From positions 29,428-93,427 of the forward strand of contig JAENYU010000010.1 of the NCBI GenBank assembly GCA_016841625.1: a stretch of 64,000 nt of DNA, written 5' to 3'. A program made the position numbers and the translations under genes. Within the stretch, counting starts at the first letter, position 1, and every line of letters begins with the position of its first letter. The notes under the pieces are model-generated. The model was given only the letters and a program-made list of their open reading frames with translations, was not told the DNA's origin and searched no databases. Source of the DNA: Methanobacteriota archaeon. Its GTDB lineage: Archaea; Halobacteriota; Methanosarcinia; Methanosarcinales; Methanosarcinaceae. Shown one piece after another: positions 1 to 64,000 of this stretch.

Positions 1-69
1 ATCTATTTTTTAGTGATCTATTTTTTAGTGATCTATTTTTTAGTGATCTATTTTTTAGTGATCTATTTT
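1..69. repeat. 15-bp tandem repeat, about 4.5 copies
   Basis: The unit ATCTATTTTTTAGTG begins at 1, 16, 31 and 46, with a fifth, diverged start at 61. The array may extend left of the window. It is AT-rich and contains no plausible reading frame. Its role is unknown. Confidence 0.9.
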
Positions 70-1115
70 TCACTTATTCTTCGACCTGATTATCCTTTTT
101 AGCATGAATTTCTATTTCTTATTAGATCATCTCGGAACTATTGTTGGCACAATATACATGTAGACAATATACAGGATCACCACGAACATCACATGCATAA
201 AAATCAGATCCACGACCCAGCTTTTTACCCTGAAATTCGCCAAAATATCCCCTCCCTTGAATTTCCCTCGAATTTATCCGGCCCGTTTTCCGGTGACAGG
301 CTTCCAGATCCCAAAAACAGTTTTTAGCTTATCTTAAGGACGATGAACACACAAAGAGCGTACAGGACCATCAGAAGCACAATTTGCGTAAATTACTGCG
401 TAAGAATTTCATCCAGATAGTAAGATTTGGATCCCCTCTTTTCCAAATAGTTCCCCCTGAACTGATTAGTTTGAATTAATAACAATATGTCTTCATTGTT
501 TGATTTAAAGTTCGTTACATTTATTTATGAAGTTTTTAAATTATATGTTATATTCTTCCTAAATAATTTCCTTCACATTAATCGTCAAGATTTTTTTGAG
601 ATTGAAAACATCCAGGCCAATACGGGATCATTAGAATGTAACTTTCCCGAAAACCACAACCCAACACCATGATGCAGTTCCGGCTCATTTGAAATAAATA
701 TCCCCGTGGTGGTACCGGATCTTCTCAAATAAATATTCTCATTTACTTAGTTAAGGAACATCTTATATTAATTTAACTATATAAAGAATTTATTTAATAT
801 GTTATCTATAAATTTATTTCATTAGTGGCAATTGCGAAGACAAAACCAGCCTCAGAAGCATCGGACCATCCCATGTCAAAAAGCTAAAATTAGATTTCAT
901 TCAAAATTTCGGCATCAAGCTAGATATTTCAGGTATGAATAAAAGACTTGAAAGAGGGAATAATGTGGGAACAACAAAAACCCCCACTGAGTAAAAAAAA
1001 TTATACTCATCCTAAAGTTTTATATACATTTATCTCAATTTTATGATATGTAGGGACGTTTCCAAAAAGGAAACGTATTCTGCTGAAAAACAGGCCACAG
1101 TTAAATGGGGGGAAG
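70..1115. other. Long AT-rich non-coding stretch
   Basis: I see no convincing gene here. The one frame of note (487-672 +, 61 codons) is AT-driven, has no SD and resembles no family I know. Several TATA-like stretches (for example around 775-800 and 1018-1028) and short decayed-looking coding fragments (about 830-960) are present, but nothing that can be named. The TATA-like run near 1018-1028 lies about 90 bases before the small gene at 1116 and could serve it. Confidence 0.5.
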
Positions 1116-1322
1116 ATGATGAGCAATACAATTGAAAATCTGTACGGGGCACCAGTCCTCTGCCTGCTGGTTATCGGGATACTGCTGAGCACTGTTATGT
1201 TCAATTTCATGTTCAAATATGCCGAGGAAGGGAATTTGTTAATGGTGATTTTAATCCCCCTGGCAGTCTCGCTTATTGCACTGGGGATTGCCGGGGGCCT
1301 GAGCTGCACGACCAATGAATGA
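1116..1322 (+). CDS. Small two-helix membrane protein, unknown function
   Basis: This 68-residue protein has two hydrophobic segments, about residues 10-32 and 41-60, joined by a short loop holding an acidic KYAEEGN patch. The layout is that of a helical hairpin in the cytoplasmic membrane. Two ATGs (1116 and 1119) follow a strong G-rich SD (GGGGGGAAG, about 1107-1115), and the second has the better spacing. A perfect 9-bp hairpin follows about 70 bases after the stop. I do not recognise the family. The SD, membrane pattern and downstream hairpin make it a likely real gene. Confidence 0.6.
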   Translation: MMSNTIENLYGAPVLCLLVIGILLSTVMFNFMFKYAEEGNLLMVILIPLAVSLIALGIAGGLSCTTNE

Positions 1323-1394
1323 TATTATATGCAAGGGAAAAACCCGAAAATCACTCTTCTGAACAATATTAGAGAACTCGTATTAAGGGCATCC

Positions 1395-1421
1395 AAAGTT
1401 GCCTTGTTTGCAGGCAACTTT
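1395..1421 (+). terminator. Perfect 9-bp stem-loop, probable transcript end
   Basis: AAAGTTGCC (1395-1403) pairs exactly with GGCAACTTT (1413-1421) around a 9-base loop, followed by a T-rich run (1427-1437). It lies downstream of the small membrane protein and probably ends or stabilises that transcript. Confidence 0.55.
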
Positions 1422-2005
1422 AGACCTTTATTTCTATAAACATACCAAATTTAAAAAAACAGATTACAGCTGTGAATTGCAGATATGTGAGTCCTGACCT
1501 GGGGACAGCTAAAAGTAATTAACTGTTATTCATCTAAACATACAAAATATTTTTATTCTAACCTCGTCTCAAGTTCTTTTTTTCGAGGTAAAAGCTGCCA
1601 TATACCAGTTTCAGGATGCCGACCGAACTCATATTTCACATAAAGCAATTATTACTACTGTTGAGTACAAAAGCCATAAAAACTCGATTGAACACCGGCG
1701 GGTCCGGCTGAAAAACGACTCTGACTGAGTTATTAGAGCCGAAATTTAAAATTTGTTCTAATGATCCACTGTTAATTATAACTGATCCACTTAAACTCGA
1801 ACGTAAGTATTCACACTCAAATCATTCAAGTTTTATACTACGGAAAAGTGTACATTTTTTTCATGATTCCTCTTGCTTTTCGGGATTAATCGTATTATCA
1901 TTAACGGTCCCCAGGGAAGTGTTCCGCCTCGCAGCAAGTAGCGGCGTATTCGGCTGAATCCGGCTGAAATCAATTTTACGGAAGAAAATCCTTAATGCTT
2001 TTCTG
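1422..2005. other. Spacer without a recognisable gene
   Basis: The stretch separates the small membrane protein from the convergent histidine kinase. An open stretch on the plus strand at about 1589-1729 reads as a basic, charged peptide without a clear start or SD. It might be a fragment of a lost gene but matches nothing I recognise. Confidence 0.4.
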
Positions 2006-5000
2006 CTATGCTGCGAACCTTATAAAAAATTCAGTTCCGGAATCTCTTTTCAATTCAAGTTCCCCCTCTAACTGGTCTACCAGGATGGACACCAGCTGTA
2101 TACCAAGAGTGTCAGAATTTTCCAAATTAAAGTTTTCAGGCATACCCACCCCATTATCCGAAACTTTTAGAACAAAATTAGTGTCTTTGCCCCCTTCTTT
2201 TTTGCTTCCCTGTATATTGTTTGTACATTCTGCGATTTCTTCCCTGCAAAGCTTGATCTGGATTACCCCTTCATCCCTGCTTTGAAATGCGTACTTGAGG
2301 GAGTTTGAAACAATTTCATTGACGATTATGCCCAATGGAACTGCGGTATCCATGTCAAAGAAAATGTCTTCCTCCAGCTCAATATTCAATCTTGTATCAG
2401 CATTTCCAAATGCATAAATCTGGAAAAGGTTCCTGGCAAGCCTCTTCAGGTATGATGACAAATTCAGTTTACCGTTTCCTTTGCATCCGTGCAGTTCTTC
2501 GTGGATCAGGGCAATGGACATTACTCTGTCCTGGCTTACCCTGAAGGCATTCAGGACTTCCGAGTCCTCAACACGCCCCCGGTTGTTGAAATATTCAGCC
2601 TGGAGGTCAAGAAGGGACGAAACTATCTGCAAATTATTCTTGATCCTGTGATGAATTTCCTTTTTGCGGGCAGTCTCAATATTTGCCATAGCTTTTTCAG
2701 CTTTTTTACGTTTGGTAATATCCTGGACTATTCCCTTCATTCGAATTGGGGTATTTTTATTATTCAAAATAAATTCCGATTCCACGTGGACTATGCGTTC
2801 TTCCCCGGTAGCTAAGACAATCCTGAAATCAATACCAAAGGGACTTCCAGATACAGCTTTCCTGATGGCATTACAATAGTAATCCCGGTCATCGGGATGT
2901 GTGTAACTTAAATATTCATTGTAAGACGGTGCTAATTTTTTGGGATCACGTCCGAAAATACGATACATTTCCTCTGACCAGTATGCTTTATCAGTTGCAA
3001 TATCCCACTCCCAATTTCCAATATGAGCCATTTTTTGAGCTTCAGCAAGACCTTTTTCGCTTTCTTTTAACGAGTTATAAGCCTTATCAAGCTGGATTGT
3101 TCGTTCTTCAACTAATTTTTCTAAATTATCATATGCTACTTTCAACCTGGCTTCTGCTTCTTTTAGATCTGTAATATCATGGGAAATAGCAAGAATGGAA
3201 GTCACTTCACCGTCAATAAACTCCGGCACTATTCGTGTACTAAAATAGTATTCTTTTCCCTGGGACGATGTATATTGGAATTCCATTGTATCGGGTTTGC
3301 CTGTGGTAAAAACATTTTCATGGTGTCCTTCCCAGAACTTTACCTGCTCAGGGTCCATTCCCAGTTCAGTGTGAGTTTTCCCAATTATTTCTTGTGGAGA
3401 GCAGCTATAAGGTCCCGCAGAAGCGGGATTAGCATATATGTGGCGATTTTGTCTGTCAAATCGGGAAATTACGCAAGGAGAATTTTCAGCCAGTGTACGG
3501 AATTTGTTCTCGCTTCTGATCAGGGTTTCTTCAGCCTGCTTGTGCTCGGTAATGTCGCGGACGATACCTCCGGTAAAGAAGAGCCTGCCGTTCTGGTCCT
3601 TGATCGCCGTGAAGTGATCGGCAAACCAGCGATATTTGTCGTCCTTGCACCTGAACCGGTACTCGAGGGTTCCACGACCTTCATCGAATGTCCGGACCAG
3701 TTCTGCGGCAGCCAGGGGACAGTCGTCGGGGTGAATGCGATCAAAAACTTCATTTGTGCTCATCACACTCATCTCCCGGATAGAGAAGCCAGTGATCCGC
3801 TCTATTGCCGGGCTCAGGTAATCATATAAGTCGGTCTGAAGGTTTCGGCGGTACGCCGCGTCAAGTGAATTCTCAAGGACCGACCGGAACCGCTCCTCAC
3901 TCCCCCGAAGCGCGTCCACCAGGGTATCGCGTTCTGCCAGTGACCGGGCCAGCTTGATATTGCTGTAGCTCAGCTGTGAGATCATGTGAGCAAGCTTCGT
4001 TAAGAAGGCCATACCTGTGTCCACGGCCTCCCTGCTCAACAGCGGAACTTTTTCAAGCGCTGCTATATATTCCTCCTCGTTAAAACCGTATTGTCTGGCC
4101 TGGGCCCGGAAAAGTTCATAGTCCAGAGGCTCGCCCTCAAAAAAGAACTGCCCTGAGAAGAGATTGCCGACGTGCTTGCCGCCCATCACCAGGGGGGTCG
4201 TTATGTCCCACAAATTGTTCTTGCACCTGTACAGCTTAAACTCTCCAGGGGCAACCCCCGCGGATAGCTTTGTGTCGCTTTCTACGCAGTGCTTGCAGGT
4301 TTCGGGGTGAACCCTGTGGAATCTGGTGCAAATGTCCTGAAATCCAATGCTTACCAGAACATTGCCTTTGAGATCGATCAGGGCCATTGGAATATGTGCA
4401 AACTTATAGTAATCATCCATTAGGGACTGGATCACCCCCACATCAATGATATCCGAAAGCTCCAGGTTAACCGTCTCCCCGGCAGGCGAGAGAATACTCT
4501 CCAGTTTCAGCCTGACGCGCTGTTCACTCTGGTGAAGCGCCTCTTCTGTCCGCTTTTGCCTGGAACTTTCTATTCGCTCCCATTCTCCGCCCCTTTTGAT
4601 CAAAGCAAATTGATGGTTTGTGACCACGTCAATAATCTCGGTTGCGTTGCACCTTTCAAGGTGATAGGTGCAGAGAGCCATTACGTGGTAGTTACTGATG
4701 ACTCTCTCTATTTCTTCCTCATATTCAACGAAATTATTCCAATCCTTTTTCTCCAGCCAAAAAGCGTTCCCTGTCAATCTCAAACCATTATAGCCATTGC
4801 TTAGGGCCTGATTATGTTTTTCAACCCATATGTTCAATACCCTCTCTGAATCGAAAATGCCCTCTATTAAATACCAGTGAGCGTAGGGAATAATTTCGAT
4901 TTGCCCTTTTTCCAGATAAAAATCAAAATAAGGAACAGCCCTTCTAAGGGCTTCTTTTGCTTCTTCTACTTCAAGGGGTTGTGATATGACCCACATACAG

Positions 5001-5146
5001 AATTCGTTATTTTCCAGCCCTGCTTTAAAGTACGGGACAAGTATGTCTATTAAATCTTCTTTTGTCTGGTAAAATTGGCAGAAGTGTGCTCCCCAGGGCA
5101 CATCTCCGACAATGTTAATACCAGATTTTCTCAGGTCTTTTCCCAT
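2006..5146 (-). CDS. Multi-domain sensor histidine kinase (MEDS-PocR-PAS3-HisKA_2-HATPase)
   Basis: A cytoplasmic sensor kinase of 1046 residues without membrane helices. Domains in order: a MEDS domain (about 10-190, WGAHFCQFY start), found in methanogen and methylotroph sensors; a PocR domain (about 222-400) with the Cys cluster CTRFHRVHPETCKHC, suited to binding a small ligand or metal; three PAS folds (about 417-535, 545-665, 705-815) with a coiled coil before the third; a HisKA_2 dimerisation box with phospho-acceptor His near 833 (EIHHRIKNN); and a HATPase domain with N box (NEIVSNSLKYAF) and G1 box (DNGVGMP). The ATG follows GGGAGAGAT. No response regulator is adjacent, so the partner is encoded elsewhere. 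MEDS and PocR suggest sensing of methylated or C1 compounds, but that is inference. Confidence 0.88.
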   Translation of the reverse strand: MGKDLRKSGINIVGDVPWGAHFCQFYQTKEDLIDILVPYFKAGLENNEFCMWVISQPLEVEEAKEALRRAVPYFDFYLEKGQIEIIPYAHWYLIEGIFDSERVLNIWVEKHNQALSNGYNGLRLTGNAFWLEKKDWNNFVEYEEEIERVISNYHVMALCTYHLERCNATEIIDVVTNHQFALIKRGGEWERIESSRQKRTEEALHQSEQRVRLKLESILSPAGETVNLELSDIIDVGVIQSLMDDYYKFAHIPMALIDLKGNVLVSIGFQDICTRFHRVHPETCKHCVESDTKLSAGVAPGEFKLYRCKNNLWDITTPLVMGGKHVGNLFSGQFFFEGEPLDYELFRAQARQYGFNEEEYIAALEKVPLLSREAVDTGMAFLTKLAHMISQLSYSNIKLARSLAERDTLVDALRGSEERFRSVLENSLDAAYRRNLQTDLYDYLSPAIERITGFSIREMSVMSTNEVFDRIHPDDCPLAAAELVRTFDEGRGTLEYRFRCKDDKYRWFADHFTAIKDQNGRLFFTGGIVRDITEHKQAEETLIRSENKFRTLAENSPCVISRFDRQNRHIYANPASAGPYSCSPQEIIGKTHTELGMDPEQVKFWEGHHENVFTTGKPDTMEFQYTSSQGKEYYFSTRIVPEFIDGEVTSILAISHDITDLKEAEARLKVAYDNLEKLVEERTIQLDKAYNSLKESEKGLAEAQKMAHIGNWEWDIATDKAYWSEEMYRIFGRDPKKLAPSYNEYLSYTHPDDRDYYCNAIRKAVSGSPFGIDFRIVLATGEERIVHVESEFILNNKNTPIRMKGIVQDITKRKKAEKAMANIETARKKEIHHRIKNNLQIVSSLLDLQAEYFNNRGRVEDSEVLNAFRVSQDRVMSIALIHEELHGCKGNGKLNLSSYLKRLARNLFQIYAFGNADTRLNIELEEDIFFDMDTAVPLGIIVNEIVSNSLKYAFQSRDEGVIQIKLCREEIAECTNNIQGSKKEGGKDTNFVLKVSDNGVGMPENFNLENSDTLGIQLVSILVDQLEGELELKRDSGTEFFIRFAA

Positions 5147-5246
5147 TCCATATCTCTCCCGTCAAAATGTTACCTGAAAAGTTATGTTTAATCCCCATTG
5201 AATAAGTTCTCACTTCTGAATCTTGTTACAGTATTCAACAGTCCAC

Positions 5247-5258
5247 ATTATATAAATA
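5247..5258 (-). promoter_or_regulatory. Candidate TATA box for the histidine kinase
   Basis: Read on the minus strand this is an AT-only run containing TTTATATAAT, about 100 bases before the kinase start. A second AT run lies just upstream at 5260-5270. It is the best archaeal promoter candidate in this spacer. Confidence 0.35.
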
Positions 5259-5288
5259 AAAATTTAAATAATATTCCAAAGATGGGAA

Positions 5289-5424
5289 TTTTTTTGACAC
5301 CCGGGCATCAGCAAGATATGATAGGTGATCCGGGCATGGCCGTGGCTAAAGCTGTGAATTTCAATGCTTATCACGCCCCGGACATAGGCGGGCAGTACCC
5401 CCTATGGCCAGGGTGTCAAAAAAA
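5289..5424. other. Inverted-repeat-bounded structured element
   Basis: A segment of about 136 bases is bounded by inverted repeats of about 14 bases (TTTTTTGACACCC at the left, GGGTGTCAAAAAA at the right). It is more GC-rich than the spacer around it. Inside, TCCGGGC (about 5328) can pair with GCCCCGGA (about 5376) with one bulge, and ATAGG with CCTAT (about 5388 and 5402), giving a branched fold closed by the terminal stem. It lies between ahcY and the kinase. It could be a non-coding RNA or leader element of the kinase, or a miniature mobile element. The sequence cannot decide between these. Confidence 0.5.
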
Positions 5425-5671
5425 CCTCATTTTAAAAAGAAGCAACTTTTATAGAGTTAAAAGAAGATGAAAAAAGCCAGCTTTGCTTTACTTTATCCCT
5501 CAACTGAAGTCGGGGTATTCGTGACCCTCCGCGCTCCCGAAGTAATAATTGAAAATGAAGGGCAGTAAATACTATTACTTGTCCAAAAAATGGAAAGCAA
5601 TCCTATATTCACTGCAAAAGGGTCAGAAATACAGGGGTACTGAAAATGATCTCTTTTGCTTCTTTTGCAAA

Positions 5672-6907
5672 TTACGTCCCGCACTCCCAGCCACACATGT
5701 ACTTTTCCTGTTCCCGGGTGAGCTCGTCTATGCTGATGCCCATGGATTCAAGCTTCAATTTTGCAACGTAGTTGTCGAGTTCAAAGGGGACCCGGTGGAC
5801 ACCGTTCAAAAGCGTGTTTTCGGCAATGTGGCGGACGCAGAGGGCCTGGTCGGCAAAGCTCATGTCCATGACTTCGGCAGGGTGCCCGTCTCCTGCTGCC
5901 AGGTTCACGAGCCTGCCGTCGGCGATGACGTTGATCCGGCGGTTTCCGATGTCGTATTCCTTGATGTTCTGCCGGACGGTCCTGACGGATTTTGCAAGGG
6001 AAGCCAGGGCTTCCATATCAATTTCCACATTAAAGTGTCCGGAATTTGCAAGGACTGCCCCGTCCCGCATGACCTTGAAGTGGTCGGCGGTAAGGATGTC
6101 CCTGTTTCCGGTGGTGGTCACGAAAATGTCCCCGAGCTTTGCGGCTTCGCTCATTTTCATGGGCCTGTACCCGTCCATTCTGGCTTCAAGAGCCCTGACG
6201 GGGTCGATTTCCGTAACGATTACGTTTGCCCCGAGACCTGCTGCCCGCATGGCAACTCCCTTTCCGCACCAGCCGTAGCCCCCTATGACCACGTTTTTGC
6301 CGGCTACCAGGAGATTTGTGGTCCGGTTAATCCCGTCCCAGGCTGACTGGCCTGTCCCGTAGCGGTTGTCAAAGAGGTACTTCGTCATGGCGTCGTTTAC
6401 GGCAATAACGGGCATTTTCAGGGCACCTTCTTTTTCCATGGCGTGCAGCCTGTGGACCCCTGTAGTGGTCTCCTCGCAGCCTCCCTGGATGTTGGGGAGC
6501 AGGTCGGTTCTTTCCGTATGGAGCTTGAATATCAGGTCTGCCCCGTCATCTATGGTGATGTCAGGTTCGAAGTCCAGCACCTTATCAATGGCGTCGTAAT
6601 ACTCCTGGGAACTGCACCCGTATCTTGAAAAACAGGAAACGTTTTCCCTGGTGTCCAGCGCCATGGCGACGTCGTCCTGAGTGCTTAAGGGATTGCAGCC
6701 CGTGATCGCTACTTTTGCGCCCCCTAATGCAAGGGTTTCCACCAGGACGGCGGTCTTTGCTTCCACGTGGAGGGCCATCCCGATGGTATGTCCTTTCAGG
6801 GGCTTTTCTTCTTCGAACTGTTCCCTGATAATTGCGAGCACAGGCATGTGGTTCCTGGCCCATTCCATCTTCATGTTCCCGGATTCTATGAGTTCTTTCT
6901 CGTTCAT
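5672..6907 (-). CDS. ahcY: Adenosylhomocysteinase / S-inosylhomocysteine hydrolase family
   Basis: An enzyme of the S-adenosyl-L-homocysteine hydrolase family, which uses bound NAD to split the thioether and release homocysteine. Visible marks are MALHVEAKTAVLVETL and ITGCNPLSTQDDVA near the N-terminus, DDGADL, the catalytic region AVNDAMTKYLFDNRYGTGQS, the NAD-binding GGYGWCGKGVAMRAAGLGA, and TTTGNRDIL. I chose the ATG at 6907 because it gives the usual archaeal length (411 residues). A TTG at 6952, preceded by AGGAG inside a tandem repeat, would add 15 residues. The next minus-strand gene upstream is an MTA/SAH deaminase. As shown for Methanocaldococcus, the real substrate may therefore be S-inosylhomocysteine. 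Confidence 0.93.
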   Translation of the reverse strand: MNEKELIESGNMKMEWARNHMPVLAIIREQFEEEKPLKGHTIGMALHVEAKTAVLVETLALGGAKVAITGCNPLSTQDDVAMALDTRENVSCFSRYGCSSQEYYDAIDKVLDFEPDITIDDGADLIFKLHTERTDLLPNIQGGCEETTTGVHRLHAMEKEGALKMPVIAVNDAMTKYLFDNRYGTGQSAWDGINRTTNLLVAGKNVVIGGYGWCGKGVAMRAAGLGANVIVTEIDPVRALEARMDGYRPMKMSEAAKLGDIFVTTTGNRDILTADHFKVMRDGAVLANSGHFNVEIDMEALASLAKSVRTVRQNIKEYDIGNRRINVIADGRLVNLAAGDGHPAEVMDMSFADQALCVRHIAENTLLNGVHRVPFELDNYVAKLKLESMGISIDELTREQEKYMCGWECGT

Positions 6908-6955
6908 GGTAATCCCGTTGATATCGGATGCGTTTAGAAGGATTAAGAGCAATTA

Positions 6956-7140
6956 GCTCCTTTTGATTATTGATGTAATATTAATATTAGCTAGCTCCGT
7001 TTGATTATTGATGTAATATTAATAGGAGTTAGCTCTGCTTGATTGCAGATTTAATATTAAGAGCAATTTGCTCTGCTTGATTGCAGATTTAATATTAAGA
7101 GCAACTAACTCTGTTTGATGGTAGATTAAATCCGGCTGGC
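6956..7140. repeat. 38-bp tandem repeat, five copies
   Basis: Units starting with GCTCC or GCTCTG begin at 6956, 6994, 7032, 7070 and 7108, an exact 38-bp period (the last unit begins ACTCTG). The two central units (7032 and 7070) are nearly identical. The array fills the spacer between the deaminase and ahcY. Its first unit holds the SD-like AGGAG of the alternative TTG start of ahcY. Confidence 0.9.
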
Positions 7141-7208
7141 AGATTGAACCTGAATGGTGCTTAATTTCAGTTTTTATGTATTTATCTTTCCGGTGCCCCG
7201 GGATAATT

Positions 7209-8507
7209 TCAGGCGTTCACCCTGTCCACAAGGGCTTCAGCGGCTTTCCGGGCTTCTTCAATTACCTTTTCTTCATCAAGTGCAAGCACTTTGTAATCGT
7301 CCATCAGGACTTTCCCGTTGGCGATTGTGGTCCGGACGTCGCAGCCGCTGGCGGAGTACACGAGGTGTGAAGGCAGATCGAAGCATGGTGTAAGGTGCGG
7401 TTTTTTCATGTCCACAAGGATCATGTCCGCTTTTTTCCCGACTTTCAGCATGCCGGTCTCGGGGTCGATTACCTTTGCCCCGTTTACTGTTGCCATCTCA
7501 AGCACCTTCCGGGCAGGGAGGACTGTCGGGTCGAAGGTGTTTACCTTGTGGAGCAGGGCTGCGGTTTTCATCTCCCCGAAAAGGTCCAGGTTGTTGTTTG
7601 AAGCACAGCCGTCGGTCCCCAGGGTAACGTTTACCCCTCTTTCGAGCATCTTATGGATAGGGGCGATCCCGGAAGCCAGTTTCATGTTGCTTACGGCGTT
7701 GTGGGAGACGTTTACCCCTCTATTCCGCAGGATTTCGATGTCCCCGTCCGAGAGCCAGACGCAGTGGGCTGCAAGCACGTCGGGCCCGAAAAAGCCGATG
7801 TCTTCGAGCATGTTCACGGAACACTTCCCGTACCGGTCTTTCATCTCGTTAAGTTCGGCTTCGGTTTCGAGTACGTGGATGTGGATGCCAACCTCGTCTT
7901 TGTCCGCTTCTTCCCTGACTTTCGTCAGGAACTCTTTCGAGCAGGTGTTCGGGGCATGGGGGCCATACATGGGAGTTATCCTGCCGCTGGCTGCCCCTTT
8001 CCATTCCCGGACAAAGCGTTTGCCTTCCTTGAGGTCGGCTACTCCCTTCTCTTCATTCCAGAGCTCTATCATGCCGTGGGAAAGGGCAGCCCGAAGCCCG
8101 GCTTCTTCCACCGCTTTTGCGGTTTCGTCCATGAAGAAATACATGTCTGCAAAAGAGGTGGTCCCTGACCTGATCATCTCCAGGCAGGCGAGCAGCGTGC
8201 CTGCGTAAACATCCGAAGCCTGGAGCTGGGCCTCGGCAGGCCAGATGTGCTCCTGGAGCCATTCAGCAAGCTGGAGGTCGTCGGCGTAACCGCGGAAAAG
8301 GGTCATTCCCGCGTGGGTATGGGTGTTTACGAGCCCCGGCATCAGCACCGAGCCTTTTGCATCGATCACGGTGTCGGCACTTTCGCCCGTACTTTCTCCT
8401 ATTTCCGTTATCTTTCCGTCTTCAACTACAACGCATCCCTGCTTGAGGTCTCCTGCCTCGGGGTCCATTGTTAAAACGTAAGCGTTCTTTATGATTATGT
8501 CAGCCAT
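7209..8507 (-). CDS. 5-methylthioadenosine/S-adenosylhomocysteine deaminase (amidohydrolase)
   Basis: A 432-residue amidohydrolase of the MtaD/DadD family. These enzymes deaminate S-adenosylhomocysteine, methylthioadenosine and 5'-deoxyadenosine to the inosine forms. Metal-binding and catalytic marks are NTHTHAGMTLFRGYADDL (first His pair), HIHVLETEAE, AAHCVWLSDGDI and LGTDGCASNNNLDLF (metal Asp). The length is normal. The ATG at 8507 follows GTGAT. It is encoded just upstream of ahcY on the same strand, separated by the 38-bp repeat array. The pair would take SAH to inosylhomocysteine and then to homocysteine. The symbol mtaD or dadD would fit, but the substrate preference is not visible. 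Confidence 0.9.
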   Translation of the reverse strand: MADIIIKNAYVLTMDPEAGDLKQGCVVVEDGKITEIGESTGESADTVIDAKGSVLMPGLVNTHTHAGMTLFRGYADDLQLAEWLQEHIWPAEAQLQASDVYAGTLLACLEMIRSGTTSFADMYFFMDETAKAVEEAGLRAALSHGMIELWNEEKGVADLKEGKRFVREWKGAASGRITPMYGPHAPNTCSKEFLTKVREEADKDEVGIHIHVLETEAELNEMKDRYGKCSVNMLEDIGFFGPDVLAAHCVWLSDGDIEILRNRGVNVSHNAVSNMKLASGIAPIHKMLERGVNVTLGTDGCASNNNLDLFGEMKTAALLHKVNTFDPTVLPARKVLEMATVNGAKVIDPETGMLKVGKKADMILVDMKKPHLTPCFDLPSHLVYSASGCDVRTTIANGKVLMDDYKVLALDEEKVIEEARKAAEALVDRVNA

Positions 8508-8686
8508 GCGATCACACTTAATTGGTCAGTGAAACTTTTTTGGATCTTGAATTCTATTTATTACCAGAATTCGAGTGGGCACCCAACTTCAATCAAATAT
8601 TGAACAGGTATTTAAGACCTTATCATAAAAAAGTTGTTGCTGGTTTTGTGGCTATGATAGTTGCAGATAAGGTTGCCATATTACCT

Positions 8687-8812
8687 TTTAAGGTCTCCGC
8701 AATAACTTTAAAAGTTACTGCGATGCCGTTTAAGGTCTCCACAATAACTTTAAAAGTTACTGCGATGCCGTTTAAGGTCTCCTCAATAACTTTAAAAGTT
8801 ACTGCGATGCCT
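8687..8812. repeat. 42-bp tandem repeat, three copies, each with a hairpin
   Basis: Units begin at 8687, 8729 and 8771 and differ at only one or two bases. Each contains TAACTTTAAAAGTTA, a perfect 6-bp hairpin with a 3-base loop. The array lies in the spacer between the HD protein gene and the deaminase, in front of the latter. By chance it is open on the plus strand, but that frame is repeat-encoded and not a credible protein. Confidence 0.92.
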
Positions 8813-8841
8813 GTCCGGATAAAAAATGGAGAATTATCTTA

Positions 8842-9495
8842 TCACGGGATGTCCCCTTCCGGCCCTGCTTCCTGGTTCAGGGCTTCAAGGTACAGGCGCA
8901 TGATCTTCAGCCTTTCTTCACCGATCCTTTTTGCGGATTCAGTATTCAGTTTTTCGGGGATTGTGAAGGGCTTGTAGTGCATGTACTCGTTAAAGCCGGC
9001 AACAGGGTCTTTTCTGTACACGGTTTTTTTGGACGCACCCTTATCAATTCCCGTGGTGTACTTGAGCATCCTGAGGGCTCCCATGGAAAGGACTGACCTG
9101 AAAATCCCAATAGCTCCCAGAGCATCGAGCCTGTCGGCGTCCTGCAAAATCCGGGCTTCGATGGTTTCGGGGCTGTGTCCTCCGCTGAAGCGGTGAGCCC
9201 GGATGCAGTATGCCACCTGGTCAATCACTTTTTCCGGGACGCCTGCTTTTCCCAGGAATTCGGTGGCAATTTCCGCGCTGTACTCAGCGTGGTCTCTGCC
9301 CTCTTCGTGTTCCTTTATAACTCCCACGTCGTGGAGCAGGGCTGCAAGGCGGAGGACCAGGAGATCCCCGCCTTCTTCTTCCCGGATTTCCATGCAGAGG
9401 GCTTCCACCCTGTTGATGTGGGACATGTCGTGGGAACTCGGCTCATCCTCAAGGAAAGTGGTCACGAATTCCCTGGTTATTTTGATCAGTTCCAT
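8842..9495 (-). CDS. HD-domain metal-dependent phosphohydrolase
   Basis: A soluble HD-superfamily protein of 217 residues. The conserved metal ligands are visible: H in SHDMSHINRVEAL, the HD pair in ALLHDVGVI, the following H residues in DHAEYSAEI and IRAHRFSGGHSPETIEARI, and D in LQDADRLDALGAIGI. This is the common archaeal and bacterial stand-alone HD hydrolase, whose members act on nucleotides or other phosphoesters. The exact substrate is unknown. I prefer the ATG at 9495, which has an AGGGT SD at good spacing, to the ATG two codons earlier. It sits between the SAH deaminase and the CoA genes and may be co-transcribed. Confidence 0.85.
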   Translation of the reverse strand: MELIKITREFVTTFLEDEPSSHDMSHINRVEALCMEIREEEGGDLLVLRLAALLHDVGVIKEHEEGRDHAEYSAEIATEFLGKAGVPEKVIDQVAYCIRAHRFSGGHSPETIEARILQDADRLDALGAIGIFRSVLSMGALRMLKYTTGIDKGASKKTVYRKDPVAGFNEYMHYKPFTIPEKLNTESAKRIGEERLKIMRLYLEALNQEAGPEGDIP

Positions 9496-9606
9496 TTTCA
9501 TTACCCTGTTTTTTCATATCCCGTTTCTGCATTCAGCATTTCGTTTAAGCTTTCAGCATCCCGCTTCTGCATTCGGTATTTCGTTAAAGAAAGGTGGTTT
9601 TTAAGT

Positions 9607-9654
9607 ATTCAATTCAATTCAATTCAATTCAATTCAATTCAATTCAATTCAATT
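9607..9654. repeat. Pentanucleotide microsatellite (AATTC)n
   Basis: About nine to ten uninterrupted AATTC units lie between the phosphopantothenate synthetase stop and the HD gene. Such perfect short repeats are prone to slippage, so length may vary between isolates. It touches the 3' end of the synthetase gene on the minus strand. Confidence 0.95.
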
Positions 9655-9655
9655 T

Positions 9656-10417
9656 TCAGTATTCCACTTCTGCAGCCAGGTTTTTGAGGTGTTCCTGGAT
9701 TTCGGAGATGGCTTCGGAAAGGACTTTTTTGTTGTCGTAAGACGTGACCAGATTTACAAGTTCGTCATTCCTTTCTTTTCTCATCTCCCCTGCAAACTTT
9801 GCCATGTTGTCCAGGGCCCGGGTAAGGTTGTCCACAATGGAGATTGTGGCCATCCTGGAGGTCCGGGAAAGGGGGTTTAAGTCGATTGTTATGACGGTTT
9901 TTCCCATTTCTACCAGTTTTTCGCAGCGGTCGCCGTCTTCAAGGGGCACGAGCACGACGTCTGAACTGTAGATCCCTCTGCTCTCCACCAGCCTCCTGTC
10001 ATGGGAAAGTTCAAGACTGGCGTCCGGGGTTTTCCCGAGCACTTCGGAAGCCCCGCAGGCTTTTAGTTGCTCGATGATCAGGTGTACCCTGGTCTCGGTC
10101 CTGTGAAAGAGGTTTACCTCGATCTTTGCCCCGGTAAGGTCTGCCAGAGCAACCACTTTTTCCGGGGCAAGAACCGCAACGTTTCCGTTTACGGAGATCA
10201 CCGGGTTATCGGCCAGGAGGAGGGCAGCCACAGCCGCTCGCTCGGCATAGAGGGCAGATTCGTGGCTCCGCTCCCCAAGCAGATAATCAAAGCTTTCACC
10301 TCTTCCCTGGGCGATCAGCCCCTGGATACTGGTGATTCCCATCTTTACCCCGGCTGCAACCTTTTCACGGGCGAGCAGGGATTCGTACCTCGGGTGGTCT
10401 GGGGGTATGTCTGTCAT
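9656..10417 (-). CDS. 4-phosphopantoate--beta-alanine ligase (archaeal phosphopantothenate synthetase)
   Basis: A 253-residue enzyme of the archaeal phosphopantothenate synthetase family (the former DUF137 family). It joins 4-phosphopantoate to beta-alanine using ATP, the archaeal counterpart of bacterial PanC but in reversed order with the kinase. The N-terminal IPPDHPRYESLLAREKV, the central GKTPDASLEL and the C-terminal VITIDLNPLSRTSR followed by SIVDNLTRAL are family marks. It shares a strand with pantoate kinase (11999-12904) and CoaBC (12925-14409), the preceding and following steps. The SPFH gene lies between it and the kinase. Confidence 0.88.
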   Translation of the reverse strand: MTDIPPDHPRYESLLAREKVAAGVKMGITSIQGLIAQGRGESFDYLLGERSHESALYAERAAVAALLLADNPVISVNGNVAVLAPEKVVALADLTGAKIEVNLFHRTETRVHLIIEQLKACGASEVLGKTPDASLELSHDRRLVESRGIYSSDVVLVPLEDGDRCEKLVEMGKTVITIDLNPLSRTSRMATISIVDNLTRALDNMAKFAGEMRKERNDELVNLVTSYDNKKVLSEAISEIQEHLKNLAAEVEY

Positions 10418-10532
10418 ATCGGTCGCTTACCTTTTTTACTTGTTTTACCGTTTTTCACCACTTTGCCTATTTTATATATTTCTTTTATTTTACTGGTTAA
10501 GTGGTTGTTTTACGGATTGAATTTTTAACACT

Positions 10533-11477
10533 TTACTTGTTAGTTGCGTCCAGGATGAGCCCCTGGTCGGTCGGGACGATCATGGTCTGGAGATCCTGGC
10601 CTTCAAGCATCTGGATGTACTTGTAGTTGATGAGGTCAGGGTTTTTCTTGATTTCCTCATTGATAATCCTGAGGGATTCGGCTTCCCCGCGAGCCCTGAT
10701 GATCGTGGCATTGGCTACCCCGTTGGCTTCGATAATTTTCCTCTCGGCTTCGAGTACTTCCTTCTGCTTCACAAAGATCATCGTCTGGGCTTCCTGGTCA
10801 GCCTGCAGTTTCGCTTCGATTGCCATTGCAACATTAGCAGGGAGCTGCACGTTCCTGAGCAGGACTTCCTCGACAATGAACCCGTCATCTTCCAGGCGAG
10901 CTTCAAGCTCGGTTTGCATCTCTTCAGCCACAAGCTGCCTCTGCAACCCGTATATTTCCATTGCCGTGTGCATTGAAACCACTTCTCTGATCACGGACTT
11001 GATGGTAGGCCGCAGGATCTTTTCGGCATAAGAGGGGCCAAGTTTCTGGTGCACACTGCTTGCATCCGTGGGGATCAGTCTGTAGCGGATCGAAATATCC
11101 ATGCCAAGGGTCAAACCCTCGGATGTCAGAGCGTTGATCCGGTCATCTCCTACCCTTTCCCCCTCTGAAACCTGAGAACTCATGGTATATACCTGGCTCT
11201 GCACGGAATACTTGGTAACCGAGACCCAGGGCGGTACAATGTGCAGCCCTTCTCCAAGTTCATCGGACTCTACCCCTCCAAACTGGTTGAATTTCACTCC
11301 TACCTCTCCTGCGCCGATAGATACGAAAATCGATCCAAAGGCTACGGAAAAGATGACAAGGATAGCAAAGATGGTTGCGAGTATGCGAAGAATCGGGCCT
11401 GCAGCTGCAGGTATTTTGTTAAGCGGGTTGATCGGCCTTGAGTTGCCTTTTTCTTCCCAGTCGTCATTATGATCCAT
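10533..11477 (-). CDS. SPFH/Band 7 (prohibitin-like) membrane protein
   Basis: A 314-residue SPFH-domain protein. A single N-terminal membrane segment (about residues 28-52, LRILATIFAILVIFSVAFG) is followed by the Band 7 domain, with GEVGVKFNQFGGV and GLHIVPPWVSVTKYSVQSQ. A long charged helix follows (MAIEAKLQADQEAQ to EAERKIIEANGVANATIIRARGEAESLRI). It ends with the typical LQTMIVPTDQGLILDATNK. Such proteins oligomerise at membranes and scaffold proteases or membrane domains. No NfeD or FtsH partner lies next to it. The ATG follows GGAAGGTAAG. The placement inside the CoA cluster looks incidental. Confidence 0.9.
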   Translation of the reverse strand: MDHNDDWEEKGNSRPINPLNKIPAAAGPILRILATIFAILVIFSVAFGSIFVSIGAGEVGVKFNQFGGVESDELGEGLHIVPPWVSVTKYSVQSQVYTMSSQVSEGERVGDDRINALTSEGLTLGMDISIRYRLIPTDASSVHQKLGPSYAEKILRPTIKSVIREVVSMHTAMEIYGLQRQLVAEEMQTELEARLEDDGFIVEEVLLRNVQLPANVAMAIEAKLQADQEAQTMIFVKQKEVLEAERKIIEANGVANATIIRARGEAESLRIINEEIKKNPDLINYKYIQMLEGQDLQTMIVPTDQGLILDATNK

Positions 11478-11998
11478 AATCTTACCTTCCGCTCGGTGAA
11501 TGAAGTTAAATGAAATTAAATGCTTTTCGAAATATGTTGTTTTCTTTCCCGGAATCGTCCTATTAATTCGTCATGAAGACCCAAAAAAGCAATGAGTGTC
11601 CGATATTATACACTCTCTTTTATTTATATAACTTTAATACCTTTTGTAATCTGATACTATTTAAGCTGTGGGGCTCCCGAAGAAAGTTTCTTGCCAGCCA
11701 GAGTCCAGGATTTCAGTGGTTAAGGAAGAAGCTTCCGTTTCAGGATGGGATCACCGGGGGCAAAAAGGGGTAGGCTTGATAAATGATTTGGAGTTGTAAA
11801 TGTGGAAACTGAGCTGGAATAAAATATGGAAACTTAACCGGGATAAAATGTGGAAACCGGGCTGGAATAAAAAATGGAAAGGGATTTGGGCTTGATAAAT
11901 GTGAAAAATGATTTGGGATTGTAAATATGGAATGATAGGAAGGAGTAAAAAGTTAAACCGGATTCCCATCCCTCCGGATATCATTCAAAAAGGAGAAG
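11478..11998. other. Spacer with irregular repeats, no gene
   Basis: This spacer separates the SPFH gene from pantoate kinase. Between about 11775 and 11935, diverged copies of motifs such as AATAAAATATGGAAA, GATAAAATGTGGAAA and GATTTGGGATTGTAAAT recur. This is the same kind of minisatellite as elsewhere but without a clean period. A short frame at 11573-11773 has no SD and is not credible. Confidence 0.6.
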
Positions 11999-12904
11999 TC
12001 ATTCAACAATCAGTTTTGGTACGCAGGCGCTGATCCCGTATTCGATGACTTCCCCGAATTCCTCGAGGGTTTCGTAAAGCTCGAATTCCTGGCCTTCGGG
12101 GTAAACCGCAAAAATCGTATCCCCAAGCATTGCCTGGGAGGCATGCCCGCAGTTTGCGGCATCTACAGCTTCGATCACGTCCCTTGCCTGGTCGCTTAAA
12201 AGACCGGTTTTGCTGGCAAAGTCCTTTGCCTGAAGCATGAAATTTTCCAGGGTGGGCTTTTCAAGCAGTTCGGACATTGCAGCTCTTCCGGCTGCGTTGA
12301 TCTTGCTAGCTGTAGCTTCGTCGCTCAGCACGGCACCTGTAGAAATTTCCCCGAGTACGATGCAAAAGACCCGGGCTTCGGGGGCGGGAATCCTGTCCAC
12401 GTTGCCAAAGAAAGGGCCTCCGGGCCTGAGCCTTAGCACCACCCCTCCGGTGGACTGGGCTGCAATATCCCCAAGTCCGCTCCTGTTGACCACTTCGGCC
12501 ACGTGGGCGTATTCTGTCAGGTTTTTTACCGTGTGGTTCAGGGAAAGTGCCCTGTTGAGGGCGTAGGCAGCTCCGAGAGCTCCGGCTCCGGAGGCTCCAA
12601 ACCCACAGCCGACCGGGACTTCAGCCCAGCTTTCAACCCTAACGGGCACGTCAGTAATAAGATCGAGCACTGTCCTGGTGGTTTTGCCTTCTACTCTTTT
12701 CCCGTTCAGGAGGATCTCGGTTTCCTTCACCGATTCTCCCACCTTTACTTCGGTGGTCACCCCCCCGTTCAGGACTATCCCGCAGCCTGTAGAACCTTTA
12801 TGGTGCGGATCTTCATGCTCGTGGATCTGGAAAAAACCTGTGATGTGCCCGGAAGCATAGGCTTTTGCTGAAACGCTTGCCTCTTCATTTTCGTATCTAT
12901 ACAT
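11999..12904 (-). CDS. Pantoate kinase (GHMP kinase family)
   Basis: A 301-residue GHMP kinase that phosphorylates pantoate to 4-phosphopantoate in archaeal CoA synthesis. Marks are SGHITGFFQIHEHEDPHHKGSTG at the N-terminus, the GHMP ATP loop in VPVGCGFGASGAGALGAAYALN, and the later LGEISTGAVLS. Only 20 bases separate its start from the CoaBC stop, so the two are almost surely one transcript. The next enzyme of the pathway (phosphopantothenate synthetase) is one gene further downstream. The length and motifs match the archaeal family described from Thermococcus. Confidence 0.88.
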   Translation of the reverse strand: MYRYENEEASVSAKAYASGHITGFFQIHEHEDPHHKGSTGCGIVLNGGVTTEVKVGESVKETEILLNGKRVEGKTTRTVLDLITDVPVRVESWAEVPVGCGFGASGAGALGAAYALNRALSLNHTVKNLTEYAHVAEVVNRSGLGDIAAQSTGGVVLRLRPGGPFFGNVDRIPAPEARVFCIVLGEISTGAVLSDEATASKINAAGRAAMSELLEKPTLENFMLQAKDFASKTGLLSDQARDVIEAVDAANCGHASQAMLGDTIFAVYPEGQEFELYETLEEFGEVIEYGISACVPKLIVE

Positions 12905-12924
12905 ATAAAACGCCTTTTTTTAGT

Positions 12925-14409
12925 TCATTTTTGCGGAATCAGGGTCCCGGTTAGCTCATTCAAGATCGAGGCCGCGATTTTTCGCTTGTTTCCGTTTACA
13001 TGGAGAGGGTCGCTTATTCCCTTCCTTATAAGGTAAATTTCGTTTTCTTCCGTGCCCATTCCGCCTTTCGAAACGTCGTTTGCAGCTATCATGTCCAGCT
13101 TTGAACTTTCCAGGGTTGCGGTTGCTCTCCGGAGCAGTTCTTCTCCTGAAACTCCGGTTTCGGCTTTAAAGCCCACGATCAAAAGGGCGGGGTGTTTTTC
13201 CCGGCATTCCTTTATAAGTTTGCGGGTGGGTTTCAGTTTCAGTTCAAGCTCCCCTCCGGATTTGATCTTTTCGAGAGCCTTTTCGACGGTGTAGTCGGCA
13301 ATCGCAGCCGAGCTGATCAGGACGTCGTACCCCTTTTCCAGCTCATTTAGCACGGTTTCTGTCATTTCCCCGGCGCTTTCGGCAAAGATTTCAGCAATCC
13401 CGGAAAACCCGAGCCTGTCCCGGTGCACGAGGGTGACTTCAGCTCCCTTCCGGTAAGCTTCAAGGGCAAGCTCCCTCCCCGTTTTCCCGGAGGCGCGGTT
13501 TGTAAGAATGCGGATCGGGTCAAGGCTTTCAGCGGTGGAGCCGCTGGTTATGAGGATTCGTTTTCCTTTTAATTCTTCCCCGCAAAGTACCCTTTCCGTT
13601 TCAAGCACTATTTCTTCGTTCCGGGCAATTTTCGCAATCCCTTCCTCAGTTTTTGGGCCTACGAAAGAGATCCCCCACCCTTTCAGTTTGCGGATATTTT
13701 CCACAACTGCAGGGTGCATATACATGGACTCGTGCATTGCTGGAACTATCATCACCGGGACTCTTGAGCCAAGCGCCGTCGTAGCAAAGGAGGTGACAGT
13801 TGTGTCGTCGATCCCATTCGCAATTTTCCCGATGGTATTTGCGGTCGCAGGTGCAATCAGGAGGAGGTCTGCCCTCCCTTTAAGCCCGCAAAATTCCACA
13901 TGTTCCACCCTGCCCCCCAGTTCCGTGATCACGGGGTTCCCGGTGGCGTAGTACAGGGCGTCGGGATGAAGGATGTGTCGGGCTGCGTCGGTCATGACCG
14001 CATGGACGTCCGCCCCGTTCCGGATCAGTTCCCGGGCAAGTTCCACTACCCTGACGGCTGCAATGCTGCCAGTCACCCCGAGGACAACAGTTTTCCCTGC
14101 CAGGGAGGAACTTTTCTGCCCCTGAATCCAGAGTGTTGGGTGAGTATTTTGAGTATTTTGAGTATTTTGAGAGTTTTGCATGTTTTGAGTATTTTGAGAG
14201 TTTGCCGGCCCGCCTTGAACCGTTTTTTTGCTTTCCGGACTCATCAGGTCTGGACTTTTCCTTTCAGGGATTTTTTTGTCATCGGGATTTTCCGGTCCCG
14301 AATCCCCCAGGTCTGGGGTTGCCTGACCTGAATGATTGCAACCTGAACGATTGTTACCTGAATGGTTGTGACCTGAATACTTATAGGAGTCTTCTGCTGG
14401 GCTTTTCAT
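12925..14409 (-). CDS. coaBC: Bifunctional phosphopantothenoylcysteine decarboxylase / phosphopantothenate-cysteine ligase
   Basis: CoaB joins cysteine to phosphopantothenate and CoaC decarboxylates the product to 4'-phosphopantetheine. The N-terminal flavoprotein (CoaC) part begins at VLGVTGSIAAVRVVELAREL and has LIAPATANTIGKIANGIDDT and PAMHESMY. The C-terminal CoaB part begins at ILITSGSTAESLDPIRILTN and includes SSAAIADYT and VGFKAETG. With the ATG at 14409 the protein is 494 residues, about 90 longer than usual, because of a low-complexity N-terminus. That stretch holds His/Asn/Ser-rich repeats (YSGHNHSGNNRSGCNHSG) and NTQN repeats (about 14125-14200). A start at 14562 would add 51 more residues without support. 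It lies directly upstream of pantoate kinase. Confidence 0.93.
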   Translation of the reverse strand: MKSPAEDSYKYSGHNHSGNNRSGCNHSGQATPDLGDSGPENPDDKKIPERKSPDLMSPESKKTVQGGPANSQNTQNMQNSQNTQNTQNTHPTLWIQGQKSSSLAGKTVVLGVTGSIAAVRVVELARELIRNGADVHAVMTDAARHILHPDALYYATGNPVITELGGRVEHVEFCGLKGRADLLLIAPATANTIGKIANGIDDTTVTSFATTALGSRVPVMIVPAMHESMYMHPAVVENIRKLKGWGISFVGPKTEEGIAKIARNEEIVLETERVLCGEELKGKRILITSGSTAESLDPIRILTNRASGKTGRELALEAYRKGAEVTLVHRDRLGFSGIAEIFAESAGEMTETVLNELEKGYDVLISSAAIADYTVEKALEKIKSGGELELKLKPTRKLIKECREKHPALLIVGFKAETGVSGEELLRRATATLESSKLDMIAANDVSKGGMGTEENEIYLIRKGISDPLHVNGNKRKIAASILNELTGTLIPQK

Positions 14410-15109
14410 TTTGGCACCGAAATGATCAGTAGGAATTAAATAAGTATAAAATCGGCTGGCTTTTTTGAAAAAAAAATCTTGAAAACAGAAAGACATTAAA
14501 TACGATATTCTTAAAACTTTCGAAATATGAAGAGCTAATATAAAGGATAAAAAGTTATGCATTTTAATAAGTAAGCTGGTCGGATCCCCGGAATTAACTT
14601 AAAATGCCTTTCATTGAACGGCCTTCACTAAATGATCTTAAAATAATTCCACTGAAAGATTGCATCCCAAATTTGACAGATTATGGTAATTAATATAGTA
14701 CATGATTAAAAAAACACTTTGCTGCAAGGTATATATTAAAAAATAGACGATGTAGCAAGAAATTTAAAAACACCATATATAATTTAAAACTGTTTGACAA
14801 AAACAAAATCAACAGACCTATTTATACAGTATAAAATGTATGCTCCGGTCAAATTCGGGTTGCATAAACGATTAATTAAAAACCGGCATAGTTATCTACT
14901 CAAAAAAGTATCCGCTCTATTATTACTGGAAAAATTATTCACTAAAATTATTCACTAAAATTATTCACTAAAATTATTCACTAAAATTAGCCACTGAATA
15001 TTCTACTAAATTTTCACAAGAATCTATCACTTAATTGTCCAGAGAATCCAGGTCTTCATTGAGGAGATGGGCATTATTTCATGTGATTGAGGGGCAGGCA
15101 GGTAGGCGG
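14410..15109. other. Divergent AT-rich spacer
   Basis: This spacer separates the divergent coaBC (minus) and the Vms1-like gene (plus). It holds AT-rich TATA-like runs (around 14695-14740 and 14818-14838) that could serve either side, and the 13-bp repeat array at 14940-14995. A TTG at 15035 keeps the Vms1-like frame open but lacks an SD. No gene was recognised. Confidence 0.55.
14934..14998. repeat. 13-bp tandem repeat, about five copies
   Basis: CACTAAAATTATT recurs at 14940, 14953, 14966 and 14979 with a diverged copy at 14992. It lies about 110-170 bases before the Vms1-like gene. Confidence 0.9.
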
Positions 15110-16207
15110 ATGATTGACAAAAAAGGTTTGAAGAAAAGTATAATTCCGGGTGGAAAGAACAGTAAGGACCAGCCAAAAGACGGTAAAAAAGAAGTCACAG
15201 AAGAGGTGAAAAAGAGTCTTGGCAGCTTTTTTGGAAAAGTCTCCGGGAAAGACCAGCTCGAACTGGAGATCGACAGGCTCAATTCCCATCTAGTGGAGAT
15301 GGAAATCGACTTGAGGACCATGGAAATCCAGCTCTCAAAAAAAGAAATCCTGGCAAAAGATGCGGTCGCTGCCAGGCAGGAAGCCGAATCCCGGCTGAAC
15401 CAGGAGCTTGTCAAAATGCAGACCCTCACCCACGAACTCGAAACCATCCGGGCGGAAGCTCCCGAAAAGTTCGAGTTCCGCGGGATAGAGACCCTCAGCC
15501 CTTCTGCCATGGAGGCTTATTTCTCCAAGCTCTCTTCCTTCCACACCCCTGGAGAAGACCTGCTTACCGTTTATCTGCCTCCCAGAACTACCCTGTCCGA
15601 TGTCCTGAATGAAAGAACCCTCTCCTATCTCGACGAAGGGACCCGTGTCCTTCTGGACAGGCTTAACCCTGAAACCGGCCTCGTCCTATTCTACGATATC
15701 CACCGCATGATCTCAGAAGCAATAGTCCCTTCCATCCCGATAATGACTTCTGCCTGGTACTTTAAGAACCACTTTGAGACAGGCGCCCTGGAAGGAAACC
15801 TGGAAGCCGAATGCCGCATTCTCATCCTCCTTCTTCACGCAGGGGAGTCTTTCGTAGGTTTTGCCCCCGACCGCCTGGCCTTTGACGCCGAAGAACTCGT
15901 CCGCAGCAGTGTTAAGGAAAAACACACCAAAGGCGGCTTTTCCCAGCGCCGCTTCGAACGCCTCAGGGAAGAAGACATCGCCCACCACCTGGCAAAGGTC
16001 ATGGAAACCGTAAACAAAATTCTCGAAGAAAACGCCCCTGTTGACTGCGTCATAATGAGCGGGGAGTCCCAGCTCCTGAGAGAAGTCGAAAAGCGCCTGC
16101 CCTTTGATATAGAGGTTATCGAAAAGTCAATGGACCTCAAACTGGAGAAAATAAGTGGTGACGAGGTAATGAGAAACGTATTGAGTTGCCGCAGGTATTT
16201 GCTTTAA
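15110..16207 (+). CDS. Vms1-like peptide release factor (VLRF1 family, eRF1-like fold)
   Basis: A 365-residue soluble protein. The N-terminal part (about residues 30-115) is a charged coiled coil (LELEIDRLNSHLVEMEIDLR). The C-terminal two thirds have the eRF1-like fold of the Vms1/VLRF1 group, whose eukaryotic member cleaves peptidyl-tRNA on stalled ribosomes. The diagnostic loop is GGFSQRRFERLREEDIAHHL, which carries the glycine pair and the Gln taking the place of the eRF1 GGQ catalytic glutamine. A C-terminal CVIMSGESQLLREVEKRL follows. The predicted role is rescue of stalled large ribosomal subunits. Start choice: ATG at 15110 (a GTG at 15083 and TTG at 15035 also keep the frame), with no strong SD for any. 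Confidence 0.78.
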   Translation: MIDKKGLKKSIIPGGKNSKDQPKDGKKEVTEEVKKSLGSFFGKVSGKDQLELEIDRLNSHLVEMEIDLRTMEIQLSKKEILAKDAVAARQEAESRLNQELVKMQTLTHELETIRAEAPEKFEFRGIETLSPSAMEAYFSKLSSFHTPGEDLLTVYLPPRTTLSDVLNERTLSYLDEGTRVLLDRLNPETGLVLFYDIHRMISEAIVPSIPIMTSAWYFKNHFETGALEGNLEAECRILILLLHAGESFVGFAPDRLAFDAEELVRSSVKEKHTKGGFSQRRFERLREEDIAHHLAKVMETVNKILEENAPVDCVIMSGESQLLREVEKRLPFDIEVIEKSMDLKLEKISGDEVMRNVLSCRRYLL

Positions 16208-16610
16208 CAGCCGAGTTGCGGCTCGGCAGTGCGCAGTCCTTTTCGGTCGCTGCGCTCCCTCAAGAGGACTAAAAGCCAGACAACCGAAATAATGTTTTCA
16301 GGTCGTTATTGTCCCCGCTTGCTTGCAAGCGGCTTGATCCTGCCTGTATCTTGAAAGAAGCAATCACAAACACAGCAGCATAATTCACATCTTCTTCCCT
16401 GCCGTGAAGCACCTCACAACATCCTTTTCTCGACTGAACAAAAGGTAACTTCAACCCTTAATCGCAAAAATCAAAAAAAGAAGGGCAATTCGAGGTGCAG
16501 GGAGTTTTAGTTGATTCTGTTTTTCGGTTGTATCAAGGGCAGGCCGCACGTCAGGACGTGCGTGACAGATACACGGAATGCGACTAATACGGTTGTTTTG
16601 GTTTTTTTAG
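16208..16610 (+). other. Spacer with four strong hairpins ending in a T-run
   Basis: Just after the Vms1-like stop come GCCGAG/CTCGGC (16210-16227), AGTCCT/AGGACT (16235-16270), CCGCTT/AAGCGG (16315-16332) and the perfect CGCACGT-CAGG-ACGTGCG (16545-16562). The last is followed by GGTTTTTTTAG (16597-16608). The first two may terminate the Vms1-like mRNA. The whole block is GC-richer than a normal spacer here and could be a non-coding RNA. No coding frame is convincing. Confidence 0.45.
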
Positions 16611-16680
16611 CTGGGGAAAACTAGAAAAAACTAGAAAAAATGACCTCTGCTTCCAATGCTGACTAAGGAATTCATAACCG

Positions 16681-16696
16681 AGATTATATATTTAAT
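16681..16696 (+). promoter_or_regulatory. Candidate TATA box for rlmE
   Basis: GATTATATATTTAATA lies about 95 bases before the rlmE ATG, in a typical archaeal promoter context. Confidence 0.4.
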
Positions 16697-16785
16697 AACT
16701 GAATTATATGCACGTAGAATTAATATTTCCATAATAGCAGATTTTGCGCAATCTATATCACCTTTCAGTGCAGGGAAATAGCATC

Positions 16786-17565
16786 ATGGCAAGAGACAGA
16801 CGAGACTATTATTATCATCAGGCTAAAGAGGAAGGTTATCGTTCCCGTGCCTCCTTTAAGCTTAAGCAGATCAACGAAAAGTACAGGCTCATTAAGCGTG
16901 GGGACTCGGTTGTGGATTTAGGTGCTGCGCCTGGCGGCTGGTTGCAGGTCGCAAAGGAGCTTTCCGGAGGAAAGGTGCTCGGGGTTGACCTCCAGAGGAT
17001 CGAACCGATCGATGGAGTGGAGACTATCCGGGGAGACATAAACGCGGATTCAACGATAAAGAAGATCATCGAGATAGTCGGGAAAAAGGGTGCAGATGTC
17101 GTTATTTGTGATGCGGCGCCCAACCTGTCAGGGAACTGGTCTTATGACCATGCCCGGTCCATCGAACTTACAACCTCTGCACTGGATTGTGCAAAGAAGA
17201 TCCTGAAGCCGAATGGGAATTTCGTGGTCAAGGTCTTCCAGGGGGATATGTTCAAAGACTACATGGATAAGGTGAGGGACAATTTCGTGAGGACTACGGC
17301 TTATTCCCCGCAGGCGTCCCGCTCCCAGAGTGCGGAGACTTACGTTATCGGGAAGAAGTTCCTGACCGCGCCGATGAGACGGGGAGACGAGTTCGTCGTC
17401 GATATTGAGAAACTCGGATCCAGCGGGGATGGGGCTGTGCTCGTTGATGGATTTGTGGTTTTTGTAAAGGAAGTCAAGGTCGGAGAGAAAGTCAAGATCA
17501 AAATTCAGGACGTAAAGCCCAACTTCGCTTTTGCAGATGTGGCGGAAAGGCTTGGGAACGTTTGA
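16786..17565 (+). CDS. rlmE: 23S rRNA (uridine-2'-O)-methyltransferase RlmE with TRAM domain
   Basis: A FtsJ-family enzyme (259 residues) that 2'-O-methylates a uridine in the A-loop region of 23S rRNA. The Rossmann domain shows FKLKQINEKY (catalytic Lys), the SAM loop VVDLGAAPGGWLQVA, CDAAPNLSGNWSYDH (catalytic Asp), NFVVKVFQGDMF (Lys) and SAETYVIGKKF (Glu), that is the full K-D-K-E set. Residues about 200-259 form a TRAM RNA-binding domain, the archaeal form of this enzyme. I chose the ATG at 16786 because the MARDRRDYYYHQAKEEGYRSR start is characteristic. The longer frame from 16744 adds 14 unsupported residues. Confidence 0.93.
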   Translation: MARDRRDYYYHQAKEEGYRSRASFKLKQINEKYRLIKRGDSVVDLGAAPGGWLQVAKELSGGKVLGVDLQRIEPIDGVETIRGDINADSTIKKIIEIVGKKGADVVICDAAPNLSGNWSYDHARSIELTTSALDCAKKILKPNGNFVVKVFQGDMFKDYMDKVRDNFVRTTAYSPQASRSQSAETYVIGKKFLTAPMRRGDEFVVDIEKLGSSGDGAVLVDGFVVFVKEVKVGEKVKIKIQDVKPNFAFADVAERLGNV

Positions 17566-17705
17566 ATAAATTTTAAATAGGGGAGTCCGTTTAATAATAT
17601 TAGATATATATAATACAGTGGAATAAAATGAAACAGAATAAAACAGAATAAAATGAAATGCAAAAAGCAAAATAAATAGTAAAGAATTAACTTCCTGAAA
17701 AACTG

Positions 17706-18359
17706 GTGATTATCTTGATTGACCTGCATACACATTCGATTTTCAGTGATGGGGAACTGATCCCCAGCGAACTGGTTCGCAGGGCTGTGATGCACGGCTA
17801 TAAGGCCATTGCCATTACCGACCACGCGGATTATACAAATCTCGAACAGCTTATAGAAGCCGCCCGGAAGGCAAAGTACCTGGAAGACGAATGGGATATC
17901 AAGGTCATGGCAGGCGTTGAACTGACCCATGTGCCGCCCCGGAAGATCGCCCCCATTGCAAAGAAAGCAAAAGACCTTGGGGCGGAAATTGTGGTCGTGC
18001 ACGGGGAGACCATCGCAGAGCCGGTCGCCCCCGGGACCAACGCTGCTGCCGTTGCCTGCGAATATGTGGACATCCTGGCACACCCTGGCCTTATTTCCCT
18101 TGAGGACGCCGAAACCGCAGCCGGAAACAATGTATGCCTTGAGATAACAGCCCGGAACGGGCACAACAGGACCAACGGCCACGTTGCGAGGCTGGCTCTC
18201 GAAGTCGATGCCATCCTTGTGGTGGACACGGATGCCCATGCCCCGGAAGACCTCATAACCGACGAAATGGCCCTGCAGATCGCGATGGGAGCCGGACTTA
18301 CCGAAGCCCAGGCAAAAAAAGTCTTGAAAGCCTCAACTACGCTTGCAAGCCCTATCTGA
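17706..18359 (+). CDS. PHP-domain phosphoesterase (histidinol-phosphatase-like)
   Basis: A 217-residue PHP-fold metalloenzyme. The metal ligands are clear: DLHTHSIFSDGEL, ITDHADY, AGVELTH, VVVHGETI, ILAHPGLIS, LEITARNGHNRTNG and VVDTDAHAPED. The family includes histidinol phosphatases, polymerase-associated PHP domains and trisnucleotide phosphatases. The small size and lack of other domains fit the archaeal histidinol-phosphatase-like group. No histidine genes are adjacent, so the substrate is open. It starts at GTG 17706 (or TTG 17715), with no clear SD. An AT-rich TATATATAA run lies at about 17605. Confidence 0.82.
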   Translation: MIILIDLHTHSIFSDGELIPSELVRRAVMHGYKAIAITDHADYTNLEQLIEAARKAKYLEDEWDIKVMAGVELTHVPPRKIAPIAKKAKDLGAEIVVVHGETIAEPVAPGTNAAAVACEYVDILAHPGLISLEDAETAAGNNVCLEITARNGHNRTNGHVARLALEVDAILVVDTDAHAPEDLITDEMALQIAMGAGLTEAQAKKVLKASTTLASPI

Positions 18360-18479
18360 GTCCTTTTTCAGGGCTCTGGATAGTTTTAATTCCTTCTTCT
18401 AATTCCTTCTTCCTGATCCTTTTTTTCTTATTTTCCCCAAAATTTTTCCTAATTTTTTCTCGGTACTTTTCTCGAATTT
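18360..18479. terminator. Pyrimidine-rich convergent 3' region
   Basis: The short gap between the convergent PHP and secretion genes is a run of T- and TC-rich blocks (CCTTCTTC, TTTTTTTCTT, TTTTTCCT). Archaeal transcription often ends at such T-rich stretches, so it likely ends the PHP transcript on the plus strand. Confidence 0.4.
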
Positions 18480-20417
18480 TCACACAAGCCCCCTGAAAAT
18501 TACCCTCGAAGCTACTGTCGAGACCGCAAACACCAGGACTGATAGGGGGAGCATACAAGCGAGGTCGTACTTTAACTGCGTCCGGTCTCCCCCGTATTCC
18601 ACGGCTCCTGCGAAGCGGGTGAGGACGGCGGTTATCAGGGCGACGTAGATCCCGATTGCGAGCAGGAACTGGTCAGGGGGGATGGACTGGACAAAGGTAT
18701 CGGGGCTGACTTTTACAGGCATGGAGGAAAGGTCTGCAGGGACCCTGCTAACCCTGACGGCTACCTGGTTCAGGATTTTCGTTATCACTTCGGAAAGGGC
18801 AAGGGTGATTCCCGCTATCAGGGGGGCAAAGATGGCTGCCGTGGAGCGCATTGTGGAGGTCACATCGTAGAGGGAGCGGCGGATGCGTTCTTCCACTCCG
18901 GCGAGTTCTTTTAAGTGGTCTGCAAGCTTGATCACGGCTGCCCCTGCAGCTTCATGGTCCTTGTGGACACTTTCCGTAAAGAGGAGCATGGTGTTCCTGA
19001 TCCGTTCCGAGTAGACGTGCCGGAAAGCCCCGAACTCTTCGTCAAAGATCGCGGCTTTGAGGGTTGTGCGCATGCTGAGGAGGTTGATTGCGATCTGTTC
19101 GAAAGCCTCCCCGATTGTCGAGCCTTCCATAGCCCTGGCGGTGTGGGCAAAGGCTTCTTCGGGAGCTTTTCCTTCCGAGATCCTCCTCCCGAGGACGAAG
19201 AGGGAGTCTGAAAATTCTCTTTCCATTTCCTTTATCCTGTCCCTTATTTTCTTGTAAGGCACGGAAGAAAGGTAGAGGTAGATCGAAATTCCGGCTACCC
19301 CCCCAATAACAAGGGGGAGAGTGGGAGGCAGGAGTCCTTCGAGGGGAGTTGTGGAAACAAGTCCTCCCGGGTTTCCGGCCCTTAGCAGGAAGTAGCCGGA
19401 AGGGACGATCAGGATAGAGGCTAAGATTGCAAGTAAGAGGGCTATTTGCTTTTTCTGCCTGATATCCGAAAGCTCGGGGTGGGAGTCGGGGATCTGGAGA
19501 GGTATGAAGGCCAGGGGCCTTTGCATGAGGATGAATTCGGAGTAAACGGCTGCGAGAGCCGGGAAAATAATATCGTAAAGGAGGACAAGGTCGATGAGCT
19601 CCAGCCTGACCCCTACGACCGTTACCGCGGGCAGGAGCGCGACCAGGGACAGGGGGACCAGGATGAAAATGGAGTAGAGGACGTAGCTTGGGGTTTTCAG
19701 TTTTGCAGCAAAAGCTTCCATAAGGCTTTCCGTGCCTTCCAGGCTGATATCCAGGGCACGGTTTAAGGTAATGATCCGCTGGGCTTCGTCGGGCTCGGCG
19801 GTGGAACTTTTGATCAGGTGCAAAGAGCGTTTGAAGTACTCGCTGTTCCTGCCCCAGAGGTCGGCAAAGGAAAGGAGGGCTTCATCCATGCCGCTGTAAG
19901 TCCTCAGGTTCAGGTCCCAGATCAGCTTTTTCAGGTCCTTTGCAAGGGGCCTTTCCGAGTTTCGGGCTGCAAAGAGCACCGCATGCTCCACATTCGGGAC
20001 CAGCTTCATGGACATGACGATGTAGCTCAGGACTTCGGGGATATCTCCGAGGGAGGCTATCTTCATAAGCTTTGCATGGATCTTCACGTATTCGCTCAGG
20101 TAGTAAAGTACGCAGAAGGGTACGAAAACGGTAAACAATCCCATGAGGGAAAGGGTCCGGGAATCAAAACTTCCCGTCAGGAGCAGGAAAAGGTCAAGCC
20201 CGAAGAGGATCAGGAATACCGCCAGGGTCCCGAAATAAGAAAAAAACACAGTCTCGAAAGCTTCCAGGTCAAAACCCGTGAAGCGAAGGGCGTCCCTGTA
20301 CTCCCGGCTCACGCTCTTTTCGCATTTCCGGCTGAAAGCGTCCAGGTCGGGCACCGCAGTACCCCACTTTCCGGCTGTGCCCTTACAGGCTCTTACGTAC
20401 CAGTTGCTTTCTTCCAT
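18480..20417 (-). CDS. Type II/IV secretion system membrane protein (FlaJ/TadC/GspF family)
   Basis: The polytopic membrane platform of an archaeal pilus-type secretion machine, 645 residues. It has two GspF-like cytoplasmic helical domains, one about residues 125-215 (SLGDIPEVLSYIVMSMKLVP) and one about 425-520 (EFSDSLFVLGRRISEGKAPEEAF). Pairs of membrane segments lie at about 60-110, 240-295, 325-385 and again at the C-terminal end. The length is normal for the duplicated-domain archaeal form. It lies 52 bases downstream of its ATPase partner, so the two make the motor and platform of one machine. No pilin or prepilin peptidase gene is in the window, so which filament or substrate it serves is unknown. 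Confidence 0.87.
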   Translation of the reverse strand: MEESNWYVRACKGTAGKWGTAVPDLDAFSRKCEKSVSREYRDALRFTGFDLEAFETVFFSYFGTLAVFLILFGLDLFLLLTGSFDSRTLSLMGLFTVFVPFCVLYYLSEYVKIHAKLMKIASLGDIPEVLSYIVMSMKLVPNVEHAVLFAARNSERPLAKDLKKLIWDLNLRTYSGMDEALLSFADLWGRNSEYFKRSLHLIKSSTAEPDEAQRIITLNRALDISLEGTESLMEAFAAKLKTPSYVLYSIFILVPLSLVALLPAVTVVGVRLELIDLVLLYDIIFPALAAVYSEFILMQRPLAFIPLQIPDSHPELSDIRQKKQIALLLAILASILIVPSGYFLLRAGNPGGLVSTTPLEGLLPPTLPLVIGGVAGISIYLYLSSVPYKKIRDRIKEMEREFSDSLFVLGRRISEGKAPEEAFAHTARAMEGSTIGEAFEQIAINLLSMRTTLKAAIFDEEFGAFRHVYSERIRNTMLLFTESVHKDHEAAGAAVIKLADHLKELAGVEERIRRSLYDVTSTMRSTAAIFAPLIAGITLALSEVITKILNQVAVRVSRVPADLSSMPVKVSPDTFVQSIPPDQFLLAIGIYVALITAVLTRFAGAVEYGGDRTQLKYDLACMLPLSVLVFAVSTVASRVIFRGLV

Positions 20418-20469
20418 TTCCCTGGTCCCCCTTGTCCCTCTACTTTTATTCCCCCGTCACTCTGAGAAT

Positions 20470-23061
20470 TCAGGCCCCTGGATAAGTTTTGACAAAGTTT
20501 TCGAACCATTTTTCCCAGCGGCTGTAAAGTTCTTCAAAATCGGCTTCAAAGTCAGGTTCCGATTCGGATCCGAAACCGTATTCATGTCCGGAATCGTATC
20601 CAGGTCCGGAATCATATTTTTTACCGGAACCACATTCAGATCCAGAATCATATTCAGGCCCAGAATCGTATTCATGATCAGAACCGGATCCGAATTCAGG
20701 CTCTTTTCCTCTTCCGCCCTTCATCCCTTCTTTCATGGAGTCCATGAGCAGCCAGAAAATATTGTTTGCTTTGCTCACGGCTTCGGCTTCCAGCAGTACC
20801 GGACGCCTGCGGCCTTCCTCCACGATCTTTTCTTTTATCCGGGTCCTGATTTCGATGTTTTTCAGGGCCTGGTCTATGGAAATTCCCCATTTCCGGGAAA
20901 TCTTTTCAATTAATTCGGACTGCCCCTGTTCAAGTACTTCCCCGGGGAGCAGGTTGTCCCGGGCTGCATCGTAAGTCATGATGTCCGTGAAAAGTTCTCC
21001 GGGGTCCGGATTTTCGATCGCTGTGCCCGTGACTTCGGTAATCCGGCTTACCCGTTTGATCCTTTGCATGCTGCCGCCCGGCCTGATGGACGAGCAGATA
21101 ACAACGGCGTCCGTTGCTTTAAAGGAAGCCGGCGGGACCCCGAGGGTGTGCACGATTCTCTCGTACACGTTTTCCGTGGAAGAGCCGTGGATGGTCCCTA
21201 TCACGGAGTTTCCGGCTTTTCCGACCTGCATGGCTTCGTAGAGCACCTTCACTTCCGGTCCCCTAACTTCCCCGATAACCAGGGACGAACTCCCCAGCCT
21301 CAGGGCTGCCCGGAGCGCGGTTTCGGGACTTATTTCAGCGCCTGATTTCAGTACGGATGAGTGCGAGCTCATCCCCTGCACCTTCCAGCCCAGACCCTGG
21401 AGCTTTTCGATGGGGAGTTCGTGGGTGTCCTCGATTGTGAGGACCCGGTACTTCTGGGGGATTTCAAGGAGCATGGCCGAGAGGAGCGAGGTCTTTCCGG
21501 CTCCCACCTCCCCTGCAATCAGCACGGAAGCCTGCCCGTCCATTAGGAAACTTAAAAGCCCGGCTGCGAAGGGGGAGATCGAGCCCGTGTTGACCAGTTT
21601 TGGCAGGGTCCAGGGGGAACGCGCATGTTTCCGGAAGGCGTAGGCAAGCCCGTTTGCGCTCAGGGGGTCTCCTATGACCGAGACCCTCACCCCGAAGTCC
21701 TCCAGGTTCAGTTCGAGCACAGGGACAGCTTCCCCAAAAGGCCTCCCGCTGATTGTCCTGAACCTTGAGACCAGGGCGTCAAGGTCGTCCTGGGAAAGAA
21801 AGACGTTGCTTACGCACTCTTCCCCTTCCAGGACAACGTGCACGGCGTTCAGGTCCGCAGGCGCGTTGATGTATACATCCGTGACCAGCGGGTCCGAGAG
21901 GAGGTCTTCTACGATCCCGAGCCCGTTTGTGTAGCGGGCAAGCAGGTCGGAATAACTTTCCAGCTCCGCAGGGGAGACAGACTTGTCCCCGGAGAGCAAC
22001 TCTTCGAGCAGGAATTCCCTTGCCATTCGCCTGAAATATTTCCTTGCCCCGGCAGGGTCTGTAAAAGCAAGGTCTCCGGGCCTGTGCCTGATCATTCGTT
22101 TCCTTACCTTTTCGAGCAGCCGGAGTTCTTCGGGACGCAGGTTGTACTCGGGAGGCCTGATCATGTAAAGTTTCTCGGGCTTGTCCGTGTAGCGGTAGAT
22201 GGAAATCTCAAGCACCCTTTCGTCCCTTTCGTCCCTGCCGCTTATGTCGTAGCACTCAAGAAATTCGGTGTTCCGGGGAGCTTCGGTGTAGATCCGGGAG
22301 CTGGAAAAAGGAGGCCTTACATGGGGCTTGATCCGGCTTTCGTAGTCAAAAAAAATGTCGATTGTGCCTCCTTCCGTGGCAAGCGCCCTCTCTCCCGGCA
22401 CCAGTTCTCCTGATGTATCCGCAATCAGGTTTCCTGATGTATCCGCAATCAGGTTTTCGGCGCTCTGTCCGGGTTTTTCGCCAGGAACCGGAAAATCGTG
22501 ATTCTGGAGGGCAGGAATTCCCACAGGCATATCCGGGAAAACCGGGGCTTTCTCCAGTATTTCATACAGCAGGGGGTAGAAGTGTTCCGAACAGGCTGCG
22601 CATTCGGGGGAATCTCCGGGAACTTTCCTTAGCCCCTTTGCCTGAATGAACATGCTCAGGACAAGGCGAGCTTTCATGGGGTCATATTCCGCATTTTCGA
22701 TCAGGATCTCCATGAAGTCTTTCCTTTCCCCCAGGCATTCGCTTTTCTCAGCCCGGGAACACGGTTCGGGAACCATCTTCGTACCCCCGTATCCGATAAC
22801 GCTCTCCCGGAAACCCGCAAGGGTGTAGAGAGACTCCAGGGCTTTTCCCTCGTAATCCCGTTCATAGAGCCTGGAAAGCACCAGGCAGTCGGCATGCACT
22901 TCCTTTCTCAGGATTCCGAAGATTTTCCTGCGGCAGTCCGGATCATTAAGGGAGGATTCGGATTCACATTCTTTACAACTGACAACAATCGTTTTTCGGT
23001 TTTTCGTATGCCTGTTTTTGTAGGGGCAGAGTTCCTCTCCCTCTTTGCCCTGCCCGCGCAA
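20470..23061 (-). CDS. Type II/IV secretion system ATPase (FlaI/TadA/GspE family) with long N-terminus
   Basis: The hexameric ATPase that powers assembly of a pilus-like filament. The catalytic core (about residues 370-690) shows the Walker A GEVGAGKTS (517-525), the Asp box TIEDTHELP, the Walker B region SSLVIGEVRGPEV and the His box IGTIHGSSTENVYERI. The protein has 863 residues, about 300 more than typical. The N-terminal third has Cys pairs (CKEC, CAAC) that may bind zinc, and a short duplicated LIADTSGN segment (about 203-218). Residues about 789-838 are a low-complexity tail of EYDSG-type repeats, encoded by a short DNA repeat at 20560-20700. The start is a TTG at 23061 and the true N-terminus is uncertain. 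Confidence 0.88.
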   Translation of the reverse strand: MRGQGKEGEELCPYKNRHTKNRKTIVVSCKECESESSLNDPDCRRKIFGILRKEVHADCLVLSRLYERDYEGKALESLYTLAGFRESVIGYGGTKMVPEPCSRAEKSECLGERKDFMEILIENAEYDPMKARLVLSMFIQAKGLRKVPGDSPECAACSEHFYPLLYEILEKAPVFPDMPVGIPALQNHDFPVPGEKPGQSAENLIADTSGNLIADTSGELVPGERALATEGGTIDIFFDYESRIKPHVRPPFSSSRIYTEAPRNTEFLECYDISGRDERDERVLEISIYRYTDKPEKLYMIRPPEYNLRPEELRLLEKVRKRMIRHRPGDLAFTDPAGARKYFRRMAREFLLEELLSGDKSVSPAELESYSDLLARYTNGLGIVEDLLSDPLVTDVYINAPADLNAVHVVLEGEECVSNVFLSQDDLDALVSRFRTISGRPFGEAVPVLELNLEDFGVRVSVIGDPLSANGLAYAFRKHARSPWTLPKLVNTGSISPFAAGLLSFLMDGQASVLIAGEVGAGKTSLLSAMLLEIPQKYRVLTIEDTHELPIEKLQGLGWKVQGMSSHSSVLKSGAEISPETALRAALRLGSSSLVIGEVRGPEVKVLYEAMQVGKAGNSVIGTIHGSSTENVYERIVHTLGVPPASFKATDAVVICSSIRPGGSMQRIKRVSRITEVTGTAIENPDPGELFTDIMTYDAARDNLLPGEVLEQGQSELIEKISRKWGISIDQALKNIEIRTRIKEKIVEEGRRRPVLLEAEAVSKANNIFWLLMDSMKEGMKGGRGKEPEFGSGSDHEYDSGPEYDSGSECGSGKKYDSGPGYDSGHEYGFGSESEPDFEADFEELYSRWEKWFENFVKTYPGA
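20555..20700 (-). repeat. Coding repeat in the secretion ATPase tail
   Basis: Diverged copies of an 18-base-type unit (CCAGAATCATATTCAGG and relatives) encode alternating Glu/Tyr/Asp/Ser/Gly residues near the C-terminus of the ATPase. The core enzyme motifs are not affected. Copy number may vary between strains. Confidence 0.75.
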
Positions 23062-23345
23062 CTGCCCCGGATTGAGACAACTAACCGTATCCAGAATTTT
23101 CGCTATCAGATCCAGAATTCATCCCCCATTTCCCCAAAATTTTTACGATCAAAATTCTTACAGAGATTCTCTTCAAATGTATTAAATTCTTTCTACAAAT
23201 AGACCAATTAGGCTATTAATTAGCACGAGGTTATTATTTATTTTGTAAGGGGTCGCTTACGAATACCAGAACTACTAAGGGTTCCTGAATGCCACTAAAG
23301 GCGATTTAAGTTCAGGACTTGCCTAACATGATTAGTATTCGCCAA
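23062..23345. other. Spacer between the secretion ATPase and the DUF2117 gene
   Basis: About 280 bases without a recognisable gene. It contains AT-rich runs that may hold the ATPase promoter and a short GTATTCGCCAATTAGTATTC duplication at the end of the DUF2117 gene (about 23335-23354). Confidence 0.45.
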
Positions 23346-24536
23346 TTAGTATTCAAAAATAGCTTCAGTCGAAGGCTCTGCCAGCCTTAAAACTTCTTCT
23401 TTAAGGGCAGGTATGTCCTCGAAAACAGCCGAGATTTCCCCTTTAAAGAGTTCCTGTTTCAGCTTTTTTCCCACGATATCGTCATTTCCGGCAGCCAGCC
23501 TGAGAATAAGTGAACCAGGAAATATCTCGGTCCGGTCGGCAAGGTCGTCGCAGTCCCCGTCCGTGATCCCCAGGATCGGGATTCCAAGCCTGTAGAGGAT
23601 ATCTCCGGCAATGGCGGTGGTGTCATCGCCCACGGTTACTGCAAGCTGCGCCCCGTCCGCAAGTTCGAATGAGTGTTCGGCGGCGTGGTCGATTAGCACG
23701 ACTTTTCCGGCTCCTTTCAGGGGTATTTGCTTCAGGTCTACGAGGCCAGGTGTCGGTTTTGGAGTATTCCTGCGGGCAGGGGTACTTCTCCTGACGCTTC
23801 CGCTCTTGACCCAGGCGTTTTCCAGGTCAACCGGCTCTCTTTTTTCGTAGCTGTGGAGCTTTTCAAGGCCATGTTCCTTAATTATTCCGCCTTCTATGGT
23901 CGTAATGAAACCGTTTTCCGAGATAATTCTCACCTCGGTGGATTCGGCTTTTCCGATAACGATGCCGTTTACCAGAATGTTTTCCCCGGGAACGGCACCT
24001 GAAAGTGTTCGGATGATTCGGGTTTTGCCCGTTTCCGGGCATTTTTCGGTGCGGATAGAGTCATTTAAGGGAAGGGAACCTTCGGCTGGAAGCCCCAGAG
24101 TTTCCGAGAGTTTTTCAATGCAGTCCCCGGCTTTTTTGTTCAGGGGGATCAGTTTCCCACAGCCTCTTCCCTGGCAGACGGGCTCCGAATATTCTGTTTC
24201 CGAAAATTCTATCTGGAAAAGGGGTTTTTTCTCGGGTTCCCTGAGGTGGGAGAACACAATTTTCCCGAAGGTCTTTCCCGTTTCAAGGGTTTTTCCCTGG
24301 TTTATAAGGCAAACAAGGTCGGAGTTTTCAAAAAAGGATTCTATGCAGGCACTTGGTTTCAGGTGGTCCCTGATGTCTATTTTACCTTCAAGCCCGGCGT
24401 CCAGAACTGCTGTCTTTCCCATGGTGCCGCCGAGTTTTGCCTCTACTTCCCCCAGGCGGGAGAGCTTTTCAAGGACTTTTTCTGCCTGCCCCGAGTCGAT
24501 CACTTCAGGGCCGTGGATCACTATACCAATCTTCAT
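23346..24536 (-). CDS. DUF2117 family protein, unknown function
   Basis: A 396-residue soluble protein that I assign to the methanogen-associated DUF2117 family by its opening MKIGIVIHGPEVIDSGQA and its overall layout. The function is not known. The N-terminal part looks like a nucleotide-binding or Rossmann-like fold (KIGIVIHGPEV, GKTAVLDAGLEGKIDIRDHL). The middle has a Cys pair (QGRGCGKLIPLNKKAGDC) and the C-terminal third a conserved AVTVGDDTTAIAGDILYRLGIPILGITDGDCDDL, rich in Asp and suited to metal binding. The ATG at 24536 matches the family N-terminus. An upstream ATG at 24566 has a better SD-like AAGGGA and would add 10 residues. It is divergent from the UPF0173 gene. Confidence 0.75.
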   Translation of the reverse strand: MKIGIVIHGPEVIDSGQAEKVLEKLSRLGEVEAKLGGTMGKTAVLDAGLEGKIDIRDHLKPSACIESFFENSDLVCLINQGKTLETGKTFGKIVFSHLREPEKKPLFQIEFSETEYSEPVCQGRGCGKLIPLNKKAGDCIEKLSETLGLPAEGSLPLNDSIRTEKCPETGKTRIIRTLSGAVPGENILVNGIVIGKAESTEVRIISENGFITTIEGGIIKEHGLEKLHSYEKREPVDLENAWVKSGSVRRSTPARRNTPKPTPGLVDLKQIPLKGAGKVVLIDHAAEHSFELADGAQLAVTVGDDTTAIAGDILYRLGIPILGITDGDCDDLADRTEIFPGSLILRLAAGNDDIVGKKLKQELFKGEISAVFEDIPALKEEVLRLAEPSTEAIFEY

Positions 24537-24614
24537 TTCCGTTCGTTTAATTTCGAAAAGAAACATATTAATATGTCCCTTCCGCGTAGAATATTGTAGA
24601 TTATTTTGGAATAT

Positions 24615-24728
24615 TGAGGAAGTTAGTTCTGATTGATGCTGATTAAATAATGCTGAATGATACTGATTGATGTTGAGCGATGCTGATTTAATAACGCTGA
24701 TTGATACCGATTGATTCTGATTTAATGA
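24615..24728. repeat. Irregular TGATTGATGCTGATT-type repeats in a divergent promoter
   Basis: Between the divergent DUF2117 and UPF0173 genes, variants of GATGCTGATTTAAT and TGATTGATAC recur at least six times without a strict period. The region must also hold both promoters. Confidence 0.7.
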
Positions 24729-24751
24729 CACTGGTTAAAAAGGTGACTTAC

Positions 24752-25444
24752 ATGGGAAAAGTGAAAATTACCTGGCTTGGACATTCCGCTTTTTTGTTTG
24801 AGGCTGAAAAGAAAGTACTGATCGATCCTTTCATCTCCGGAAACCCGAAAGCTCCCTGCGGCCCGGAAGACCTGAACCCTGACATCATTGCCGTTACCCA
24901 CGGGCATGCCGACCACCTGGGGGATACCATCGAGATCGGGGCGAAGGCCGGCTGCCGGATCATCTCCATCCATGAGGTTGCAAATTACATCAAGTCCAAA
25001 GGGGTCTTTGCGGAAGGCATGAACAAGGGCGGCACTGTGGACGTGGACGGCGTCATCTTCACCATGACCGAAGCCCTTCATTCTTCTTCTATCGACGCCT
25101 CGGGCTTTAGCTTCGACGGGGGCTGCCCTGCCGGTTTCGTGATTGGGATTGGCGGGCGTTCCATCTACCACGCAGGAGATACCGGAGTCTTCGGGGACAT
25201 GCGGCTTATCGGGGAACTTTATGAGCCCGAGATAGTCTTCCTGCCCATCGGGGATAAGTTCACAATGGGCATAAAGGAAGCCGTGAAAGCCGTGGAACTG
25301 ATAAAGCCGAAAATTGTGATCCCGATGCACTACAGCACTTTCGATGTGATTGAACAGGATCCGGAAGAGTTCAAGAAAGCAGTTGAAGAAAAGGTTGACA
25401 CGAAGGTCCTCATCATGAACCCGGGGGAATCAATCGAAATCTGA
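24752..25444 (+). CDS. UPF0173 metal-dependent hydrolase (metallo-beta-lactamase fold)
   Basis: A 230-residue metallo-beta-lactamase-fold protein of the UPF0173 family. Visible ligands are [13 protein letters not shown] (HxHxDH box), [28 protein letters not shown] and IPMHYSTF. The family hydrolyses esters or phosphoesters in vitro and its physiological substrate is not established. The start is the ATG at 24752, with GGTGA six bases upstream. The longer frame from 24701 runs through the repeats and is unlikely. A stem-loop follows the stop. Confidence 0.9.
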
Positions 25445-25477
25445 ATTTTGCTAAAAAGCGATATATCATGTCGTGAA

Positions 25478-25498
25478 GATGCCATTTTATGTGGCATC
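25478..25498 (+). terminator. Stem-loop after the UPF0173 gene
   Basis: GATGCCA (25478-25484) pairs with TGGCATC (25492-25498) around a 7-base loop, 34 bases after the stop. A T-rich run follows at about 25510-25522. Confidence 0.5.
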
Positions 25499-25544
25499 AA
25501 ACAATATAATTTATCTTTTTTTGAAAATTTATCAAGATGGTCAA

Positions 25545-25640
25545 TTACTATTGATTACTAATTTTGTTACAATTAGTAATTGCCTTTGTTTACTATTAAT
25601 TACTAATTTTGTTAAGATTAGTAATGGCATTTATTTACTA
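25545..25640. repeat. 45-bp direct repeat with internal hairpins
   Basis: Two copies beginning TTACTATT at 25545 and 25590, with a third partial start at 25635. Each contains ATTACTAATTTTGTTA followed by an inverted ATTAGTAAT, giving a hairpin of about 9 bp. No gene lies in 25445-25819. Confidence 0.85.
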
Positions 25641-25785
25641 TTTTTTGTGCCTTAATCTGCAGTAGAAACAGAAAACCCTCAGTGGAAAATCCCTCCTTCG
25701 ACAATTTCGGCCTTTGCAAAAACCTTTGTAGAATGATTAAACAGTGAGGCTGCCCCTGGCCCTATGCCCGCAAAAATATAAAGTT

Positions 25786-25828
25786 AAAAAAATTAGGGAG
25801 GGATCTGAATCCTGGGATTTCAGATCCC
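25786..25828 (-). terminator. Strong terminator overlapping the cooS stop
   Basis: Read on the minus strand, GGGATCTGAA (25819-25828) pairs perfectly with TTCAGATCCC (25800-25809), a 10-bp stem. It is followed by CTCCCTAATTTTTTT. The stem includes the cooS stop codon. This is the clearest terminator in the window. Confidence 0.75.
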
Positions 25829-27721
25829 GAGTTTCTGTCTCTTTTCCATGATGTGCTGTTCTATCCCATCGGCTGCCTTTACGGCATCATTTTCCACTCT
25901 AAGAACCCCACCTGTTACTTCCTTGCAGTCTTCGGTCAGGAGCTTGACCAGGTCCGGGCCTCCGGTGACGGTCGGAATAGGGTTTACGTAAGTGTAAAGC
26001 CCGAGCGCCAGGGCAAAGATGGCGTCAATGGTAGCTTTCTGTTCCATGTATTCCGGGGCTGCGGCTGCAACCGGAAGGTCCGGGACAGGAGCTCCCAGGA
26101 CTGCAGAGATGGCACCCAGAAGGTCGGCAAGCCTGCCGGTGTCGGTGCAGGTCCCGTAACTGAGCACGGGCGGAACGCCCAGGGCTTCGCATACCCCTTT
26201 AAGGCTGTCCCCGGCAAACTTCCGGGCTTCGGGGGAGCAGAGGCCTGCGACCTGCATAGCTCCGTTTCCGCAGCCCAGAGAGAGGACCAGGATGTTTCGC
26301 TTAATCAGCTCTTTCACCACGGCAACGCTGTGCGTGTCCTGTCCGTAGTCCCGCAGGGTCGTGCAGGAGACCATGCCCACAACTCCTTTAATCTGGCCGC
26401 TTTTTATGGCGTCAAGGAGAGGGTCGAGGCTTCCTCCCAGAGCTTCCAGGATGCTCTCGGTTGAAAAACCGACAACGGCTTCTTTCATAGGGAGCTGTTT
26501 TACCCCTACGATCGATTTTTTACGTTCCTTGAAGTTTTCTAGCGCCATTTCCAGGAGCTTTGAGGCCTGCATTCCAGCCTCCTTAGGGTTGTAGTTCAGG
26601 CGCTCGTTAATGCCTTCGAAAGCTACGAGTTCGCTTACAGGCAGGAGTTTGAACCCGTATTTTTCGGCGTAGAGGGGGGCAACAGGCAGGGAACAGTTCA
26701 TGTCTGCGGCAAAAAGGTCCACAGCTCCGCTCGCAAACACCGCTTCCTGGGAAATCCAGTTCCCTGTGAAACCGTAGAAGACATCGTCTTCCTCCCACCT
26801 CTGGATCATTTCCTGGCCGGTCTCTATGCAGGCAATAACCCTCAACCCCTTTGCCCCTGCGGCTTTTGCCTTATCCTGCCACTCCTGTTTCCGGGCAAGC
26901 TGGACCATGGCAAAACCAAGGAAGGGTTCGTGGCCGTTCGGAAGTACGTTTACATACTCAGGGTCCAGCACTCCGAGGTCGACCCGCATTGTGTGGGGTC
27001 TTGGGATCCCGAAGAGGATATCCTGGCAGTATTCGTTTACTATCTGGCTCTGGTACGCCATTGCAACGCCCAGACGCATGGCTTTCAGGGCCAGGCTTAC
27101 GTAGTACCCGTCGACGTTTGTCAGGCAGGAACCTGTGGAGAGCATCATTTCCCCGTAGATCCCGCCCGGGAATATCCCCAGTTCTTCCCACCTTTTCTTC
27201 CTTTCAGGAGGGGCAAGAGCCTCTACTATCAGGCTGGGCTCGTATGCCGGCTTGTTAAATTCCTTCTCCACGAATTCGCACAGCTTAAGGGCAATTTCCG
27301 AATCGCTCCCCAGGGTTTCGATCCCTAACCTGCCCGCAAATGTCCTCAGTTTCTCCGGTTCTTTTATAGAGTAAGGGGTTTTGCCTTTTGCGGTTTCCCT
27401 GAGCGTCCGGATGGTCTGGTCCGTGTGGTACTGATAGGTGGACGCCCCCATCACGTTTCTTAGCAGCATCATCCTCATTGCCATGCCGTCGGCGGTAATC
27501 CCGCATACCCCTCTTTTATCTTTGGCAGCGTCTGCCCGGCAAGGGCCGTTGGAACAGAAGTCACAGCGGACTCCGCCCATACAGAACATACACCGCTTAT
27601 CCGGGTCTCCCCCCAGGCCCTGGGCTTCGTAGCGGTCCCAGACGTTGGTCATGTTGTCCTGTTTTATTTTTTCGTACATTTTCTGTACGGACTCGTGATA
27701 AGAAATTCTCTCCTTTTCCAT
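25820..27721 (-). CDS. cooS: Anaerobic nickel carbon monoxide dehydrogenase, catalytic subunit
   Basis: A 633-residue CooS-type enzyme that interconverts CO and CO2 at a Ni-Fe-S C-cluster. Cys ligands for the D and B clusters are in CMFCMGGVRCDFCSNGPCRAD and KRGVCGITADGM. C-cluster ligands are in RPHTMR (His), ADMNCSLP, GMVSCTTLRDYG, LSLGCGNGAMQ and YGTCTDTGR. The start is the ATG at 27721, preceded by GGGGAG at good spacing. The frame from 27751 adds 10 residues upstream of the SD. No electron-transfer protein CooF, nickel inserter CooC or acetyl-CoA synthase subunit is adjacent, so this is an orphan mono-functional CooS. Downstream it ends in a strong terminator; upstream lies a cupin gene. 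Confidence 0.95.
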   Translation of the reverse strand: MEKERISYHESVQKMYEKIKQDNMTNVWDRYEAQGLGGDPDKRCMFCMGGVRCDFCSNGPCRADAAKDKRGVCGITADGMAMRMMLLRNVMGASTYQYHTDQTIRTLRETAKGKTPYSIKEPEKLRTFAGRLGIETLGSDSEIALKLCEFVEKEFNKPAYEPSLIVEALAPPERKKRWEELGIFPGGIYGEMMLSTGSCLTNVDGYYVSLALKAMRLGVAMAYQSQIVNEYCQDILFGIPRPHTMRVDLGVLDPEYVNVLPNGHEPFLGFAMVQLARKQEWQDKAKAAGAKGLRVIACIETGQEMIQRWEEDDVFYGFTGNWISQEAVFASGAVDLFAADMNCSLPVAPLYAEKYGFKLLPVSELVAFEGINERLNYNPKEAGMQASKLLEMALENFKERKKSIVGVKQLPMKEAVVGFSTESILEALGGSLDPLLDAIKSGQIKGVVGMVSCTTLRDYGQDTHSVAVVKELIKRNILVLSLGCGNGAMQVAGLCSPEARKFAGDSLKGVCEALGVPPVLSYGTCTDTGRLADLLGAISAVLGAPVPDLPVAAAAPEYMEQKATIDAIFALALGLYTYVNPIPTVTGGPDLVKLLTEDCKEVTGGVLRVENDAVKAADGIEQHIMEKRQKLGI

Positions 27722-27805
27722 TGTTTCCACTCCCCAATTTGCACTTTTCAATATCGTGAAAAATACCGAGTTTCTAACAAAAAATCGGTTTTCACAACAG
27801 TTTTT

Positions 27806-28144
27806 TCACAATAGTTTTGTTTCTTCAGTCGGTCTGGGCACCTTTACCACAAGTACCCGGAATGTTGAATCACCTTCGTTCAGGAGACGGTGAGGGATTT
27901 TTGCAGGGCTTTCGACTAACATGTCCTTGCTGACCTCTTCTTTTTCATCCCCGATTTCAACCGTAGCTCTGCCTTCCAGCACGTAGAAGAACACGTCCAC
28001 CGGAGTAATGTGTTTTTTCAGTTTCTCCCCCGGTTTAAGTTCAATGTGCATCACCTGTGCGTGTTCGGTATCGTAAAGTTTGCGCACGCTGACATTGTGA
28101 GGATTAGGTTTTTCAGGCGCTGACCTGACATCAAGTATTTCCAT
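27806..28144 (-). CDS. Small cupin-domain protein
   Basis: A 112-residue single-domain cupin. Motif 1 is seen as KPGEKLKKHITPVDVFFYVLEGRATVEIG and motif 2 as SPAKIPHRLLNEGDSTFRVLVVKV. In motif 1 only one of the two usual His residues is present, so metal binding may differ or be lost. The ATG at 28144 is chosen because the G-run GGGGGGT directly upstream is an excellent SD. An ATG at 28165 would overlap it. It lies 84 bases upstream of cooS on the same strand and may be co-transcribed. It could sense or bind a small molecule linked to the neighbouring enzymes, but its function is unknown. Confidence 0.8.
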   Translation of the reverse strand: MEILDVRSAPEKPNPHNVSVRKLYDTEHAQVMHIELKPGEKLKKHITPVDVFFYVLEGRATVEIGDEKEEVSKDMLVESPAKIPHRLLNEGDSTFRVLVVKVPRPTEETKLL

Positions 28145-28257
28145 TCTCTTACCCCCCGGTATCATTAAAGTCCCTTGATTAGGAATATATCTCGATTATG
28201 GTTTAAGAAATAAACTGAAAATAGAATTGTACATGGAAGTTGGAAATCAATACCGTT

Positions 28258-28266
28258 TTTATATAA
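28258..28266 (+). promoter_or_regulatory. TATA box of the first LarA-like gene
   Basis: TTTATATAA begins 29 bases before the ATG at 28287. Archaeal transcription starts about 25 bases downstream of the box, so the mRNA would be leaderless or nearly so. No SD is present, in agreement. Confidence 0.55.
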
Positions 28267-28286
28267 TCTGATACTTATTTCCGGTC

Positions 28287-29561
28287 ATGAACATGAAAAC
28301 TGGTATAAGAAAGATAGACCTGGCTTTCGGGGACGGAGTTATTGAGATTAAAATTCCTGAAAAGAACCTTTCAGAGATCATCCTGCCCTCGGAACCCGAA
28401 ACAAGGGAAGATGAAAGCTCCATAGTCAAAAAAGCCCTTCGGGACCCGGTAGGAAGCAAGCACCTTTCCGAGCTTGTAAATCCAGAGTCCCGGATCGCAA
28501 TCATCGTAAGTGATATCACCCGTCCCACTCCTTCTGCAAAGCTTCTCCCCCCTCTCCTTGAAGAACTCCGGCTCGGAGGGGTAAGGGATGAGAATATCAC
28601 TATAGTCTTTGCCCTGGGCCTGCACCGGAAACAGACCGAAGGAGAGTGCAGGAAGCTTATAGGAGATGAAATCTTTGAAAACTTCCGCTGCATCCAGCAC
28701 GACAGGGAGCACTGCAGGCATATCGGGGAAACCAGCTTCGGTACCCCGGTAGAAATTTTCGAAGAGGTTCTGGACGCAGACCTCATTGTCGGGACCGGGA
28801 CAATCGAGTTCCACTACTACGCGGGCTACGGCGGCGGCGGAAAGTCCATCCTGCCCGGGGTCAGTTCGGAAAGGGCCGTGCTTTCGTTCCACAGTTTTTA
28901 CAGCAGGCTCTTTGAAGGCGATCCTCTTTCCGGAAGAGCTGACAGCCCGGCAAGACAGAACATCGAAGAAGCCGCAAAAATAGCGGGACTCGGCTTTATC
29001 CTGAACGCAGTAATCGACAGCAAGAAAAGAATCGTGACGGCGGTTTCAGGGGATTTCATCGAAGCCCATCGGAAAGGAGCGGAGTACGTGGATGCCATGT
29101 ACAAGGTTCCGGTGGAGCCTGCAGACGCTGTCATTGCCTCCTGCGGGGGGTTCCCAAAGGACATAAACCTCTACCAGGCGACCAAAGCCCTGGAAAACGC
29201 CGTAGCCGCAGTAAAAACAGGAGGTTCAATAGTGCTTGCAGCCGAATGTCCGGAGGGACTCGGGAATAAGGTTTACGAGTGCTGGAGCAGGGAGTGCAAA
29301 AGCCCGGATGAGGCTGTTGAGAGGTTCAGGGAAAATTTCGAGTTCGGAGGGCATAAGAGCGCAATTATCGGAAAGGCGGCAAAGCAGTTCAAGCTCTATA
29401 TGGTCTCGAAACTTTCCGAAGAAGAGTGCAAAAACACTTTCTTTACCCCGGTCGGGACCGTGCAGGAAGCCCTGGAAATAATTCTCGCTGAAAATCCTGA
29501 GGCCAGGATTCATGTGATGCCCGACGGCGGGAGGACGCTTCCTGTCAGAAAAGAATCATGA
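28287..29561 (+). CDS. LarA-type nickel-dependent racemase family protein, paralogue 1
   Basis: A 424-residue member of the LarA (DUF2088) family, whose founder, lactate racemase, uses a nickel-pincer nucleotide cofactor. The N-terminal domain has SDITRPTPSAKLLPPLLEEL and FALGLHRKQTEGE. The active-site region reads EFHYYAGYGGGGKSILPGVSS and then LSFH. The spacing His-10-Lys-16-His equals that of LarA His174, Lys184 and His200, so the cofactor Lys and nickel His are kept. The GGGGK loop (SGGAK in the neighbour) is unusual. Its substrate need not be lactate. It has no SD and a TATA box close to the start. It is followed by a second paralogue. Confidence 0.82.
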   Translation: MNMKTGIRKIDLAFGDGVIEIKIPEKNLSEIILPSEPETREDESSIVKKALRDPVGSKHLSELVNPESRIAIIVSDITRPTPSAKLLPPLLEELRLGGVRDENITIVFALGLHRKQTEGECRKLIGDEIFENFRCIQHDREHCRHIGETSFGTPVEIFEEVLDADLIVGTGTIEFHYYAGYGGGGKSILPGVSSERAVLSFHSFYSRLFEGDPLSGRADSPARQNIEEAAKIAGLGFILNAVIDSKKRIVTAVSGDFIEAHRKGAEYVDAMYKVPVEPADAVIASCGGFPKDINLYQATKALENAVAAVKTGGSIVLAAECPEGLGNKVYECWSRECKSPDEAVERFRENFEFGGHKSAIIGKAAKQFKLYMVSKLSEEECKNTFFTPVGTVQEALEIILAENPEARIHVMPDGGRTLPVRKES

Positions 29562-29640
29562 GGCCAGAAAGGTATCTTGAGACCAGAAAGGAATTATGAG
29601 GCCAGAAAGGTATCTTGAGACCAGAACGAAATCATGAGTA
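29558..29640. repeat. 19-bp tandem repeat (38-bp higher-order) after LarA paralogue 1
   Basis: Two 38-bp units begin at 29558 and 29596. Each is two alternating 19-bp halves, ATGAGGCCAGAAAGGTATC and TTGAGACCAGAAAGGAATT. The first unit begins inside the last codons of the upstream gene. Confidence 0.88.
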
Positions 29641-29707
29641 TTGTTAACCGCATAAGTATTGTTTACTTCATAGTTATTGCTTATCTCCGGCTGTTTACCT
29701 ATACCAT

Positions 29708-29716
29708 TTTATATTA
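29708..29716 (+). promoter_or_regulatory. TATA box of the second LarA-like gene
   Basis: TTTATATTA begins 28 bases before the ATG at 29736. This is the same spacing as for paralogue 1, and again there is no SD, so a leaderless transcript is predicted. Confidence 0.5.
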
Positions 29717-29735
29717 TCATGATATCCTTCCGATC

Positions 29736-31001
29736 ATGAACATGAAGACAAATATAAAAAAGATTAAACTCGCCTTCGGAAGCGAGAAACTTGAGCTGGA
29801 TGTTCCGGAAAAGAACCTCTCCAGCGTCATAATGCCCTCGGAGCCAGAAAAAAGGGAAGAGGGGGCTTTTTTAATCAAAAAAGCGCTTGAAAATCCCATA
29901 AAGAGTAAGCGCCTTTCCGAGATTGTAAACCCCGAATCAAAGGTTGCGGTAATTGTGAGCGACGTTACCCGCCCGACTCCCACTGAAAAACTGCTGCCTC
30001 CCCTTCTCGAAGAGCTTTATATCGGGGGAGCAAAAGAAGAAAACATCACAATCATTTTTGCCCTTGGCCTGCACAGGCAGCAGACCGAAGAGGAATCCAG
30101 GAAACTGGTTGGGGACGAAATTTACGAGAAAATCCGATGCATCCAGCACGATACTGGCAGGTGCAGGCGTGTCGGAATTACGAGCCGTGGGACGCCTGTA
30201 GAGATCTTTGAAGAAGTGCTTGATTCCGATGTGGTAGTCGGGACCGGGGGAATTGAGTTTCACTATTACGCTGGGTACAGCGGCGGGGCAAAGTCCGTTC
30301 TCCCGGGTGTGAGTTCGGAAGTTTCGGTGCTTACAAACCACAAACTGATGATGGAAGAAAAGGCTGTTTCCGGAAGAGTCGACAGCCCTGTCAGGCAGGA
30401 CATGGAAGAAGCCGTAAAAATTGGCGGAATCGACTTCATCCTGAACGTGGTGCTCGACAGCAAGAAAGGGATAGTAGCTGCCGTTGCCGGGGACTTCATC
30501 GAAGCCCACCGCAAAGGGGTTGAGGCTGTGGACTCCATGTACAAGGTCCCGGTTGAGCCCGCAGATGCCGTCATCGTCTCCTGTGGAGGCTATCCTAAGG
30601 ATATCAACCTCTACCAGGCCAACAAGTCCCTTGACAACGCCACCCAGGCCGTAAAAGACGGCGGCTCAATCATCCTTGTGGCCGAGTGTGCCGAAGGAAT
30701 CGGGAACCAGATCTACGAGTGCTGGAATAGGGAGTGTAAAAGTCCGGATGAGGCAGTCGAGCGTTTCAAGCACTGTTTCGAGTTCGGAGGGCACAAGAGT
30801 GCCATTGTGGCAAAAGCCGCAAAAAAGTTCAAACTTTACCTGGTCTCAAAGCTTCCGGAAGAAGGTACCAGGGATGCCTTCTTCACTCCGATGGGAAGCG
30901 TCCGGGAAGCCCTTGAAGAAGTCCTTTCCAAAAACCCTGACGCAAAAATCCACCTGATGCCCCACGGAGGACAGACTCTCCCTGTGAGAAAAGAAGAATG
31001 A
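29736..31001 (+). CDS. LarA-type nickel-dependent racemase family protein, paralogue 2
   Basis: A 421-residue paralogue of the preceding gene, highly similar throughout. Key elements are SDVTRPTPTEKLLPPLLEEL, FALGLHRQQTEEE and EFHYYAGYSGGAKSVLPGVSS followed by TNH, with the LarA His-Lys-His spacing intact. Unlike paralogue 1 it has the standard SGGAK loop. The ATG at 29736 matches the start of paralogue 1 (both MNMKT). The longer frame from 29634 overlaps the promoter and repeats. LarB, LarC and LarE (cofactor synthesis) are not in the window. Its own promoter suggests separate expression from paralogue 1. Confidence 0.83.
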   Translation: MNMKTNIKKIKLAFGSEKLELDVPEKNLSSVIMPSEPEKREEGAFLIKKALENPIKSKRLSEIVNPESKVAVIVSDVTRPTPTEKLLPPLLEELYIGGAKEENITIIFALGLHRQQTEEESRKLVGDEIYEKIRCIQHDTGRCRRVGITSRGTPVEIFEEVLDSDVVVGTGGIEFHYYAGYSGGAKSVLPGVSSEVSVLTNHKLMMEEKAVSGRVDSPVRQDMEEAVKIGGIDFILNVVLDSKKGIVAAVAGDFIEAHRKGVEAVDSMYKVPVEPADAVIVSCGGYPKDINLYQANKSLDNATQAVKDGGSIILVAECAEGIGNQIYECWNRECKSPDEAVERFKHCFEFGGHKSAIVAKAAKKFKLYLVSKLPEEGTRDAFFTPMGSVREALEEVLSKNPDAKIHLMPHGGQTLPVRKEE

Positions 31002-31543
31002 AAAGAAAGAAGGATCGTAAAAACAAAGCTCGAAATTCTTTTTTCTTTCCTTTTTCATCTTCTGTTTCTTCTTCTGTTTCTCCTTCTGTTTCTCCTTCTT
31101 TTCTTTTCTTTTCTTTTCTTTTCTTTTCTTTTCTTTTCTTTTCTTTTCTTTATCTCTGAATTTCCTCTTCTGTCTCCTCTTGGCAAAAGGATTTTTTGAA
31201 ATTTTGAACTTAAGGTGAGTTTGGGTTTCTAACATCTGGAACAAGAAACCGGGTTGCTTAGATTCTGACATTTTCTTCTTTGTGTTATGGAAGGATCAGC
31301 CGACTTCGTGACCGGTGAGAACTAGGGATTTTGCGAAAAGGGGGAAACCCTGGGCTGGTTTTTGAAGGATACATGAAAGACAAGATGTTGAAACCGAAGA
31401 CATGGAATCAATCAACAGTGATTGAACCAATTAAAATAGAGAAAAGAAAGGAGAAAGGAAAGAGAATGGAGAAAAGAATGGAGAAAGAGAAAGAACGAAA
31501 AAGAAAGAAAAGAAGGGATGATTTGCCCTGAAAGCTAGCCTGC
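31002..31543. repeat. Spacer with (TTTTC)n and a purine-rich block
   Basis: A perfect TTTTC pentanucleotide run of about 11 units lies at 31097-31151, inside a longer pyrimidine-rich stretch from about 31037. A strongly purine-rich block (AGAAAGGAGAAAGG type) lies at 31436-31517. The two are roughly complementary in composition. They sit after the LarA pair and after the convergent symporter gene. No credible gene is present. Confidence 0.85.
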
Positions 31544-33202
31544 TTAAACACTTGCAGGGTCGGCATTTTTGTGTGCAGACTGCTCAAGAGCGTCTTCATC
31601 CTCATCCTGGGGCCTGAGGCTGTAGCACTTATCCAGGAATTTTTCAGGCATCGGTTTTGTTGCCAGGCTTACCACGAATGCTACAAGGAATGCGAGTGGA
31701 GTTGCGATCAGGATCGGGTCCACAAGGGGCCAGGTACCTGAAAGCAGGGTCGCTTTTCCGAAGATTGCCTGGCAGATCCCCAGGGGAACCGCTTCTTTTC
31801 CATGGACGAAGGTCAGCCAGAAAAGGCTGCCGAATGATCCGACTACCAGGCTTGCAACGGCTCCTTCCCTTGTTATACGCTTCCAGAAGAGTGCCCCCAT
31901 GTAGATTGGCAGGAAAGCCGAGGTACAGAGGCCCATGAACATGGCTGTTGCCCGGGCGATTATGCTTATTGGCAGGATGTAGGCCAGGACGACAGAGAAC
32001 AGGATGGAAATGGCTATCCCGAAGCGTGTGGCATGGATGGTTGTGCCTTTAGATTTTCCTTTCTTAACTCCTTCCTGGTAAAAGTCGTGCCCTATGGCTG
32101 TGCCCATGGCATGGAACTGGGCTCCGGAAGTGGACATGGCAGCCGAGAGCAGGCTTAACATGAAGAACATCACGAAAAGTTCGGGCATGGCGCTGTTAAG
32201 GTATTCCGGCATGATCAGGTCCGTGTTACCCCCCGCAACTTCGAGGGCTATCTTGCCTGTGGTTCGGTAGAAGTATACGTTGGAAAGGGCTCCTACCACG
32301 TAGGCAACCCCTGCCATCATAAGGATGAAAGGCCCGCCCACAAGGACTGCCCTTTTCAGGGAGCGGTCGTCCTTGACCGTCATGAACCTGACTGCGAGCT
32401 GGGGCTGGGCAAGGACCCCTATGCCGACTCCCAGGAAGAGGGTAGAGACCATCGTCCACCAGAGCGGCGACCCGAAGGAAGGCATGGCAGTCCAGCCCTG
32501 GTGTCCGATGTCAGCAAGACCCTGGGGAACCAGGGGAGCCATATCGGTCAGGGTCTGGTGGGCTCCCACGACGCCTCCCAGTTCTACGTAGGTGAAGATT
32601 AGCAGGAAGGCCATCCCGATAAACATGAGGGTGCCCTGCAGGGCATCCACGTACATGACGGAAAGCAGCCCGCCTTTGATAACGTAGGATGCTATGATAA
32701 TCGTGAAGATGAGAAGGGCAAGGTTGTAGTTGATCCCCAGGGTCGTTTCAATGAAGCGAGCGGCCCCAATGAGAACACTTCCGGCGTACAGGGGCATGAA
32801 AACCCCGATCAGTAGCCCGGAAAAGCCCTGGATGAAGCGGGACTGGAAACGCCTTCCCAGAAATTCGGGAAACGTAACCGCTCCAAGGTTTAACCCCATG
32901 CGCCGGGTTTTTGGCCCGAAGACCACGAAAGCTATGAAGATCCCGAAAAAGATGTTCATGAAGACGAGCCACAGGAGTCCCATTCCCAGAGATGCGGCTA
33001 CGCCGCCGAACCCGATGATCGCCGAGGTGCTGATAAAGGCTGCCCCGTAGGAAAGGGCCATAACCGCCGGGTGCACCTTCCGGCCTGCAAGCATATACCC
33101 GTCAGTCTGGGAACTCTGCCTGTAGCCCATGCGGGCAAGGTAGAATATGCATGCCAGGTACACGAGAACGAGGATGATGAGAGTTGAGGTATTGACTGCC
33201 AT
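31544..33202 (-). CDS. Sodium:solute symporter (SSF family)
   Basis: A 552-residue integral membrane transporter of the SSF family, with about 13 hydrophobic segments. The opening MAVNTSTLIILVLVYLACIFYLARMGYRQ, GRKVHPAVMALSYGAAFISTSAIIGFGG, LGRRFQSRFIQGFSGL and LSAAMSTSGAQFHAMGTAIGHDF are family marks, including residues of the usual Na+ site. Substrate candidates are proline, pantothenate, acetate or other organic acids and cannot be fixed by eye. A very good SD (AAGGAGATAT) precedes the ATG. A 54-residue accessory protein gene lies about 140 bases upstream on the same strand. Confidence 0.88.
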   Translation of the reverse strand: MAVNTSTLIILVLVYLACIFYLARMGYRQSSQTDGYMLAGRKVHPAVMALSYGAAFISTSAIIGFGGVAASLGMGLLWLVFMNIFFGIFIAFVVFGPKTRRMGLNLGAVTFPEFLGRRFQSRFIQGFSGLLIGVFMPLYAGSVLIGAARFIETTLGINYNLALLIFTIIIASYVIKGGLLSVMYVDALQGTLMFIGMAFLLIFTYVELGGVVGAHQTLTDMAPLVPQGLADIGHQGWTAMPSFGSPLWWTMVSTLFLGVGIGVLAQPQLAVRFMTVKDDRSLKRAVLVGGPFILMMAGVAYVVGALSNVYFYRTTGKIALEVAGGNTDLIMPEYLNSAMPELFVMFFMLSLLSAAMSTSGAQFHAMGTAIGHDFYQEGVKKGKSKGTTIHATRFGIAISILFSVVLAYILPISIIARATAMFMGLCTSAFLPIYMGALFWKRITREGAVASLVVGSFGSLFWLTFVHGKEAVPLGICQAIFGKATLLSGTWPLVDPILIATPLAFLVAFVVSLATKPMPEKFLDKCYSLRPQDEDEDALEQSAHKNADPASV

Positions 33203-33342
33203 AAAAATATCTCCTTAAAAAACGTTCTTTAAAAAAAGCTTATTGGTTGGATACAGGGTCGTTTTTACCGCAGGCTTCACCAGAGCTAACCTCCCGAAAT
33301 ATCTCTGAAAATTCGGTCTGCTCCTGCCAACGTTCGACCGGC

Positions 33343-33507
33343 TTATTCCTGAACAGCAGGTCTTGATGTGTTGCTCTTCACTACCTGTTCCTCTTCCTCT
33401 TCCTCTCCTTCTTTCCAGTTCAATGCCCCGTACACAACACAGCCGAGCGCACTAAGCACACATAATACATATGCAAGCCAGATCTGTGGATCATCGATTC
33501 CTAACAT
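33343..33507 (-). CDS. Symporter small accessory protein
   Basis: A 54-residue gene read directly from the minus strand. It encodes MLGIDDPQIWLAYVLCVLSA followed by LGCVVYGALNW, then an acidic tail (GEEEEEEQ). One membrane helix spans about residues 8-30. Small proteins with this MLGI-DP-IW-AY opening are encoded next to SSF symporters in methanogens and are named for that. The SD AGGGTGA sits just before the ATG at 33507. It is placed immediately upstream of the symporter, so it is probably a subunit needed for its assembly or activity. Confidence 0.8.
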   Translation of the reverse strand: MLGIDDPQIWLAYVLCVLSALGCVVYGALNWKEGEEEEEEQVVKSNTSRPAVQE

Positions 33508-33735
33508 CTTTCACCCTTCTTATTATGATAATCTGTTACTCGTTAACATGACACTTGTTAGCATAGTTCATATCGGGGTTTTTGATATTTAAATATATTG
33601 ATTTCCGGGGCTTGCAGCAGGAAGTCGGTTTCCCTGGTTATGTGTAAAAAAGAATTGAGAGGAAGGTTTTCCGGGATTTAAAAAATAAAAATTAAAAAAG
33701 GTGAAGGATAAAAATCAAAAAAGTGAAGGGTAAAA
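33508..33735. other. Spacer between the accessory protein gene and the TnpB element
   Basis: The stretch should hold the promoter of the accessory protein and symporter genes (AT run around 33580-33600). Short repeated AAAATTAAAAAAGGTGAAGGATAAAA motifs lie at about 33680-33740. No gene was recognised. Confidence 0.45.
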
Positions 33736-33843
33736 GTGAACTACCCCTCCCTGTCTCCTTCGGAGCCGAGGAAGGGGCTTCCTGCTTCATTTCCCCTAGT
33801 ATCCTAGACGAATCCACAGGCTTAACCCCACGTTCCATAGGGA
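33730..33843 (-). ncRNA. Right end and putative omega RNA scaffold of the TnpB element
   Basis: Downstream of the tnpB stop, the minus strand reads through a conserved-looking block with GAAGCAGGAAGCCCCTTCCTCG, a CCGAAGG loop and GGGAGGGGTAGTTCAC. This matches the usual layout of IS200/IS605 right ends, where TnpB's guide RNA scaffold overlaps the end of the gene. The guide would follow the GTTCAC end (about 33735). The boundary is inferred from the pattern and not verified. Confidence 0.5.
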
Positions 33844-34956
33844 TTATATGACTATCAAATTTTGATCTTGCAGAGCAAACTTTTTAATATTTATAGCGGC
33901 GTTTATGTCCCTATCATGAAATGTTTTACATTCAGGGCAAACCCACTCCCTTATTTTCAGGGTAATGTCCTTATTATGATAGCCGCAAACATTACACAAC
34001 TTTGTTGATGGCTCAAACTGTCCTATTCTCAGAATGGTTTTCCCGTACCATTCGGCTTTATACTCCATTTTTTCAATGAAGCTAGACCATGAAGCATCAC
34101 TTATGGCCTGTGCAAGGCAGTGATTTTTAACCATATTTTTAACTTTCAGAGTTTCAAAAGCTATTGCTTGGTTCTCGCTGATTAATTTTAGTGAAACTTT
34201 ATGCTGAAAGTCTTTTCTTTGATTAGTCACCTTTTCGTGAATTTTGGCAAGCCTTTTCTTAGCCTTTTCCCGGTTCTTAGACCCTTTTTTCTTTCGGCTT
34301 AATTGCTTGCTAACAACTTTAAGACGTTTTAAGGATTTTTTAAGGTATTTGGGATTATCGATTTTTTCCCCATTTGACAAAACGGCAAAATCCTTAATTC
34401 CAACATCAACACCTATTGTATTTTGTTCTGTGAATTTTTGCTTTTCAGGAACTTCTTTTCCATCATCCACAAGAATACTAATGAAATATTTTCCTGTTGA
34501 AGTTTTGGAAACTGTTGCTGTCTTTGTTTTCCCTTCAAAAGTCCGATGGAGTACAGCTTTAATTTCTCCCATTTTTGGAAGTTTAATTATATTTTTTTCA
34601 AAATCTACTATATAATGTTGTGGTATTTGGAAGGATTGAACAGGATTTTTTTTAGATTTAAAATTTGGAAATCCGGTTTTTTCTCTAAAGAACTTAGTAA
34701 AAGCAGTCTCTAAATTTTTAGTTACTGCTTGCAATGATTGTGAATTTGCTTCCTTCAACCATTCATGCTCTTTTTTCAGGTCTGGAATCATTTTGTTAAG
34801 ATCGTACCTAGAGATCGATTTTCCTTCCTGTTCATAAGATTTAATTTTCTGTTCTAAAGCCCAATTATAGACAAATCTACAGCAACCAATTTGATTATTT
34901 ATGCTTGTTTTTTGTTCTGCCGTAGGATTTAACCTAAACTTATAGGCTTTTAACAT
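33844..34956 (-). mobile_element. tnpB: Solitary IS200/IS605-family TnpB (RNA-guided nuclease)
   Basis: An intact TnpB of 370 residues. It starts MLKAYKFRLNPTAEQK with an OrfB-type helix-turn-helix region. The RuvC-like catalytic acids are all present: Asp in IGVDVGIKDFAVLSNG, Glu in AIAFETLKVKNMVKN, and Asp in FHDRDINAAINIKK. The zinc finger is CNVCGYHNKD ... CPECKTF. No TnpA transposase is adjacent, so transposition would need TnpA in trans. TnpB uses the RNA from its right end to cleave target DNA at the empty site. The preferred start is the ATG at 34956, one codon after a TTG. It lies between the symporter accessory gene and gatD. Confidence 0.93.
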
Positions 34957-35023
34957 CAAGTTAGTATATGCTTTACCAATTTATATACATTTCAGTAAAA
35001 GCACACTCATTATGAAAGTTTAC

Positions 35024-35080
35024 GCATTCATCTCCCACCTGCCAGCCTTCGGCTGTCGAGGAAGGAGTCTTCTGCTTTTA
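35024..35080 (-). repeat. Second TnpB-type end, remnant or left end
   Basis: Upstream of tnpB, the minus strand has GCAGAAGACTCCTTCCTCG, a CCGAAGG loop and GGTGGGAGATGAAT. This parallels the right-end block at 33735-33790 in order and orientation, and the two form a diverged direct repeat around tnpB. It is most simply the right end of an older, now lost, TnpB element. Confidence 0.55.
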
Positions 35081-35151
35081 AAGATAAAAAAAGTAGTTTG
35101 AAAGGGTGATTTTAAAAACGGATTCCTGTTTTCAGAGCCTTTTACAGCATT

Positions 35152-36426
35152 TTATCCCAGCGTACAGGCCGTAACTTCCCCGCTTAGATTGCTTTTCAGC
35201 ATCTTGAGAGCTGTTTCGAAGTCGTCGGTCTGCCCGAGCACCCACATCAGCTTTACCAGGGAGGTTTCGGGAAGGGTATCTTCACCTTCGATTGCGCCTG
35301 CTTTCAGGATGTCTCGGCCCGTATCATAGACGCGGTCGCAGACCCTACCGTTCAGGCACTGGGTGGTGATTATGATGGGAATTTTTGCGGCGACAGCTTT
35401 CTGAATATTGGGGATCCATTTTGTGGAGACATGCCCGAGCCCTGTGCCTTCTATGACCAGGCCTCTGTAGCCTGCGTTTATGTAGTGCTCGAGAACCGCC
35501 GGGTCAGCGCCGGGGATGAACTTGACAATGGCGCACTTCGACTCCATGCCGGGTTTGAACTGCAGGGTTTTTTCTCCTCGTTTCGTGTAGTCGATAAGGG
35601 TTTTGATTTCCCTGGTCTCGTAGTCGACTGTCCCTATGGGCAGGGAGTTTACGGACTTGAAGGCATCCCTTCGGGAGCTGTGCATTTTCCGGACTTTTGC
35701 GGCGCGGTGGATTTCGCAGTACTCGTCCGAAGTCGTGCCGTGCATGACCACCGAGACTTCGGCAATGTCGCTTACCGCAACGCAGGCTGCGCAGATGGCG
35801 TTCATGGCGTTGTCGCTGCTGGGGCGGTCGGCACTTCTCTGGGAGCCCACAAAAACGATCGGGACCGGGGTGTCAATCATGAAAGAAAGGGCGGCTGCCG
35901 AGTACATCATGGTGTCCGTCCCGTGGGTCACTATGATCCCTTCGGCTCCGGCTTTGATTTCTTCAACCACGGCTTTTGCAAGGTTTTGCCAGGACTCCTG
36001 ATCCATATTCTCGGAAAGGATGCTTGAAATCACCCTGCCCTTGAAATCCGCAATTTCCTTCAGTTCGGGGATTGCGGTGAGGATGTCGTCTGCGGTGAAC
36101 TGTGAGGACACGGCCCCTGTCCGGTAGTCGATCTTGCTTGCAATGGTCCCGCCAGTGGAGAGGATTGCAACTTTCGGGAGTTTGCCGGACCTTGAAGCCG
36201 CTTCTTCAGCTCTGGGTTTGCATTCTTTGACCCCGGCTTTATTGGCATCTTTTTCTCTCTCTTCGCTTTCCAGAAGGGTAATCCGGACTTCATCCACGGA
36301 GAAACCCGCATTGTAGCCGCTCTTCATTTTTAATGCAACGTACCCTTCCATGGAAGGCATAACCTTGCCTTCATACACCGTTCCGTTCTTTTCTATGCGT
36401 ACCCGGTCGCCCTGTTTGAATTCCAT
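35152..36426 (-). CDS. gatD: Glutamyl-tRNA(Gln) amidotransferase subunit D
   Basis: The asparaginase-like subunit of the archaeal GatDE, which converts Glu-tRNA(Gln) to Gln-tRNA(Gln). It hydrolyses glutamine to supply ammonia. Its 424 residues include the N-terminal GatD beta-barrel (about 1-75, [20 protein letters not shown]), then [21 protein letters not shown] (nucleophilic Thr) and [19 protein letters not shown] (second Thr, Asp). The N-terminal extension separates it from plain L-asparaginases. The ATG follows AAAAGGGACC. Its partner gatE is not in the window. Confidence 0.94.
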
Positions 36427-36584
36427 GATTGGTCCCTTTTTCTGAGTTTTGAAATATCGTGATCGTGATGTTTTTGCGTGACATTATGAAGTTTAATTCC
36501 TGAATTATTCATTCCTGAATTTTTCATACCTAAGAGGTCAACGTACTATTAAAAAGTTAATTGAAGGGAAAAGTTAGTTGAAAG

Positions 36585-36680
36585 CTGTTTTGCACTCGGC
36601 CTTTTCCTTACACTCAGTTTATCCTTCACTCTCAGCCTTTCCTGCACCCTCGGTCTTTCCTTCCCACTCAGTCTTTCCTG
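36585..36680. repeat. About 17-bp degenerate repeat at the argH 3' end
   Basis: Variants of CACTCAGTCTTTCCT recur at least five times (near 36594, 36612, 36630, 36648 and 36666). The last lies across the stop codon of argH. Read on the minus strand they are copies of the final argH codons GAGTACAGGAAAGACTGA. Confidence 0.75.
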
Positions 36681-38143
36681 TACTCTTCCACCACCCCTAG
36701 CAGGGTCTCGAAAGCTGAGTCTATGGAGTCTTTCAGGGTTATGATTTCCTGGAAATTGAACTCGGTTTCGGCATTTCTTTTTGAGAGGTAGCGCTCCATT
36801 TCTTCGGGAGCCGGGCCTCCGGTTACTTTCCGCTTTTCGATGTTCGAAACCGGATCGAGGGCTTCAAGTACCATTTTGTTTGTCAACCCCCTGCCCGAGA
36901 GGGGCTCCCCGAGCACGACTTCGGCCACGGAGTCTATCTTTTCCAGGGTGGGAGTTTCCCCTTCCCGGGCCAGCACTCCTACAAGCTGGTGGGCGGTCCT
37001 GAAAGGAATCCCGGTTTCCCGGACAAAGGTGTCCGCAAGCTCGGTGGCGGTGGTAAACCCTGTGACCGACTGGGCTGCGAGTATCTCGGGGTGGACTTTC
37101 AGGGTCTTGACCATGCCTTCCATTACCCTGACCGAGGCCCTTACGGTTTCCACGGAGCGCCAGATGTTCGGGGTTGCTTCTTGCAGGTCCCGGTTGTAGC
37201 TCAGGGGAAGAGCCTTGCAGATCGAGAGCAGGGTCATGAGAGCCCCGACCGCTACGCCTGTTTTCCCGCGCATGAGTTCGGCAGTGTCCGGGTTTTTCTT
37301 CTGGGGCATGATTGAGGAGGTGGAGGCGTAGGTGTCGTCCAGTTCGATATAGTTGAATTCGGAAGAGGACCAGATCACCAGTTCCTCGGCAGTCCTGCTC
37401 AGATTTATCATGAGGTTTGCAAACACCGAGGCGCACTCAATGAGGAAGTCCCTGCTGCTGACAGCGTCCATGGAATTTTCCAGCATGCCGGCAAAGCCCA
37501 GGAGTTCCCGGGTCCGCTTCCGGTTGAGGTCAAAGCCCGTTGACGCAAAAGCCGCAGCTCCCAGGGGGCAGAGGTTGACCCTTGAAAAAGCGTCCAGCAC
37601 CCGGTCAAAGTCCCTGCCAAGCGCTGCTTCATGGGCGCAGAGGTGGTGGGCCAGGGTCGTCGGCTGGGCGTGCTGCAGGTGGGTAAAGCCGGGCATGAGG
37701 GTATTTGCGTGCTTTTCGGCAAGGACGAGAAGAGTCTTCCTGAGGGCCAGCAGCTCCTCGAGCAGCCCCAGCAGTTCCTCCCTGAGGGTCAGCCTGATGC
37801 AGGTCGCAACCTCGTCGTTCCTGGAGCGCCCTGAGTGCATCCTGCCGCCCACGTCTTCCCCCACCATATCGATCAGCCGGGACTCAAGAGAGATGTGAAT
37901 GTCTTCATAGCTGAAATCAAGCTTTTCCATGCCCTCTTCCCTTATCTTCAAAAGCCCGTCCAGGATTTTGCCGCAGTCCTCTGCCTCGATGATTCCCTGT
38001 TCCTTCAGCATTACGGTATGGGCAAGGTCCACCGCGATATCCGCGTCAAAAATCCACCTGTCAGCCTCCATGGAAGAGGTGTAGCGCAAAATTTCCTCGT
38101 CCGGGGCTGCTTCTAACCTGCCTCTGCGTAAAATATTACTCAT
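36668..38143 (-). CDS. argH: Argininosuccinate lyase
   Basis: The last enzyme of arginine synthesis, splitting argininosuccinate into arginine and fumarate. Its 491 residues show HTVMLKEQGIIEAEDC, the SGRSRNDEVATCIRL signature, GFTHLQHAQPTT and the fumarase/aspartase-superfamily signature SSIMPQKKNPD. The start is the ATG at 38143, preceded by AGAGGGATCCC. The frame from 38224 runs upstream through a repeat-like stretch without an SD. It stands alone, with no other arginine gene nearby. Confidence 0.96.
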   Translation of the reverse strand: MSNILRRGRLEAAPDEEILRYTSSMEADRWIFDADIAVDLAHTVMLKEQGIIEAEDCGKILDGLLKIREEGMEKLDFSYEDIHISLESRLIDMVGEDVGGRMHSGRSRNDEVATCIRLTLREELLGLLEELLALRKTLLVLAEKHANTLMPGFTHLQHAQPTTLAHHLCAHEAALGRDFDRVLDAFSRVNLCPLGAAAFASTGFDLNRKRTRELLGFAGMLENSMDAVSSRDFLIECASVFANLMINLSRTAEELVIWSSSEFNYIELDDTYASTSSIMPQKKNPDTAELMRGKTGVAVGALMTLLSICKALPLSYNRDLQEATPNIWRSVETVRASVRVMEGMVKTLKVHPEILAAQSVTGFTTATELADTFVRETGIPFRTAHQLVGVLAREGETPTLEKIDSVAEVVLGEPLSGRGLTNKMVLEALDPVSNIEKRKVTGGPAPEEMERYLSKRNAETEFNFQEIITLKDSIDSAFETLLGVVEEYRKD

Positions 38144-38513
38144 TGGGATCCCTCTATATTTATGAAATGAATCTTTGTGAATAGTCTGTGTGATGTGAGT
38201 TTTTATGAATGGTCTGTGTCCCACGAATTTGTACGAATGATCTGTATGATACTAATTTGTATAATATGACTTTAGACTTCAATGTGATTTTAAAATTTTA
38301 CTGCCTGTTTAGCAAATAGGCTGGATACTCAAAAACCTGTAGCGTGGTATTGCTCCAAACGCTTAAATATGAATCGCTTTCCCTGATTTGCTGTATTTTT
38401 AAAGACTTTTCTGTTTATTTTTCATAAGTGTCGTCATGAGCATTTTCCGACCCTTTAAATATTCCCAAATCTTGCAAAAAAGCTAATCAGGAATTAAAGC
38501 ATAAAATTAAGTG
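38144..38513. other. Divergent spacer between argH and the methyltransferase gene
   Basis: The argH-proximal part holds variants of GAATGGTCTGTGT (about 38170-38260), a weak repeat. A good archaeal TATA box, CTTTAAATAT (38452-38461), lies about 55 bases before the methyltransferase ATG. No gene was recognised. Confidence 0.5.
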
Positions 38514-39113
38514 ATGTCCGTAGCCGCAAAGTACAACAGAATGTCTGCAGTCTACGATTTAATGGAATCTCCCATGGAATTCTTTTTTTACAGCAAATGG
38601 CGAAAAGAAGCCCTTTCGGGCTTAAAGGGGATGGTTCTGGAAGTAGGGGTAGGGACAGGAAAGAATCTAAAGTACTATCCTGAGGACTGCTCGGTCATGG
38701 CCATCGACAACAGTGAGGGAATGCTCGAAAAAGCAAGGGAAAAAGGCAAAGGCATGAAAAACGTGACCTTACTCCTGATGGACGCCGAGCACCTGGAATT
38801 CCCGGACAACAGTTTTGACTACGTGATAACAACTTTTGTCCTCTGCTCCATTCCTGACCCCATAAAAGCCCTCAGGGAAATGAAAAGGGTCCTGAAACCC
38901 GAAGGGGAGATGATAAACCTGGAACATATGAGGAGTAACAACCGCTGGATTGCCGCCTATGAAGATTTCATCAACCCTATTTCGGTTGCTCTGACAGGTA
39001 TCAACGTGAACCGGAAGACCGTGGAAAATATAGGAAAGGCGGGGTTTAATATAAAGGATGTAAAAAACCTGGCTTTCAAGGATATTTTCAGGAAGATCCG
39101 GTCGAAACAGTGA
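38514..39113 (+). CDS. Class I SAM-dependent methyltransferase (UbiE/COQ5-like)
   Basis: A 199-residue Rossmann methyltransferase. The SAM loop is MVLEVGVGTGKNLKYYP, followed by MAIDNSEGMLEKA, LLLMDAEHLEFPDNSFDYVITTFVLCSIPDPIKAL and RVLKPEGEMINLEHMRS. These are UbiE-like features. The target may be a lipid or quinone-like molecule, or a small metabolite. It is followed after 190 bases by an ABC1/UbiB-type kinase gene on the same strand. UbiE and UbiB relatives act together in isoprenoid-quinone synthesis, so methanophenazine-related chemistry is a tempting but unproven idea. Confidence 0.8.
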   Translation: MSVAAKYNRMSAVYDLMESPMEFFFYSKWRKEALSGLKGMVLEVGVGTGKNLKYYPEDCSVMAIDNSEGMLEKAREKGKGMKNVTLLLMDAEHLEFPDNSFDYVITTFVLCSIPDPIKALREMKRVLKPEGEMINLEHMRSNNRWIAAYEDFINPISVALTGINVNRKTVENIGKAGFNIKDVKNLAFKDIFRKIRSKQ

Positions 39114-39300
39114 AAGGTTCGAGTGCCTCCTAAACTTCGCAAAGTCGGTTCATCTCAATTTTTGTCCCGGTATGCCGCAGTGCCTCCGGCTAAAGTAGAA
39201 TTCCGGCTACTCCCTGAATTTTGTAAGTGGTTAAGGGATTAAAAGATCAAATTTATTTCAAAGATATCCTATTAAACAATAACAACTAACTCCTAAATGG

Positions 39301-40956
39301 ATGCTGGGGAAAACAAGGCGCTATTTTCAGGTTTTACGGGTTTTATTAAAGTACAACCTGCTGCCCGAGCTGTACAGGGACCTCCGTGCGGACTATATTT
39401 CGAGGCCCGAATGCACATGCGCTTATGACAAGGAAAACCTCGAAACTGCAAAGAAGCTCAGACAGGCGTTCGAGGAACTGGGGCCCACCTTTGTCAAGAT
39501 GGGGCAGACCATGAGCAAGCGCCCGGACCTTGTACCCCCGGCTTATGTCATGGAGATGATGAAGCTCCAGGACAAAGTCAACCCTATTTCTTTTGAGGAG
39601 ATGACGGATTCCCTGGACCTGGCCTGCATCTGTGAGTATGACCCTCCGGAACTTCGGAAAAAGAAAAAGAGCCGGCAAGAAATTGAAGCTTCCGGGAAGA
39701 GGAGGAGCCAGGCTTTCATTGAAATTTTTGACAGCTTTGATACCACGCCCATTGCGAGCGGTTCCATTGCCCAGGTCTACAGGGGGGTCATGAACGGAGA
39801 GCCCGTGGCGGTGAAAATACTTCGCCCGAACCTTATTGACAGTATCAACACGGACCTTGCAATCGTGGACGATTTCAAGCCCATCGTAAAGAGGCTGCTC
39901 GGGATCGGAAAAAACTTTGACATAGACGCATTTCTTGAAGAGATCCGGGACATGCTCACCCGGGAAGTGGACCTCAGGATCGAAGCCATGAACATGCGGC
40001 GTTTCGAGGACAATTTCAAGAACGTTAAAAAGGTCGGGGTCCCGAAGATCTATCCCGATTACTGCTCTGCAAACGTGCTCACCATGGAATTCATCAAGGG
40101 CGTCCAGATAAAGGACGTAATTGACATGCCCGTTCCCCAGAGCAAGAAGTCCGACTATACGAGGACAATCACCAAAAGCTACCTCAAGCAGGTCTATATC
40201 GACGGCTTCTACCACGCCGACCCTCACGGGGGCAACATGCTGGCACAGGAGGACGACATTGTTGCCTTCATTGATTTTGGGGCTGTGGGAAGCATTGATG
40301 ACGAACTAAAGCGGAACATGCTGGAGTTTTACTACGCGGTCAACAACCGGGACGTGGAAGGGGCTACGGAAGGTTTCCTGAAAATCGGGAAGGCAAAGTC
40401 AGGGGATGTGGACCTGCGCAGGCTCAAGAAGGATATGGATGACCTTATCGCAAGCCAGAACTACGGGCTTGAAGGCAGGCAGAGCGACAACTATGCAAAA
40501 CTCGGGATGAAATACGACATCAAGCTCCCCGGGGAGTTCTCAACCCTCCAGCGGGCAATCCTCCTGATCGAGGGGGTCTGCCTGGAACTCGACCCACGCT
40601 ATAAAATCCAGACCATTGCGATTCCCGTTTTGATGGACGCCTACAAGAAGCTAAGCACTCCAAAGGGAGCTGGCATCCATATCGAACTTTCCACCGAGCC
40701 CCGGGATGAGAAGGCCGAGATCAGGGCTGCTGTCCGGGAACTGGCTGACAGGATGGGGGAAATGGGGGACCGGCTTATGGAAGGACAGGAGAAAGAAAAG
40801 AAATCAGGGGGCTTTTCAAGGGAATTTTATCTTACCGGCCTGTTGATCCTCTCAACCTATATCCTGCTAAGGGGAGATGCTTTTGCCTGGGTGGGGGCAG
40901 CCGGGTTTGCAGGGGCGCTTCTCATCTGGCTGCTTGCTGTGCTTCGGGCAGATTGA
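39301..40956 (+). CDS. ABC1/UbiB (AarF) family atypical protein kinase-like protein
   Basis: A membrane-associated member of the ABC1/ADCK/UbiB family, 551 residues. The family-specific KxGQ segment is seen as FVKMGQTMSKRPDLVP (about 64-79). Kinase-like elements follow: IASGSIAQVYRG (Gly-rich loop), VAVKILRP (Lys), YIDGFYHADPHGGNML (catalytic loop) and AFIDFGAVGSI (metal Asp). Two hydrophobic segments close the protein (about 510-527 and 530-548). Residues about 118-140 carry an unusual basic stretch, KKKKSRQEIEASGKRRS. In bacteria and mitochondria these proteins support ubiquinone synthesis and lipid extraction. Methanosarcinales lack ubiquinone but use methanophenazine. Confidence 0.88.
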   Translation: MLGKTRRYFQVLRVLLKYNLLPELYRDLRADYISRPECTCAYDKENLETAKKLRQAFEELGPTFVKMGQTMSKRPDLVPPAYVMEMMKLQDKVNPISFEEMTDSLDLACICEYDPPELRKKKKSRQEIEASGKRRSQAFIEIFDSFDTTPIASGSIAQVYRGVMNGEPVAVKILRPNLIDSINTDLAIVDDFKPIVKRLLGIGKNFDIDAFLEEIRDMLTREVDLRIEAMNMRRFEDNFKNVKKVGVPKIYPDYCSANVLTMEFIKGVQIKDVIDMPVPQSKKSDYTRTITKSYLKQVYIDGFYHADPHGGNMLAQEDDIVAFIDFGAVGSIDDELKRNMLEFYYAVNNRDVEGATEGFLKIGKAKSGDVDLRRLKKDMDDLIASQNYGLEGRQSDNYAKLGMKYDIKLPGEFSTLQRAILLIEGVCLELDPRYKIQTIAIPVLMDAYKKLSTPKGAGIHIELSTEPRDEKAEIRAAVRELADRMGEMGDRLMEGQEKEKKSGGFSREFYLTGLLILSTYILLRGDAFAWVGAAGFAGALLIWLLAVLRAD

Positions 40957-41133
40957 AATAGCTGGTAATGAAGGTCGGTTGTAAAGGTTATTGGGCTGTA
41001 AAAGTTAATTGAAAATTCCGGTAAAAAAGCTCTAATAAAAGGGAATATAAAATAAACGTATAAAAACGCCTATAAATTAATTATAATTAGTGGGATTAAA
41101 AACCTGAATCCATTAATGGGGGTAAATTCCCTG

Positions 41134-41337
41134 GTGCGGGAAACCATAAAAATAGAAGGTATGGCATGCAATCACTGCGTCATGCGAGTCGGGAGAGCTA
41201 TTGCTTCCGTGAAAGGGGTAACGGAAGTGGATGTAAACCTTGAGAAAAAAGAGGCAGTTGTGGATTTCGAGGGGGATAAAACGGATCTGGGAGAAATCAA
41301 AGCTGTTGTCCGGGAAGCGGGGTATGAACCTGCCTGA
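41134..41337 (+). CDS. HMA-domain copper chaperone (first of three)
   Basis: A 67-residue single HMA fold, as in CopZ, which carries Cu(I) to a P-type ATPase. The metal site is GMACNHC, followed by the VRVGRAIASVKGV helix and the C-terminal VREAGYEP. I prefer the GTG at 41134, ten bases after the SD GGGGGT, because it gives the same length as its neighbours. The ATG at 41116 overlaps the SD. It precedes two further HMA genes and CopA. Confidence 0.8.
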   Translation: MRETIKIEGMACNHCVMRVGRAIASVKGVTEVDVNLEKKEAVVDFEGDKTDLGEIKAVVREAGYEPA

Positions 41338-41363
41338 AACTGGGATGGTATATATATTTAGTT

Positions 41364-41463
41364 TGTGAATATATATTGCTGGTTGTGAGTATATATTTCT
41401 GGTTGTGAATATATATTGCTGGCTGTGAATATATATTGCTGGCTGTGAATATATATTGCTGGT
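41364..41463. repeat. 20-bp tandem repeat with TATA cores, five copies
   Basis: TGTGAATATATATTGCTGGT recurs exactly every 20 bases from 41364 to 41463, with one copy slightly diverged. Each unit contains ATATATAT. The array lies between the first and second HMA genes, about 95 bases before the second. Confidence 0.95.
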
Positions 41464-41557
41464 TGTATTCTTGATTTACATTGTTGACTTATTGATTTAC
41501 ATTCTTGATTTATTGATCCATTCTTGACTATTAATTATTTCAAAGGAGGTTTGAACC

Positions 41558-41764
41558 ATTACTCAGGAAACCATAAAAGTTGAAGGCATGTCCTGCGGGC
41601 ACTGCGTCTTGGCAGTCAAAAGAGGAATTGAAGCTGTAGAAGGCGTGAAAGAAGCTACTGTAAGCCTTGAGGATAAACAGGCAGTTGTTGACTACGACGA
41701 AAAGAAGGCGAAACTTGAAGATATCAAGGCTGCTGTTCGGAAAGCCGGATATGAACCTGTATGA
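41558..41764 (+). CDS. HMA-domain copper chaperone (second of three), probable ATT start
   Basis: A 68-residue HMA protein, read directly, with metal site GMSCGHC, AVKRGIEAVEGVKEATVSLE and IKAAVRKAGYEPV. No ATG, GTG or TTG lies in frame between the upstream TGA (41552) and the HMA motif. The first ATG (41585) is the Met of the metal loop and would remove the first strand. An ideal SD, AAAGGAGGT, lies eight bases before ATT (41558), so ATT is the probable initiator. The reading TQETIKVEGMSC is parallel to its neighbour's RETIKIEGMAC. Confidence 0.75.
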   Translation: MTQETIKVEGMSCGHCVLAVKRGIEAVEGVKEATVSLEDKQAVVDYDEKKAKLEDIKAAVRKAGYEPV

Positions 41765-41907
41765 CTTATTTTATTCTTGAAGTCTGAAACGGTTTGTACA
41801 ACAGTGGGAGCATCTGGACAGAATCATTATATACGAATAAGTGCAGATTTTTATATACAGGGAAACGCAAGCGTGTGTTTAACTGCTGATGCTTTGGGGG
41901 TGAAAAC

Positions 41908-42111
41908 ATCAGGGAGACAACACTGATCGTGGATGACATGGTCTGCAGATACTGCAAGAACATGGTCACCAGACTCGTTAGCTCTATCAACGGAGTTTCT
42001 CGTGTAAACATAAATGTTCCGGACAGGACTGTAAATGTGACCTACGACAGCCAGAAAACCGATGAATACGTCATAAAAGTTACCCTGCTAGAAGCCGGGT
42101 ACAGGCTGTAA
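41908..42111 (+). CDS. HMA-domain copper chaperone (third of three), probable ATC start
   Basis: An HMA-like protein of 67 residues with metal site DDMVCRYCKN and the C-terminal VTLLEAGYRL. The strong SD GGGGGTGA (41896-41903) ends four bases before ATC (41908). Starting there gives RETTLIVDDMVCRYC, in line with the neighbours. GTG at 41929 is the only canonical start but lies 25 bases from the SD and removes the first strand. An in-frame TGA at 41887 excludes a longer form. The loop is CRYC where the others have CNHC or CGHC, so it may be a diverged member. Confidence 0.65.
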   Translation: MRETTLIVDDMVCRYCKNMVTRLVSSINGVSRVNINVPDRTVNVTYDSQKTDEYVIKVTLLEAGYRL

Positions 42112-42183
42112 TCGATTCAGAAGCCGGAGACATGGCTGGGTGTCCTTCCAGAGATTGCAGGTTCAGGAGCAGGCGGCATTTCA

Positions 42184-45168
42184 ATGGATTTCAGGATAAA
42201 GGTCTACGGCATGACCTGCGGTCATTGCCAGAAAAGGGTAGCTGATGCTATATCCTCTCTGGAGGGGGTAGAATTCGCAGAGGTCAATCTCGAAGCCGAA
42301 GAGGCTAGAGGTAGCTTCGACCCCGAAAAAGTAAGCCTGGAGGCTATAAGGGAAGCTATTCGGAAAGTCGGATATGAAACTGAAAAAGAAGAATCCGAAA
42401 AAGAAAAATCCGTAATAGTAGCTCCGGAAGGGATACCTGAAACAACTGAAAAAGAAGTTACGGCAATGTCCCCTGAACTTCCTGAGAAGGAAATCACTCT
42501 CGAGGAAGAAGTCACTCCCGAGGAAGAAGTTAAGACAGGAGAGGATGCAGAGGCCGAAAAGGAAGTGAGGGCAGGAGAGGATGCAGAGAAAAAAGCAGCC
42601 CTTGAAGCCGGCTCTAAAACCATCCCTGAAGCCACACCTGCCACGCCTGAAGCCACGCCTGCCACGCCTGCCACACCTGCCACGCCTGAAGCCGTCCCTA
42701 AAGAAATCACCCTCCGGGTTTCGGGCATGACCTGCGCCGCCTGTGCGGCAAATATCGAGAGGGTCCTGAAAAAGAAGGAAGGCGTGGAATCCGCATCCGT
42801 AAATCTTCCGCTCGAAAAAGCCAGTGTAAGTTTTGAGCCGTCCCGGATTTCTCCGAAAGAAATCGAGGAAGCTATCGAGTCAATAGGGTATGGGGTGGAA
42901 AAGGATACTGTTACTCTGGACCTGCAGGGTATGACTTGTTCGGCCTGCTCTGCAAACATTGAAAAGGTCCTGAACAAAACCGAAGGAGTAATTTCGGCTT
43001 CAGTAAGTTTCCCGCTGGAAAAAGCTATTGTGGAATTCGATTCCTCCCGGGTTTCGGTCCGGGAAATGATTGCAGCTGTCGAGAGCATCGGCTACGGGGC
43101 TTCCGTAAAGGTCGAAACCGCGGAATATGAAGATAGGGAACGGGAATTTCGAGAAGCTGAGATCCGTAAGCAAAAGAATAACCTGCTCATTGCCCTGGTC
43201 CTGGGGGTCCCCATCTTTTTAGGAAACATGCGGATGATGTTTCCTTTTTTTTCCTTCGTGCCCGCCTTTCTCTCTAACCCGATTGTGTTATTTGTACTGG
43301 CAACCCTGGTCCTCCTCTTTCCGGGGAGGCAGTTTTTCGTCGGGACTTTCAAAGGTTTCAAGTACGGCGTAACCGATATGAACCTCCTGATCGCCGCCGG
43401 GGCAGGGTCAGCTTACCTGATAAGCGTGGCCGCAACTTTCCTGGACCTGGGACCCGGCTACGACAGTACCTACTACGACACGGTTTCTTTCCTGATCATT
43501 TTCATTGTCCTGGGCCGCTACCTGGAAGCCAGGGCAAGGGGGAAGACCTCGGAAGCCATCCGAAAACTGATGGGACTCAGGGCAAAGACTTCCCGGATCC
43601 TGGTTGACGGGGAGGAAAAGGAGGTCCCTGTGGAAGAAGTCGGCGTAGGGGACATAGTGGTTGTCCGCCCCGGCGAAAAGATCCCCGTTGACGGGCTTGT
43701 GGTTGAAGGAAACTCGGCAGTGGACGAGTCCATGCTGACCGGGGAGAGCATCCCCGTGGAGAAAGGGAAAGGCGATACGGTTATAGGGGCTACCCTGAAC
43801 AAGACCGGGGCTTTTAAGTTCAGGGCAACAAAAGTTGGGGCAGACACTGCCCTTGCCCAGATCATCAAGCTCGTTGAAAACGCCCAGACCATGAAAGCGC
43901 CCATCCAGCGAGTTGCCGACGTCTTTGCCGGGAATTTTATCGTAGCAGTGCACATAATTGCCCTGCTTGCGTTTTTCTTCTGGTTCTTTATAGGATACTG
44001 GCGCTACGGCGTGGGAGAGTCAGAAGCCCTCATGGGAATCAGCCCCTTCCTCTTTTCCCTGCTGATAGCAATCACCGTCCTTGTGATCTCCTGCCCCTGT
44101 GCTGTGGGCCTGGCAACCCCGGCAGCCATCATGGTAGGCACGGGCAAAGGCGCAGAAAACGGGATCCTGATCAAGGGTGGGGAAGCTCTTGAGAGGGCAC
44201 ACAAACTTGATGTGATCGTTTTTGACAAGACAGGGACCCTTACCGAAGGTACCCCGAAACTTACGGACGTGCTGGCAGCTCCCGGCAGGGAGGAAAATGA
44301 AGTGCTTTTTGTTGCAGCCACGGCTGAAAAAGGCTCGGAACACCCACTGGGAGAAGCGGTGGTGAAAGGGGCGGAAGCCCGGGACCTAATCCCTGGAAAC
44401 GCAACCGATTTCAAATCCATTCCCGGCAAGGGGGTGGAAGCCTACTTCGAAGGAAAAAGAGTTCTCCTGGGCACCCGGAAGCTTATGGAAGAAAACGGGA
44501 TTTCTTTCAGGGAACTTGAAGCCGATATGCGTAACATTGAGGTAAACGGAAAGACGGCAATGCTAATTGCCCTTGAATCCGAAGTCCTGGGTTTGGTTGC
44601 CGTAGCCGATACCCTTAAAGGGAGTTCAAAAAAAGCGGTCCAGACCCTCCGGGACATGGGCATCGAAGTTGTGATGATAACCGGAGACAACGCCGCAACC
44701 GCAAACGCCATCAAAGCGCAGGTCGGGATTGAGAGAGTGCTTGCCGAAGTGCTGCCTGAAGACAAGGCAGGAGAAGTCAAGAAACTCCAGGAAGAAGGCA
44801 AACTCGTAGGAATGGTGGGCGACGGGATCAATGACGCCCCTGCCCTGATCCAGTCCGACGTGGGGATCGCCATGGGCGCGGGAACTGATGTGGCTATGGA
44901 ATCCGCTGAAATCGTGTTGATCAAGAACGACATCATGGACGTTGTCGCCGCCCTTCGCCTGAGCCGGCTGACCATCCGCAAGATCAAGCAGAATCTGCTC
45001 TGGGCTTTCGGGTACAATGCCCTCGGCATCCCCATAGCTGCGGGAATTCTCTATCCTTTTGTGGAGCGCATCCTGATCTCCCCGGAACTTGCAGCAGCGT
45101 TCATGGCCATGAGTTCGGTTTCCGTGACAACCAATTCCCTGCTCATGAAAAGAAGTAAGATTAAATAA
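42184..45168 (+). CDS. copA: Copper-transporting P1B-type ATPase with three HMA domains
   Basis: A 994-residue Cu(I) exporter. It has three cytoplasmic HMA domains: GMTCGHC (about 10-16), GMTCAAC (about 181-187) and GMTCSAC (about 249-255). The first is separated from the second by an acidic linker of about 110 residues, including a Pro/Thr/Ala repeat ([13 protein letters not shown]). It has eight membrane helices, the actuator motif TGES (about 519), the ion-path motif CPC (about 636), the phosphorylated DKTGT (about 681), the HP motif EHPLGEAV and GDGINDAP. The length and order are normal except for the long linker. With the three upstream single-domain proteins it forms a copper handling set of six HMA domains. 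Confidence 0.95.
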
Positions 45169-45466
45169 GTTCAGGGTGGATACTTCTGTTGTTCAATAAT
45201 TTAAGGAAGAAATCCAGGCAGAATTGCCGGAGTAGATAAGAACAGATTGCTCAATATCTGGAAAAAGATAGCTGATATCTGGAAAAAGATTGCTCATTAT
45301 TCAGGACGGATGCCTACAGCAGCTTTCGTATCCAATTGTGTTCCGATCAAACCTTTTATGATAGAAAAGTAACCTCTACACCTAGAACAACTTCTACACC
45401 TAAAACAAGCAGTAAACATCTAACGATTCTTTGATCGATGGCCTCTACAGTAAACGGGTGAACTCC
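45169..45466. other. Spacer after copA
   Basis: It contains a short direct repeat, GATATCTGGAAAAAGAT and its neighbour CAATATCTGGAAAAAGAT (about 45252-45290), and two copies of ACACCTAAAAC-type sequence near 45378-45410. No gene was recognised. Confidence 0.45.
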
Positions 45467-45727
45467 ATGGTGAAATTCGGACCGAAGGACAAAAGGACCA
45501 GGCTTGTACTCCTTGCAAGCTTTGCAACCTCTATAGTACTCTTGAACCTTTTTTTGTTGGGGGCGATTCTGACCAATATGATTCGGGGGGACATGTCCTA
45601 TACCCAGGTGGATATGGTGGCAGGTGCCGTTTTCGTCTTTGTAATAACAATGATAATTTCCTTATCCCTCTGGCCAAAAATAATTGACCGGCTTGAGAGC
45701 AGGGAAGAAGCCAAAAATAGCTCCTGA
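45467..45727 (+). CDS. Small two-helix membrane protein
   Basis: An 86-residue protein with a basic start (MVKFGPKDKRTRL), two membrane segments (about 14-35 and 48-69) and a charged tail (EAKNSS). The SD GGGTGA lies five bases before the ATG at 45467. The frame is open from 45431, but no good start is there. It sits between copA and the phasin-like gene on the same strand. I do not recognise the family. Confidence 0.6.
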   Translation: MVKFGPKDKRTRLVLLASFATSIVLLNLFLLGAILTNMIRGDMSYTQVDMVAGAVFVFVITMIISLSLWPKIIDRLESREEAKNSS

Positions 45728-45796
45728 TCTCCGGGACTTAGCCATTACCATGCAAGCAATTATATCAAGATTAACGATTCCAATCCAGGTGTGAAT

Positions 45797-46123
45797 ATGA
45801 AAAAATCCATCAGAAAACTTGGGCTCATCGGGGCCGGCCTCTGGGCGATGACCGAAGAAAAGATCGATGAACTCGTAAAGGACCTGGTCGATAAAGGGGA
45901 CATCAATAAGGAAGAAGGCAAAAAACTGGTTCTGGATATGCTCGATGAGAGCAAAAAACAGAAAACCGATCTCGAGAAGAAAATTTCCGATAAAATTCAG
46001 GAAACCATCTCAAAAGCTGATTTCATTTCCAGAAAAGACATGCAGGAACTTGAAGCCAGAATCGCGACCCTGGAAGAAGACGTCCGGAAAATGAAAAACA
46101 AAGAAAAGATGTTTTTCAAGTGA
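45797..46123 (+). CDS. Phasin-like (PhaF/PhaM-type) helical protein
   Basis: A 108-residue all-helical protein. The N-terminal part has a conserved-looking LGLIGAGLWAMTEEKIDELVKDLVDKG, followed by KKLVLDMLDESKKQKTDLEKKISDKIQETI and a C-terminal coiled coil (DMQELEARIATLEEDVRKM). It resembles the small proteins called phasin or polyhydroxyalkanoate-synthesis regulator homologues. I see no PHA synthase here, so the role in this organism is open. The ATG at 45797 is preferred over GTG at 45791 because the SD AGGTG lies just before it. A decayed second copy lies at about 48143-48413. Confidence 0.68.
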   Translation: MKKSIRKLGLIGAGLWAMTEEKIDELVKDLVDKGDINKEEGKKLVLDMLDESKKQKTDLEKKISDKIQETISKADFISRKDMQELEARIATLEEDVRKMKNKEKMFFK

Positions 46124-46230
46124 AAACGATCTTTTTTGGATGAGGGTTTTATCCTGTATTGTCCCTTTCTGTCCTTTTTTCCATTTTTGGGATTTTTTTA
46201 GTTTCTGTTTTTCAGGATGGATATATTTTC

Positions 46231-46497
46231 TTACAGTTCTTCAATCACTATGTCGTCTTCAAGACTTGCATTTTCAAGCAGAGCCTCGAGTTCTGCTACC
46301 TCAGCTTCAAGTTCCTGAATTTCAGTTTCATTAATTTCCAGTTTTCCGGAAGAATCTCCGGCTTCTTCCCCTGCGTCAGCAGCTTTTGAGTCTGGTTCGG
46401 ATTCCTCTATTTCAGAGGCATCATTCCCGACGCAGCCGGACCCCACAATCCAGACCATTAAAGCAGAGAGGATAAGCAGATGAGTTAACTTGAACAT
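46231..46497 (-). CDS. Small acidic lipoprotein, copy B
   Basis: An 88-residue exported protein with a signal peptide ending in the lipobox-like GSGC (Cys about 22). The Cys would be lipid-modified to anchor it outside the membrane. The mature part is very acidic, with a predicted helix (ETEIQELEAEVAELEALLENA). It is clearly a paralogue of 48497-48760. It lies downstream of the secreted coiled-coil protein gene 46578-47912, as its paralogue does. The function is unknown. Confidence 0.75.
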   Translation of the reverse strand: MFKLTHLLILSALMVWIVGSGCVGNDASEIEESEPDSKAADAGEEAGDSSGKLEINETEIQELEAEVAELEALLENASLEDDIVIEEL

Positions 46498-46577
46498 TGA
46501 ATGCCCCCTTGATTCTCAGATTCCTCATTTTGACCATTTATCATTTCCTGACCCTTCAGAAGGTACTGATCTTTAGC

Positions 46578-47912
46578 CTAAGCCTGGTCATGGATTTTAT
46601 CTTGCTCCCTCACCTGGTCCTGGTCCTGATCCTGAATTTGGTCCTGGTCTTGCTGCTTTACCTGGTCTTGCTGCTTTACCTGGTCTTGCTGCTTTACCTG
46701 GTCCTGATCTTGATCTTGATCCTGAATTTGGTCATGGTCCCGGATCTGTTCCTGGTCTTGCTGCTTCACCTGGTCTTGATCTCCAACCCCATACCGCTTC
46801 AGTTCGTTGAAGATATCTTTAAGGATCTGGTTCGCTTCGTTAACGTTGTCCAGAGAGGTGTGCAGGAGGTCATTTGCATTCTCCAGGTCTTCTGCGGTTG
46901 TTTCTTCGTTCTGATATATGATATTGGCTGCTGTGTGGTTGTCCCGGGCATACCCTATCAGTTCATTGTACAGGCCGAGTTTGTCCTCAAGTTCTGTGGT
47001 GTCAACACCGTTTTCGTTCAATTGCAGGATTCTGTTCTCAAGCCTGTCTGAAAGAGCTTCGGATTTTTCGAGGGATTTGTCCAACCTTTCACTGACCGTC
47101 TGCCCTGTGCCGAAAGTTACGTCTTTCCTGGCATTAATCCAGGTACCGCGTATGGACTTTGCCACTATTGCGAAATCTTCAATGTCTTCGGCATTTTCAA
47201 TGTTTTCCTGTTCCGCCTCCAGCTGGTTTATCCGGTTTTCAATTCCGGCAATTCTTGCTTCCTTGCCGGGGCCATTTGAGTTATTAAGGTTGTACTGCAC
47301 GTTTTCAAGCTGGGCTATCATATAGCAGACGCTTGTGTTAAGATACAGCCTGGTAGTTTCCCTCTCAGGGTCCCCGAATTGTTCGGTCCTGATCCGGCTC
47401 CTGATCCTGAGGAAGTCTCCTTTTGCATCCTGGTAATCGCTTTTGCAAATCCGAAGCTGTTCCCTCATCAGTTCTCTTTGCTGCTCCATTTCCTGGGTTC
47501 TTTCCTTTAGCTGTTCCATTTCCCGGTTTCTGCTTCGTTCCTCCTCACCAGACCGTATGGTGGCTCCGTTTCCGTTTCCACCTTCACTTCCCCCCTGCTG
47601 AGCGTTATCCGTTCCCTTCTGGGCGTTATCCGTTCCCTTCTGGGCGTTATCTGTTCCCTTCTGGACGTTATCGGTTCCCTTTTGGGCGTTATCCGTTCCC
47701 TTCTGGGCGTTATCTGTTCCCTTTTGGGCGTTATCTGTTCCTTTCTGGGCGTTATCTGTTCCCTTTTGGGCGTTATCTGTTCCCTTCTGGGCGTAATCAC
47801 TGCCTCCGTTTCCTGCCCCATTCCCTGCAAAGGCGGTTACCGACAGGGTGCTGAAAATGAGAAGTAAGACAGTTAAATAAGACAAATATCGTATTACTTT
47901 TCCTGATTTCAT
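46578..47912 (-). CDS. Secreted coiled-coil protein with repeats, copy B
   Basis: A 444-residue protein with a signal peptide (about 1-29, cleavage near AFAGNG). Next is a region of about nine heptad repeats NAQKGTD (about 38-105), then a charged coiled-coil core (about 130-375), then a Gln/Asp-rich tail (QDQVKQQDQ type repeats). The core is homologous to the neighbouring 48772-49809 protein, sharing YQDAKGDFLRIRSRIR, RGTWINARKD and NELKRYG. The NAQKGTD and QDQ regions are absent from the paralogue and are encoded by 21-bp and shorter DNA repeats. It is probably a cell-surface protein of unknown function, linked to the adjacent lipoprotein. Confidence 0.75.
   Translation of the reverse strand: MKSGKVIRYLSYLTVLLLIFSTLSVTAFAGNGAGNGGSDYAQKGTDNAQKGTDNAQKGTDNAQKGTDNAQKGTDNAQKGTDNVQKGTDNAQKGTDNAQKGTDNAQQGGSEGGNGNGATIRSGEEERSRNREMEQLKERTQEMEQQRELMREQLRICKSDYQDAKGDFLRIRSRIRTEQFGDPERETTRLYLNTSVCYMIAQLENVQYNLNNSNGPGKEARIAGIENRINQLEAEQENIENAEDIEDFAIVAKSIRGTWINARKDVTFGTGQTVSERLDKSLEKSEALSDRLENRILQLNENGVDTTELEDKLGLYNELIGYARDNHTAANIIYQNEETTAEDLENANDLLHTSLDNVNEANQILKDIFNELKRYGVGDQDQVKQQDQEQIRDHDQIQDQDQDQDQVKQQDQVKQQDQVKQQDQDQIQDQDQDQVREQDKIHDQA
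46600..46790 (-). repeat. Coding repeats for the Gln/Asp-rich tail
   Basis: The CCTGGTC, TTGCTGCTT and ACCTGG motifs recur and encode QQDQVKQ-type repeats at the C-terminus of the secreted protein. Copy number is likely variable. Confidence 0.8.
47597..47795 (-). repeat. 21-bp coding repeat, about nine copies
   Basis: Units of CCCTTCTGGGCGTTATCTGTT and close variants repeat head to tail and encode NAQKGTD in the secreted protein. The repeats are nearly identical, so expansion or contraction is likely between strains. Confidence 0.93.
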
Positions 47913-48142
47913 CTAACTCCCCCACTTAATCGTTTTGTGAATGTTGCTTTATTTGGCAGGGGAACATATAAGCATACTTTCCTGAAAATACTCAATGAAC
48001 CGAATCAGGTGAATTTTAAAGCTTGATAGTTTTTTTATTTCCTTGATAAAACTTGAATATAAATTTAATTTTATATCTCTCCTTTAATTTACCTATTTTT
48101 TTCGTAAAAATTTATTTTATACCTCTAAACCTCGTCTTCCAG
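47913..48142. other. AT-rich spacer upstream of secreted protein copy B
   Basis: This AT-rich stretch should hold the promoter for the minus-strand secreted protein gene. The left part of the phasin-like pseudogene begins at its right edge. Nothing else was recognised. Confidence 0.4.
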
Positions 48143-48413
48143 CCCCTCCACCGGGCGACGCCCGAAGGAAAGATTAATAAAACCGTGAAGGACCCGGTCG
48201 AGGAGGGGATCTTAAGGGAGAAAGCAAAAATCTGTTTCCGGAAATGCTTGAGGAGGGTAGGAAAATAAAGAGCATGAGAATTAAATTTTTGAGGAAATCC
48301 GGGAAAAAGTTGCAATTTCCAGATAAAACTTCCAGAAGCTTGAAAACAGAATAGGAACTCTGGAAAATCCTGGTGCAGGAGTTGAAAAATGAAGAAAAGA
48401 CGTTTTCAGGTGA
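48143..48413 (+). pseudogene. Decayed copy of the phasin-like gene
   Basis: Sequence here follows the phasin-like gene (45797-46123) from about its 15th codon to its end. GAAGGAAAGATTAATAAAACCGTGAAGGACCCGGTCGA matches the EEKIDELVKDLVDK codons, and KLENRIGTLEN (about 48332-48365) matches ELEARIATLEE. The copy has shifted frame and internal stops (TAA at about 48266) and no start. The similarity continues past the stop (GTGAAAACGATCTTTT). It lies where the intact gene lies relative to the other module, so the module was duplicated as a block. Confidence 0.72.
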
Positions 48414-48496
48414 AAACGATCTTTTCTTCGCTGGCTTAGGTCTTGTCGCCATATTGTTTTTTTTAGGTTCTGTTTTTGCAGGTGGGATTAATTTTT

Positions 48497-48760
48497 TTAC
48501 AGTTCTTCAATCGCGATGTCTTCTTCAAGGCTCACATCATCAAGCAGGGTCTCGAGTTCTGCAATGTCTGCTTCAAGTTCCAGGATTTCTGCTTCGTTAA
48601 GTTCCAGGTACCCTGCATCCTGGAATTCTTCTCCTGCTTCAGCAGCGTCTGAGTCAATTTCCGATTCTTCGACTTCAGCAGCATCGTTCCCGACGCAGCC
48701 TGACCCGATAAGCCAGACCACTAAAGTTGAGAGGATGAGCAGGTGAGTGAATTTTACCAT
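48497..48760 (-). CDS. Small acidic lipoprotein, copy A
   Basis: An 87-residue paralogue of 46231-46497 with the same plan: signal peptide, lipobox GSGC, acidic tail and final VSLEEDIAIEEL. Identity is clear along the whole length, including the first residues THLLILS and the end. It lies 11 bases downstream of secreted protein copy A, so the two are one transcript. The function is unknown. Confidence 0.76.
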   Translation of the reverse strand: MVKFTHLLILSTLVVWLIGSGCVGNDAAEVEESEIDSDAAEAGEEFQDAGYLELNEAEILELEADIAELETLLDDVSLEEDIAIEEL

Positions 48761-48771
48761 TTTGCGCCTCC

Positions 48772-49809
48772 TTAACTCTCGGTTTCCCCGTCTTCTTCAG
48801 AGGAACCCTCAGTTTCTTCATCCTCTGTGTCAGCTTCGGCTTCGTATTCTTTCAGTTCATTAAAGATTTCTTTCAATAGCTCGTTTGCTTCGCTTATGAT
48901 CCCAAGGGCTTCACGCAACTGGTTGTTTGCTTCTTCTATCTCTTCCGCTCCTATATTTTCATCTTGGTAGATTAATTTAACCTCTTCCTGCTTTTCCCAG
49001 GCCTCTTCCATTAAATCGTCGTATTGATCCAGTTTGTCTTCCAGCTCATCGAGTTCCTCGGTATCCTCTGTGTTTTCTTTCAGATTCTGGATTCTATCGC
49101 GGAGCACCTGTGAGAGGGATTCGGACTTGCTCAGGGATTCTTCCATTTTCTTGCTGACAGTCTGGCCTGCTTCGGAAGCTGCGTTTTTCCTGGCGTTGTT
49201 CCAGACTCCCCTCACGGATGTGGCAGAATTTGCGAAGTCTTCGAGCTCATCTGCATTTTCGATATCGGCTTTTTGTTGCTCAAGCTCTTCTATCCTCTCT
49301 TCGATAACGACAATCCTATCTTCTGTACTGTTGCTGTTTGACTGTTCAAGGTTGTATATTATGTTCTCGAGGTGGGCTATCATGTAGTCGATGCTTGAGA
49401 TAAGATATGCCCTGGTAGCTTCCCTTTGCGTCTCCCCAAATTTTCCAGCCCTGATCTGGCTCCTGATCCTGAGAAAAGCCCCTTTTGCGTCCTGGTATTC
49501 TCTTCTCTGGTTCTGGACTTCTTCTTTCATCTGTTTCTTCTCTTGGATCCTCTGCCTGATCAGTTCCTTTTTCTGGAGAGTTTCAGAATCTGAATTTTCT
49601 TCATCTGCATCCTCTTCAGTGTTTGAACCTTCGGAATCTGTTGTGTTTGAACTTGCGGAATCTGTTACTTTCCATAACTTCCCGTTCTCAGCACCATTTC
49701 CTGCCCCATGTCCGTTTCCGGCAATGGCGGTTGCAGGTAGGATGCTGAAGAGGAGAAGCATGATAGTAAAACAGGATAAATAGCGTGTGACTTTTCCTGA
49801 TTTTTCCAT
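48772..49809 (-). CDS. Secreted coiled-coil protein, copy A
   Basis: A 345-residue paralogue of 46578-47912. It has a signal peptide (about 1-30, ending TAIAGNG) and then a Ser/Thr/Glu/Asp-rich stretch replacing the NAQKGTD repeats (NTTDSEGSNTEEDADEE). A long charged coiled-coil core (about 95-320) and a short acidic tail (EDEETEGSSEEDGETES) follow. Many core residues match copy B (YQDAKGAFLRIRSQIR, RGVWNNARKN, FNELKEYE). The mature protein is highly acidic. It is likely surface-exposed, held or assisted by the lipoprotein encoded just downstream. Confidence 0.76.
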   Translation of the reverse strand: MEKSGKVTRYLSCFTIMLLLFSILPATAIAGNGHGAGNGAENGKLWKVTDSASSNTTDSEGSNTEEDADEENSDSETLQKKELIRQRIQEKKQMKEEVQNQRREYQDAKGAFLRIRSQIRAGKFGETQREATRAYLISSIDYMIAHLENIIYNLEQSNSNSTEDRIVVIEERIEELEQQKADIENADELEDFANSATSVRGVWNNARKNAASEAGQTVSKKMEESLSKSESLSQVLRDRIQNLKENTEDTEELDELEDKLDQYDDLMEEAWEKQEEVKLIYQDENIGAEEIEEANNQLREALGIISEANELLKEIFNELKEYEAEADTEDEETEGSSEEDGETES

Positions 49810-50032
49810 CTGACTGCCTCAATCCAATCTTTTATAATTTTGCAACTGATGATCTATTAGAAAGGGGAAAATATAAACATTCTTTCCGGAAAATCCTTGA
49901 TTGATTGAAACACATGGATTATAAAGCTTGATAATGCCTTTTTTATCTCTTTAAAACTTTATTATGCCTTTAAATGCAGGGGTCTCCTTGAAGTAAGTAA
50001 AGGATTTATGCTAAAAACCCATTTAACACTGC

Positions 50033-51172
50033 GTGAATTTTAAAAAGCTCTTCATGGTCACCTGCATCCTCTGTTCCCTCCTCTTTATCCAGGGAACAGC
50101 CCTTGCTGCAACTGTGCACGGGACCGTCTATGAGTGGTACAGTTTCGAGCCGCTTAATAACGCCGTGATTGAAATAAATTCAACCCCCGAACAGTACTTT
50201 GTTGCAGTGGACTCTGTATATTCCTTCAGCTTGCCGCCGGGAAATTATCTTGTAAAAGCCAGCTATTTCGAAGGAAATAATATAGTGTATGCCGCTGAAG
50301 AGACGATTAAGATCACCGAAAACGGGGATTATGTAGTTGATCTTCTCCTCTTCCCCACATACGAGGAAGAGCTTCTGAACCAGAGCGAATTTGAAGAATT
50401 CGATCAGGATTTTGAAGAAGCGGAACTTGTGACCGAGGAAAGTTCCGGGAACACCACGTATGCGGCCCTAATACTGGCCCTCTGCGTTCTGCTTTTTACC
50501 GGTTATTTATGGAACAAAAGAAAAGGGAAACCCTCGGAAATCCCCGATGACTCCCTGAAGGAAAACGAAAGGCTGAGTGAAATGGACCCTGGGAATGCAG
50601 GGAATGATCCGGAAAACTTTGAGGAATTCGAGGAAAAAGCCGAAAATTTTGTAAGTTCCTCAGAAACAAACTCCGAAGCTCCTGCTTTACAGGCTGTTGA
50701 AGAAGATACCCGAAAACCTGCAGCAGAGCTTCTGGAACCTGAAGCCCTGTCCTTTAATGAAGAAGCATTTGAAGATAAAACCCCGGAAACCGAAGCAAGT
50801 TCAGAAGTAGAATCAAAAGAAGTCCTGAGTGAATCGGAAGTTGCTGTGCCCTCGTCACTTCCGCAGACGCCGGACAAACTGGAGATAGAAGTTCAGGATG
50901 ACCCCGAAGCTTGCCTTCCGGACGATTTGAAGGATATTCTGGAACTGATCCGCGTTAGTGGGAACCGGATTACCCAGCTGGAACTCAGAAAGAAATCCCG
51001 CTATTCCGAGTCCAAGGTAAGCCTGATGCTCTCGGACCTGGAAGAGCGGAGGATGATTGAAAAGTTCAAGAAAGGAAGAGGAAATATTATAAGGATCCCG
51101 GATGAGCATGTCTTAAAAAGGGATGATGAAAACAAAAATGATAAGGAGGGGGAAAATTCCGAAAATCTGTGA
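50033..51172 (+). CDS. Membrane-anchored winged-helix regulator with extracellular Ig-like domain
   Basis: A 379-residue protein with a signal-like N-terminus (LFMVTCILCSLLFIQGTALA). Next is a carboxypeptidase-regulatory-type beta-sandwich outside the cell (about 27-115, VHGTVYEWYSFEPLNNAVI ... FSLPPGNYLVKASYF). A membrane helix follows (about 143-163, YAALILALCVLLFTGYLW), then an acidic linker of about 130 residues (EEDTRKPAAELLEPEA). The C-terminal winged-helix domain (about 300-368) has DILELIRVSGNRITQLELR and SKVSLMLSDLEERRMIEKF. This puts a DNA-binding domain in the cytoplasm attached to an outside sensor. The GTG start at 50033 has no SD. An ATG 21 bases on is possible. The target is unknown. 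Confidence 0.8.
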   Translation: MNFKKLFMVTCILCSLLFIQGTALAATVHGTVYEWYSFEPLNNAVIEINSTPEQYFVAVDSVYSFSLPPGNYLVKASYFEGNNIVYAAEETIKITENGDYVVDLLLFPTYEEELLNQSEFEEFDQDFEEAELVTEESSGNTTYAALILALCVLLFTGYLWNKRKGKPSEIPDDSLKENERLSEMDPGNAGNDPENFEEFEEKAENFVSSSETNSEAPALQAVEEDTRKPAAELLEPEALSFNEEAFEDKTPETEASSEVESKEVLSESEVAVPSSLPQTPDKLEIEVQDDPEACLPDDLKDILELIRVSGNRITQLELRKKSRYSESKVSLMLSDLEERRMIEKFKKGRGNIIRIPDEHVLKRDDENKNDKEGENSENL

Positions 51173-51290
51173 AGGTCATTTAAACGGTTGAAGGTCACCT
51201 AAATGTTGAAGGTCACCTAAATGTTGAAGGTCACCTAAATGTTGAAGGTCACTTAAATGTTGAAGGTCATTTAAACGGTTGAAGGCTCCT
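51168..51290. repeat. 18-bp tandem repeat, about six copies
   Basis: GTTGAAGGTCACCTAAAT repeats every 18 bases (starts 51187, 51205, 51223, 51241, 51259), flanked by diverged copies with TCATTTAAACG. The array begins right at the stop codon of the winged-helix gene. The rest of the spacer to 51511 has no gene. Confidence 0.93.
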
Positions 51291-51511
51291 GAATTAATAC
51301 TTCCTGTCCTGAAATGATCCTTCTTCTGAAAAACCGTAATAGCAAATTATATAACTGAATTCACCTACTAAACAGCAGAAAGTAAGGGAATATATTTGAA
51401 AGATTTTGAAATGTGATGACTTTAGTTAAAAATGTGATGATTTTAGTTAATACCTTTTTGCTTCTCATATCTTGAAGATACTTCATAACTGAAATTACAC
51501 CGAGGGACAAT

Positions 51512-52015
51512 ATGCGAGTTTCCATGGACATTGAATTAAAGGACGTGCCCGGTCAGATGCTTTTAGCCCTTCAACCTCTGTCGGAATGCAGGGCTAACCT
51601 GATCACTGTTTTGCACCACCACCAGAAGCTTACTCCCCGAAAAACGGTTCCTGTGCAGCTCGTACTCGAAACCAGACCCGAAAATATCGCAGCCATCAAA
51701 GCAAGGCTTGAAAAGAACGGAATCAAAGTCGTAAGGGTCGGTGAGCATCGTTTCAGGGAAAGTATAAACGTGGTTCTGATAGGGCACGTGGTCCATAGCG
51801 GGATTCAGGATACCATCGATGAAATAGACAAGACCGGGTTTGCCGAGGTCGTGGACCTCACCCTTTCAATGCCCGGCATCGATATGCTTTCTTCGGCTCT
51901 CATTAAGATCAATGCCCTGGGGAAAGAGGAAATCCAGAAGGCGCTCAACATCCTGAAAGAGGTATCAGCAAAGAAAGATCTGCTGATGGTCCTGCCAATA
52001 GACGTCCAGGCTTGA
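51512..52015 (+). CDS. ACT-domain protein, probable regulator of homoserine dehydrogenase
   Basis: A 167-residue protein with an N-terminal ACT fold (MRVSMDIELKDVPGQMLLALQPLSECRANLITVLHH). A second ACT-like part follows (ESINVVLIGHVVHSGIQDTIDEIDKTG and MPGIDMLSSALIKINA). ACT domains bind amino acids to control enzymes. It ends 25 bases before homoserine dehydrogenase, on the same strand, with an SD (AGGAGG) between them. It likely senses threonine or another aspartate-family amino acid as a separate subunit, since the archaeal dehydrogenase lacks the fused ACT domain. The ATG follows CGAGGGA. Confidence 0.83.
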   Translation: MRVSMDIELKDVPGQMLLALQPLSECRANLITVLHHHQKLTPRKTVPVQLVLETRPENIAAIKARLEKNGIKVVRVGEHRFRESINVVLIGHVVHSGIQDTIDEIDKTGFAEVVDLTLSMPGIDMLSSALIKINALGKEEIQKALNILKEVSAKKDLLMVLPIDVQA

Positions 52016-52040
52016 AAAAAGATCTTAGGAGGATTTTAAG

Positions 52041-53039
52041 ATGAAAACAGTACGCTGTTCAATTATCGGGTTCGGCGCGATCGGACAGGGCGTAGCCGAG
52101 GTGCTCCTGATGAAGAAAGAGTACCTGGAAAATATAGGCCTCGACGTCCGCGTGGTCGCGGTAGTGGACTCGAAAGGTGCGACCATATCTCCCGATGGAG
52201 TGGATCTTGCTGATTGCCTTGCCCGCAAAAAGGAAAAGAGAACGGTTGCCCTGGAAAAAATCACGGGCCTCGAAGTCATCAAGTCCATCGACCATGAACT
52301 GGTAATCGAAACCACTCCCACTAACATCGAAACCGGAGGTGCCGGGCTTCTGAACATGCTTGCGGCTTTTGAAATGGGACGGGACGTGGTTACTTCTAAC
52401 AAGGGACCCCTGACCCTCAGGTACCGGGAACTCGTGGAAACCGCAAAGGCAGCAGGTTCCAGTTTCAGGTTTGAGGCCACAGTTGGTGGTTCGATGCCCG
52501 TCCTCAACTTTGCAAAAGAAGTCCTGGCCGGAAACAATATCCGGAGTGTCAAAGGCATCCTGAATGGGACCTGTAACTATATCCTGACAAGGATGCTGGA
52601 AGAAAGGGCAAGTTACACCGACATCCTTGCCGAGTCCATGGAACTCGGGATTGCGGAGACCGATCCAACTTACGATGTGGAAGGAATCGATTCCGCCTGC
52701 AAACTAGTAATCCTTGCAAACGCCATTTTCGGGCTGGAAGCCACCTACAGGGATGTTGACGTTACGGGAATCACGAAAATCACTCCCGAAGCCCTGGAAA
52801 TGGCTTACGAGAACGGGCACGTGATCAAACTCATAGGGGAAGTCAGCAGGGAACGGATCCATGTGGCTCCCAGGCTTGTCCCCATTAACCATCCCCTGGC
52901 TGTGGGAGGGACCCTCAACGTAGCTTCCCTGGATACCGAACTTGCAGGAGAAATCACTGTCACGGGCAAGGGTGCCGGCTCTGTGGAGACCGCAAGTGCA
53001 ATCCTCAGTGACCTGGTCTCTATTTACAGGGAGCAGTAA
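52041..53039 (+). CDS. hom: Homoserine dehydrogenase
   Basis: The NAD(P)-dependent enzyme that reduces aspartate semialdehyde to homoserine for threonine and methionine synthesis. Its 332 residues include the nucleotide-binding CSIIGFGAIGQGVAEVL, DVVTSNKGPL (catalytic Lys), ATVGGSMPVLNFAKEVLAGN, SVKGILNGTCNYILTRM and ETDPTYDVEGIDSACKLVILAN. No ACT domain is fused; the upstream gene supplies one. The SD TAGGAGG precedes the ATG by 8 bases. Confidence 0.94.
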   Translation: MKTVRCSIIGFGAIGQGVAEVLLMKKEYLENIGLDVRVVAVVDSKGATISPDGVDLADCLARKKEKRTVALEKITGLEVIKSIDHELVIETTPTNIETGGAGLLNMLAAFEMGRDVVTSNKGPLTLRYRELVETAKAAGSSFRFEATVGGSMPVLNFAKEVLAGNNIRSVKGILNGTCNYILTRMLEERASYTDILAESMELGIAETDPTYDVEGIDSACKLVILANAIFGLEATYRDVDVTGITKITPEALEMAYENGHVIKLIGEVSRERIHVAPRLVPINHPLAVGGTLNVASLDTELAGEITVTGKGAGSVETASAILSDLVSIYREQ

Positions 53040-53133
53040 AAGGAAACCAGAAGGCTACGGATCAAAATCCGGGTGCCTGAAGGGCTAAACTCGCCAATAC
53101 ATCGTAAACAAAAAGATAAAAAATACTGGGACC

Positions 53134-54837
53134 ATGACAAGCTTCAGGGAATTTGCAGAGACCTGCCAGGCCGTCGAGAAGATCTCGAGTACTATCGAAA
53201 CCACGAATAAGGTTTCGGAATTTCTACGGAAAGTGGATGTTGAAGAACTGCCCCTGGCAACCCACTTCATCATGAGTGAAGTCTTCCCTGCCTGGACAGG
53301 AAAACAGCTGGGGATCGGGACCAGCCTCCTTTATGCGGCCCTCTCGAAAGCGTCGGGGATGTCTGTGAAGAGTATTGAAGGCCTGATCCGGACCACAGGG
53401 GACATAGGGGAGACCGCCCTCCTGATCCTGAAGGAGAAGAGGAAAAACCAGGTCACTTTTACTTCTTTCCTGGAAGAGGAATCCGAATTTTCCATCTCCG
53501 ATGTATACCAGCGTTTCATTACCGCATCCGAAGCCACGGGAAAAGGTTCCCAGAACTTGAAAATCAAAAACCTCCAGTTCCTTTTCAACTCTTCCGACCC
53601 GAGGGAAGCAAAATACATCGCCCGCCTTGCCCTTGAGGAGCTGCGCATCGGGGTTGGGGAAGGGGTCGTCCGAGATGCCATCGCAAAGGCTTTCGATGTG
53701 CCTGTGGATGTTGTGGAACATGCTTTCATGGTTACAAACGACCTCGGAGTTGTGGCTGCAGCAGCCAGGACCGAGGGAGTTGAGGGCCTGAAAAAGCTTG
53801 GGATCGAAATAAACCGCCCCATCAAGATGATGCTCTCCCAGATCAGCCCGGACATAGGAACCGATATAGGGGACATGAAGGAAGCTGCAATTGAATGGAA
53901 GTTCGACGGGGCCAGGGTCCAGATCCACAAGGACGGAGATTCGGTAACCATTTTCTCAAGAAAACTCGAAAACGTCACGAACTCCCTCCCCGACCTTGTG
54001 GAAATTGTCCGGAAGCATGTAAAAGCCGACTCCGCAATCCTGGACGGGGAAGCCGTAGCCGTGGCAGAAGACGGAAAGCCGAGGGCTTTTCAGGAGATCC
54101 TGAAGCGTTTCCGGCGCAAGTATGACGTGGCTGAAAAAGCCGTCTCTATTCCGATCCAGCTCAACCTCTTTGACATCATGTACCTGAACGGAGATACCCT
54201 TATCTACCTCCCCCTCCGCGAAAGGCGAAAAGCCCTCAGCTCCTGCGTGGAAAGCTCGGTTGAGAACTCCAGGTCCATTTCCGTAGACGAGCAGATCATC
54301 ACAGGCGACCTAAAAATCGTGGAAAAGATATACAAGGAAGCCCTGGATGCCGGGCACGAAGGCATAATGGTCAAAAACCCGGATTCCGTTTATTCCCCGG
54401 GCAAACGCGGCAAGAACTGGCTCAAGAAAAAGCCTCTCATGGAAACCCTCGACCTGGTGATCATCGGAGCAGAATGGGGTTTTGGAAGGCGTGCCAATCT
54501 TATCGGCTCGTATACAGTCGGTTGCTACGACCCGGAGACCACCCGTTTCCTGCAGATCGGCAAAGTAGGCACCGGCCTGAGTGACGAACAACTCAAAGAG
54601 CTCACCGAAATGCTCTCCGGGCTCATGGGCGGGGAAGCCGGAGGAGTCTTTGCCGTCCGGCCAAAAGTAGTGGTTGAAATCGCTTTCGAAGAAATCCAGA
54701 AGAGCCCCAACTACGACTCGGGTTTCGCCATGCGCTTCCCCCGCTTCATCCGAATCCGGGACGATAAAGCCCCTGATGAAGCCGACAGCATCCAGCGGAT
54801 CGAAAGGGTCTATTCCCAGCAGCGGAAAAAGTTGTGA
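53134..54837 (+). CDS. lig: ATP-dependent DNA ligase
   Basis: A 567-residue archaeal ATP-dependent DNA ligase that seals nicks during replication and repair. The N-terminal DNA-binding domain begins [20 protein letters not shown]. The adenylated Lys lies in [16 protein letters not shown]. Further motifs are [52 protein letters not shown] and the C-terminal NWLKKKP. The length equals archaeal DNA ligases. It stands alone after homoserine dehydrogenase. Confidence 0.96.
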
Positions 54838-54914
54838 ACTTTGGCTGGGGAATCTTTTTAATTTTTTTGTGAGTTCCAAACTAAGTTTAATTTCTGAGTT
54901 TCAAATCCTGAAAT

Positions 54915-54992
54915 CTCAAAAATACTTAAACAGGTCACCCCTCAAAAATACTTAAACAGGTCACCCCTCAAATATACTTAAACAGGTCGTCC
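54915..54992. repeat. 26-bp tandem repeat duplicating the engB 3' end
   Basis: CTCAAAAATACTTAAACAGGTCACCC begins at 54915 and 54941 and matches the sequence at 54967, which is the coding end of engB (DLFKYI and stop). So two extra copies of the gene's last codons lie directly behind it. Confidence 0.9.
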
Positions 54993-55597
54993 CGTTTCAT
55001 TTCGTGCAGCCTGTCCCGCAGGAGGCTCTTGAGGGGTTTTAACTCCCCTTTCTTGACGCTAATCGGGGCGATCAGGTGTTTCCAGTTTTCCCATGGGGGC
55101 TCAAGCCCAAGGCGGCCTGTGATTTCATCCAGGAGAGGGCCATACTCGTTTTCTTTGACTTTGTCCATCTTGTTTGCAGCTATCAGGGTATCGATCCCGA
55201 CTTCCCTCAGGAAATCAAACATCTCAATGTCAATGGGGATCTGGTCCCTGGCATCCCAGCGGTCGACGACATCAGGGAAGAAGGGGCCGTCTATCACAAG
55301 GACCCCAAGCTTGATCCTTTCGGCATTGTTTTCGATGTAGTGTACGATATTGTCTTTCACGATGTCCTGTTTCCGGTCCTTGACCCCGCTCATAAAACCA
55401 AAGCCCGGCATGTCGGTGACGAGCAGGTCCGAGAGCTGGACATGGAAGGGGCGCAGGGTAACCCCGGGGCGTCTCCCCACTCTTACCTTTGCTCCGAAAA
55501 GTTCCTTTATGAGAGATGATTTGCCCACGTTAGAGCGTCCGACGAAGAGGATTTCAAGGTTTGTACCTCTATATTCCACGGTCTTGCTTACTTTCAT
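54968..55597 (-). CDS. engB: EngB-family GTP-binding protein
   Basis: A 209-residue translation-factor-type GTPase of the EngB/YihA group. The G1 loop is VGRSNVGKSSLIKELFG, the G3 motif is VTDMPGFGF and the G4 motif is AANKMDKVKE. In bacteria EngB helps ribosome assembly. The start ATG is preceded by GAGGTAA, which lies in the last codons of the upstream DHH gene. The two genes are seven bases apart and co-transcribed. Its last codons are part of a 26-bp tandem repeat. Confidence 0.9.
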   Translation of the reverse strand: MKVSKTVEYRGTNLEILFVGRSNVGKSSLIKELFGAKVRVGRRPGVTLRPFHVQLSDLLVTDMPGFGFMSGVKDRKQDIVKDNIVHYIENNAERIKLGVLVIDGPFFPDVVDRWDARDQIPIDIEMFDFLREVGIDTLIAANKMDKVKENEYGPLLDEITGRLGLEPPWENWKHLIAPISVKKGELKPLKSLLRDRLHEMKRDDLFKYI

Positions 55598-55604
55598 TTT
55601 TTCT

Positions 55605-56603
55605 TTACCTCATTTCTGCTTCTCCAATCCCGGCATCGAAGGCGTGGAGAAAAGCCTCAAAGGAGTCTTCAGGGATGCGTGCCCCTCCCGCGAGGGGATG
55701 CCCTCCGCCATTTCCTCCGAACTGCGGGGCAATGCTACGCAGGAGCCGGTTCACGTCTGCCTGTCCCCTGGAACGGATGCTCAGGTCGTATATCCCTTTT
55801 TTCGGGCGGTGTTCGGCTGCAATGCCAACTTCCCTCCGTCCGTATGAGGCTGCATAGATAGCCGCTTTTGAAATGGAGTTATTCGTATTTACAATATACG
55901 CGCTGTTTTTCAGGACTTTCACGTTTTGTTTGACAAAGACCCGGATTTTTTCCTCGTTCAGAGCCGCATCCCGGGCAAGCTCCAGAAGACCCGGGATCCC
56001 TGAAGGAATCCTGTCCCTTGATAGAGGGTTCAGGAGTGTCCTCTTGAATTCGTAGTCCTTGCCTTTCTGGAGCACCGCCTGGATCAGGGTCCCTGCCTGG
56101 AAGTAGAGGCTTCTTTTGTCCCAGTCCTTGACCCAGCGCTTCACGTGGGGCGTGTTGTCGCAAAAGTCTCCTATGGCCCCGTAGATGGCAACCCTCCTCA
56201 TGTCCCGACTCAGGAGGTCTTCAAAGACGCGGAAGGTTAGTTCTGAGGTGCAGGGACCTGTGTAATCATTGTAAAACCATTCTTCCTTCCCTTTTTCTTC
56301 TTCCACGCAGCTTTCCGGGAGAGGGTGATGATCGATATAGTAGAGGTTGCACTTTTCTGCAAGTACCTGAAGCCTGGAATAAAGTTCGAGGCAGTGCCTT
56401 TCATTAATTGCAATGTCACAGATGATTAGGGTTTTAACGTCTCTTATCTCGTTCAGCTTATCCAGGAGATTAACCGGATTTGTAAAGTATACGGACGCCC
56501 CCGGGTAGGCACTCTTTGCAATGGCACCAGAGCATATCCCGTCCGAATCTCCGTGGGTCAGGATCAGGGTTTTTGCTGTTAGTAAGTTCTGGGTTTTTTT
56601 CAT
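55605..56603 (-). CDS. DHH-family phosphoesterase
   Basis: A 332-residue member of the DHH/DHHA1 family, which includes RecJ-like exonucleases, oligoribonucleases and inorganic pyrophosphatases. The first metal motif is THGDSDGICSGAI, the second CDIAINERHC, the DHH motif YIDHHPLP and the DHHA1 glycines GGNGGGHPLAGGARIP. The length is that of stand-alone archaeal members. It lies just upstream of engB in one transcript. It probably acts on short nucleic acids or dinucleotides, but the substrate is not visible. Confidence 0.9.
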   Translation of the reverse strand: MKKTQNLLTAKTLILTHGDSDGICSGAIAKSAYPGASVYFTNPVNLLDKLNEIRDVKTLIICDIAINERHCLELYSRLQVLAEKCNLYYIDHHPLPESCVEEEKGKEEWFYNDYTGPCTSELTFRVFEDLLSRDMRRVAIYGAIGDFCDNTPHVKRWVKDWDKRSLYFQAGTLIQAVLQKGKDYEFKRTLLNPLSRDRIPSGIPGLLELARDAALNEEKIRVFVKQNVKVLKNSAYIVNTNNSISKAAIYAASYGRREVGIAAEHRPKKGIYDLSIRSRGQADVNRLLRSIAPQFGGNGGGHPLAGGARIPEDSFEAFLHAFDAGIGEAEMR

Positions 56604-56995
56604 TCTGGGCTTCCTTTTTTCTTTTAGTAGAGAGTAAATAAGTTTCTGTTCTTATTTTTAAGCTTTTATTTATTTTCCGACAGAGGGGTTTATTCTCCAG
56701 AAAGAGACCTTGAAAAATCAGTTTCTTTCGGTAAATGGGGAGCTGGTTGAAAAATGTATGAACAAATGGAATGAGTAAATGGAATGAGTAAATCGAAGAG
56801 TTGAAAAAGGAATTAGCAAATGGAATGTGTAAAGCAGAAGAAATGAGCAAATGGGGAATTTAAAAGAAGAGAATTTTTGAGAAATAAATAGGAGAAAAGT
56901 TGATACTCCCCGGAAATCCGGGAAAGCACCTTAAAAAGAGTGTTTGAAAAAGGGAATCTCAAAAGAGCGCCTAAAACCGCTCTCCGGAGTAATTT
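56604..56995. other. Spacer with AAATGGAATGAGT-type repeats
   Basis: Irregular copies of AAATGGAATGAGTAAAT recur at about 56760-56860. The stretch is otherwise AT-rich and separates the DHH gene from the surface protein gene. No gene was recognised. Confidence 0.5.
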
Positions 56996-58597
56996 TCAGA
57001 CAAGCCCTTTTTTTCTGAGCCCAGCAACTCCCAGCAGCCCGATGACCGCAAGCAGGGAACCAAAGCCCGGGGTATCTTCGATCTCCTCTTCGGTCCCGCT
57101 GGTTTTCACATAGCTATCGGATTCTTCGTTCTTTTCCTTGTTGGATTCCGTTGACCCTGCAGGCTGCTGCTCACTGCTCGCTTCCAGGATCAGGGTTCCC
57201 ACATTCACGACAGGCGGGGTCGCGGAATAGACTTCTCCCCTGTAGTCTTCAAGGTCAAGGAAAGTTGCCTTGCAGGGGGGCAGCTGGATTTTCCCGTCAC
57301 TGTGCATCTGCATGATGTATTTTATGGTCTTTGACCCGCCGCCGCTCTTGAGGACTCCTTTGTAGCTCATTTCCCCGCTTATGAATTTGGCTTCTGGAGG
57401 AACGGTATCTGTAACTGTCACGCTTGCGTCAACGTTACCTGAGTTCTTTACGGTGAGCGTGACCGTCAGTTCATCCCCTTTCTCAAGCTGCTGTGTGCTG
57501 AGTGATTTGGTAAGTATTATGTTTGGCCCGTAGACTTTGGTCTTATCGGAATTGTCGGATTCGATTTTCTTACTCGCCCCGTTGGGCAGGGTGAAAGTAG
57601 CAACTGCTTTGGGGAAGGTGAAATCTCCGGGTTTTTCCGGGATCAGGGTATACTTGAATACATCCGCAGCAACTTCCCCCGCTTCCAGGGAAAGGGTTGT
57701 GCCAAGCTCCATCTCTTCTTCAAAACGCATTCCTGAGACCAATTTATCCGTAAGTTCGATATCTTTAATGTCGCAGAGTCCTCCGTTCCGGACTGTTACC
57801 GAAACGTATACAGGCTCTCCCATGTGGCGTTCTTTAGTGGCGCTCTTCGAAACTATAAGGTCCCATTTCCTCTTGATTTTTATGTTCTTGGACCCTTCGG
57901 CTTCGTACTCCCCATCCTTGATATCCACACCCTCGGTCTTTGCGATAATTTTGTAATCGGTATCTTCCAGAGGCACTGGCGTCTTCAATGTAAGAGTAAT
58001 AGGCTCCAATGCTTCGCCTTTCAAGATCTTTGTGTAAGTGTGCTTTGTTTTTCCGCTTAGAACCTCAAGCCCAGCAGTGTCGATTGTTACCACAATATCT
58101 TCAGCTTTTGCGTCCCCGTCATTCTTGACGTTTATCGTGACCTCGATCTTGCCGTCTGAAGCCGATTTCGGGTCATAGCTGTCCTGGTCTGTGTCAACGT
58201 CGGTATCGAAACCGGGTTTTCCCCTCAACCAGACCTCCAGTTTTGCAGTAGGTTCCCATTCGTCGTTTTGCCATACTCTGGTATCCTTCGTGACACTTAC
58301 TGCTTTGATTTTGATTTCATCGTCGTATGTAAAAAAATATGGAGCAGAGTTGGCCGAAAGAGGGGAAGTTACAAGTTCTTCTCCTTCTTTGGATAGTGAA
58401 ATGAACACGAAACCTTCTTCGTTAAAGTCTTCAGCCCGAATCACATATTCACCAACCTGGAATGATTCGCCCCAGCCTATTGTATTTGTTGTATCCAGTA
58501 CATACTGGATGTTTTCATCATCTGCAAAAGCTGGTGTACAGAAAAAGGAAAGAAAAAGGACAAAAGAAAGTGCCAGAAGTAAGTTTTTTTTAACCAT
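56996..58597 (-). CDS. Secreted surface protein with PGF-CTERM sorting signal
   Basis: A 533-residue exported protein. The signal peptide (about 1-25, ending TPAFA) is followed by a beta-rich N-terminal region (about 26-130). Tandem CARDB/DUF11-type beta-sandwich domains come next (about 150-470): EVTINVKNDGDAKAEDIVVTID, VSVTVRNGGLCDIKDIELTD and VTLTVKNSGNVDASVTVTDTVP. The C-terminus is a Ser/Glu-rich linker, the PGF tripeptide in DTPGFGSLLAV, a hydrophobic stretch and a basic tail (LRKKGLV). This is the archaeosortase ArtA recognition signal, so the protein is likely cleaved and lipid-anchored at the surface. Binding partners are unknown. The ATG follows CAGGGAGGG. Confidence 0.87.
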   Translation of the reverse strand: MVKKNLLLALSFVLFLSFFCTPAFADDENIQYVLDTTNTIGWGESFQVGEYVIRAEDFNEEGFVFISLSKEGEELVTSPLSANSAPYFFTYDDEIKIKAVSVTKDTRVWQNDEWEPTAKLEVWLRGKPGFDTDVDTDQDSYDPKSASDGKIEVTINVKNDGDAKAEDIVVTIDTAGLEVLSGKTKHTYTKILKGEALEPITLTLKTPVPLEDTDYKIIAKTEGVDIKDGEYEAEGSKNIKIKRKWDLIVSKSATKERHMGEPVYVSVTVRNGGLCDIKDIELTDKLVSGMRFEEEMELGTTLSLEAGEVAADVFKYTLIPEKPGDFTFPKAVATFTLPNGASKKIESDNSDKTKVYGPNIILTKSLSTQQLEKGDELTVTLTVKNSGNVDASVTVTDTVPPEAKFISGEMSYKGVLKSGGGSKTIKYIMQMHSDGKIQLPPCKATFLDLEDYRGEVYSATPPVVNVGTLILEASSEQQPAGSTESNKEKNEESDSYVKTSGTEEEIEDTPGFGSLLAVIGLLGVAGLRKKGLV

Positions 58598-59152
58598 AGT
58601 TATCCCTCCCTGAAATTACACTGGTGATAAAGTGCCCCCATGCTCCGGAAACATTTACGCATTTTTTTGTGTATTACTTTAAGTGATAATCGCTATAGAT
58701 TGGTATATTGTTTGTACACTGTGACTAAATTTTTTCATCAGGTAATTTCATTTTGCGGCTTTCTTCTCTTTTTATAGTGCTATTTTTGCCTGTATACCTG
58801 TAATTTGACTGATGTCTTTGTAAATATCTTTCTTGAACATATTATAAGTTTTGTGGATGTCTATAGTAAATTTTTTGAGATTTTTGGATGATGAAGGTTT
58901 ATGAACCGTTCCCTTTTCACCTCCTGCGCCCTGCTGTGCGAATTAAAGAAAAGTTTAAATAGGGGGCAACCTCCTCAGAAAACTGGACTTTAAAAAAGTT
59001 CAGGGTTTAAGAGCGCAGGATGTTTACATGAAGAGTATGTAATCGAGAAGAGGATATTGATCAGGAAAGGGACGTTTAAATATCCATGCCAACTTAGTAC
59101 GTGACGTATCCTGAAATAGTAAGGAATTTACATCTATTAGAGGGGCTTTTCC
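58598..59152. other. Long divergent spacer with two TATA boxes
   Basis: It separates the surface protein gene (minus) and the NIF3-like gene (plus). The boxes GTTTAAATAG (58949-58958) and GTTTAAATAT (59069-59078) are good archaeal TATA candidates on the plus strand. The second lies about 80 bases before the NIF3-like ATG. The stretch 58955-59060, between the two boxes, could encode a short transcript, but no clear frame is present. Confidence 0.55.
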
Positions 59153-59902
59153 ATGGAACTTAAAAAAATAGTGGAAATTCTTGAAGAAATCGCACCTCCT
59201 GAACTTTCGGAGGACTTTGACGAAGGCAGGATAGGGCTCATCCTGAACCTGGAAAATGACGTTAAGAAAATTGCAGTTGCCCTGGACGCAAACACTTACG
59301 TCCTTGAAAAAGCCTCTGAAATTGGTGCGGATCTGCTAATTACCCACCATACCCTGATCTTCAGGCCGGTAAATATAATTTCAAAGCCTCTTGCAGCCTC
59401 TCTAAAGCTTGCCCTTAATAACGGGATATCCCTCTACAGCATGCATACCAATTACGACAGGGTTAAAGGAGGAGTAAATGACGTGCTTGCGGCACGCCTA
59501 AGGCTCCGAAATGTCGAGGAAGCGGGAATGGGACGGATCGGGGAAGTCTACCCCTGCTCTTCCGCGGAAATGGCTGCCCGTGTCTCGGAGTGCCTGAAGA
59601 CCCCTGTCATGTATGCCGGGGAAAAAGAGGAGATAAGGCGTGTAATGGTTTACGGAGGCAGTGGCTTTCGGAACGAGTACCTCCAAATTGCCCGAGAAAG
59701 GGGCGCTGAAGCCTTTGTGTCCTCCGAACTGAAGCATGAAGTCCTCAGGTCGAACGGAGATCTCTGCCTGATAGATGCCACCCACTATGCCACGGAAAAC
59801 CCCGGAATGGAAGCCCTCTGCCTCAGGCTCCGGGAACTGCTAGACATCGAGGTCGAATTTATCGAGCAGTCTTCAGGGCTCAAAACGATCATGCGGGTCT
59901 GA
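59153..59902 (+). CDS. NIF3-like dinuclear metal protein
   Basis: A 249-residue member of the NIF3/DUF34 family. The metal ligands are seen in LLITHHTLIF, YSMHTNYDRVKGGVND and CLIDATHYATENPGME, with Glu in the last. The family has a toroidal hexameric dimetal core and is annotated as GTP cyclohydrolase I type 2-like or metal chaperone. The true role is unsettled. The ATG follows GAGGGG at good spacing. It is followed after about 50 bases by a small possible gene. Confidence 0.88.
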   Translation: MELKKIVEILEEIAPPELSEDFDEGRIGLILNLENDVKKIAVALDANTYVLEKASEIGADLLITHHTLIFRPVNIISKPLAASLKLALNNGISLYSMHTNYDRVKGGVNDVLAARLRLRNVEEAGMGRIGEVYPCSSAEMAARVSECLKTPVMYAGEKEEIRRVMVYGGSGFRNEYLQIARERGAEAFVSSELKHEVLRSNGDLCLIDATHYATENPGMEALCLRLRELLDIEVEFIEQSSGLKTIMRV

Positions 59903-59955
59903 GTCTTTCTGAACATTTCTGAGAATAGATCAAAATTAAAATTGAAGAGATCGGC

Positions 59956-60105
59956 ATGAAAGAAAAAACCGATAAAATGGAAAAAGAAAAAGGGCTGGAT
60001 GACGATGCTCTGGAAGTACTGCTCAACGAACAACTTAAAATGCAGGTTCGTTCCGATTACAGGCGAAGCCTCGGAAACGAGCATCAAAGGCGATATATGG
60101 AATAA
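59956..60105 (+). CDS. Possible 49-residue charged protein
   Basis: The frame starts at the ATG 59956 and encodes a very charged helix (MKEKTDKMEKEKGLDDDALE, then RSDYRRSLGNEHQRRYME). An SD-like GAAGAGA lies ten bases upstream. Codon composition is coding-like, and it follows directly after the NIF3-like gene. It may be a small conserved partner protein, but I do not recognise it. Confidence 0.42.
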   Translation: MKEKTDKMEKEKGLDDDALEVLLNEQLKMQVRSDYRRSLGNEHQRRYME

Positions 60106-60150
60106 GCCTATGTTTTCCAGTGCATGCCTTTTTGTGCACCTCTTGATTTC

Positions 60151-60441
60151 TTAATGTTTACACTGTCTTCTTATCAGTTCTTTTTTATGCTCTGGTTTTC
60201 TAACCGTTTTTGTAGCTGGAATACTGACACCTAATAGTTTTTTAGCTGCATGTGAGTTCAGCATTGCTCCCGAAAGTAAAACCAGCCATCCGACCGGAAA
60301 CAGGATCAACAAAAGGCAGTATGTCGAAACCAAAACTACAAGCGACTTTCCTGCAAAGCCTCTTACGCTCACCACAGTCACCCCCCGTGTGCTTGTAAAG
60401 GCCAGTTTCGCAGTAGATAGTCCCCTGTAAGTCCGTGCCAT
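60151..60441 (-). CDS. Hypothetical one-helix membrane protein
   Basis: A 96-residue frame with a Thr/Ser/Arg-rich N-terminus, one long hydrophobic segment (about 34-60, LVVLVSTYCLLLILFPVGWLVLLSGAML) and a basic C-terminus ending RRQCKH. The start at 60441 has no clear SD. It lies convergent with the previous small frame. I do not recognise the family and the call is tentative. Confidence 0.42.
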   Translation of the reverse strand: MARTYRGLSTAKLAFTSTRGVTVVSVRGFAGKSLVVLVSTYCLLLILFPVGWLVLLSGAMLNSHAAKKLLGVSIPATKTVRKPEHKKELIRRQCKH

Positions 60442-60596
60442 TTTCCGAGTAGAATATCTTGGCAGTACTCTTCCAGTCGCGGGCTTACTGGATACTTTTT
60501 TTCATTAAGTTTGTGCCATTTTAGGACATGTAGATATATGTTCTGCCCATTATATGAATGCTTGCTTAAGCACTAAATTTGCATACAAAGTTCCCT

Positions 60597-61631
60597 CTAA
60601 TTCCCAACCCTTCCATTTATGAGAGTATTTTTTTCAAAATAGTTCTCAAGATGCCTCCTGACCCTGAAGACCTCTTCAGTCCCGGGCAAAGAGGACATGA
60701 TTATTTCCAGGTAACGATGTTTCCTGATGAGGGCAAAAGTCTCAGGGAAATTGATGTCGAAAACCCAGCTCAAGCGAAGGAGTTTGACATCGTTCTGATT
60801 TCGGATGTCTCTTATTTTTGCCATTCTGTTGTTCATTATATCTTCTATCACGGAGCCGGAGCACTCCGGGGTATCAGGCAAATAGAGTTCAAGGGCAGGG
60901 TTTCGGGATTTTCCCCCTGCTTCATAATCTTTACAAATAAGCCCCAGGATGTCCAGTTTATCGGCATCCCGGATAAGCTTTGAGTAAAAGAGCAGTTGCG
61001 GGGAGTTAGAGGTGTCTTCGGGAATCTCCATGAGGTTGTGGAATTCCACGGCTTTTAAGATGATATTTCTCTCCTCCCCGGGAAGGCGGGAAAGTATCCC
61101 GTTTTTTTTCAGGATTTTCACTCCCAGAGCAGCGTGGTTTTCCGACTCGGAGTCTTTGAACGTTTTATACGTCAGGAACTGTTCAAAACGACCCAGGTCA
61201 TGGAAGAGTGCTATCGTTTTGGCAATAAGACATTCGTTTTCCCCAAGTCTTTCGGCTTTTGCGAGTAAGAGGATGTTTTCGCAGACTCTTTTAGTGTGTT
61301 TGGCCTTGAGGTCGAGATTTTTCCGGATGAAGGGATCAGGAGATGTAAATCCTTTTACATATTCTGAAAACCATTTTCGAAAAAAAACCAGGTCTTCTTT
61401 TTGCATGCATCTGGAATAGAAAATTTCATTGTATATATTTTGTGCGTATGTATTTTGTGCGGATCTCCCTGAAAATTCCTCTACCGAATAATTCAGGGTC
61501 TTTATTCCCGTAGGGACGTATTTTTTCCCTGGATGAAGGCTCTCTAGTTCGGGATATTCAAGCCCGAAGGATGAAGATAGAGTTTTCTCCTTGTGGTGGG
61601 GGCTGCTCAGAAGGTATTTTTTTCTGCTCAA
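60597..61631 (-). CDS. HD-domain phosphohydrolase, larger family
   Basis: An HD-superfamily protein. The metal site is visible: H in KAKHTKRVCENIL, the HD pair in IALFHDLGRFEQF, H in ESENHAALG and VEFHNLMEIPED, and D in LIRDADKLDILGLI. The second half (about 260-340) shows no further domain that I recognise. The frame runs from a TTG at 61631 (344 residues). The first 75 residues are poorly ordered and the ATG at 61406 (269 residues) is equally possible, with no good SD at either. The substrate is unknown. It is distinct from the smaller HD protein at 8842. Confidence 0.8.
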   Translation of the reverse strand: MSRKKYLLSSPHHKEKTLSSSFGLEYPELESLHPGKKYVPTGIKTLNYSVEEFSGRSAQNTYAQNIYNEIFYSRCMQKEDLVFFRKWFSEYVKGFTSPDPFIRKNLDLKAKHTKRVCENILLLAKAERLGENECLIAKTIALFHDLGRFEQFLTYKTFKDSESENHAALGVKILKKNGILSRLPGEERNIILKAVEFHNLMEIPEDTSNSPQLLFYSKLIRDADKLDILGLICKDYEAGGKSRNPALELYLPDTPECSGSVIEDIMNNRMAKIRDIRNQNDVKLLRLSWVFDINFPETFALIRKHRYLEIIMSSLPGTEEVFRVRRHLENYFEKNTLINGRVGN

Positions 61632-62144
61632 TTTCTTTTCTGCTCTCTAAATACTTTTAAAAATTTGCGTACTTTGATATTGGTGTATGTACAATAAAGG
61701 AAAAAACTTGAATAAGGTAAAGAATATTTGAATACTGGGTAAAGATCACTTGAATTAATGGGTATAAAGACTCGGATACTATAAAGGAAAAACTAGAATG
61801 ACAAGTAATAAAAACTTGAATTGGCTTCAATGTATGAGTAATTTATATTGAGGTCAACAGAGGTTTATTTTATTTGCCAAATCTCTGTATATCAACCACT
61901 TTAATGGTTCTGGATGCAATCCTTATGTGTAGCTATTTTGTGTATTAAGGATGTTTGTTTAGATTACAGATATTAAGGATGTTAATGTATAATTACAGTA
62001 TTAAAGACATTAATGCATATCATAGATAAAGAATGGAATGCATGTGCTGGATTGTATAAGCGCTGGACAATCGTATCATGCTGAATCCTATGCGAATTAT
62101 AACTTATAGAAAGGGAACTCATCGGGAAAAAGCCGGGGTATTTA
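61632..62144. other. AT-rich spacer with weak repeats
   Basis: It separates the HD gene from the TPR gene. Short diverged repeats are present, for example AATTACAG-ATTAA-G-CATTAATG-type copies at 61962-62020 and GGTAAAGA-type copies at 61700-61770. A promoter for the TPR gene must lie in its right half. No gene was recognised. Confidence 0.5.
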
Positions 62145-64000
62145 ATGAACTCAGTTAAAAAATTGCGGTCGGTTATTAATTCATTAGTTATCTTGGGTGC
62201 TTGTTTGCTCTTCATTTCAGCGGGAGGTTTCTTCCCTACAGCTGAAGCCATCACGTTTAAAGGACTGATTGCAAGTGCGGGAGGACCTGAAAATACTTCT
62301 CCCCTCGAAGAAGTACTTGCGCAGAACCCTTCTTCCGTGGAAGGGTTAATAGATAAGGGCCATGCACTTTATTCTTTTGGGGAATACGGGTTTTCGATCG
62401 AGTGTTATGAGAAAGCCCTTGAACTTGATCCCGTTTCCTCGGTTGCCTGGTATGGCAAAGCCTGTGCCCTTGACGAACTCGGAATGTATGAAGACGCAAT
62501 CGAAAGTTATAATCTTGCCCTTGAAACCTCTCCGGATGCCTTTGAAAGCTGGTATGAAAGGGGTGATGAGTTTTACGGGATAAAAAGCTATCCTGGAGCC
62601 GTTGATTGTTATGAGAAGGCTCTGGCTTTTGGTTCTTACCGTTCCAGAATTCTGTGCCGTGAGGGGCTTGCATTTGAGAAGCTCGGCCTGGATCAGCATG
62701 CATTTGTTTCTTATGAAAAAGCGATTGAGTACAATTTGAACTGTTCCAGGGCTCTTTACATGCAGGGGATGGCTTACACCGGACTCGACAGACATGAAGA
62801 GGCAATGGGATGTTTTGATAAGGCCCTGAATATTACCCCGGACAATTCCGACCTCTGGTACCAGAAGGGGACCGTTTTCGACAGTCTCGAGGATTACGGG
62901 ACTGCCGTGGAATGTTACGATGAGGCTCTTTCTCTCAATCCCGACTCGGTTGAAGCCTGGTACAACAAAGGTGCGGACCTTGACAGGATGGGTACGGAAC
63001 TTGAAAACGTGGGGGAGTATCAGGAAGCTTCAAAGTATTATCAGGAAGCTTTAACCTGTTATGGCTCTGTCCTCGTTTCGGAGCCGGACAATCTCAATGC
63101 TCTTCAGAGAAAAGGTTCAGATCTGGGGAAGCTCGAAAGGCACTCCGAAGCTATCCAGTGCTACGATAACATCCTTAAATACGACCCTGGCAACTCCGAT
63201 GCCTGGTACGGCAAGGGTGCTGCACTTTATGCAATGGGACAGTACGATGCCGCAATAGCATGTTATGAAATGGCCCTCAACCCGGATACGGGAGTTGAGG
63301 TGGAAGAAGCCGGAGACGTGCTTATTCAGAAACTGAAAGCTTACGATTCTTCCCTGATATGTTACCCGGCTGCCCCGGACTTCGATTCGGAAGCTGTCAG
63401 GATCCTCTACGATAAGGGCCTGGCTTTCGACAAACTTGAGAATTACGAAGCTGCGATAGATTGCTACACTCAGGTCCTTGAAGAAGAAAACGGTCATCCC
63501 GTGATATGGTACCGGAAAGCCCGGAACCTTGACCGTCTTGACAGGTACGGGGAAGCTGTGGAATGCTACGGCAAAGCCCTGAAACTGGATCCTGATTATC
63601 CTAAGGCCTGGTACGAAAGAGGGTTCGATTACTCCAGGCTCGGGAAGCATAAGGATGCCGTGAAATCCTATGATAAGGCTCTGACCCTTGATGAAAATTA
63701 TACCCTTGTCTGGTACAGCAAAGCCTCTGCCCTGACTCAACTGGGGGAACACGAAGAGGCACTTGAATGTTATGACAGGGTTCTTGCTTTTGCCCCGGAC
63801 AGCTTTGAGATCTGGTATAACAAGGGCCTTGCCTTTGACCAGCTTGGCAGGTACGGGGAAGCCGTAGAATGCTACAATGAAGCTCTCAGAATCAACCCGG
63901 CATATGCCCCTGCCCGTTTCAAGCTGAATGAGAACCTTGAGCTGCTCTCGAACGTCGAGACCTTCGAACCTCCTTCATCAGGGAACACTACAGGTGCCAG
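62145..64000 (+). CDS. Exported TPR-repeat protein, runs off the right edge
   Basis: A long frame opens at the ATG 62145 and stays open to the window end (618 codons so far). The N-terminus is a signal peptide or membrane anchor (about 11-30, INSLVILGACLLFISAGGFF). It is followed by about 11-12 tetratricopeptide repeats with the consensus WY-K/R-G...A--CY-KAL-L-P. Examples are SWYERGDEFYGIKSYPGAV, DLWYQKGTVFDSLEDYGTAV, AWYNKGADLDRMG and VWYSKASALTQLGEHEEAL. TPRs form a superhelix for protein-protein binding, here probably outside the cytoplasmic membrane. The last residues seen are a Ser/Thr-rich stretch (FEPPSSGNTTGA), perhaps a linker to another domain. The SD GGGGT precedes the ATG. The partner is unknown. 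Confidence 0.88.
   Translation, partial: MNSVKKLRSVINSLVILGACLLFISAGGFFPTAEAITFKGLIASAGGPENTSPLEEVLAQNPSSVEGLIDKGHALYSFGEYGFSIECYEKALELDPVSSVAWYGKACALDELGMYEDAIESYNLALETSPDAFESWYERGDEFYGIKSYPGAVDCYEKALAFGSYRSRILCREGLAFEKLGLDQHAFVSYEKAIEYNLNCSRALYMQGMAYTGLDRHEEAMGCFDKALNITPDNSDLWYQKGTVFDSLEDYGTAVECYDEALSLNPDSVEAWYNKGADLDRMGTELENVGEYQEASKYYQEALTCYGSVLVSEPDNLNALQRKGSDLGKLERHSEAIQCYDNILKYDPGNSDAWYGKGAALYAMGQYDAAIACYEMALNPDTGVEVEEAGDVLIQKLKAYDSSLICYPAAPDFDSEAVRILYDKGLAFDKLENYEAAIDCYTQVLEEENGHPVIWYRKARNLDRLDRYGEAVECYGKALKLDPDYPKAWYERGFDYSRLGKHKDAVKSYDKALTLDENYTLVWYSKASALTQLGEHEEALECYDRVLAFAPDSFEIWYNKGLAFDQLGRYGEAVECYNEALRINPAYAPARFKLNENLELLSNVETFEPPSSGNTTGA

Follow-up and report, generated by a model that had tools for sequence, protein, structure and literature searches.

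Near-cognate start codons appear to be kept in tandem copper chaperone genes of Methanosarcina and its closest genera

At which codon does translation begin in three short HMA genes that stand in tandem upstream of a copper-exporting ATPase, when two of them have no ATG, GTG or TTG where a start codon would be expected? A preliminary description of the window (the whole stretch of DNA analysed, 64,000 nucleotides) had proposed that genes 2 and 3 start at ATT and ATC. Direct reading of the sequence bore out its premise: in-frame TGA codons lie just upstream of ATT 41558 (41552-41554) and of ATC 41908 (41887-41889), and the only in-frame ATG, GTG or TTG codons before the CxxC motif are internal, namely GTG 41929 in gene 3 (followed by an ATG), as originally placed, and the ATG of gene 2, which had been put at 41585 and actually lies at 41588. 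The alternatives for the start of gene 1 in this genome are GTG 41134 (residue 2) and ATG 41116, 15 nt upstream. The features of the locus are listed below.

41118..41123, + strand: SD of gene 1, GGGGGT, read from the sequence; duplex of −9.8 kcal/mol, 6 nt before CTG
41131..41337, + strand: gene 1, predicted HMA copper chaperone of 68 aa, with the inferred start CTG 41131-41133
41350..41466, no strand: AT-rich tandem repeat lying between genes 1 and 2, with about 5 copies of the 20-bp unit TTGTGAATATATATTGCTGG (TRF)
41545..41550, + strand: SD of gene 2, GGAGGT, read from the sequence; duplex of −11.2 kcal/mol, 6 nt before ATT
41558..41764, + strand: gene 2, CopZ-like HMA chaperone (predicted) of 68 aa, with the putative start ATT 41558-41560
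41889..41903, + strand: mini-ORF ATG CTT TGG GGG TGA, which ends in the SD of gene 3; rejected as a +1 frameshift signal
41896..41903, + strand: SD of gene 3, GGGGGTGA, almost invariant across 33 orthologs; duplex of −14.3 kcal/mol, 3 nt before ATC
41908..42111, + strand: gene 3, divergent HMA protein of 67 aa with a CRYC site, with the putative start ATC 41908-41910
42184..45168, + strand: copper-exporting P1B-type ATPase with a canonical ATG start (ORF and translation)

The Shine–Dalgarno (SD) sequences ahead of ATT 41558 and ATC 41908 had been called strong, and this was confirmed. The anti-SD was taken from the 3' end of the 16S rRNA (GGATCACCTCCT) as read in the relatives G001, G074 and G103 (G and L numbers denote genomes and loci, respectively); a 16S match was searched for in the window's own assembly and none was found, and the 16S of these relatives was used. 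The duplexes of all three genes are more stable than the median of −6.4 kcal/mol obtained for 434 genes at their best canonical starts.

The family assignment also bears on where these proteins begin. All three pass the cut-off of the Pfam HMA family (PF00403; 24.8 bits), with 70.2 bits for gene 1 in its GTG-started form, 72.8 for gene 2, and 42.4 for gene 3, and the Pfam alignments begin at residue 4 or 5; an internal start would therefore cut into the domain. Each is a free-standing protein of about 68 residues with a metal loop of the M.C..C type (GMACNHC, GMSCGHC, and DMVCRYC in genes 1, 2, and 3, respectively), as is usual for CopZ. Against TIGR00003, the NCBIfam copper-ion-binding subfamily domain (cut-off 62), genes 1 and 2 scored 67.9 and 65.0 and gene 3 scored 42.2, and none of the three reached the CopZ exception or equivalog cut-offs in the NCBIfam profile search. 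Gene 2 aligns over residues 2-66 with the same residues of the solved CopZ chains 2qif and 1k0v, residue 2 falling on residue 2, and the ATT therefore corresponds to their first residue. The AlphaFold model of gene 3 is of moderate confidence only (pLDDT 66.8) and places strand 1 at residues 3-7. The ATPase downstream carries SCPCAVG and DKTGT in its translation, with a CPC motif and three N-terminal HMA domains (profile matches). The three genes, located upstream of this copper-exporting P-type ATPase, seem to specify short copper chaperones of the CopZ-like kind, their copper role being predicted. Close orthologs of gene 3 were found only in Methanosarcina and close genera; in G090 and G091 (L194 and L195), the gene looks degenerate, with an N-terminal part that lacks an intact HMA reading.

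Loci were gathered from 112 genomes of the family and read as oriented stretches. At the gene 3 site, the 33 genomes had ATC in 28 cases, ATA in four, ACG in one, and ATG in none. Among the 45 copies of gene 2, the corresponding codon was ATG in 18, ATT in 14, ATA in 10, ATC in two, and GTG in one, and among the 19 copies of gene 1, it was CTG in 17, ATG in one, and CCT in one, the last being followed directly by GTG. Apart from this single CCT, every codon at the three sites is AUG or one mismatch off it. The preliminary description had suggested seeing whether ATT and ATC are kept among relatives: this is largely so for the ATC of gene 3, whereas gene 2 varies, with more ATG than ATT copies. 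The gene 2 site hardly varies in its first two bases, and any of the four bases can stand third (1.74 bits), so that Ile and Met codons interchange, as expected of a start codon read by Met-tRNAi. When gene 2 orthologs from other genera were aligned (n = 40), the same codon was ATG in 37 and GTG in one; in the other two, a GTG follows it by one codon or an ATG precedes it by two. Where a species has a stop two codons upstream of the CTG of gene 1, no start-like codon comes before this CTG. The preliminary description had implied a start at GTG 41134, but the orthologs place it one codon earlier, which makes CTG 41131 the probable start of gene 1.

Finding near-cognate codons at one aligned position among the 33 (gene 3), 45 (gene 2), and 19 (gene 1) copies compared is beyond chance. 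In-frame canonical codons do occur upstream of the site, in 12 of 33 copies for gene 3 and in 15 of 45 for gene 2, mostly at inconsistent distances or within the SD. That the aligned codon is the homologous start site and that coding begins there is strongly supported by these comparisons, the alignment to established starts being indirect for genes 1 and 3. Most simply, the near-cognate state was derived within Methanosarcina and the closest genera. The same comparison disposes of a sequencing or assembly error that hides a canonical start, an outcome that the preliminary description had named as refuting its proposal. The window does belong to a draft assembly, which has 63 contigs, but similar codons recur across dozens of independent genomes, some of them single-contig; error is refuted as an explanation, and its probability is negligible.

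The pattern of substitution shows where coding begins. In per-column variation, codon periodicity sets in from the first codon after the site, and upstream of it only the SD is conserved and codon bias is absent. Over the codons that separate the site from the internal canonical codon, the ratios of synonymous to nonsynonymous differences were 1.22, 2.38, and 1.37 for genes 1, 2, and 3, respectively, against 0.27, 0.28, and 0.37 expected without constraint (single-step codon differences, counted pairwise in a way that ignores relatedness). These results bear directly on the reading that translation begins at the internal codons ATG 41588 and GTG 41929 to give truncated HMA domains. In its favor, these are the sole ATG, GTG or TTG codons ahead of the metal loop in this genome, but the codons upstream of them evolve as coding sequence, the SDs are wrongly placed for them, and the truncated products would lack either strand 1 of the HMA fold or the CxxC motif. 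The first downstream canonical codon of gene 3 stands at residue 6, 8, 11, or 19; the counterpart of GTG 41929 is the first in only eight of the 33 copies, and in 12 genomes the first such codon lies past both cysteines, so that internal initiation there would give no metal-binding protein. As the canonical codons at these positions are not conserved among orthologs, internal starts were dropped, and we regard them as very unlikely. Initiation at ATT and ATC, the core of the earlier proposal, has by comparison strong support from the ortholog codons, the onset of coding, the CopZ alignment, and the ATG of other genera.

Alternatively, ribosomes might enter gene 3 through a prfB-like +1 frameshift out of the mini-ORF at 41889-41903, and a mini-ORF with ATG or GTG and a TGA, in the right frame, is indeed present in most orthologs. 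By inspection, however, it is absent from seven of the 33 (G008, G087, G093, G096, G098, G099, and G103), its frame differs in G086, G089, and G102, its TGA belongs to the SD, and such a signal is missing from genes 1 and 2. Since neither the zero-frame ORF nor the in-frame stop is conserved, the frameshift was rejected and must be considered extremely improbable. A hairpin around the SD of gene 3 (CUGAUG...CAUCAG, window 41884-41912), with the ATC in its stem, was also rejected; it occurs in several close relatives and is broken in many, with folding z-scores of about 0.

The strength of the SD varies with the start codon in gene 2. The mean duplex energy was −10.8 kcal/mol in copies with ATH and −7.1 kcal/mol in those with ATG or GTG, and the 37 ATG orthologs from other genera had a mean of −7.06 kcal/mol. 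On the ATPase tree there were about four switches between ATH and ATG, of which only two independent pairs lay on well-supported branches, and the association between SD and start was not significant; the pairing of a stronger SD with an ATH start in gene 2 is therefore suggestive. The trend runs in the same direction as the compensation of GUG and UUG starts by stronger SDs (PMC5622118), and the ATG with a weaker SD in part of the genus looks like compensation too. It could then be asked whether the near-cognate codons reflect drift, a strong SD having come first and selection on the start codon having relaxed afterwards, with no functional benefit. The nearly free third base of gene 2, the weaker SD where its codon is ATG, and the precedent of GUG and UUG would fit such a history, but ATG and ATT occur in none of the 33 gene 3 copies and gene 1 nearly always has CTG, a pattern that points to selection for particular weak codons. 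We consider drift of this kind possible, while leaning against it.

To see these genes in context, near-cognate starts elsewhere must also be considered. When 449 coding ORFs from the approximately 0.68 Mb of sampled stretches were scanned under strict conditions, 17 strong-SD sites had no canonical alternative; of these, seven were near-cognate, against about two expected (p = 0.0024). Two of the seven are the chaperones, and for one, scored as AAG, the actual codon is the ATT immediately before it. In a looser scan, near-cognate codons were not enriched at SD positions, SD-like motifs inside genes being dominant, and genes with near-cognate starts therefore form a small class, a minority. 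A rubrerythrin ACG from the first scan was a false hit, with an in-frame ATG two codons earlier, and three close genomes compared by synteny gave too noisy a picture for starts to be called.

Three further families have such codons at an aligned start. Six copies of a lipoprotein that reads (M)KKIGLFAVLLIAAMLFASGC... after a G-run SD (L342 and L347 in G001, L343 and L346 in G000, and L344 and L345 in G002; three genomes from the genus of the window, its own among them) have ATT in five cases, ATA in one, and ATG in none at that position. A DUF3784 membrane protein (L327-L330) has ACG in G000, G001, and G003 and ATG in G002 at one start position. The aligned start of an AIM24 family protein (L297-L326) is ATG in several genera and TTG or GTG in others, these three codons accounting for most species read, with near-cognate versions behind GGAGG-type SDs: ATA in G008 and ATT in G058, G061, G062, and G063. 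In the window itself, the frame of a T2SSE type II/IV secretion ATPase gene (20474-23118, − strand) opens with ATT CTG just past a stop, behind AATGGGGGA, and has no in-frame ATG, GTG or TTG for the next 18 codons; the ATT CTG layout is also present in G001, and this gene is a possible further case of a near-cognate start.

From these comparisons, genes 1–3 are very probably translated from the near-cognate codons CTG 41131 (the inferred start of gene 1), ATT 41558, and ATC 41908, a usage that is not specific to copper but extends, lineage-wide, to a minority of the genes of Methanosarcina and the nearest genera. The non-ATG/GTG/TTG starts of the three chaperone genes appear to be kept across about 30 related species. 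The idea that such starts could tune copper chaperone levels, which the preliminary description raised with infC start-codon discrimination as its model, is weakened as a copper-specific one because starts of this kind also occur in other genes of the lineage (lipoprotein, DUF3784, and AIM24), and because gene 2 has ATG with a weaker SD in part of the genus. Mechanistically, an unusually strong SD would hold the small subunit so positioned that Met-tRNAi tolerates a single mismatch in the codon, and the product would begin with Met despite the near-cognate codon. Initiation would be weaker than on AUG and partly restored by the SD, so that a weak codon with a strong SD might set a moderate level of synthesis without AUG. 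In gene 3, where ATG never occurs, the weak codon may be kept for a low set level.

A more far-reaching proposal is that start-codon discrimination serves as a regulatory switch, by which shifts in the stringency of start selection (e.g., in the level of aIF1) would control these genes, as IF3 does for infC. The absence of ATG from gene 3 in 33 of 33 genomes, through five codon changes, would agree with this. So would the role of aIF1 in favoring discrimination against non-canonical starts, as described in two reports (PMC6237735, which cites it for Sulfolobus, and PMC8211752). Nevertheless, the encoded proteins have no link to initiation, gene 2 changes freely to ATG, and the trait is common to unrelated genes, all of which makes a switch improbable. 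Broader, and to our minds still rather unlikely, is a reading for Methanosarcina and the closest genera as a whole, in which selection would keep a set of genes on near-cognate starts, with their translation tied to start-selection stringency and the set hidden by annotation that admits only ATG, GTG, and TTG.

If genes 1–3 do start at near-cognate codons, as we prefer, standard annotation probably mislabels, truncates, or misses such genes. Conserved AUU, AUC, AUA, CUG, and ACG starts, occurring in a genus that is genetically tractable, would be natural substrates for the study of start selection by aIF1 and aIF2. As gene 2 exists in ATG and ATH versions in sister species, with matching differences in the SD, the effects of codon and SD are directly measurable with existing Methanosarcina genetics. 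A partial literature search, after which priority is not certain, found no description of gene families kept on AUC, AUU, AUA, or CUG across a genus.

The chaperones resemble the CopZ/Atx1 copper chaperones in their HMA fold, CxxC motif, length of about 68 aa, and adjoining copper ATPase, and differ from them in their start codons and in gene 3, which represents a divergent subfamily. As regards initiation, isolated near-cognate starts are known from bacteria, where infC and pcnB have AUU. They share with the present genes a near-cognate start codon behind an SD, but they are bacterial and use AUU, whereas here an archaeon is concerned and AUU, AUC, AUA, CUG, and ACG are all found. The product of infC itself senses the codon, whereas the products here are HMA metal chaperones, unlike what infC-type autoregulation would involve. 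Among archaea, a review of initiation names AUG, GUG, and UUG as starts (PMC7531240). Closer at hand, Ribo-seq of Methanosarcina mazei, a member of the same genus, assigned CTG to 5% of 314 unannotated small ORFs (PMC11456600); the available part of that paper gives ATG, GTG, TTG, and CTG starts only and has no mention of ATT, ATC, or ATA starts or of copper chaperones. The closest parallel in the pairing of a weaker start codon with a stronger SD is that of the GUG and UUG starts in PMC5622118. Among the 61,358 ancestral AUG starts surveyed in that study, one switch from AUG to AUU and two from AUG to CUG were recorded, whereas here whole gene families appear to keep near-cognate codons.
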